DNA from: Dehalococcoidales bacterium
Lineage (GTDB): Bacteria > Chloroflexota > Dehalococcoidia > Dehalococcoidales > CSSed11-197
Assembly (NCBI GenBank): GCA_028716145.1
Contig: JAQUQL010000006.1
Span: forward strand, 1 to 34,129
DNA: 34,129 nt
Direction: 5' to 3'
The translations under genes were made by a program, and so were the position numbers. Position 1 is the first letter of the stretch, and every line of letters starts with the position of its first letter. This document shows, piece by piece, positions 1-34,129 of the stretch. The notes under the pieces were generated by a model, which worked only from the letters and a program-made list of their open reading frames with translations, ran no database searches and was not told the origin of the DNA.

Positions 1-392
1 ATTGCCGCCTGATAAGGCAGGTAAAATACACTGATCACAAATGCCCCCCACCCAAACAATGCCGCAAACAACACTCTCAGAAGTATTTTCAGTGCCCAGA
101 GAGGGATAAAAAAGAGCACCAGCCCCAAAATAACCGCTACGGCTACAATATAAATTATCACCGGCCCGGCAGATGAGTATGCCGGCGCCTCAACTATTTC
201 ACCGGATGGGGTAGTTATTTCTCCCGGCCACCAGATAACATCCCCGGACGGCTGACTGGGAACGTAAATTTCCTGCTCTTCGAAAAATGGGTCCATACGG
301 GTTACTACAAGTAAAACAAGTACATGAGTAACCAAAAAAAGTATGAGCCCCCAATGAACCGGATTGAATTTCAGGTATTTTTTCAAATTCAT
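1..392 (-). CDS. Multi-TM membrane protein, N-terminal part only (cut by window start)
   Basis: Frame open from ATG at 392 to the window edge: MNLKKYLKFNPVHWGLILFLVTHVLVLLVVTRMDPFFEEQ...GPVIIYIVAVAVILGLVLFFIPLWALKILLRVLFAALFGWGAFVISV. Several hydrophobic helices. Family uncertain. Confidence 0.75.
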   Translation of the reverse strand, partial: MNLKKYLKFNPVHWGLILFLVTHVLVLLVVTRMDPFFEEQEIYVPSQPSGDVIWWPGEITTPSGEIVEAPAYSSAGPVIIYIVAVAVILGLVLFFIPLWALKILLRVLFAALFGWGAFVISVFYLPYQAA

Positions 393-578
393 AGTGATAG
401 CCGCCTGCCAGTTAGAATTTTTATTTCGTTATCGCCTAAAGAGCGGTTAATTGCAAATGTTAACATATCTTAAACGCATATATATAAAAAAAGTTACCAG
501 CTGGCATACTTTTAAATCTCCTAAAATCCATACACCGGGGATATGGCTTTCTTGAACTATTTAAGTCGGAAATAAAAG

Positions 579-602
579 AAGCCCTGCATTGGCAGGGCTT
601 CC
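579..602 (-). terminator. Rho-independent terminator of the rubrerythrin gene
   Basis: Inverted repeat GAAGCCCTGC-ATTG-GCAGGGCTTC just past the rubrerythrin stop, followed on the minus strand by TTTTATTT. Confidence 0.75.
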
Positions 603-624
603 GTAAACAACTGGAGACATTTAT

Positions 625-1203
625 TTAATAGTTTTCAGCCAGTAGCTCATAATATGCCCTGGAATGCTTGCAGGCCGGGCATTCATCCGGAGCTTCAGTG
701 CCTTCATGCACATAACCACAATTAATGCAGTGCCATTTTACCGGCTTGTCCCGTTTAAACACCTCACCACTGGCAATATTCATTGCCAGCTTGCGGTATC
801 TCTCCTCGTGAAACTCTTCAACTTCAGCAATTTCTTTAAACGATACTGCTATATCTTCAAACCCTTCTTCGCGTGCGGTTTTTTCCGCATCCGCATAAAT
901 TATGCTCCACTCCATCTTTTCACCATCAGCGGCTGCCTTGAGATTCGCCAGGGTGTCACCGATTATACCGGCCGGAAAAGTACCGGAGATTTCTATATCC
1001 CCGCCTTCAAGATACTTAAAAAATACCTCGGCGTGTTCTTTTTCGTTCTGTGCTGTCTCGGTGAAGATACTGGCAATTTGTTCGTAACCCTCTTTGCGCG
1101 CCTGACTTGCAAAAAAAGTGTAGCGGTTTCTTGCCTGGGATTCACCGGCAAAAGCACCCAGCAGATTCTTCTCAGTTTGGGTGCCTTTAATTGTTTTACT
1201 CAT
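625..1203 (-). CDS. Rubrerythrin
   Basis: 192 aa; ferritin-like diiron motifs (GESQARNRY, EKEHAEVF, EEFHEERY) and C-terminal rubredoxin-like CINCGYVHEG...CPACKHSRAYYE. Confidence 0.96.
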   Translation of the reverse strand: MSKTIKGTQTEKNLLGAFAGESQARNRYTFFASQARKEGYEQIASIFTETAQNEKEHAEVFFKYLEGGDIEISGTFPAGIIGDTLANLKAAADGEKMEWSIIYADAEKTAREEGFEDIAVSFKEIAEVEEFHEERYRKLAMNIASGEVFKRDKPVKWHCINCGYVHEGTEAPDECPACKHSRAYYELLAENY

Positions 1204-1391
1204 AATTACTCCTTATATTTAAAAAACTTAACCGCTGGTATTGGTTTGTGGTATCATAACTGGGAAATTGATTAAGGCTTAATTGCATAAAAGGCATAGC
1301 CTGGCATTATTGGTATCCGGTACTAATTGGTTGATATTATATCTGATTGTCAGAACCGGCACAACAATAAACTTTATATTCAATGTTTCAT

Positions 1392-1421
1392 TTGACACTA
1401 ACTGAAATCAATTGATAGAAT
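1392..1421 (+). promoter_or_regulatory. Sigma70-type promoter for rplU-rpmA-rpmE
   Basis: TTGACA (1392-1397), 18 nt, TAGAAT (1416-1421), upstream of the SD AGGAGG at 1441. Confidence 0.55.
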
Positions 1422-1455
1422 TATTGGTTGTTTGTAATCAAGGAGGGCTGGTACA

Positions 1456-1836
1456 ATTTACGCAATAGTTGAAACAGGTGGAAAGCAGCACCGTGTAGTT
1501 CCCGGTGATAGCCTTAATGTTGAATTGCTGGCCGTTGAAGAAGGCAGTACAGTTGAGCTGGAAAGGGTATTGCTTGTCGGTGAAGGGGATAAAATCCTGG
1601 TAGGCAGTCCTACCATCGATGGAGCCAAAGTTTTTGCCAAAGTTAATAACCATGGCCGCGGCAAAAAAATACTGGTATACCGCTATAAATCAAAGGCACG
1701 CTACTCCAATAAACTCGGACATCGCCAGCATTTTACCAATATCACCATAGAAAGAATTGACGTACCGGAGTTAAAATCAAAGACCACCAGAAAGAACTCC
1801 GATACCAACACAGAGGAGAATCAGGATGGCGCATAA
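1456..1836 (+). CDS. rplU: 50S ribosomal protein L21, probable ATT start
   Basis: Translation (I/M)[29 protein letters not shown]... is the canonical L21 N-terminus. In-frame TAA at 1435-1437; SD AGGAGG at 1441-1446; ATT at 1456 with 9-nt spacing. Confidence 0.9.
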
Positions 1837-2080
1837 AAAAGGGGGCGGCTCTTCACGCAACGGGCGTGATTCGAAACCCAAAATGCTTGGAGTGAAGCGT
1901 TTTGCCGGGGAGCTGGTAACCGCCGGGACGATAATCGTAAGGCAGAGGGGTACCAGGATCCACCCTGGGGAGAACGTCGGGCTCGGTAGAGACCATACTC
2001 TTTACGCCCTGATAGATGGCAAGGTAATTTTTGAACCCTATGACAAAACTCGCCGTCAGGCCAGCGTGAGGGCTAACTAA
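1826..2080 (+). CDS. rpmA: 50S ribosomal protein L27
   Basis: [29 protein letters not shown]; overlaps the rplU 3' end by 11 nt. Confidence 0.97.
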
Positions 2081-2082
2081 TC

Positions 2083-2289
2083 ATGAAAGAAAAGATACAT
2101 CCCAAATATTACGAAGATGCCGAGGTGATATGCTCCTGTGGTAATATCATCACTACCGGCTCGGTAAGAAAAACTACCAAGGTTGAACTTTGTTCGAAAT
2201 GCCATCCGTTTTATACCGGAGAGCAGCGTATCGTTGATACCGCTGGCCGGGTTGAGCGCTTCAAACAACGCTACAACCTTAAAAGTTAA
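2083..2289 (+). CDS. rpmE: 50S ribosomal protein L31, zinc-binding type
   Basis: [21 protein letters not shown]...[28 protein letters not shown]. Confidence 0.97.
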
Positions 2290-2310
2290 GGGGGGACAGG
2301 CTTAAAACCT

Positions 2311-2347
2311 AAAGGGCGGCAGGTTATACTTAGCCGCCCTTTTTTTA
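2311..2347 (+). terminator. Rho-independent terminator after rpmE
   Basis: AAAGGGCGGC-aggttatactta-GCCGCCCTTTTTTT. Confidence 0.8.
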
Positions 2348-2360
2348 TCAGGATAGCAAA

Positions 2361-3272
2361 ATGAGTGATTGTAAAGTAAATTATGGCGGCCAGGCAGTTA
2401 TGGAAGGGGTGATGATGCGAGGTAAAGAATTCTCCGTAACCGCGGTTCGCAACCCCCTGGGCATAATTGTAACCCGTTCCCAGAAACTGGGGCGCATATA
2501 TACCGGCAAACTAAGGCGCACGCCCTTCATACGGGGAATGATTGTATTGGTTGAGTCCCTTGTATTGGGTTTGTCCAGCCTTTCCTGGTCAGCCAATGTA
2601 GCTCTGGAAGAAGAAACCGCAGAAGGTGAAACCAAGCAGGAAATATCTTCCGCCTGGACATGGGGGATCATGGCAGTTTCCTTCATTTTTGGCATAGGGC
2701 TCTTTTTTATACTGCCCCTTTTGCTTACCCGGCTACTCGATCCCGTAATCGAATCATCTATCCTGTTCCACCTGGTCGAGGGCGTAATCAGGCTGGCAAT
2801 TTTCCTGCTGTATCTCAAAATTATATCTACCATGTCAGACATCAAGAGAGTGTTTTCCTACCATGGTGCAGAACATAAAACCATCAATGCTTATGAGCAC
2901 GGCGAGCCTCTGCAAGCCAAATATATACAGAAATATTCCACTGCTCATGCCCGCTGCGGAACCGCATTCCTGCTCTCGGTGATGGTGCTGGCGATACTTG
3001 TTTTCAGCCTGGTGGGAAAACAGGTTTTGTGGTTGATGATCCTTACACGCATCCTGCTTTTACCGGTAATTGCAGCGCTGGGATTCGAAATAACCCAACT
3101 TTGCTCCCGCCATATGTCTAATCCATTGGCAAGGATAGTAATTGCGCCCGGCATGTGGCTGCAAAGCCTGACTACCGGCGAACCGGATGATGAACAGATA
3201 GAAGTAGCGGTAGCCGCTCTTGAAGAAGTGATCAGACAGGAGGGAGGGCGAGCCGCCCCTTTGTCGGTCTAA
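2361..3272 (+). CDS. DUF1385 family integral membrane protein
   Basis: 303 aa; NYGGQAVMEGVMMRG, YHGAEHKTINAYE and TAHARCGTAFL signatures with TM helices. Confidence 0.93.
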   Translation: MSDCKVNYGGQAVMEGVMMRGKEFSVTAVRNPLGIIVTRSQKLGRIYTGKLRRTPFIRGMIVLVESLVLGLSSLSWSANVALEEETAEGETKQEISSAWTWGIMAVSFIFGIGLFFILPLLLTRLLDPVIESSILFHLVEGVIRLAIFLLYLKIISTMSDIKRVFSYHGAEHKTINAYEHGEPLQAKYIQKYSTAHARCGTAFLLSVMVLAILVFSLVGKQVLWLMILTRILLLPVIAALGFEITQLCSRHMSNPLARIVIAPGMWLQSLTTGEPDDEQIEVAVAALEEVIRQEGGRAAPLSV

Positions 3273-3607
3273 ATATCCAGCTTGTCTGTGGTTAGCCTGG
3301 TGAAAAAACAGGTCTTTGCACCAGTGTGGCAGGCCGGCCCCATCGGTGAAGCTTTTACCAGAATCGTATCGTTATCGCAGTCTATAAAGACATCTTTTAC
3401 GATCAAGCGGTTGCCAGACGTAGCCCCCTTGTGCCACATCTCCTGACGACTGCGGCTGTAGAACCACGCTTCTCCAGATTCCAGGGTTAATTTGACAGCT
3501 TCCGGGTTCATATAACCCAGCATCAGAATATCGCCGGTTTTATCGTCCTGGATTACCGCCGGTAATAGCCCGTTAGAATCCAGTTTGAGTTTCAATTTTT
3601 CGCTCAA
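3269..3607 (-). CDS. hisI: Phosphoribosyl-AMP cyclohydrolase
   Basis: LPAVIQDDKTGDILMLGYMNPEA...WFYSRSRQEMWHKGATSGN...DCDNDTILVK...PACHTGAKTCFF. Confidence 0.95.
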   Translation of the reverse strand: MSEKLKLKLDSNGLLPAVIQDDKTGDILMLGYMNPEAVKLTLESGEAWFYSRSRQEMWHKGATSGNRLIVKDVFIDCDNDTILVKASPMGPACHTGAKTCFFTRLTTDKLDI

Positions 3608-3632
3608 TATTAATCTCCCAAATATAATTATT

Positions 3633-4346
3633 TTATCCGATATTATCCAGAACCTGTTTCAGGTTTATATCCCCGGTATAAAGCGCTTTGCCAATGATAG
3701 CTCCTTCAACTCCCAGCTGTTTGAGAACCTTCAGGTGAATCGGCCTGGAAACCCCTCCGGATGCAATAACCGGGGTCCGAATACTGTCCAACAGTTCATA
3801 CACCGCGCAAAAATTTGGTTCCGTCAGCGTTCCATCACGACTGATGTCGGTATATATAAATCGCCTGACACCCAGCCTGACCATATCCAGCGCCAGCGAA
3901 ACCGCTGTGACCTCGGTAGCATGTTGCCATCCCCTGGTGGCGACTTTACCTTCGCGTGCATCTATACCTACTATTATGGAATCTTTAAAACGGTGGCAAG
4001 CTTCTTTAACCAGTTCGTGGTTTTCCACAGCAGAAGTACCGAGTATCACCCGGTCAACGCCAGCCTTAAACAGGCTTTCGATATCATCTATGGAGCGCAC
4101 TCCCCCGCCTACCTGCACCGGTACAAGAAGTCCCCGGGCTATCTCGCGAATAATATCCAGGTTAACAATCCTGCCACAGGCGGCACCATCCAAATCCACA
4201 ACATGCAGACGGGTAGCTCCCTGTGACACCCATTCATGAGCCTTGCTAGCCGGATTGTATGAATATACGGTCTCGGCAGCATAGTCTCCCTGATACAGGC
4301 GTACGCACTGCCCGGCTCTGATATCAATAGCAGGAATTATTTCCAT
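3633..4346 (-). CDS. hisA: HisA: ProFAR isomerase
   Basis: MEIIPAIDIRAGQCVRLYQGDY...VQVGGGVRS...YTDISRDGT...IASGGVS...IIGKALY. Internal Met at 4346 preferred over 4373. Confidence 0.94.
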   Translation of the reverse strand: MEIIPAIDIRAGQCVRLYQGDYAAETVYSYNPASKAHEWVSQGATRLHVVDLDGAACGRIVNLDIIREIARGLLVPVQVGGGVRSIDDIESLFKAGVDRVILGTSAVENHELVKEACHRFKDSIIVGIDAREGKVATRGWQHATEVTAVSLALDMVRLGVRRFIYTDISRDGTLTEPNFCAVYELLDSIRTPVIASGGVSRPIHLKVLKQLGVEGAIIGKALYTGDINLKQVLDNIG

Positions 4347-4406
4347 ATTGGTACGTTCACCATTATGTCGCATAAAGGAAAATTATAACACAACAAGTGC
4401 GGTCTA

Positions 4407-4802
4407 TTAAACCTTAACTTCCAGGGGTTTGACGATCAGAAGCATCCCCTCCTGGGAAACCACTTCAACCGGATGCCCAGAACAAACCGGCTCCTGCGCC
4501 ACCGCTCTCCAGTATTCACCTTTTATGCGCACTGTCCCTTCCAGTGAAAGTTCTTTAACAACCACGCCCCTGGTCCCAGCCATCGATGGCAGTCCAGCCA
4601 CAAGGCGCTGATCAAGAGCGCGACTTCCGACCCTATAAATAGCTGTTGATAAGATTATCCAGGCCAGAATAATAAGAACCAGGCCATAAACCGGCGTGTT
4701 TATTCCCCAATACGGTAAAACTATGCGAAGTAAAATAATTATTGCCGCAACTTCGATAAGGTTGGAACATATTGCCAGAAAAAGCCTTGTACCTTTATTC
4801 AT
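4407..4802 (-). CDS. NfeD-like membrane protein (TM helices plus C-terminal OB-fold-like domain)
   Basis: Two hydrophobic helices followed by GTRGVVVKELSLEGTVRIKGEYWRAVAQEPVCSGHPVEVVSQEGMLLIVKPL. Confidence 0.7.
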   Translation of the reverse strand: MNKGTRLFLAICSNLIEVAAIIILLRIVLPYWGINTPVYGLVLIILAWIILSTAIYRVGSRALDQRLVAGLPSMAGTRGVVVKELSLEGTVRIKGEYWRAVAQEPVCSGHPVEVVSQEGMLLIVKPLEVKV

Positions 4803-4971
4803 GTTACCGCCACCAGGTTATTATAATTTACCTCCCCTTTTTTTCCACCTATATTCCCGCAAAAATATCCGTTCTGCTTACCGGTTTTGCTTAACTACGG
4901 CTCTATTAGGATTTTCCGTTCGGCTGTGTTATAATTCGCTCTTATTATACTGTTAATGGAGTCTGTTACCG

Positions 4972-5106
4972 ATGACTAAAAAGACTGTCAAGGAAGATAA
5001 AAAAGACGCAGAGCTCGCTAATTTTATAGAAAGCGTCAATAAAAAAGACGATCGCAATGGCCTTAAAATCCGTTTTGCCTTTGTAAACCGCAAACGCAAG
5101 GGTTAG
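4972..5106 (+). CDS. 44-aa highly charged small protein, function unknown
   Basis: MTKKTVKEDKKDAELANFIESVNKKDDRNGLKIRFAFVNRKRKG; GGAG upstream. Convergent with the radical SAM gene; stop codons overlap in TTAG (5103-5106). Below the ORF-track length cutoff. Confidence 0.5.
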   Translation: MTKKTVKEDKKDAELANFIESVNKKDDRNGLKIRFAFVNRKRKG

Positions 5107-6089
5107 CCGCCAAACGGTTTTTCACAGTTAAAATCCGGCAGGTACACCCCTGGTGACTCCATCTGTTGTGCAAATATCTGTTTAAATCCAAGTTGTTTTG
5201 CCACCTTAAAAGCCCTGAAGTATTCATCCCTTGTAATTGGCCGTGATATTTCACGGTATCTGCCGGCATGGTGAGCCGGATAATATTGGCTCATCAGGCT
5301 AAGTGCTACTCCTTTTCCAATATTATATGCAAGCCATTTCAGGCTATCCTCGCTTCCGCCGATATCATCAGGAAGCACCAGATGGCGTATCAATACCCCT
5401 TTAATTGCCACACCCTCATCCAGAACAAGACCGCCAGTCTGGCGGTACATTTCCAAAATTGCAGCCCGGGAATTTTCAACATAGTTTTGGGCATCTGAGA
5501 ACCTCTGTGACATTTGATTGCTTGAGTACTTGATATCTGGCAGGTAAACGCTGATTATCCCATCCAGCTCCACCAGGGTCCCAGGTGAATCATAACCGTT
5601 GGTGTTATACACGATCGGAAGCTTCAGCCCTCTTTGAGACGCCAGATTGATGGCAGGCACTATTTGAGCAATAAAATGAGTTGGAGAAACCAGATTTATG
5701 TTATGGCAGTCCATCTGCTGTAATTGGAGCATAAAGCCAGCTAGCTCCTCAATAGAAACCTGGTTGTTTTTTTGGCAAAAAGGGTTTTGGCTTATCTGGT
5801 AATTCTGGCAGTAGGCACACGCCATATTGCAGTTGCCAAAAAAGATGGTTCCCGAACCTCGACTCCCCGAAATAGCCGGTTCTTCCCCAAAATGAGCACA
5901 ATAACTTGCAACAATCGGTTTTGCTGCACTGTTGCAGTAACCCATTTCGCCCCGCAACCGGTTCACGCCACAATTTCGCGGACATATATCACATTTTTCA
6001 AGGCGACTCTCAAGCCTGGCGGCTCTTTTAGCCAGTTCACCTGAAATACAAAGGTCAATATAAGACGGTTTAAAATCCTTCCGGTTCAT
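5103..6089 (-). CDS. Radical SAM protein, PFL-activating enzyme-like (PflX type)
   Basis: CDICPRNCGVNRLRGEMGYC...GSGTIFFGNCNMACAYCQNYQIS with CxxxCxxC. Confidence 0.9.
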   Translation of the reverse strand: MNRKDFKPSYIDLCISGELAKRAARLESRLEKCDICPRNCGVNRLRGEMGYCNSAAKPIVASYCAHFGEEPAISGSRGSGTIFFGNCNMACAYCQNYQISQNPFCQKNNQVSIEELAGFMLQLQQMDCHNINLVSPTHFIAQIVPAINLASQRGLKLPIVYNTNGYDSPGTLVELDGIISVYLPDIKYSSNQMSQRFSDAQNYVENSRAAILEMYRQTGGLVLDEGVAIKGVLIRHLVLPDDIGGSEDSLKWLAYNIGKGVALSLMSQYYPAHHAGRYREISRPITRDEYFRAFKVAKQLGFKQIFAQQMESPGVYLPDFNCEKPFGG

Positions 6090-6101
6090 ACCAAAACCTG
6101 G

Positions 6102-7580
6102 CTATTTTTCCGGGCAGTTCAACTTTTCAACTGCTTTTTCCAGCCGCTCAAGGCATGCCTGCCTGCCCATCACCATCATCGTTTCGAACAAAGGAGGTGA
6201 CACGGTTACACCGGTAACCGCTACTCTCACCGCACCAAACAGCTGCCCGGCTTTCAGCCCAAGTTCCTCTGCCAGAGGACGCAATCTATGTTCAAGGCTA
6301 TCATGATCAAACTCTTCGCTTTCTTTCAATATGTCAAGCGTTTTTTCCAGCGCATTAAGCGTTGTTTTAACATCCATCTTTTTACCAATGAGCAGTTCGG
6401 CTGGATATTCAATATCGGGAGTAAAGAAAAAATAAACCAGTGATGGAATCTCTTTTATGGTTTTCGCCCTTTCCTGAACAAGCGGAATGACTTTTTTCAC
6501 ATACTCTTCATCAACCGGGCGACTCACGGATGCTGGCAATTCCTGCTCCAAAAAAGGCATTGCGAGCTTTGCAAGTTCACTCACCTCAAGGCTACGAATA
6601 TATATGCCATTCATCCATTCCAGCTTTTCCCGGTTAAATACTGCGGCCGTCTTTCCTATCCTCTCAAGGGTGAAGTTTTCTACCAGTGTCTGGATATTGA
6701 TAATATCAGTCTTATCATCAAGCGACCAACCCAGCAAGGCCAGAAAATTGACCATCGCTTCAGGCAGATAGCCATCATCGCGGTATTGTGTGATAGAAAC
6801 TGCTCCATGGCGTTTACTGAGTTTGGAGCGGTCAGGCCCAAGAATCATGGGCAAATGAGCAAATTGCGGGGCATTGAACCCCAATGCACGATATAGAAGA
6901 ACATGTTTAGGGGTTGAGGATATCCACTCCTCTGCCCGCATAACATGACTTATATCCATGGCATTATCGTCAACCACACTGGCAAGATGATAGGTAGGGT
7001 AACCATCTGCCTTGAGTAAAATAAAGTCATCTATAGTCCGGTTTTCAAAACTCACTTCGCCCCGGATAACATCACAAAAGGAGGTGCTGCCTTCAAGTGG
7101 TGCCTTAAAACGTATCACCGGCCGGGGGCATGAAGCCCGGGCGAAAGCTCTCTCTTCCGCGCTCAAATCCCGGCATTTCCGGTCATAACCCGGCGGTTCT
7201 TTGCGTGCGATCTGGGCAGAGCGCATTTCTTCGAGCCGGCCAGAACTGCAATAACAGTAATACGCATCTCCCTGGGCAAGCAGTTTTTCGGCTGCTTTTT
7301 GGTAATACTCCAAACGTTCAGACTGGCGGTATGGACCATATTTACCAGGCTTATCCGGCCCCTCATCCCAGTCCATTCCCAGCCATTTCAGGCTATCCAT
7401 AATTACTTCAACCGCCCCGTCAACCGTGCGAGCGGTATCGGTATCTTCGATTCTTACGATAAAACTGCCTTTATTGTGACGGGCATACAACCAGTTGAAC
7501 AAAGCAGTCCGTATGTTACCAACATGAGGGTAACCGGTTGGACTTGGTGCGTAACGCACTCTTACAGGTTTTTCAGGCAT
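6102..7580 (-). CDS. gltX: Glutamyl-tRNA synthetase
   Basis: VRYAPSPTGYPHVGNIRTALFNWLYAR, IEDTDTAR, KLSKRHGAVSI (KMSKS-type loop). Confidence 0.97.
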   Translation of the reverse strand: MPEKPVRVRYAPSPTGYPHVGNIRTALFNWLYARHNKGSFIVRIEDTDTARTVDGAVEVIMDSLKWLGMDWDEGPDKPGKYGPYRQSERLEYYQKAAEKLLAQGDAYYCYCSSGRLEEMRSAQIARKEPPGYDRKCRDLSAEERAFARASCPRPVIRFKAPLEGSTSFCDVIRGEVSFENRTIDDFILLKADGYPTYHLASVVDDNAMDISHVMRAEEWISSTPKHVLLYRALGFNAPQFAHLPMILGPDRSKLSKRHGAVSITQYRDDGYLPEAMVNFLALLGWSLDDKTDIINIQTLVENFTLERIGKTAAVFNREKLEWMNGIYIRSLEVSELAKLAMPFLEQELPASVSRPVDEEYVKKVIPLVQERAKTIKEIPSLVYFFFTPDIEYPAELLIGKKMDVKTTLNALEKTLDILKESEEFDHDSLEHRLRPLAEELGLKAGQLFGAVRVAVTGVTVSPPLFETMMVMGRQACLERLEKAVEKLNCPEK

Positions 7581-7634
7581 CTTTTTTCCTTTTCTTGTAA
7601 ATGATTGATTAAATATTTGAATTTGTCGAAGCTG

Positions 7635-8129
7635 TTAGCCCATACTGGCTTCTGGTAGTTGCAGCTTAACCTGTGGAATTTTCACCACTACTGTTAAAGC
7701 CATCTTGTCGTGCAGTCCCTGGCGCCTCTCGTCAAAAGCCAGCATAATAAAACCAATTCCAAGAGTGAGGAAGCATACAAAATAACCCAGAAAGCGAACT
7801 ATTGCCCCTGAAAGAGTAAGGTGGGTGCCGTCTTCCTTTAATACCTTTATATTCATAACTATTTTTCCGGGTGTTTGCCCGCGCCAGAGCCAGAACACCA
7901 CACAATAGACCGCTGCAATTATCACCGTTATCCCAACAAAGGGATCTGGATAAAATACGGGGCTTAACCATTCTTCGGGATGCCAGGAACGGAAAAAGGA
8001 AAATATCCAGCGCCACGGAGCAGTCAGCACCCAGTTCATGGAACCAACAATCAGCCCGTCAATTAAAAAAGCTCCCAACCGCCGCCAGAACCCCGCATAT
8101 TCAATAACAATTTTTTCTTCCCGTTCCAT
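7635..8129 (-). CDS. RDD family membrane protein
   Basis: YAGFWRRLGAFLIDGLIVG, RGQTPGKIVMNIKVLKEDG, DERRQGLHDKMALTVVV. ATG at 8129 is preceded by GGGAGG; the ORF-track start at 8204 would overlap the upstream gene. Confidence 0.9.
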   Translation of the reverse strand: MEREEKIVIEYAGFWRRLGAFLIDGLIVGSMNWVLTAPWRWIFSFFRSWHPEEWLSPVFYPDPFVGITVIIAAVYCVVFWLWRGQTPGKIVMNIKVLKEDGTHLTLSGAIVRFLGYFVCFLTLGIGFIMLAFDERRQGLHDKMALTVVVKIPQVKLQLPEASMG

Positions 8130-8184
8130 ATGCTGCCTCCCGGCCAGCTCGACCCCGATTATAGCACTGTTTGGCGAACCGCTT

Positions 8185-9090
8185 CTACGAGCGCAATGCA
8201 CCAATCACTTTTTCCAGATCCTGTGGCAGAGGAGAGGAAAATTCCACTTTATCACCCGATGATGGCAGTTTAAAAATCAAACTGGAAGCATGAAGAAACT
8301 GCCGGGAAAGAAGGCTGGAATGAAATCCATAGGTGGTGTCCCCCAGAATCGGATGCCCTATAGCTGCCAGATGCACCCTGATCTGGTGGGTTCGACCGGT
8401 TTCCGGCATCGCCTGAAGTAATGTATAAGATGAGATATATTCCATTACCCGATATCCGGTTCTGGCCAGCCGCCCGTTACCAGCGCTGGTAACTGCCATT
8501 TTTTTTCGATGGCTTCTGTCTCTGCCAATGGGAGCATCAATAAAACCGGTAGCCGGAGCAAGATTCCCCCTGACCAGGGCAGTGTAGGTTTTTTTAACCT
8601 GCCGGGTTTTAAACTGGTTTGCCAAATATACATGAGACTCCGGGTTCAGGGCAATTATTATTAAACCCGAAGTATCTTTATCCAGTCTATGCACGATACC
8701 GGGACGTCCGGCTTCTCCGCCGCAAACCTGCGGAGCATAACCCAGAACAGCATTTACAAGAGTGGAATCGGGATGTCCGGGTCCTGGATGAACCGAAAGG
8801 CCTGCAGGCTTGTCAACCACCAGGATATCTTTATCTTCATAAATGATTTGGATTGGTATTTTCTGAGCAATCAAATGAGATGGTTCCGGCTCAGGAATTG
8901 TTATAACAACTTCGTCGCCTTTATCAAGCCGATAAGACGGCTTGGAAACGAGAGAGTTAACCCGAACCAAGCCTTGCTCGATAAGCCTCTGGATCCTCGC
9001 CCGTGAAATGCCCTCCAGCTGGCTGGCAATGGCTTTATCCAACCGCAAACCAGCGGTATCGGCAGTAAAACTGTGCCTGGTTTCCATCAT
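8185..9090 (-). CDS. RluA/RluD family pseudouridine synthase with S4 domain
   Basis: RLDKAIASQLEGISRARIQRLIEQGLVRVN (S4), GIVHRLDKDTSGLIIIA catalytic motif. Confidence 0.94.
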   Translation of the reverse strand: MMETRHSFTADTAGLRLDKAIASQLEGISRARIQRLIEQGLVRVNSLVSKPSYRLDKGDEVVITIPEPEPSHLIAQKIPIQIIYEDKDILVVDKPAGLSVHPGPGHPDSTLVNAVLGYAPQVCGGEAGRPGIVHRLDKDTSGLIIIALNPESHVYLANQFKTRQVKKTYTALVRGNLAPATGFIDAPIGRDRSHRKKMAVTSAGNGRLARTGYRVMEYISSYTLLQAMPETGRTHQIRVHLAAIGHPILGDTTYGFHSSLLSRQFLHASSLIFKLPSSGDKVEFSSPLPQDLEKVIGALRS

Positions 9091-9094
9091 TACC

Positions 9095-9577
9095 TTACAG
9101 GTCTTTATAATTGACCAGAATCAAGAAAGCCAGAAGCAGCGCTCCAACAACAATAGCGGAATCAGCCACGTTGAAAGTAGGCCAGAAACTGAAATTTATA
9201 AAGTCAACCACAAACCCCAGATTGTATCGATCGATCAGATTGCCCAGAGTTCCTGCACTGACAAGCCCCATCGCTATCTTTCCCGTTTTGGTATCCAAAA
9301 ACGGAATCATACGGCGCATTAACACTATTACTGCCAGCATCACAAGCAGGCTTATAGTGGAAAAGATGGTGAAAAAGGTTGCACCATCCTGGAATATCCC
9401 AAAGGAAGCGCCTGTATTTTGCAGATAGGTCAGGCGGAAAAAACCCTCAGGCGGACGTGATTCACCAACATAGAAATTGGTGCGAACCCAGAACTTGGTA
9501 ATCTGGTCCAGCGGAACCAGCACCAGTAATGGAAGAAAATATAAACCCAGTCCCTTTAATTGTTCTCTAAGCTGCAA
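9095..9577 (-). CDS. lspA: Lipoprotein signal peptidase II
   Basis: PLDQITKFWV, TYLQNTGASFGIF, AGTLGNLIDRYNLGFVVDFINF, FNVADSAIVVG. Confidence 0.95.
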   Translation of the reverse strand: MQLREQLKGLGLYFLPLLVLVPLDQITKFWVRTNFYVGESRPPEGFFRLTYLQNTGASFGIFQDGATFFTIFSTISLLVMLAVIVLMRRMIPFLDTKTGKIAMGLVSAGTLGNLIDRYNLGFVVDFINFSFWPTFNVADSAIVVGALLLAFLILVNYKDL

Positions 9578-9592
9578 GAGTCTTGTATTCCT

Positions 9593-9940
9593 TTACTTGG
9601 CCGATTTACAGCTGACGCACAGCCTTGCCTGGGGAATAAATTCAAGCCTTTCGTAGGCAATAGCCTTGCCACATTTTTCACATATGCCATAGGTGCCGTT
9701 GCCAAACTTTTCCAGGGCAACTTCAACATCCATTATCTGTTCGATAAGCCGCTTCTCCATCGCCAGCCGGTTTTCAATATCAGCGGTTTCGGCAGCTTCT
9801 TCCTCTTTTTTCCCATACGGGCTGCCTTCACGCCGGTTCTCTTCCCCTCCAATATCCCGTATCTGCTCCAGTTGTTCTTTCAGGCGCAACAGGTCAGCTT
9901 CCAGTTTTTCTTTCATCGGCTTGTATTTCTTTTCCACCAC
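9593..9940 (-). CDS. DksA/TraR family C4 zinc-finger protein
   Basis: ALEKFGNGTYGICEKCGKAIAYERLEFIPQARLCVSCK. Confidence 0.92.
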   Translation of the reverse strand: MVEKKYKPMKEKLEADLLRLKEQLEQIRDIGGEENRREGSPYGKKEEEAAETADIENRLAMEKRLIEQIMDVEVALEKFGNGTYGICEKCGKAIAYERLEFIPQARLCVSCKSAK

Positions 9941-10221
9941 TGGCCGCTCCTTGTGTTCACAAGAACCGTGAACTTTTTATTTCTTGTGTGTATATGTGCA
10001 CAGACGCTTCGGTTGGATAATTATGAGAACTGAAGAACCGGAGACGGTTCTTGGCGAGATTAATAACAGTTAAAGGCAGGAGTTCCCCGACTGCAGAATT
10101 CCAAACATTCCAAGCCCCAGAAACCTCCACAACAAATGGCGTTTTTGCTAATAGACTGCAACTGGAAAACTTTACCTTTCACAAGATTAGTTTAGCCTAT
10201 CGCCTTTGTTTTGGCAATAGG

Positions 10222-10250
10222 TTGTAGGCAAACGTTAAGTAAACTATAAT
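10222..10250 (+). promoter_or_regulatory. Sigma70-type promoter for pyrD
   Basis: TTGTAG (10222-10227), 17 nt, TATAAT (10245-10250); pyrD ATG at 10264. Confidence 0.5.
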
Positions 10251-10263
10251 CAATAGGAAAACT

Positions 10264-11196
10264 ATGAACACAAATCTTGAAATCGAACTTTTTACCCAAA
10301 CCGGCAAACCCCTAAAGCTAAAAAACCCTCTTCTGCTTGCTTCTGGTACCTGCGGGTATGTTTGCGAGCTGGAGAGCTTTACCGATTTATCCATACCAGG
10401 AGGCTTCATCGCCAAAGGAACTACCCTTCATCCCAGGGAAGGTAACCCGCAACCACGGATCGCAGAAACTGAAAACGGCATGCTTAACGCAATCGGCCTG
10501 GAAAATATAGGGGTCGAAGCCCTGGTCAAAGAAAAGGCCCCGGTTTGGGAAAATCTCGGCATCACTGTTTTTGCCAACATCGCCGGCTCAACCATTGATG
10601 AGTATTCTGCTGTAGCCGAAAGCCTTGAAGGGGTTAAGGGTATTGCGGGTGTTGAGCTCAATATAAGCTGCCCCAATGTGAAAGCTGGCGGGGTGGAATT
10701 CGGGCTCAACCCGAAAATGGCAGCGGAAATAACTGCCGCCGTCAGAAAAGCTACCACCCTGCCCCTTATCGTCAAACTGTCTCCGGGATCAGGGCGCACT
10801 ACCGAAATAGCCCAGGCGGTTGCCTCTGCCGGTGCAGATGCAATTACCTTGATAAACACTTTCAGGGGTATGGCGATCGATACATCAAGGCGTAAACCAT
10901 TACTGGGTAACGTCACCGGAGGGCTTTCCGGCCCGGTTCTCAAACCGGTTGCACTGGCTATGGTTTATGAAGCAGCAGGGATTGTTGATATTCCTGTGAT
11001 AGCTTGTGGCGGCATATCTTCCGCAGAAGATGCCATCGAGTTTATCATGGCAGGCGCCAGTGCATTCCAGGTCGGTACAGCATTTATGGTAGATCCAGGG
11101 CTTCCTTCCAAAATATTATCGAGCCTGGAAAAATTTTTATCCGAGCAGGGTATTAAAGATGTGGCAGAAATCAAAGGTTGTGCCCGCAACGGGTAA
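10264..11196 (+). CDS. pyrD: Dihydroorotate dehydrogenase, catalytic subunit (class 1)
   Basis: LLASGTCGYV, GIAGVELNISCPNVKAGG, PLIVKLSP, ITLINTFRGMAID, GGLSGPVLKPVAL, IPVIACGGISSAEDAIEFIMAGASAFQVGTA. Confidence 0.93.
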   Translation: MNTNLEIELFTQTGKPLKLKNPLLLASGTCGYVCELESFTDLSIPGGFIAKGTTLHPREGNPQPRIAETENGMLNAIGLENIGVEALVKEKAPVWENLGITVFANIAGSTIDEYSAVAESLEGVKGIAGVELNISCPNVKAGGVEFGLNPKMAAEITAAVRKATTLPLIVKLSPGSGRTTEIAQAVASAGADAITLINTFRGMAIDTSRRKPLLGNVTGGLSGPVLKPVALAMVYEAAGIVDIPVIACGGISSAEDAIEFIMAGASAFQVGTAFMVDPGLPSKILSSLEKFLSEQGIKDVAEIKGCARNG

Positions 11197-12784
11197 AACG
11201 GCGGGCTTTCTATTTAAAAGAGGGGTAACGCTGGCTTGTGCAATTTGCCTGGCCTGGGTCACAATATCCTTTTTTCCTCCTGTCTACAATGTCGCTGCTC
11301 TAGATTCTCCTGACAAGTTCGCTCAAATGGATGCTTTTATCCAAAATATAATGGCAGAGGACTCCGTCCCGGGTGCTTCTGTTGTTGTAGTTCATGGAGA
11401 AAGCGCTGTTTATACAAAGGGATTTGGCATTACCAGCGTAGAAAAACCCCGTCCGGTTGATGAGAATACGGTTTTTGTCCTTGCCAGTGTATCAAAGTCA
11501 TTCACCGCTCTTGGAGTACTGCTTCTCAGAGACAACGGCATCATCGATATAGACAAACCGGTAGTAAAATACCTGCCGGATTTTTCTCTTGCAGACAGTT
11601 CGGCTTCATCAAAAATCACCGTTCGCCATCTGCTTACCCATACCAGCGGCATTCCGGGCTCGCTGGCAGAACCTCAGGGATACTTCAACGGGTCTGATGC
11701 CATGACTGATATGGTAAAAGACCTGTCAGGCTTGAAACTCAATAACCCTCCCGGCAAATCATTTGAATACTCAAACCTGAACTATTTTCTTCTCGGGGCA
11801 GTTATAGAAGCCGTCACCGGGCAGAAGTTTGAAAATTATATGGCTCAAGCAGTATTTGCCCCTGTTGGCCTTGAGCACACCACCCTTGATCAGGACAAAG
11901 CTGAGGAATGGGGAAGAGCATATGGCCATCAGCCGGTTTTCGGCCAGGTCGTGGAACGCAGCATGCCGGTTTTCCGAAGCGCTGCTCCCGCTGGTTGGGT
12001 TATGAGCAATGCGAAGGATATGGGCCGCTGGTTGAGTTTATTTTTAAACGATGGGATGCTTGACGGGAAGCAACTGGTAAAAAGTGATACTATCAGAGAG
12101 ATGATAACCCCGGCCACCTATTACAATAAAGACGGTCACACAGTTGGTTACGGAATGGGGTGGCTGGTAGATACCGATGCAAATGGTATAAAACGCATAT
12201 GGCATGGCGGAGATACCCCCAGCTTTTGTGCCGATATGATGATCCTGCCAGATTACTCAACCGGCGTTACTGCGGTTATCAACAGCCAGACCAGCGCACA
12301 AGGCCACCTCATCGCTCCCGGGCTGGCCAACCTGTTTTTGGATATCGAACTGGAACAGCTTGCTTCACCATGGTGGGCACACTGGAAAACCATCGATTCG
12401 TTCTCATTCGGCGTTTTCGCTATCAGCTTTTTATTGATAACGGGGCTGGCGTTATTCATATGGAGGCTGGTATGCAAGCTGCGCTGCCGTCATTACGTAT
12501 TATACAAACCCCGCATACCGGCAAAATGGCTTCCGGCCAGGTTAATCTTTCTCTACAATATTCCGCTGGCTGCTTATTGCCTGCTGGCAATCATTGGCTA
12601 TGTTACCTTCAGACTGATCTATGGATATAATGTCTTCAAAGTGATAGGGGACACTCTCCTGGTAGCTCCCCCCAGTATATGGGCAGCAACGATATCTGTA
12701 TTTGCATTGGTAGCTTTATGGTCAATAACCCTTTCGACTGTTACTGTTTTTATTCGCCGTAACCATAACACAAACCAAAGGTAA
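11159..12784 (+). CDS. Beta-lactamase-family serine hydrolase with C-terminal TM region
   Basis: SVSK (SxxK) and YSN motifs, HLLTHTSGIPG, IWHGGDTPSFCADMMILPD; hydrophobic N-terminal segment and about 3-4 C-terminal TM helices. Start uncertain; overlaps pyrD by 38 nt. Confidence 0.88.
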   Translation: MWQKSKVVPATGKTAGFLFKRGVTLACAICLAWVTISFFPPVYNVAALDSPDKFAQMDAFIQNIMAEDSVPGASVVVVHGESAVYTKGFGITSVEKPRPVDENTVFVLASVSKSFTALGVLLLRDNGIIDIDKPVVKYLPDFSLADSSASSKITVRHLLTHTSGIPGSLAEPQGYFNGSDAMTDMVKDLSGLKLNNPPGKSFEYSNLNYFLLGAVIEAVTGQKFENYMAQAVFAPVGLEHTTLDQDKAEEWGRAYGHQPVFGQVVERSMPVFRSAAPAGWVMSNAKDMGRWLSLFLNDGMLDGKQLVKSDTIREMITPATYYNKDGHTVGYGMGWLVDTDANGIKRIWHGGDTPSFCADMMILPDYSTGVTAVINSQTSAQGHLIAPGLANLFLDIELEQLASPWWAHWKTIDSFSFGVFAISFLLITGLALFIWRLVCKLRCRHYVLYKPRIPAKWLPARLIFLYNIPLAAYCLLAIIGYVTFRLIYGYNVFKVIGDTLLVAPPSIWAATISVFALVALWSITLSTVTVFIRRNHNTNQR

Positions 12785-12849
12785 TACAGTTATTTGTTTG
12801 CCCCTCCCATATCCGGGTGATATACTTTAGACGTTTACGGAGGTATAGA

Positions 12850-13140
12850 TTGAAACTCAACCGCGAAGAAGTTCTCCATATTGCCAGGTTGGCCAGGGTT
12901 GGTATTACCGAGGAAGAAATAGACAAGTTCTCCCGACAACTTTCCGATATACTGGAGAATTTTGAGGTACTGAGCCAGGTTGATACCGATGGCATACCCC
13001 CAACCGCTCAGCCCAACATGCTTCACACTATCATTAAAGAAGATCGCGCAAATCCCTCGCTGGGCAGAGAACAAGCCCTTGCCAATGCCCCTGCACGTGA
13101 GGGTGAATTTTTTAAAATCCGCCCGGTTCTGGAAAAGTAA
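12850..13140 (+). CDS. gatC: Asp/Glu-tRNA(Asn/Gln) amidotransferase subunit C
   Basis: TTG start after GGAGGT: LKLNREEVLHIARLARVGITEEEIDKFSRQLSDILENFEVLSQVDTDGIPPTAQ. Confidence 0.92.
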   Translation: MKLNREEVLHIARLARVGITEEEIDKFSRQLSDILENFEVLSQVDTDGIPPTAQPNMLHTIIKEDRANPSLGREQALANAPAREGEFFKIRPVLEK

Positions 13141-13171
13141 AACCGGTTTGAATAACTAAACAGGAGCAACT

Positions 13172-14638
13172 TTGAACCAGCTAGAAAATCTTACCATCAG
13201 CCAGGCGCACCAATTGCTGAAAAAACGCGAATTCTCATCTGTAGAGCTTACAGGTGCATACATTGACCGTGTTGAAAAAGTAGAAAACCATATTCAGGCG
13301 CTCGTCACCCAAACTGCTGAAGTTGCAATGCAGCAGGCAGCCAGAGCTGATGAACGAATCGCTAAAGATGATATCGGTCCCCTCACCGGGATTCCCGGCA
13401 TCATCAAAGATGTTATTTGCACTAAAGGAATTCGAACCACCTGTTCATCAAAAATGCTTGAAAACTTTATTCCACCCTACAATGCAGCTGTCATAGAACG
13501 GCTTGAAGCCGCCGGCATGGTGATGATGGGTAAAGCCAACATGGATGAATTTGCCATGGGCTCTTCCAATGAAAACTCGGCCTTTTTCCCCACTCGCAAT
13601 CCATGGGATATCACTCGTGTCCCCGGTGGTTCCAGCGGCGGTTCAGCCGCATCGGTTGCTGCTGGAGAAGCGTTGTATTCACTCGGCTCCGATACCGGCG
13701 GAAGCATCCGCCTTCCAGCCAGTTTCTGCAACCTGGTTGGGCTTAAGCCAACCTATGGAAGGGTAAGTCGCTATGGTCTGGTGGCATTTGCCAGTTCGCT
13801 GGACCAGATAGGGCCATTTGCCCGAACAGTGACTGACGCGGCCATGGTCTTTTCCACCATAGCAGGTTTCGACGAACGCGATTCCACTTCTGTTAATCAA
13901 AGAATAGAAAATTTCACCGATCATCTGGACGGTGATATACGTGGTATGAAAATCGGAGTCCCCAAAGAGTACTTCGTTGAAGGCATGCAGCCAGGAGTCA
14001 AACAGAGCATTGAAGATGCAATCAGGAACCTCGAGCAACTGGGAGCAATTGTAGACCGATCAGCCAGCCTCCCTTCTACTCCATACGCCCTGGCAGTTTA
14101 TTATATTCTGGCACCATCCGAAGCCTCCGCCAACCTTGCCCGTTACGATGGAGTAAAATATGGTTATGCTTACCCGGATTCGGAAAACATGTGGGAAGTA
14201 ATGGAAAAAACCCGCGAATTTGGCTTCGGGCCTGAAGTAAAACGTCGAATAATGCTGGGCACGTATGCTCTAAGTGCCGGCTATTACGACGCCTATTATC
14301 TCAAGGCGCAAAAAGTGCGTACTATAATCTGTCGAGAATTCTCTACTGCGTTTGAAAAATACGATGCACTGGTAGCACCCACTGCACCCTGTATAGCTTT
14401 CAAAATGGGCGAAAAGCTGGATGATCCAATGCAGATGTATCTAACCGATGTATGCACTCTGCCAATAAACATCGCCGGCATCCCGGCGATATCTATTCCG
14501 GCAGGATTCTCTGAAGGTATGCCGGTAGGACTGCAAATCATGGCAAAACCATTTAATGAAGACGCCCTTTTCAGAATTGGCTACGCATATGAACAGTCTA
14601 CCGACTGGCACAAACAAAGACCGTCCCTCCCCATTTAA
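13172..14638 (+). CDS. gatA: Asp/Glu-tRNA(Asn/Gln) amidotransferase subunit A
   Basis: Amidase signature GIPGIIKDVICTKG...VPGGSSGGSAASVAAGEALYSLGSDTGGSIRLPASFCNLVGLKPTYGRVSR; TTG start. Confidence 0.96.
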   Translation: MNQLENLTISQAHQLLKKREFSSVELTGAYIDRVEKVENHIQALVTQTAEVAMQQAARADERIAKDDIGPLTGIPGIIKDVICTKGIRTTCSSKMLENFIPPYNAAVIERLEAAGMVMMGKANMDEFAMGSSNENSAFFPTRNPWDITRVPGGSSGGSAASVAAGEALYSLGSDTGGSIRLPASFCNLVGLKPTYGRVSRYGLVAFASSLDQIGPFARTVTDAAMVFSTIAGFDERDSTSVNQRIENFTDHLDGDIRGMKIGVPKEYFVEGMQPGVKQSIEDAIRNLEQLGAIVDRSASLPSTPYALAVYYILAPSEASANLARYDGVKYGYAYPDSENMWEVMEKTREFGFGPEVKRRIMLGTYALSAGYYDAYYLKAQKVRTIICREFSTAFEKYDALVAPTAPCIAFKMGEKLDDPMQMYLTDVCTLPINIAGIPAISIPAGFSEGMPVGLQIMAKPFNEDALFRIGYAYEQSTDWHKQRPSLPI

Positions 14639-14688
14639 GGTAGATTGCAGTATTTTTTAACGATCGGAAGTAGTGGTTTCATCCAGCG

Positions 14689-15612
14689 ATGATAGAAGTA
14701 AATAATTTAACCAAAAAATTTAAAAGCACACTGGCAGTTGATGATATCAGTCTTAAAATAAACGAAGGTGAAGTGTTTGGCTGCCTGGGTCACAACGGAG
14801 CCGGAAAAACTACCACCATGCGTCTCATACTGGGCTTGCTGCGCCCAACCTCTGGTACAGCTCACGTGTGGGGAAAACCGCTGAGCCAGAATCCGCACCT
14901 CCGCCGCAAGGTTGGAGTACTGCTTGAAAATGACGGTCTTTATGAAAACCTTTCCGGTGAAGATAACCTCGATTACTACGCCCGATTGTATGAAATACCA
15001 GACCGCAAGAACCGGGTATCATCACTGCTTGAGTACACAGGTCTGGACTCACGCAGAAAAGATAAAGTCGGCACTTATTCCAGGGGAATGCGGCGTAAGC
15101 TTGGCCTGGCGCGCTCTATCCTGCATTATCCATCAGTACTTCTTCTGGACGAACCCTCCGCAGGCCTTGATCCGGAAGTCCAGAAAATGGTGAGGGATCT
15201 CATACTCAACCTTGCCAGAGAGGAAAAAATCCTTATTTTTCTTAACTCCCATGACCTTGATGAAGTCGAGCGTATCTGTGACCGCATCGCGATTCTCCAG
15301 CGTGGCAGGGTGATCGCCTGTGATTCGATCAAAAATCTGCGCTCAGCTTCCAGTGAACCCGGGGTTGTAATAGTTCTGGATGAGAAAGAAAATCCCGACA
15401 AAGCTGCAAGCGTGATAGAATCATTTGAAGATGTAGAAAGGATCAACCAGACAAATGGGAAAATCAGGGTGGTTTTCAAACAGGGAAAATCTCCTGATCT
15501 GCTGCCAGCCCTGGTCAACGCCGGAATCCGGGTAAGTGAAATCAGTCGAACCAGCCGCTCCCTGGAAGATATTTACCTCGAAATCATACACAGGGAGGAA
15601 AAGCAAAAATGA
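14689..15612 (+). CDS. ABC transporter ATP-binding protein
   Basis: Walker A GHNGAGKTTT, signature YSRGMRRKLGLARSI, Walker B VLLLDEPSAGLDP. Confidence 0.95.
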   Translation: MIEVNNLTKKFKSTLAVDDISLKINEGEVFGCLGHNGAGKTTTMRLILGLLRPTSGTAHVWGKPLSQNPHLRRKVGVLLENDGLYENLSGEDNLDYYARLYEIPDRKNRVSSLLEYTGLDSRRKDKVGTYSRGMRRKLGLARSILHYPSVLLLDEPSAGLDPEVQKMVRDLILNLAREEKILIFLNSHDLDEVERICDRIAILQRGRVIACDSIKNLRSASSEPGVVIVLDEKENPDKAASVIESFEDVERINQTNGKIRVVFKQGKSPDLLPALVNAGIRVSEISRTSRSLEDIYLEIIHREEKQK

Positions 15613-16313
15613 CCATTTGCATGGTTATAGCTCGCAAAGAGATAAGAGAGCTGCTTTCCAATCGTAATACAATGCTAACCTCTCTGGGAGTTGCTCTGGT
15701 TTTTGCCGTAATATATGGGTTGGGTTTAACCGAAGAGGGCTCCATCGGAGGGGTAATATCAGTTGATGGCACTTTATTTTTCCTGTCTATAATGCTGGGA
15801 GTATTTATGGCCTACTCTTTAACCGGGCACGTATTTTACAAGGAAAAAACCGACCGGATCATCGAAACCCTGCTGACAAGCCCGGCAACACTGCGCCAGA
15901 TCTGGCTTGGGAAAGTGCTTGCGGTCAGCGCAGTCTCCTATATTCTGGCCTTGATTGCTGTAGCGGTTCTGCTGATTATTACTGCAATCCGCAACCAGGG
16001 GATTGTATTACCTGGAGGACCGGTTATCTTTCACATATTTTTAGTGGTACCGGTTTTTATAGCCGCTTTTGTCGGCTTGAATGGAGTAGCCCAGCTGGCT
16101 TTGGGAATGAAAGAAAACCGCCTGCTCGGTTTTATAATATTTATACCTCTTTTTGCCGGTCTTTATGGTTTGGGTTTCAGTATCGGGGCAGTTACTACCA
16201 TAACCTGGCTTTACTCCGCGCTCGTGCTGGCTGGCGCTTGGTTGCTTTTGGTTCTGGCTGCTTTTATTGTTCGCTTTTTATCTACCGAAAGAATAGTTAC
16301 TTCACTGGGATAA
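15609..16313 (+). CDS. ABC-2 type permease
   Basis: Six-helix pattern; FYKEKTDRIIETLLTSPATLRQIWLGKVL typical of ABC-2 exporters; 4-nt overlap with the ATPase gene. Confidence 0.88.
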   Translation: MTICMVIARKEIRELLSNRNTMLTSLGVALVFAVIYGLGLTEEGSIGGVISVDGTLFFLSIMLGVFMAYSLTGHVFYKEKTDRIIETLLTSPATLRQIWLGKVLAVSAVSYILALIAVAVLLIITAIRNQGIVLPGGPVIFHIFLVVPVFIAAFVGLNGVAQLALGMKENRLLGFIIFIPLFAGLYGLGFSIGAVTTITWLYSALVLAGAWLLLVLAAFIVRFLSTERIVTSLG

Positions 16314-16369
16314 TATCTGCTACAATAAAACAAATTATACTTATCGTTTCTGTTTATTGAGGTGCTGCG

Positions 16370-16852
16370 ATGTTAAACAAGATATTGAGGTTGCTCGAAG
16401 ACGACGGCCGCCTGACTCCAGAGCAGATCGCTACCATGCTGGGAACCGAGACTTCTCAGGTAAAAGAGCTCATAACCCAGGCAGAAAAAGACGGCCTTAT
16501 ACTCAAATACAAAGCAGTAGTAAACTGGGATAAAATCGCCGAAGAACAGGTGTGGGCGATCATTGAAGTTCGTGTAACCCCACAGATGAAAGCCGGCTTC
16601 GACGCCATCGCAGAGCGTATTTACAAGTTCCCTGAAGCCAGAACCGTGATGCTTGTGTCAGGCACCTACGATCTGGCCATTATTGTTACCGCCCGAAACA
16701 TGCACGAAGTTGCCAGCTTTGTTACTCATCGCCTGGCTCCAATCGAAGGAGTACAGGGCACTACTACCCACTTCCTTTTGAAACGCTATAAAGAGGATGG
16801 TGTGGTGCTGGACGATAAAAACAAGGGTATGCGCCAAAAAGTGGTGCTTTAA
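16370..16852 (+). CDS. Lrp/AsnC family transcriptional regulator
   Basis: KILRLLEDDGRLTPEQIATMLGTETSQVKELITQAEKDGLILKYKAVVNW plus RAM-like ACT domain. Confidence 0.92.
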   Translation: MLNKILRLLEDDGRLTPEQIATMLGTETSQVKELITQAEKDGLILKYKAVVNWDKIAEEQVWAIIEVRVTPQMKAGFDAIAERIYKFPEARTVMLVSGTYDLAIIVTARNMHEVASFVTHRLAPIEGVQGTTTHFLLKRYKEDGVVLDDKNKGMRQKVVL

Positions 16853-16876
16853 GAAGGTTTTGGGAGAGATAATCCG

Positions 16877-18094
16877 GTGACAATAAATTCGAAAATTCAA
16901 AATATCAACTGCTGCGACCATATTGCCCGCAGGGTTGGAGATATTGCTCCTTCTGGTATACGCAAGTTTTTCGACCTGCTGGCTTCGATGGACGGAGTCA
17001 TCTCTCTTGGAATAGGAGAGCCAGATTACCCTACCCCTTACCATATACGGGAAGCTGCAATCTCCTCTATTGAAAACGGCTATACGATGTATACTCCTAA
17101 TAGCGGTATACCCGAACTGCGCCAGGAGCTTTCCAAACACCTGAAAAACACCTATAACCTGGATTACGCCGATTCGCAGATTCTTATAACTGTTGGCGTT
17201 AGCGAGGCGATGGATCTAGCCGCTCGAGCGCTTGTAAACCCGGGTGATGAAGTACTTATCCCCGATCCCTGCTATGTTTCCTATTCACCCTGCGTGGTTC
17301 TTGCCGGCGGGGTACCAGTAATGATACCGACCTGCGAAGAAGAGCGCTTTGAAATATCGGCTGAAAAGATTGAGCCTTTAATCACCGAAAAAACTAAAGC
17401 TCTGCTTATCGGCTACCCGGCTAATCCAACCGGAACTATTATGCCGCGCGAAAAACTTGAGGAAATAGTTAAGCTTGCCAATCAACATGGTCTGATTATT
17501 ATTTCTGATGAGATCTATTCCCGCCTTGTCTACGATTGCGAACACACCTGTATCGCCACCCTTCCCGGTGCCTATGAAAATACTGTCTTTCTGGGTGGTT
17601 TTTCCAAGGCGTATGCCATGACCGGCTGGCGTATAGGTTATGCCGTTGGGCCAGCCAGCATCATCGCCGCGATGACCAAGATTCACCAGTACACCATCAT
17701 GAGCGTCCCCACGATGAGCCAGGTAGCCGCAGTGGAGGCACTTAGAAATGGAGAGACCAGCGCAGCAGAAATGGTCGCTGATTATAACAGGCGCCGTTTG
17801 GTAATGGTGAAGGGGTTATGCGATATAGGCCTTTCCTGTTTTAAGCCACAGGGAGCATTCTATGCGTTTCCTTCCATTAAAAACACCGGGATGACGAGCG
17901 AAGACTTTGCCCATAACCTGCTTATGGAGGAAAAGGTCGCCGTCGTCCCCGGCAATGCTTTCGGCCGGTGTGGAGAAGGTTACGTGCGCTGTTGCTATGC
18001 AACCTCGCTCAAGGAACTCTATGAAGCTCTGGAAAGAATGGAGCGTTTTCTTAAAAAGCGAGGAGCAAGCCAGGCTGCCACCTTCCAGGTGTAG
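16877..18094 (+). CDS. PLP-dependent aminotransferase, class I/II
   Basis: SLGIGEPDYPTPYHI, YPANPTGTIM, ISDEIYSRLVYD, FLGGFSKAYAMTGWRIGYAVG (PLP lysine); GTG start. Confidence 0.95.
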   Translation: MTINSKIQNINCCDHIARRVGDIAPSGIRKFFDLLASMDGVISLGIGEPDYPTPYHIREAAISSIENGYTMYTPNSGIPELRQELSKHLKNTYNLDYADSQILITVGVSEAMDLAARALVNPGDEVLIPDPCYVSYSPCVVLAGGVPVMIPTCEEERFEISAEKIEPLITEKTKALLIGYPANPTGTIMPREKLEEIVKLANQHGLIIISDEIYSRLVYDCEHTCIATLPGAYENTVFLGGFSKAYAMTGWRIGYAVGPASIIAAMTKIHQYTIMSVPTMSQVAAVEALRNGETSAAEMVADYNRRRLVMVKGLCDIGLSCFKPQGAFYAFPSIKNTGMTSEDFAHNLLMEEKVAVVPGNAFGRCGEGYVRCCYATSLKELYEALERMERFLKKRGASQAATFQV

Positions 18095-18097
18095 AAG

Positions 18098-19069
18098 TTA
18101 AGCCAGCCCCATTACCCGGCGGACCTCATCCATCGTCTTACGGGCAATCATACCGGCTTTTTCAGCTCCTTCACTTAGTACCTGGTTTACCAGTTCTGGC
18201 TGCTGTTCCAGCTCCCGGCGCCGCTCTCTGATTGGTTCAAGTTCCTGGTTCATTTTCTCTGCCAGACGCTTCTTACAATCTACACACCCAATGGTTGCGT
18301 TGCGGCAATTTCCGGCAATTTCATTAACTTCTTCACTATTAAAATATCCATGCAGCCGATAAACGTTGCAAATATCGGGGTTGCCTGGATCAGACCGAAA
18401 CTTTCGTGAAGGATCAGTAACAGCTCCCATAATCTTTTTAGTTGTCTCCTGGGCAGTTATGGCAAGTTCTATCAGGTTTCCAGTCTGCTTGCTCATTTTT
18501 TCTCCATCAAGACCTTGCACAATCGGGAAATCAGTAAGGCGCCCTTCAGGTTCAGGAAATACCGGGCTGAACCTGGTATTAAACCTTCTGACGATCTCCC
18601 GTGTAAGTTCCAGATGCGGCAACTGGTCCTGGCCAACAGGAACTGCTTCTGCTTTGTAAAGTAGAATATCTGCCGCCATAAGGACCGGGTATCCCACCAG
18701 ACCGTAGTTAACGTTATGGGGCTGGAGTTTAACTTTTTCTTTGAAAGTCGGCACCCTGAGCAGCCAGCTCAAAGGGGTAATCATAGACAGGTATGTATTG
18801 AGTTCAGCAACCTCGGGAACATGAGATTGCACAAACAGAATGCTTTTTTGCGGGTCGATCCCCCCTGCCATAATATCCATAACCATCTCGCGGGTGAGAC
18901 GGTTTAATTGCGAATTATCTTCCAGAGAAGTCAGCGCATGGATGTCCACCACACAATATACACAATCAAATTCGTCCTGCATATTAACCCAGTTCTGCAA
19001 AGCACCAAGATAATTTCCAATGTGCAGTCTACCGGTAGGACGCATGCCCGAAAAAATGCGCTTCTTCAT
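18098..19069 (-). CDS. trpS: Tryptophanyl-tRNA synthetase
   Basis: FSGMRPTGRLHIGNYLGALQNWV, KMSKQTGN, VGQDQLPHLELTREI. Confidence 0.97.
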   Translation of the reverse strand: MKKRIFSGMRPTGRLHIGNYLGALQNWVNMQDEFDCVYCVVDIHALTSLEDNSQLNRLTREMVMDIMAGGIDPQKSILFVQSHVPEVAELNTYLSMITPLSWLLRVPTFKEKVKLQPHNVNYGLVGYPVLMAADILLYKAEAVPVGQDQLPHLELTREIVRRFNTRFSPVFPEPEGRLTDFPIVQGLDGEKMSKQTGNLIELAITAQETTKKIMGAVTDPSRKFRSDPGNPDICNVYRLHGYFNSEEVNEIAGNCRNATIGCVDCKKRLAEKMNQELEPIRERRRELEQQPELVNQVLSEGAEKAGMIARKTMDEVRRVMGLA

Positions 19070-19127
19070 GTTTCTCCTTCAAGGGTTAATGTTTGAGTCT
19101 AGCACAAAGCTAATTTTACCTTCAAAT

Positions 19128-19988
19128 CTACCAGGAATCCGAAATCTGTTTAAGCCTGGAGATTACTCCGGCAATGGTTTCATCATCAGTAGATGCGCCA
19201 GCGGTAACACCAACCCTCTTTTTACCTTTAAGAAGAGATGGGTCGATTTCCGCAGAAGTTTCGATCAGGTGAGTTTCTGTAATTTCAGCACACATATCCC
19301 TTAGGTGGCGCGTATTGGCACTGTGGCGCCCACCGATAACGTAAACCAAATCGCAACCGCTTGCCAGTTCAAGTGTTTCCGCCTGGCGGTGGCGGGAATC
19401 ATGACAGATAGTATCGATTATCCTTATCTCCCGGTCGCGGAATATAGGCGAATTAATAAGGCTGGCAACAAAATCAGCAAATCTGGACGGGGTCTGGGTT
19501 GTCTGTGAGAGTATCCCCAGCTTTTTGGGCAGTTGCCTCATTTCGACAATGCTGTTTATATCCAGGGTGGCGATACCCTCTCCCTGTGCCCAGCCGATTA
19601 TTCCCTTAACTTCAACATGGCCGGCATCCCCGAATACTATTACAAAGTAGCCCGCCTTATAAAGTCTGGCTGCTGCCTGTTGCGCCCGGGTGACGTAAGG
19701 ACAGGTAGTATCTATAATACCTACTTGCTTCTGTTTTATTTCATCTAAAACCCGGGGAGCTACTCCATGGGCGCTGATTACCACAGTTTTACCGCTGATT
19801 TCACTGATTCCATCAACAGCTCTTACGCCGTTTTCCTCCAGCTTTGCCTGTACCTGGCGGTTGTGTACAAGCGCGCCCAGTGTCTCAACTCCATTTTGAG
19901 AGTGAGATACTTCGGTAACACGCTCAATCGCCCTTCTCACCCCCTGGCAGAAACCTATATTGGAAGCAGTAACAATTTCAAACGGCAT
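19128..19988 (-). CDS. ispH: 4-hydroxy-3-methylbut-2-enyl diphosphate reductase
   Basis: IGFCQGVRRAIE, LGALVHNRQVQAKLEENGV, VISAHGVAP, DTTCPYVTRAQ, IDTICHDSRHRQAETLEL. Confidence 0.95.
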   Translation of the reverse strand: MPFEIVTASNIGFCQGVRRAIERVTEVSHSQNGVETLGALVHNRQVQAKLEENGVRAVDGISEISGKTVVISAHGVAPRVLDEIKQKQVGIIDTTCPYVTRAQQAAARLYKAGYFVIVFGDAGHVEVKGIIGWAQGEGIATLDINSIVEMRQLPKKLGILSQTTQTPSRFADFVASLINSPIFRDREIRIIDTICHDSRHRQAETLELASGCDLVYVIGGRHSANTRHLRDMCAEITETHLIETSAEIDPSLLKGKKRVGVTAGASTDDETIAGVISRLKQISDSW

Positions 19989-20154
19989 AACGCCCCCATT
20001 CACTTCTTCTAAAACAGATTATAACCCGGCAGAAGCTGTGTTGCCAAAAAACAAATATAAAATACGGTTGACTTTAACGCCGCAGCCAATCTAGAATACA
20101 AAGAAGGGCTGACCGGTTCAATACCCCTGGTATTGATACAGACTATAATGCTTT

Positions 20155-20541
20155 ATGGAGATACTGTTGAAACGAATAATTAAAGCTATTCTCCCCCTTC
20201 TTGTTATTGCAGGTCTGTTTGCAACCTCCTGCACTCTTGGTAACCCTTCTTACCTCGAGGGAAAGTTAACCATTCTGCCCGAACCGGGAGAGGGGGAAAG
20301 CCCTGCACTGGTCTACAGTGCCTGCCAGGTAATGGTTTATGATACTCAAACCGGCAAGCTCTCGCATGTTTTAGGCATCGATGATAGTGGCTATTACTCC
20401 ACCAAAATTCGCCCCGGAAGTTATGTTATTGATCTATATCGCATGGGGGCAATCGGCAAAACAAACGACGTCCCAAACGTAGTTCAAGTCGAAAGCGGGC
20501 AAACCCTGGTACTGGATATCGATCTGGATACCCGCCGTTAA
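20155..20541 (+). CDS. Putative lipoprotein of unknown function
   Basis: Signal/lipobox ILPLLVIAGLFATSC; beta-rich remainder (YDTQTGKLSHVLGIDDSGYYSTKIRPGSYVIDLYRMG). Confidence 0.7.
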   Translation: MEILLKRIIKAILPLLVIAGLFATSCTLGNPSYLEGKLTILPEPGEGESPALVYSACQVMVYDTQTGKLSHVLGIDDSGYYSTKIRPGSYVIDLYRMGAIGKTNDVPNVVQVESGQTLVLDIDLDTRR

Positions 20542-20560
20542 TATTTTAGAGGAAACGACA

Positions 20561-20986
20561 ATGAAAAAATATCTGGTACCTGTGATTCTTCTGGCTATGG
20601 CCAGCCTTTTTACAGCATCCTGCGGGAAAAATAACGGTGATGTTGCTGCAGTCCTCGGTCACGGCTTTCCCCTGGCTATAGGCCAAACAGCAATGATTGA
20701 TGGGGAAGAGCTTGAAATCAAGTTTATCGAGATCCTTGAAGATTCCCGCTGCCCGGCTGGAGCGCAGTGCGTATGGGAAGGAAGAGTTAGCGCCAGAGTT
20801 GAGTTTAAAGACAGTGCAGGTTCCTACAAAATGGTTCTGGTTCAGTCAGGTTCAGATAGCGGATATGTAGAAGAAAGTTATAAGGACTATCTCATCAGTT
20901 ATAAAATAACCCCATACCCCCAACAAAACGAAGAGATAGAAAAACAGAATTATCGTCTGCTGCTTACCATCCATCGCGATCAATAA
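20561..20986 (+). CDS. Putative lipoprotein with SRCPxxxxCVWEG motif
   Basis: MKKYLVPVILLAMASLFTASCGKNN lipobox; EILEDSRCPAGAQCVWEGRVSARVEF. Confidence 0.75.
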   Translation: MKKYLVPVILLAMASLFTASCGKNNGDVAAVLGHGFPLAIGQTAMIDGEELEIKFIEILEDSRCPAGAQCVWEGRVSARVEFKDSAGSYKMVLVQSGSDSGYVEESYKDYLISYKITPYPQQNEEIEKQNYRLLLTIHRDQ

Positions 20987-21095
20987 AAGTTTAACAGGAG
21001 GAAGTTTCCAACCCTAAAATACTGAAACTGTAAAACCTAACCTTTTATCATCTAAAGTCGTTATACATGATGAAGATAATAAAAGGAGGTCAAAA

Positions 21096-21209
21096 GTGGC
21101 AAACCCCCTTATAATGTGGCGCCGGATAGTTTATTATGTTACATGGGTATTGATGCCACCGGAAAAACGTTACGTTTATTTATGGAATCGGAGTAGAAAA
21201 CGTGTATAA
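21096..21209 (+). CDS. 37-aa small protein with EKRYxYLWxRxR motif
   Basis: AAAGGAGGT SD, GTG at 21096: MANPLIMWRRIVYYVTWVLMPPEKRYVYLWNRSRKRV. Too short for the ORF track; next gene carries the same motif. Confidence 0.65.
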   Translation: MANPLIMWRRIVYYVTWVLMPPEKRYVYLWNRSRKRV

Positions 21210-21240
21210 TACAGATGCAAACCAAAACCGGGAGGAAACA

Positions 21241-21438
21241 GTGGACGACAAAACCAAAAACACCCTCGTATTGCTTACCGGAGCCCTGGTAGTAGGTGGC
21301 TTTGTTGTATCACCGGTAGGCCGTAAGATAATATCGCGTGCCAAATGGCGGATGATGAGTGCTGAAAAGCGATACGCATATCTCTGGGAACGCACACGGC
21401 AAAGCCTCTACTCCACCCCTGCCAGTTCCGAGGCTTAA
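21241..21438 (+). CDS. 65-aa single-TM small protein with EKRYxYLWxRxR motif
   Basis: GGGAGG SD 5 nt before GTG 21241: MDDKTKNTLVLLTGALVVGGFVVSPVGRKIISRAKWRMMSAEKRYAYLWERTRQSLYSTPASSEA. In frame with ORF-track 21202..21438 but with a better-supported start. Confidence 0.65.
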   Translation: MDDKTKNTLVLLTGALVVGGFVVSPVGRKIISRAKWRMMSAEKRYAYLWERTRQSLYSTPASSEA

Positions 21439-21558
21439 CCAGAAATGCTGGATACTGGAACAATTAAACAGTCTAACGCCCTGTACAACCCCTGTTTTGC
21501 CGTTTTTGCACCGGTTAGAAGGGTATTTTTATAAACCAAGGTTAAAGGACAATAAAAC

Positions 21559-21593
21559 AAACCGCTCCAATAACAACGTGAGCGGTTTTTTTA
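21559..21593 (+). terminator. Rho-independent terminator
   Basis: AAACCGCTC-caataacaacgt-GAGCGGTTTTTTTA. Confidence 0.75.
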
Positions 21594-21752
21594 TTTTATC
21601 CCGATGCTGCCAGTTCCATTGCATTCAGGGCAGATTCTGGTTCCCATTTTTTCAGAGCGGGTAAGGGGCGCCCTGGGATTTGCACCCAGCGGAATACTTT
21701 TTGCCACTTTGCCAGTACCATTGCACAAAGGGCACTTTGAAAGTATTGACAT
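21591..21752 (-). CDS. 53-aa zinc-ribbon-like protein with two CxxCxGTG motifs (DnaJ-type)
   Basis: MSILSKCPLCNGTGKVAKSIPLGANPRAPLTRSEKMGTRICPECNGTGSIGIK; AGGGAG ahead of ATG at 21752. Confidence 0.7.
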   Translation of the reverse strand: MSILSKCPLCNGTGKVAKSIPLGANPRAPLTRSEKMGTRICPECNGTGSIGIK

Positions 21753-21829
21753 ACACTCCCTCTTCATCTCCATCGGTTTACCCGATTATACACCAGGTCA
21801 AACTGGAAAAGTATACCCGTGCTAACACC

Positions 21830-23179
21830 TTAAGACTGTTTTTTGTCATTACCGAACCGTTCTGGCCACCAGGACAGCAGCCGTTGCCTGACTCCCCGCT
21901 CAAAACCCTCTTCGCTCGGATGATAATATCTCCGGTTTTTTAGTGAATCGGGCAGATTTTGCTGGCGCACAAAGTGCCCCTCATACTGGTGAGCATATTT
22001 ATAACCCTTCCCATAGCCGGCTTCTTTCATAAGATTTGTCACTGCATTTCGCAGGTGGAGCGGCACTGGCTCACTGGATGAACGGGCAATATCGGCCTGA
22101 ACATTGGCGTAAGCTGCATATAAAGAATTACTTTTTGGCGCAGTAGCCAGGTAAACCACCAGCTCTGCTAAAGCTAGTTTGGCTTCCGGCATACCAACAA
22201 AATGAACCGCCTGCTGGGCCGCCATGGCAACCACTAAAGCCTGTGGATCTGCCATACCAACATCTTCAGTAGCAAAGCGAATCAACCGCCGGGCTATATA
22301 CAGAGGGTCCTCTCCGGCTTCAATCATACGGCCAAGCCAGTAAAGTGCACCGTCCGGATCAGAGCCGCGCATTGTTTTATGCAGGGCTGATATCGTATCG
22401 TAGTGGGCATCACCAGATTTATCGTATTTAAGTGCCCGGTGTCCAACCACGTCTTCAAGTATCGCCAGCGTCAGACGGCGGCGATTATGCTCATCCGGAG
22501 CGGTTGCGTTTGCAGCTGCTTCTAAAAAATTTAGCCCCTGCCTGGCATCATGGTCAGCTATGCTGACCAGCCAGTCCAGAGCATTTTCATCTACCACAAG
22601 ACCGAGCATTCCGATGCCTTTTTCGGAATCTCCGATCGCTCTTTGAAGAATCGTGCGTATTTCATCATCGCCAAGAGGGTGCAATATTATTACCTGGCAA
22701 CGGGATAAAAGTGGTGATATCACTTCAAAAGAAGGGTTTTCAGTGGTGGCCCCAATGAGGGTTACCGTGCCATCTTCAACGTAAGGTAAAACTGCATCCT
22801 GCTGGGCTTTATTAAAACGATGAATCTCATCAATAAACAATACGGTGCGCTGGCTGGTCAGCCCCAGGCGCTTTCCGGCTTCATCCATTACCTTTCTCAG
22901 ATCAGCTACTCCTGCACTAACAGCAGATACCGGAGAAAAAAACGAATGAGTGGTCTTGGCAATTATACTGGCCAGAGTAGTTTTCCCACTGCCTGGCGGT
23001 CCCCATAATATTGCAGATGGCAGTTTATCAGCTTCGATTGCCTGCCTGAAAGCCCTGCCTTTGCCAATTACGTGCCCCTGGCCAACAAACTCTTCAAAAC
23101 TTTGTGGCCTCATCCTGGCAGCCAGCGGTGCACTTTTTTGCTTCAAATCGCTAGCCCGGCCAGAGAACATATCCTGCAT
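21830..23179 (-). CDS. rarA: Replication-associated recombination protein A (RarA/MgsA AAA ATPase)
   Basis: LAARMRPQSFEEFVGQGHVIG, LWGPPGSGKTTLA, LFIDEIHRFNKAQQDAVLPYVEDGTVTLIGATTENPSFEV. Confidence 0.95.
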   Translation of the reverse strand: MQDMFSGRASDLKQKSAPLAARMRPQSFEEFVGQGHVIGKGRAFRQAIEADKLPSAILWGPPGSGKTTLASIIAKTTHSFFSPVSAVSAGVADLRKVMDEAGKRLGLTSQRTVLFIDEIHRFNKAQQDAVLPYVEDGTVTLIGATTENPSFEVISPLLSRCQVIILHPLGDDEIRTILQRAIGDSEKGIGMLGLVVDENALDWLVSIADHDARQGLNFLEAAANATAPDEHNRRRLTLAILEDVVGHRALKYDKSGDAHYDTISALHKTMRGSDPDGALYWLGRMIEAGEDPLYIARRLIRFATEDVGMADPQALVVAMAAQQAVHFVGMPEAKLALAELVVYLATAPKSNSLYAAYANVQADIARSSSEPVPLHLRNAVTNLMKEAGYGKGYKYAHQYEGHFVRQQNLPDSLKNRRYYHPSEEGFERGVRQRLLSWWPERFGNDKKQS

Positions 23180-23183
23180 TAGA

Positions 23184-23711
23184 TTACCTCAATTTCCGGC
23201 TGATGATTCCGGCAATTTCATCAGGCTTCCGTGAAGAAAAAACCAGTTTGGAGTATTTGCCTTCCTTGAGGGTAAGCTCAACAGTCGGCGCTGACAGGAT
23301 ATTAAACACTATGGACGGCTTTTTACCGGACCACGTAATTCGAATACCCCATCCACCATATCTTAAGCCCGGTTTTTCAACAACACTAACTTCAGCTATA
23401 TTAGAAAAAGGCTGACGGTGGCTGAAAAACCCATAACGGATATTTACTTCACTGCTGGTGAGGCTTATTTCTATTTTCCTCATCTTGAAAATCATTAACC
23501 CCAGGGGGGCAAAAACAACCAGCATGATAAGCCAGAGCCATGCAGGAGCATCATCAATCAAAGTTTCAGGATTTAAAACAGAGTATATGAAAAATCCCAG
23601 AAAAAGCAGGGTAAAGCCAATAAACAATCCCGCCAACCATAGATTAGCCCCAGAGGCTATCTCCTCTTCGTATTCTGTATCGCGGTAGATTATTGTATCT
23701 CGCATTTGCAA
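23184..23711 (-). CDS. Membrane protein with two TM helices and C-terminal beta-rich (PH-like) domain
   Basis: 175 aa; two hydrophobic helices then IEISLTSSEVNIRYGFFSHRQPFSNIAEVSVVEKPGLRYGGWGIR. Confidence 0.65.
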   Translation of the reverse strand: MQMRDTIIYRDTEYEEEIASGANLWLAGLFIGFTLLFLGFFIYSVLNPETLIDDAPAWLWLIMLVVFAPLGLMIFKMRKIEISLTSSEVNIRYGFFSHRQPFSNIAEVSVVEKPGLRYGGWGIRITWSGKKPSIVFNILSAPTVELTLKEGKYSKLVFSSRKPDEIAGIISRKLR

Positions 23712-23791
23712 CCCGGTTTCTTAATTATTTTTAACCACCTGTTTAACTCTCATGGCATGCCCTTGTGTCCAGTTGACGCTTGCCAGTTAAT

Positions 23792-25114
23792 TTAGCGAAA
23801 TCTCTTAACTTCAAAACGATACAGGGTAAGGGGTTCATGTGAACCGATACCCGCCTTCATCCGGCAAATCTCAATTTGTTTTTCAACTGTGTTTACACCT
23901 TCCAGGTCAGGCAGCAGCAACCCCCGGCGCACCCCGGCTTCAACAATAACACCGTATCTAACCGGATCCAACTCGCTTTCATCATCAACCAGTTCCGGTT
24001 CGGTAAGCACATCAACACTGTAATCCAAATCAGCCAGCTCCTGTACCGATACCGGGGAAAACCGGGGGTCTTCCATGGCAGCGTTTATGGCATTGGCTAT
24101 GATCTCTTCGGCTACATTCTTTTTGGCAGGGGCAAAAGTGCCAATGCACCCCCTCAGCTCGCGCCCTTTGTGCAAACTAACAAAAACTCCGGCTTTTTCT
24201 GCCATTTCGGGGGTTAGTTCCGCAGGTGGTTTTATAACCTGCCTTTGCTTAACAAATGTCTCAACAGCACCTTTGGCCAGTGAGACCAGCGGATGCAGCA
24301 CCTTGGGGCTGATTATAATACCGGCATAACCCACAACATCAGAGTAGTTGCCGGTAGTTTCACCGCTGGTTTGGTAATCCACCAGCTCGGCAACCCCTCC
24401 ACCCAATTCCTTCACTGCCCGAATCAAACAGGCTACCGGACCTGCTCCACACATGCTGACATGATATTTACTCACCACCTGCAGCATTAAGTCTTCATCC
24501 ATCTCAAGTATTGCTTCAATTACTTTCATATCTTTATCACGAGCAGTGTCATGCGGTTCATAGTGAGTCATATCGCTTGAGGCCAGAATTAACACACTGC
24601 CTTCGCATCCTTTTACACCCCTGGCGATGGCTTGACCAATCTCTTTATATGCCGATGCTGGTGCTGCCGCGGTTAGTACAACAGGCACAATCTTGATATC
24701 GGGTTTAAGATACTGAAGCAGCGGCAACTGCACCTCGATAGAATGCTCACGTAAATGAGCCGCAGAATCTTCTTCCAGATAACGCGAAAATCCAATAATG
24801 CTCCGGGCCAACTGCTCATCAACCTCTACTGTTCCCAGGGGAGTTTGCCAGGATTCTTCAACCGCTACTGAGAACGGCTTGCCCATCCCGGTATGGTTAC
24901 GGCCAATTATAACTGCTGTTTGCGGAAGCTCAATCTTTGATAATACCTTACCCGCAACCTTGCCTGAATAAATATAACCAGCATGAGGCAACACAGCACC
25001 GAAAACCCTGCGTTTCTCCTGGTTTTTGTCAATCATTTCACCCATGTTGTCCAGCAGCTCTTCGCGATCAGCAGGGTAGAAACTCCCGGCTGCAACTTCT
25101 CGTCTTAACATCAC
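23792..25114 (-). CDS. Fused AmmeMemoRadiSam proteins B and A: N-terminal MEMO-like, C-terminal AMMECR1
   Basis: MEMO half: REVAAGSFYPADREELLDNM...AVLPHAGYIYSGKVAG...VIIGRNHTGMG...ASSDMTHYEPHD. AMMECR1 half: AGVFVSLHKGRELRGCIGTFAP...NAINAAMEDPRFSPVSVQEL. Confidence 0.93.
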   Translation of the reverse strand: MMLRREVAAGSFYPADREELLDNMGEMIDKNQEKRRVFGAVLPHAGYIYSGKVAGKVLSKIELPQTAVIIGRNHTGMGKPFSVAVEESWQTPLGTVEVDEQLARSIIGFSRYLEEDSAAHLREHSIEVQLPLLQYLKPDIKIVPVVLTAAAPASAYKEIGQAIARGVKGCEGSVLILASSDMTHYEPHDTARDKDMKVIEAILEMDEDLMLQVVSKYHVSMCGAGPVACLIRAVKELGGGVAELVDYQTSGETTGNYSDVVGYAGIIISPKVLHPLVSLAKGAVETFVKQRQVIKPPAELTPEMAEKAGVFVSLHKGRELRGCIGTFAPAKKNVAEEIIANAINAAMEDPRFSPVSVQELADLDYSVDVLTEPELVDDESELDPVRYGVIVEAGVRRGLLLPDLEGVNTVEKQIEICRMKAGIGSHEPLTLYRFEVKRFR

Positions 25115-26142
25115 ACACTCCCCTTCTTGGTCCTGATATTTAAGTTAACACCACAATAACCGCAGTGTCCGTCTATTAATTTGCCGATTTCTGTGCGGTA
25201 ACCCTGCCTGGAGACAATCAATCTTCCACAATTATAGCAATAAGTATTTTCATGGCCACTACCGGCTACATTGCCAATGTATATAAATTTGAGCCCAGCT
25301 TCACTTCCTATCCTCACTGCCCTTTCCAGTGTTTCAAGCGGAGTTGCTCCAACCCCGCTCATTTGATCGCAGGGATGGAAACGGGTAACATGCCAGGGGG
25401 TAAGTTCACCCAGTTTTTCCTTTATCCAGTTTGCGATTCCTTTTAGCTGGGCATCATCGTCGTTCATGCCCGGGACAATGTTAGTTATTATTTCCACATG
25501 CATGCCCCAGTGCTTTAAGGCACGCTCAGCGCTCAGAAGTATACTCTGCCAATTTTTTATCCCACACCATTTCTGGTAAAACCCATCGCTAAAACCTTTT
25601 ACGTCGACTCTCCATGCGTCTAAATAAGGCCCAATCAAGTCCAGCGCTTCGGGCGTAATAAATCCATTGGTTACATAAACGGCATAAAGCCCTTTTTCCT
25701 TTGCCAAACGGGCGGTGTCAAGCGTATATTCAAACCACACGGTTGGTTCATTATATGTCCACGCAATTCCTTCAGCGCCGATGTTTACTGCCATGCGCAC
25801 CGCATCTTCGGGCGGCACTTTTTGGACGGAACCTGGAATACCGCAACCTACCTCTGTTGAAATTTGCCAGTTCTGGCAATCCCGGCAGCTGAAATTGCAA
25901 CCCCAGCTCCCCATGGAGAAAACTTTTGATCCGGGATAAAAGTGGTTGAGGGGCTTCTTTTCAACCGGATCTGCAGCGATAGAAGAAGGCAGCGCATAAT
26001 TCAAGCTGTACAGCCTGCCTGCCTGATTCAGATACATGCCGCAGGCGCCGGCTTTACCGGGATTGATCTGGCAGCGCCAGGTGCATATGTTGCACTTAAC
26101 CCTTCCCTGCTCCAGGCTCTCATACAATAAAGCTTCATGCAT
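25111..26142 (-). CDS. AmmeMemoRadiSam system radical SAM enzyme
   Basis: CNICTWRCQINPGKAGACGMYLN...FSMGSWGCNFSCRDCQNWQIS (CxxxCxxC), AEGIAWTYNEPTVWFEY; C-terminal CYNCGRLIV...CGYCGVNL zinc-type Cys pairs. Confidence 0.93.
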   Translation of the reverse strand: MHEALLYESLEQGRVKCNICTWRCQINPGKAGACGMYLNQAGRLYSLNYALPSSIAADPVEKKPLNHFYPGSKVFSMGSWGCNFSCRDCQNWQISTEVGCGIPGSVQKVPPEDAVRMAVNIGAEGIAWTYNEPTVWFEYTLDTARLAKEKGLYAVYVTNGFITPEALDLIGPYLDAWRVDVKGFSDGFYQKWCGIKNWQSILLSAERALKHWGMHVEIITNIVPGMNDDDAQLKGIANWIKEKLGELTPWHVTRFHPCDQMSGVGATPLETLERAVRIGSEAGLKFIYIGNVAGSGHENTYCYNCGRLIVSRQGYRTEIGKLIDGHCGYCGVNLNIRTKKGSV

Positions 26143-26232
26143 ATACAGCCTCTCTGTATAATTATAACATTCCTGAGCAGCAAGAGGGCAAAAAATTCAG
26201 ATAAGCCTTAGCACAGAAAAACATATCGGGCT

Positions 26233-27138
26233 TTATGCCAGGTAAATAATAGCAATGCCGACAATTATAAAAAGCACGGCAACAAATTTGTATCCAAGCG
26301 CGCGCCTGTCGGACTGCCAAAAAACAAACCCGGGAAACAGCCGGCTCAAAATAATTGCAACACCAAACACAAACACCGGGCGCGAAGCGAGAATGGTTGA
26401 AACCAGCGAAATAGGGCCGTTTTTCATCGCCCAGAAACCCAGCATGGAAGCACCAAGCACAAGGCTCTCGTTTAATACCAGCAATGCGGTTGCCTTGCGC
26501 GGATTTTCTATGTTCTTATAGCTTCTGATTACGCTTGGCCTGAGTGAGATACACAGGGAAATCACTACCAGCACCAGCATGCTGACCCAGTAAAGAGTAA
26601 ATGAGGATATTTCTTCCAGAGCGTATTTGGCGGAAAGATCGGACCCGGCAAAAAGCAATGCAGCTATTATCAACAGAGGGAAATTTTTACCCAACCATCT
26701 GCCGTTGCCGCTGGATCTGGGGCGCAAGGCAACCGTGGCGGCACCAAAAACCACAACAATAATCGCCAGCCACTGCCAGATGTTCAGGGTTTCACCCAGC
26801 AAGGGCATAGCCGCAAGAGCAACAAATACAGGGTAGGTATAGATAAGCGGCACCACCCCAACTACTTCTTCACTCTTGAAGCTGAAAATCATAAGTAAAA
26901 CTGCTCCTGCTCTCATCAATGCAGAAACAAGAGCGCTTGCCACTATCGTAGAGGCCAGGCCTTCAGGAAACGGAAAAAGATAGACAAAAGGCTGGATCAA
27001 AACCAGTATGACTATGGAAAAAGCCAGCAAAAAAGCCCTCACGCCGGGCATTCGCCGGGCTACCAGATGGCTGTCCAGATTGTTTATAAGGCCGTATATT
27101 AAAGAAGCGCCAAGAGCAGCAACAATCCAGTTAACCAA
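26233..27138 (-). CDS. EamA/DMT family transporter
   Basis: About 10 TM helices in two repeats; PLIYTYPVFVALAAMPLLGETLNIWQWLAIIVVVFGA. Confidence 0.85.
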   Translation of the reverse strand: MVNWIVAALGASLIYGLINNLDSHLVARRMPGVRAFLLAFSIVILVLIQPFVYLFPFPEGLASTIVASALVSALMRAGAVLLMIFSFKSEEVVGVVPLIYTYPVFVALAAMPLLGETLNIWQWLAIIVVVFGAATVALRPRSSGNGRWLGKNFPLLIIAALLFAGSDLSAKYALEEISSFTLYWVSMLVLVVISLCISLRPSVIRSYKNIENPRKATALLVLNESLVLGASMLGFWAMKNGPISLVSTILASRPVFVFGVAIILSRLFPGFVFWQSDRRALGYKFVAVLFIIVGIAIIYLA

Positions 27139-27292
27139 ATCACCCCTCCTTCGGCACTTAAACTTAAAACCAAGTTTACCCCTTACTGCCTGCCAGTGTA
27201 AATCGGAATCAACTGAAGGTCATCGCCAACTTTTGTTTCAGCTTGGCTGGGGATGCTGTTGTTATTTAATATATCAGTAATAGAATCGTGTA

Positions 27293-27321
27293 TTGTTTTT
27301 TACAGATTTGGAATATATAAT
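27293..27321 (+). promoter_or_regulatory. Sigma70-type promoter upstream of the multihaem cytochrome
   Basis: TTGTTT (27293-27298), 17 nt, TATAAT (27316-27321). Confidence 0.4.
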
Positions 27322-27390
27322 AGGCTAAATTAATCAATGGTCAGCCCCGGTAAATACAGACACTTAAATACTTGCTTAAGGAGTAGGCCT

Positions 27391-29058
27391 ATGAAGAACA
27401 TGTCTGCTAAATTTACCCTTTCTGTTTTATTGGTTCTTATCCTTGGTCTGGGGATAACCGCCTGCAACAATGGCGGTAATGGTACTACTCTCCCAACCAC
27501 CTCTGCGCCGCCTGCCGAAGCTTCTGCGATGGCCATCATACCGGATGCCCCGGAGATAACCCCCGCAGGAGACCCGGTAAGAGAGCAGTGCACCGGCTGC
27601 CACGCGCAAAACGTTGAAATGATTGACAGTTCCAACCACGCAGTACATGATTGCGCCCAGTGCCACATCCCCGGGGAACACCCCCAAAACCCTCTTCTCA
27701 ACGAATCGGTTGTTAACCAGAGTAATGAGCTATGCGGTGGATGCCACCCCGACCAGTATCGCAGTTTCCACACCATCAACCTTGAATCTGAAGCCAGGGA
27801 AGAAAAAGCAACACCTGTTGGCGTATCCCCGATGTTCGATAAGCTGATGCAACCATATGGCTTCACCAAGGAGCACAACGAACCCCGTTCCCATGCTTTC
27901 ATGCTTCTTGACCACATCACGGTTGACCGAGCTTATGGTGGCCGCTTCCAGCTCGAAAACTGGCAGGATATATTAGCATCAGGGAACATATGGGATATCC
28001 TCACTGACCTTGGCCAGCAATATACACTGCCCGAATCCGCCAAAGCTGCCAACCCGGTATGCCTGACCTGTAAAACTACCGACAATATTCTGGAATGGGC
28101 ATACATGGGAGATTCCCACATGTTTGCAGATTTCGACCGCACTTCAGATGTAGTTGAATTTATACAGGCTGTCGATAACCCGACAATGGGTTGCATCATG
28201 TGCCACGATCCGCATACCACCAGCCACCGTGTTGTTCGTGACGGCTTGATTGATGCTGTTACTCGCGGCGATAATGAAATTTATGCTGATGTCAACGGGG
28301 AAAGTCTCGCAGATATTGACGTAGTAACCTTCAGAAACTTCAGGAAAATCGGCCTGATGGAAGAACCGATAGCCAACATCATATGCGCCCAGTGTCATGT
28401 TGAATATGTCTGCAACCCGGGTTATGACATGGCTACCGGTGAATATATAACCATGGAAGATCCACGCACCAACCACTTCCCCTGGGTTAACGTGTTTGAT
28501 GCTTACGAGCACTATAATGAACTTGGATTCCGCGATTTCAAGCATGCTGTAACCGGTGCAACTCTGGTTAAACTGCAGCATCCGGATGCGGAGACCAACT
28601 ACGGCTCACTCCATCAGCAAAATGGTGTTGAGTGCAGTGATTGCCATATGCCAAAGCTCACAAACCAGGCAGGCGAAATATATACTTCCCACTGGCAAAC
28701 CAGCCCGCGAACCTACATAGACGAGACCTGTCTCAGCTGTCATACCGATTGGACAGAAGAAGAGGCCGAATACCGCATTGATTCTATTCAGAATTATATC
28801 AAGGGCAAGCTTTCCAAGGCAGAATACTGGCTGAGCGAGCTTATCGATACCTTTGACCTGGCCATAAGATACGGGGTAGATGAAGCCACCCTGGACGAAG
28901 CACGGGAATGCCATTCGCAGGCACACATTCTCTGGGAATGGTGGACTGCCGGCAATGGCGGCGGTTTCCACAACCCGGATCAGGCACGGGAAGCTCTTAC
29001 TCGTTCAGTAGAGTTTTCCAAGATGGGTATAGAGATACTCGAAGAAGCCATGAAGTAG
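27391..29058 (+). CDS. Octahaem cytochrome c nitrite reductase-like lipoprotein (ONR/NrfA superfamily)
   Basis: ATG at 27391 after AAGGAG. Lipobox LGITAC. Ordered motifs CTGCH, CAQCH, CGGCH, CLTCK, CIMCH, CAQCH, CSDCH, CLSCH; CAQCHVEYVC and KLQHPDAE match NrfA/ONR active-site regions. Confidence 0.88.
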   Translation: MKNMSAKFTLSVLLVLILGLGITACNNGGNGTTLPTTSAPPAEASAMAIIPDAPEITPAGDPVREQCTGCHAQNVEMIDSSNHAVHDCAQCHIPGEHPQNPLLNESVVNQSNELCGGCHPDQYRSFHTINLESEAREEKATPVGVSPMFDKLMQPYGFTKEHNEPRSHAFMLLDHITVDRAYGGRFQLENWQDILASGNIWDILTDLGQQYTLPESAKAANPVCLTCKTTDNILEWAYMGDSHMFADFDRTSDVVEFIQAVDNPTMGCIMCHDPHTTSHRVVRDGLIDAVTRGDNEIYADVNGESLADIDVVTFRNFRKIGLMEEPIANIICAQCHVEYVCNPGYDMATGEYITMEDPRTNHFPWVNVFDAYEHYNELGFRDFKHAVTGATLVKLQHPDAETNYGSLHQQNGVECSDCHMPKLTNQAGEIYTSHWQTSPRTYIDETCLSCHTDWTEEEAEYRIDSIQNYIKGKLSKAEYWLSELIDTFDLAIRYGVDEATLDEARECHSQAHILWEWWTAGNGGGFHNPDQAREALTRSVEFSKMGIEILEEAMK

Positions 29059-29081
29059 TTTAGCTAATCCTGCTACAACTC

Positions 29082-29111
29082 TTAATGCGCCGGCTTTTGC
29101 CGGCGCATTAA
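29082..29111 (+). terminator. Perfect 13-bp inverted repeat downstream of the cytochrome gene
   Basis: TTAATGCGCCGGC-TTTT-GCCGGCGCATTAA, 24 nt past the stop; only a weak T tract follows. Confidence 0.65.
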
Positions 29112-29235
29112 TTTCTACTGACATGGAATCAGTCTATTAGACACTGGATAAGTATTGACCTATATTTATATCACCTTCAAAAAAACCTTCCTGTAACAAA
29201 AACTCCTACTTTTTCGTTATACATGAGGAAAGGCA

Positions 29236-29412
29236 TTGCTAAATTACGATTCTCCTGATTTACAATCTGAAACCCATTCCGGAGACGGGATAAGTGATGG
29301 CAGCGGCCTGGAAGAACCCAACGGTCCAAACACCAGCATTGAATCTGTTAGCGGGCCTCACCTGCCAGCCCCTGATTCAGGTGATGGTATTCCGGATGGA
29401 AGCGGGTTCTAG
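29236..29412 (+). CDS. 58-aa Gly/Asp-rich peptide with duplicated SGDGIxDGSG motif
   Basis: TTG start preceded by AGGAAAGG: (M)LNYDSPDLQSETHSGDGISDGSGLEEPNGPNTSIESVSGPHLPAPDSGDGIPDGSGF. Absent from the ORF track. Confidence 0.5.
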   Translation: MLNYDSPDLQSETHSGDGISDGSGLEEPNGPNTSIESVSGPHLPAPDSGDGIPDGSGF

Positions 29413-29587
29413 TTTGTCACTTACAACCAATAATTCCGGAATAGTTAAGACAATAGTAATGGAGTACTAATAGAAAGTTGACTTGGAACGATTTTCACCT
29501 TAACATGGAGCAACTGTTTTAAGGATAAACGCCGGTATAAACCGTTATCATAATTATATCTTGTGCTATTGTGTTCTTTGATGTATT

Positions 29588-29604
29588 TTTAACATCGTGT
29601 TAAA
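29588..29604. promoter_or_regulatory. Candidate operator (inverted repeat TTTAACA-TCG-TGTTAAA)
   Basis: Perfect 7-bp arms in the long leader upstream of the alcohol dehydrogenase. Confidence 0.3.
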
Positions 29605-29792
29605 GTACTTGCCAGTTATTTTATTTAATGCTTTCGCCTTTAAGCATATAGCCCGGCCATCACAGCTCTCTACACAACTTGTTTCTCTTGCCTAAGGTAA
29701 TTCATTCCTGTCAAGGCCGAAGCTTTTAAAACCAAAACATTCTGAAATGCTATCTAGCCAGAGAAGTGTTCAGGCAAGAAAGGAGCTTACAT

Positions 29793-30980
29793 ATGAAGTT
29801 TGAGTTTTATAACCCTACCCGCCTTATTTTCGGTGCCGGAAGGCTGCCGGAAATAGGCAAAATAACAAAAAATTATGGCAGGAAGGCTCTTATCGTAACC
29901 GGAGGCGGCAGCGTCAAACGCAGCGGCGCATTTGATCGCGTTGTATCAAGCCTTTTAGAAGAAGGTGTAGAAACAGTAGAGTGTGCTGGTATAGAACCAA
30001 ACCCAAGGATTACTTCTGTTAAACGCGGCGCCCAAATAGCCCGGAAAGAAGATTGCGATGTAGTAGTTGCTCTGGGCGGCGGCAGTGTTATGGATGCCGC
30101 CAAGGTAATAGCAGCTGCAGCTTTGTATGATGGAGACCCCTGGAACATGATTAATCATGGCCAGCAAAACTGGCTGCCTCCCAGTAAGGCTTTGCCTGTC
30201 ATCACTATCCCCACCCTTGCTGCCACCGGGTCTGAAATGAACCGTGGCGCTGTTATCAGCAATAGTGAAACTAAAATAAAGTCATTTGTTCTTGCCGAAT
30301 GTCTTTATCCAAAAGTCGCACTGGTTGACCCTGAATTGACATTGACCGTACCCAAAGACCAGACTGCCTATGGCGTTTGCGATATCATCACACATGTAAC
30401 CGAAGGCTATTTTAACAACAGGGCAAATACACCCATACAGGACCGGTTCGCCGAGGGCGTTATTATAAATGCCATAGAGTGGGGCAGCAAAGCAGTGGCT
30501 GATGGGAATGATCTTGAAGCTAGAACCCAGGTTCAGTGGGCTTCAATCGTTGCATTAAATGGATGGGTACAGGCTGGGGCGAAGGGGTCTTCTCCAGTGC
30601 ATATGATCGAACATGCTCTTTCTGCCCACCACGATATTGCACATGGAGCCGGGCTTTCGATTATCAGCCCGGCATGGATGCGTTTCACAGCCAAAGTCTA
30701 CCCGGGCAAATTTGTGCAATTTGCCCAGCGTGTTTTCGCCCTCAAAGCCAGAAATCCGGAGGACACAGAATGCGCCCTTGAAGGCATCAATCGGTTGGAG
30801 GAGTACTTCAGATCCATCGGGTGCCCCACCCGGCTGTCGGAGCTGGGCATAGGGGATGAATTATTTACCCAGTATGCCAGAGACTCCATCCTCGTCTCCC
30901 ACGATGAGAATGGTAAACTGCCCGGACGTCTGCCCATGAGCGAAAAGGATATCGTAGAGATATTAAAATCCGCCAGTTAG
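29793..30980 (+). CDS. Iron-containing alcohol dehydrogenase
   Basis: MKFEFYNPTRLIFGAGRLPEIG, VVALGGGSVMDAAK, TLAATGSEMNRGAVIS, HMIEHALSAHHDIAHGAGLSI; AAAGGAG SD before ATG 29793. Confidence 0.94.
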   Translation: MKFEFYNPTRLIFGAGRLPEIGKITKNYGRKALIVTGGGSVKRSGAFDRVVSSLLEEGVETVECAGIEPNPRITSVKRGAQIARKEDCDVVVALGGGSVMDAAKVIAAAALYDGDPWNMINHGQQNWLPPSKALPVITIPTLAATGSEMNRGAVISNSETKIKSFVLAECLYPKVALVDPELTLTVPKDQTAYGVCDIITHVTEGYFNNRANTPIQDRFAEGVIINAIEWGSKAVADGNDLEARTQVQWASIVALNGWVQAGAKGSSPVHMIEHALSAHHDIAHGAGLSIISPAWMRFTAKVYPGKFVQFAQRVFALKARNPEDTECALEGINRLEEYFRSIGCPTRLSELGIGDELFTQYARDSILVSHDENGKLPGRLPMSEKDIVEILKSAS

Positions 30981-31045
30981 CAGGCGAACAATTCAAGCCT
31001 TTAAGCACTTAAAAATAACCAATTTTTTGCCTTGCTGGAAAACCT

Positions 31046-31075
31046 TTGACTTTATACGATATGGCGTGAGATAAT
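31046..31075 (+). promoter_or_regulatory. Sigma70-type promoter of the arsR-ATPase pair
   Basis: TTGACT (31046-31051), 18 nt, GATAAT (31070-31075); AT-rich ATATATTAGCATGTACGCATATAT follows as a possible ArsR/SmtB operator. Confidence 0.5.
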
Positions 31076-31114
31076 ATATTAGCATGTACGCATATATTTA
31101 ATTATTGAAAAGAA

Positions 31115-31474
31115 ATGACAAATACCAGCGAGAATGAGTGCGAGGTAAGGGCGGTCAACAACGAACTGGTTGAGATGTCAAAGAAACGCCTCCCTCCTGA
31201 TGAAAATATTTTCTTATTGTCAGAGACTTTCAATGCACTGGCTGACTCAAACCGCGTTAAAATTCTGCTTGCCCTGAAAAGCCAGGAACTCTGCGTTTGT
31301 GATATAGCAGCTATAACTGGCATTTCTGATTCCGCCACATCCCAGCATTTGCGCTTGCTGAGAACACTTCATATCGTAAAACGACGCAAAGAAGGCCGCA
31401 TGATGTACTATTCACTGAGCGATGACCATATACGAAATCTTTTAGAGATAAGCCTTGAACATACTTCTCATTAG
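31115..31474 (+). CDS. ArsR/SmtB family metalloregulator
   Basis: FNALADSNRVKILLALKSQELCVCDIAAITGISDSATSQHLRLLRTLHIVKRRKEGRMMYYSLSDDHI; ELCVCD metal-binding motif. Confidence 0.93.
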   Translation: MTNTSENECEVRAVNNELVEMSKKRLPPDENIFLLSETFNALADSNRVKILLALKSQELCVCDIAAITGISDSATSQHLRLLRTLHIVKRRKEGRMMYYSLSDDHIRNLLEISLEHTSH

Positions 31475-31521
31475 TACAAATATCCTTGCTCAATATTTTT
31501 TAACCCAATGAGGGCGTTGAT

Positions 31522-33462
31522 TTGACCGCAACCGATAAAAAATCAAAATCCTGCCAAAATAGCGAAGCTTCCCATTGCCATGATTGTGATGAAAAGGTTT
31601 TTAATACCACCCGAGAGCTCTTCTCGATCGGCGTTTCCTTGGTTCTTTTCATTATCGGGATAGTTTTCTATCGGCCTCTCCATGACACGCCTTTCAGCAT
31701 TGGAGAATATGCAGTGCTGATAACAGCATACCTGTTAAGCGGGTGGCAGGTTTTATGGGCAGCTTTGCGCAATTTGACCCATGGGAAAGTGTTTGATGAA
31801 AATTTTCTGATGGCGCTGGCAACAGCCAGCGCCATCGCCATTCACCAGCTGCCGGAAGCGGTTGCTGTTATGCTTTTTTACCGAACCGGCGAATTCCTGC
31901 AGGAGCTCTCGGTCAATCGTTCACGCAGATCGATAAAAGCCCTGCTTGACACACGCCCGGACTATGCCAGCATTATCACTGAAACAGGGCTTAAAAAAGT
32001 CTCGTCCCAGGAAGTGGAGATAGGGGACAGTATAATTGTAAAAACTGGGGAAAGGATCCCGCTGGACGGTATTGTGATGGAGGGGCAAAGCCTGGTTGAT
32101 ACCTCAGCTCTTACTGGAGAATATGTTCCCAGGCACACCAGTAAAGGCGGCATTGTATTGGCCGGAACTATCATTAAGACCGGATCACTAACAATAAAAA
32201 TAACAAAAAAGTTCGCTGATTCCTCAATATCTCAAGTGTTAAATCTTGTGGAAAACTTGACATCCAGAAAGGCCCCTACCGAAAAATTTATTACAAGGTT
32301 CACCAGGTACTACACACCGGCAATTGTCATTAGCGCTCTTTTTGTTGCAATCATCCCTCCGCTGTTTTTCACAGGAGCAACATTTTCCGAGTGGATTTAC
32401 CGGGCCCTTGTCCTGCTGGTGATTTCTTGCCCATGTGCTCTGGTGATAAGCGTGCCTCTTGGATATTTTGGCGGTATCGGTGGAGCTTCTCGCAGGGGCA
32501 TCCTCATAAAAGGCGCAGCCTTTCTTGATACCCTCACTGAAATCAAAACTGCCGTTTTTGACAAGACTGGCACACTTACCAGAGGAGTATTTAAAGTAAA
32601 GGAGATTGTCTCCCACAATGGATATAGCAAGGAAGACCTGCTGAGGCTTTCTGCAATTGCCGAATCCCACTCAAACCACCCGATTGCACAATCCGTTCTC
32701 CAGGCATACGGAAAACAGCCGGACTCTGCCAGTATAAAGGATCATTTTGAATTCCCGGGGATGGGAATCACTGCAAAGATCAACGGGCGTTCAATTATTG
32801 TGGGGAGCGACCGTTTTCTTCACAGGCAGGGCATCTCACACAATGAAGCCGCATACTCGGCAGGAGGAACTGTGGTGCATGTGGCAATTGATGGCAGGTA
32901 CGCTGGATACATTGTTATTTCTGACGAGGTTAAAAGCGACGCAGTGGAAACAATACGCTCCTTGAAGAAGTTGGGGATAAAGGAAACTGTTATGCTCACC
33001 GGAGATACCAGAGATGCTGCGGCAGCTATCGCTAAAAAAGTGGGAATAGACAAGTTCCTTGCCGAACTTCTACCTGAGGATAAAGTAAAAGCTCTTGAAG
33101 CTTTAAAAGCAGGTTCGGGCAAAAAAGAAAAGATCGCTTTCGTTGGAGATGGAATAAATGATGCCCCGGTGATTGCTCTTGCCGATGTCGGCATAGCCAT
33201 GGGAGGCCTTGGTTCTGATGCAGCAATCGAGACCTCAGATGTGGTAATTATGACCGATGCTCCTTCAAAACTACCTGAGGCAATCAAACTTGCAAGAAAA
33301 ACACGAGCTATTATATGGCAGAATATCGCACTGGCGTTTGTGATAAAGGGGGTTTTCATATACCTGGGTATTGCAGGAATAGCGACCATCTGGGGAGCAG
33401 TATTTGCAGATGTGGGCGTAGCTCTGCTGGCAGTACTAAACTCTACCCGGGCTATGAGATAG
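31522..33462 (+). CDS. Heavy-metal translocating P-type ATPase (Zn/Cd/Pb class)
   Basis: TGEYVP, CPCALVIS, FDKTGTLTRG, HPIAQSV, GDGINDAPVIALADVGIAMG; short Cys/His N-terminus (SCQNSEASHCHDCDEK), no typical GMxCxxC HMA domain; TTG start. Confidence 0.94.
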   Translation: MTATDKKSKSCQNSEASHCHDCDEKVFNTTRELFSIGVSLVLFIIGIVFYRPLHDTPFSIGEYAVLITAYLLSGWQVLWAALRNLTHGKVFDENFLMALATASAIAIHQLPEAVAVMLFYRTGEFLQELSVNRSRRSIKALLDTRPDYASIITETGLKKVSSQEVEIGDSIIVKTGERIPLDGIVMEGQSLVDTSALTGEYVPRHTSKGGIVLAGTIIKTGSLTIKITKKFADSSISQVLNLVENLTSRKAPTEKFITRFTRYYTPAIVISALFVAIIPPLFFTGATFSEWIYRALVLLVISCPCALVISVPLGYFGGIGGASRRGILIKGAAFLDTLTEIKTAVFDKTGTLTRGVFKVKEIVSHNGYSKEDLLRLSAIAESHSNHPIAQSVLQAYGKQPDSASIKDHFEFPGMGITAKINGRSIIVGSDRFLHRQGISHNEAAYSAGGTVVHVAIDGRYAGYIVISDEVKSDAVETIRSLKKLGIKETVMLTGDTRDAAAAIAKKVGIDKFLAELLPEDKVKALEALKAGSGKKEKIAFVGDGINDAPVIALADVGIAMGGLGSDAAIETSDVVIMTDAPSKLPEAIKLARKTRAIIWQNIALAFVIKGVFIYLGIAGIATIWGAVFADVGVALLAVLNSTRAMR

Positions 33463-33644
33463 ACTAAACATATTACAAACTCAGAAGGATTCAACCCACC
33501 AGAGCCTGCGGCCAATACGCTCGGCTGGTTTCATGCGTGATAAATGTGTTTTGATAAAACTGCGGCTTGCCTGAAAACGCCGCCGGAGCATAAATCGGTA
33601 CAAAACGGTTCCAAGCCGGTTACCAGGGAAGCCCCTGCCAGGGT

Positions 33645-34129
33645 TTATCCCTGGTGAGAGCAATAGTATTCTATGGCTTTGGTGAGAAACTCAGGCAGGT
33701 CTGCATGGATACCCCTGAAGTACTTTGCAAATCTGGCATCCTCGCTATAGCTAAGCCCCAACCCCAATACAGCTTCATCCGAATACTGATGGAAGTTTTC
33801 CAGCCACTGCCGCCATCTGGTTACCAATTCCTGGACCTCCGGGCTTTCAAAACCTTTCGGCATATTATCGCTGATGTCCTTAAATATTTTTCCGCCCTCG
33901 GCCTGCACCATGGCAAACTTCTCCTTGCCCATGTTTACGATGCGCTTCTCGCTCTCCTGAAGCGTCTTTTCGCCCCAGCGCTGGCGCACCTCTTCGCGGT
34001 ATTTCTCAATCTGTTCGTTGCTAAAACCCTCGTAAAACTCTTTAATCTGCATCTTTATTTCCCCTTTTAATTCTTTGATAGTCTTATCCACAGTTGATAA
34101 AAGATGATTTATTCTCTCGGCTTTTTTGC
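33645..34129 (-). CDS. MerR-family regulator C-terminal part: coiled coil plus TipAS domain (truncated by window end)
   Basis: KKAERINHLLSTVDKTIKELKGEIKMQIKEFYEGFSNEQIEKYREEVRQRWGEKTLQESEKRI...; frame stays open to the window edge, so the ORF-track GTG at 34091 is probably internal. Confidence 0.8.
   Translation of the reverse strand, partial: KKAERINHLLSTVDKTIKELKGEIKMQIKEFYEGFSNEQIEKYREEVRQRWGEKTLQESEKRIVNMGKEKFAMVQAEGGKIFKDISDNMPKGFESPEVQELVTRWRQWLENFHQYSDEAVLGLGLSYSEDARFAKYFRGIHADLPEFLTKAIEYYCSHQG

Follow-up and report, generated by a model that had tools for sequence, protein, structure and literature searches.

An octahaem nitrite reductase by family, with a predicted lipid anchor, in uncultured Dehalococcoidales

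Octahaem nitrite reductases (ONRs) are defined by a characteristic order of haem-binding motifs, namely three CXXCH, one CXXCK and four CXXCH (PMC10716430). The survey that uses this definition traced onr genes to one archaeal and 14 bacterial phyla, mostly in Gammaproteobacteria and desulfuromonads; Chloroflexota and Dehalococcoidia are not mentioned in its main text, and the phylum list in its supplement may include Chloroflexota. The ONR of Thioalkalivibrio nitratireducens (TvNiR; PDB 2ot4) is a soluble hexamer that reduces nitrite, hydroxylamine, sulfite and peroxide (PMC5433712), and the enzyme of Trichlorobacter ammonificans (TaNiR; 8rv0) is a further representative. The pentahaem nitrite reductase NrfA has a homologous five-haem core in which the active-site Arg, Tyr and His are conserved, as is Lys in most sequences, but it differs from ONRs in haem number and in having Phe or Met where they have Cys. 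In Dehalococcoidia metagenome-assembled genomes (MAGs), nrfA has been described as limited and inconsistent (PMC11650866), and our searches of open-access literature found no report of an ONR in Dehalococcoidales.

Here, we analyse a 34,129-nucleotide window, contig C6 of a 1.33-Mb, 93% complete Dehalococcoidales MAG, in which an original prediction had proposed a solitary, membrane-anchored, ONR-like enzyme.

Family assignment and active-site residues

The open reading frame at 27391-29058 on the forward strand encodes a 555-amino-acid lipoprotein precursor with eight haem-binding motifs, starting at residues 67 (CTGCH), 88 (CAQCH), 115 (CGGCH), 224 (CLTCK), 268 (CIMCH), 332 (CAQCH), 415 (CSDCH) and 447 (CLSCH). 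Translation thus bears out, to the base, the predicted order of three CXXCH, one CXXCK (28060-28074) and four CXXCH, which is that of the ONR definition. The motifs cannot be ascribed to chance because in 20,000 shuffles of the same residues C..C[HK] motifs numbered 0.05 on average and never more than 2.

The best match in a phmmer search of the PDB was TvNiR (E=5.7e-165, over residues 65-554), followed by TaNiR (E=3.7e-155), and NrfA entries first appeared at 1.3e-31. The protein is 52% identical to TvNiR over 488 aligned residues, 47% to TaNiR and 45-50% to the further ONRs sampled outside Dehalococcoidales, against 22-29% to NrfA; searches of plasmids yielded only NrfA-level matches, with at most 29% identity, and viral contigs gave no ONR match. 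In a maximum-likelihood tree built from a MAFFT alignment of 13 ONR and 21 NrfA rows, the two families separate at 100/100 and the protein falls on the ONR side, so that phylogeny, named beforehand as a possible refutation, sustained the assignment. The four Dehalococcoidales ONRs form a group of their own (98/99), set apart from the remaining ONRs in the sample (85/86), and the depth of this branch is provisional given the small sample of 13 rows, some of them partial, with a bias to Rhodocyclaceae; TvNiR and TaNiR entered the alignment as aligned portions rather than whole chains.

All six TvNiR active-site positions that we checked in this alignment (131, 188, 303, 305, 360 and 361) are conserved, and the residues singled out in the original prediction, namely the CLTCK lysine, the Tyr-Val-Cys following the sixth motif and the Gln-His of KLQHPDAE, all have their TvNiR counterparts. 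Arg180 (27928-27930) aligns with TvNiR Arg131, and Lys228 in the motif of the predicted catalytic haem 4 (28060-28074) with Lys188; Tyr339-Val340-Cys341 (28405-28413) corresponds to Tyr303-Asn304-Cys305 and Gln396-His397 (28576-28581) to Gln360-His361, all on the forward strand. His397, the catalytic histidine of the ONR definition, lies between haem sites 6 and 7 (residues 332 and 415), and the histidines that are invariant across complete ONR rows, proximal and candidate distal ligands among them, are all present. The position of Cys341 is occupied by Cys in 13 of 13 ONR rows and by Phe or Met in all 21 NrfA sequences; accordingly, the Tyr-x-Cys arrangement is a trait of the family, common to every ONR row sampled, and no peculiarity of this protein. 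A review describes this tyrosine of the octahaem enzyme as covalently bound to a cysteine (PMC12285233), and by analogy Tyr339 and Cys341 probably form a thioether link. An AlphaFold model from a 10-row alignment (mean pLDDT 38) was too poor for use, and the predicted proximity of Tyr339 and Cys341 to haem 4 comes from alignment with the solved homologue.

Taken together, homology, haem order, active-site residues and placement in the ONR clade identify the protein, by its sequence, as an octahaem nitrite reductase; the features of NrfA, namely five haems, Phe or Met at the position of Cys341 and membership of the NrfA clade, are not those found here.

The gene, its lipid anchor and its predicted function

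A second possible start, the ATG at 27337, lies upstream of 27391, but the latter is favoured because AAGGAG immediately precedes it and homology with relatives begins there. The signal peptide (27391-27465, forward strand), LGLGITA|CNN, ends in the predicted lipobox GITA|C at Cys25, which is kept in both complete ONRs from the same genus. Unlike these, the proteobacterial (Rhodocyclaceae) and desulfuromonad ONRs that we retrieved, including a relative of TaNiR, have signal peptides without the lipobox cysteine; TaNiR, which is otherwise alike in architecture and active site, also belongs to a separate branch of the ONR tree. TvNiR matches the Dehalococcoidales enzyme in haem number and order and in the positions of the active-site Arg, Lys, Tyr, Cys, Gln and His, and differs from it in being soluble and in its host. 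Chloroflexi genomes have been predicted to belong to single-membrane-bound cells (PMC3971608), for which lipid anchoring makes sense. Lipid-anchored pentahaem NrfA-like proteins also occur in another Dehalococcoidales genus, on two contigs of one genome, G084 (L037:507-1694 and L038:2263-3486); they have Thr at the active-site Gln position and sit on a very long branch.

Transcription of the ONR gene is probably monocistronic, since an intrinsic terminator with a 13-bp stem (29082-29111, forward strand) directly follows it and the upstream neighbour, a gene for an EamA-family transporter (26233-27138, reverse strand), is divergent. Upstream of the ONR gene, a search for FNR boxes showed no enrichment, the single match with two mismatches being at chance level, and we found no regulatory site above chance. 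As predicted, the window contains no further multihaem reading frame that could supply a cytochrome partner: the sole other C..C[HK] motif, one copy in a 323-amino-acid frame (18098-19069), probably occurs by chance. Further downstream, at 31115-33462, an ArsR-family regulator precedes a P-type ATPase in what is probably a metal efflux pair.

We put at about 0.9 the probability that this is a genuine octahaem nitrite reductase, exported, tethered to the membrane by a lipid and, by homology, converting nitrite to ammonium. Its most likely role, judged from sequence, is that of a stand-alone membrane-tethered reductase of nitrite and hydroxylamine to ammonium. The anchor would hold the soluble catalytic domain of the enzyme at the outside of the cell's single membrane, where it would receive electrons from a donor in the membrane that is not NrfH. 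Haems 1-3 and 5-8, with bis-His ligation, would deliver six electrons to haem 4, whose Lys228-ligated iron would bind nitrite while Arg180, Tyr339, the latter probably thioether-linked to Cys341, and His397 hold and protonate it. Nitrite, and probably also hydroxylamine, would thus be converted to ammonium with no intermediates released.

Both molybdopterin enzyme matches in the host genome (G000) carry one in-frame TGA and fit selenocysteine formate dehydrogenases; no nitrate reductase is evident, and such an enzyme is likely absent from this genome, an incomplete MAG. Therefore, the use of external nitrite, as an electron sink or for detoxification, appears likelier than full nitrate ammonification. 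The same observation favours a rival view to which we give somewhat less than even odds, namely that the protein is an ONR by descent whose main task in vivo is the detoxification of hydroxylamine, NO or peroxide, or the reduction of sulfite, rather than energy-yielding nitrite ammonification. The isolation of the gene, with its own terminator, is in line with such a role, as are the activities of ONRs in vitro towards hydroxylamine, sulfite and peroxide (PMC5433712) and the position of one congener's ONR next to a regulator of the Crp/FNR type and to a cassette that includes a haem O synthase; the physiological substrate could also differ, given that the Dehalococcoidales ONRs branch apart from the other sampled ONRs (45-52% identity). 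Against it, the same residues carry out nitrite reduction in TvNiR, and the upstream region shows no regulatory site above chance. Reduction of nitrite to ammonium, whether for respiration or for detoxification, remains the reading that we prefer.

Host, locus and distribution

The host belongs to Dehalococcoidales, in agreement with the original suggestion of a Chloroflexota-like organism; its named neighbours are the MAGs Dehalococcoidales STF2_53 and Dehalococcoidaceae Zod_Metabat.406. ONRs are present in four of the six genomes of the host genus, one copy being cut by a contig end. Among 400 Chloroflexota genomes searched, ONR-level matches were confined to this genus and matches elsewhere were NrfA-level. 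The EamA gene is near the ONR gene, on the same contig, in two congeners: it recurs together with the radical SAM and Memo/AMMECR1 neighbours in G004, and in G001 five genes lie in between. This synteny indicates that the locus is native to its host. Values of dN/dS among congeners are 0.02-0.07, with synonymous sites near saturation in several pairs, and the gene is under strong purifying selection in the genus.

The patchy distribution of ONRs in the phylum could be taken to mean that the contig is a binning error carrying a gene from another organism. We consider this very improbable and reject it, since the EamA, radical SAM and Memo/AMMECR1 neighbours are syntenic with independent Dehalococcoidales MAGs and the GC3 of the gene is like that of its neighbours. 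Least credible of all is the view that an NrfA-type pentahaem enzyme gained an N-terminal domain independently within Chloroflexota, which would fit the Pfam Cytochrom_C552 match at residues 214-547 and the presence of NrfA in other Chloroflexota but is rejected by the tree, which parts the protein from Chloroflexota NrfA at 100/100, by the restriction of Cys341 to ONRs, and by an identity of about 27% to Chloroflexota NrfA versus 45-52% to ONRs, three-haem N-terminal domain included.

Haem maturation, electron supply and an associated cassette

For the maturation of c-type cytochromes, the host genome has System I, with a single CcmF: contig C52 encodes CcmF and CcmC, along with reading frames recognized by eye as CcmA, CcmB and CcmE. 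Besides this CcmF, we saw no dedicated CXXCK haem lyase in the genome. In two Rhodocyclaceae loci (L013 and L015), a 636-amino-acid CcmF/NrfE-like frame, also recognized by eye, lies directly 3' of the ONR gene.

In three Chloroflexota loci that we read, a four-haem NrfH-like gene precedes nrfA. In contrast, none of the six genomes of the host genus, all incomplete MAGs, has a match to the NrfH/NapC family (PF03264), for which an E. coli control was positive; this absence and the terminator right behind the gene agree with a solitary enzyme. Candidate electron donors are an NrfD-type complex and a small multihaem lipoprotein. An NrfD-family membrane protein is encoded on contig C11 of the host genome, and in G004 such a protein lies close to a molybdopterin dehydrogenase with an in-frame TGA. 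The lipoprotein frame, near ccmE on C52 (L031:7772-8371), has a PTT/PTE repeat linker and a CX4CH motif and is a possible electron carrier. A MenA-like protein scored under curated cut-offs, and a PF09699 search for multihaem proteins, an incomplete inventory, returned the ONRs themselves as its strong matches.

Directly upstream of the ONR gene in G001 lies a cassette (L010:1783-5865) that encodes a 208-amino-acid transmembrane protein, a membrane protein of about 490 amino acids, an FGE-sulfatase-like lipoprotein and a haem O synthase; it is also present in G004 (L036:305-4352). The large membrane protein, 493 amino acids in G001 (L010:2553-4031), has seven invariant histidines (71, 127, 225, 227, 281, 378 and 380), some in a G-H-W-H motif, and found no trustworthy match in Pfam, NCBIfam or the PDB, profile searches included. 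It was not found in the window genome. Its homologues (L093-L108; L109-L114) occur in 16 of 400 Chloroflexota genomes, and the loci that we read retain most of the cassette; 13 of the 16 genomes also have NrfA, an association that perhaps reflects shared descent because most of them come from one family. Of the observations made here, the cassette is the least explained, and it may exceed the ONR in novelty. It is conceivable, but in our estimate unlikely, that it encodes an unrecognized haem-copper-like NO or oxygen reductase accompanying ammonifying nitrite reductases, as part of a wider Chloroflexota N-oxide module of which the window genome has kept the ONR alone. G004 also carries a cytochrome oxidase-like cluster that includes a CtaB-like gene and one for a monohaem cytochrome (L089:2777-8156; recognized by eye), which suggests oxygen tolerance in a Dehalococcoidales congener.

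The kind of enzyme and its chemistry are already known; what sets this ONR apart is the unexpected host and, as the main difference, the lipid anchor. Dehalococcoides in culture and their kin are not known to have c-type cytochromes, and the haem-lyase family PF01578 gave no match in two Dehalococcoidales genomes that each consist of one contig. The present findings point to sister lineages equipped both with System I for cytochrome maturation and with a predicted ammonifying nitrite reductase. They also raise the question of haem attachment to CXXCK by a lone CcmF, which the review suggests for Shewanella oneidensis, where one CcmF would serve both types of haem motif (PMC12285233). For uncultured Dehalococcoidales, they suggest a possible role in the nitrogen cycle.
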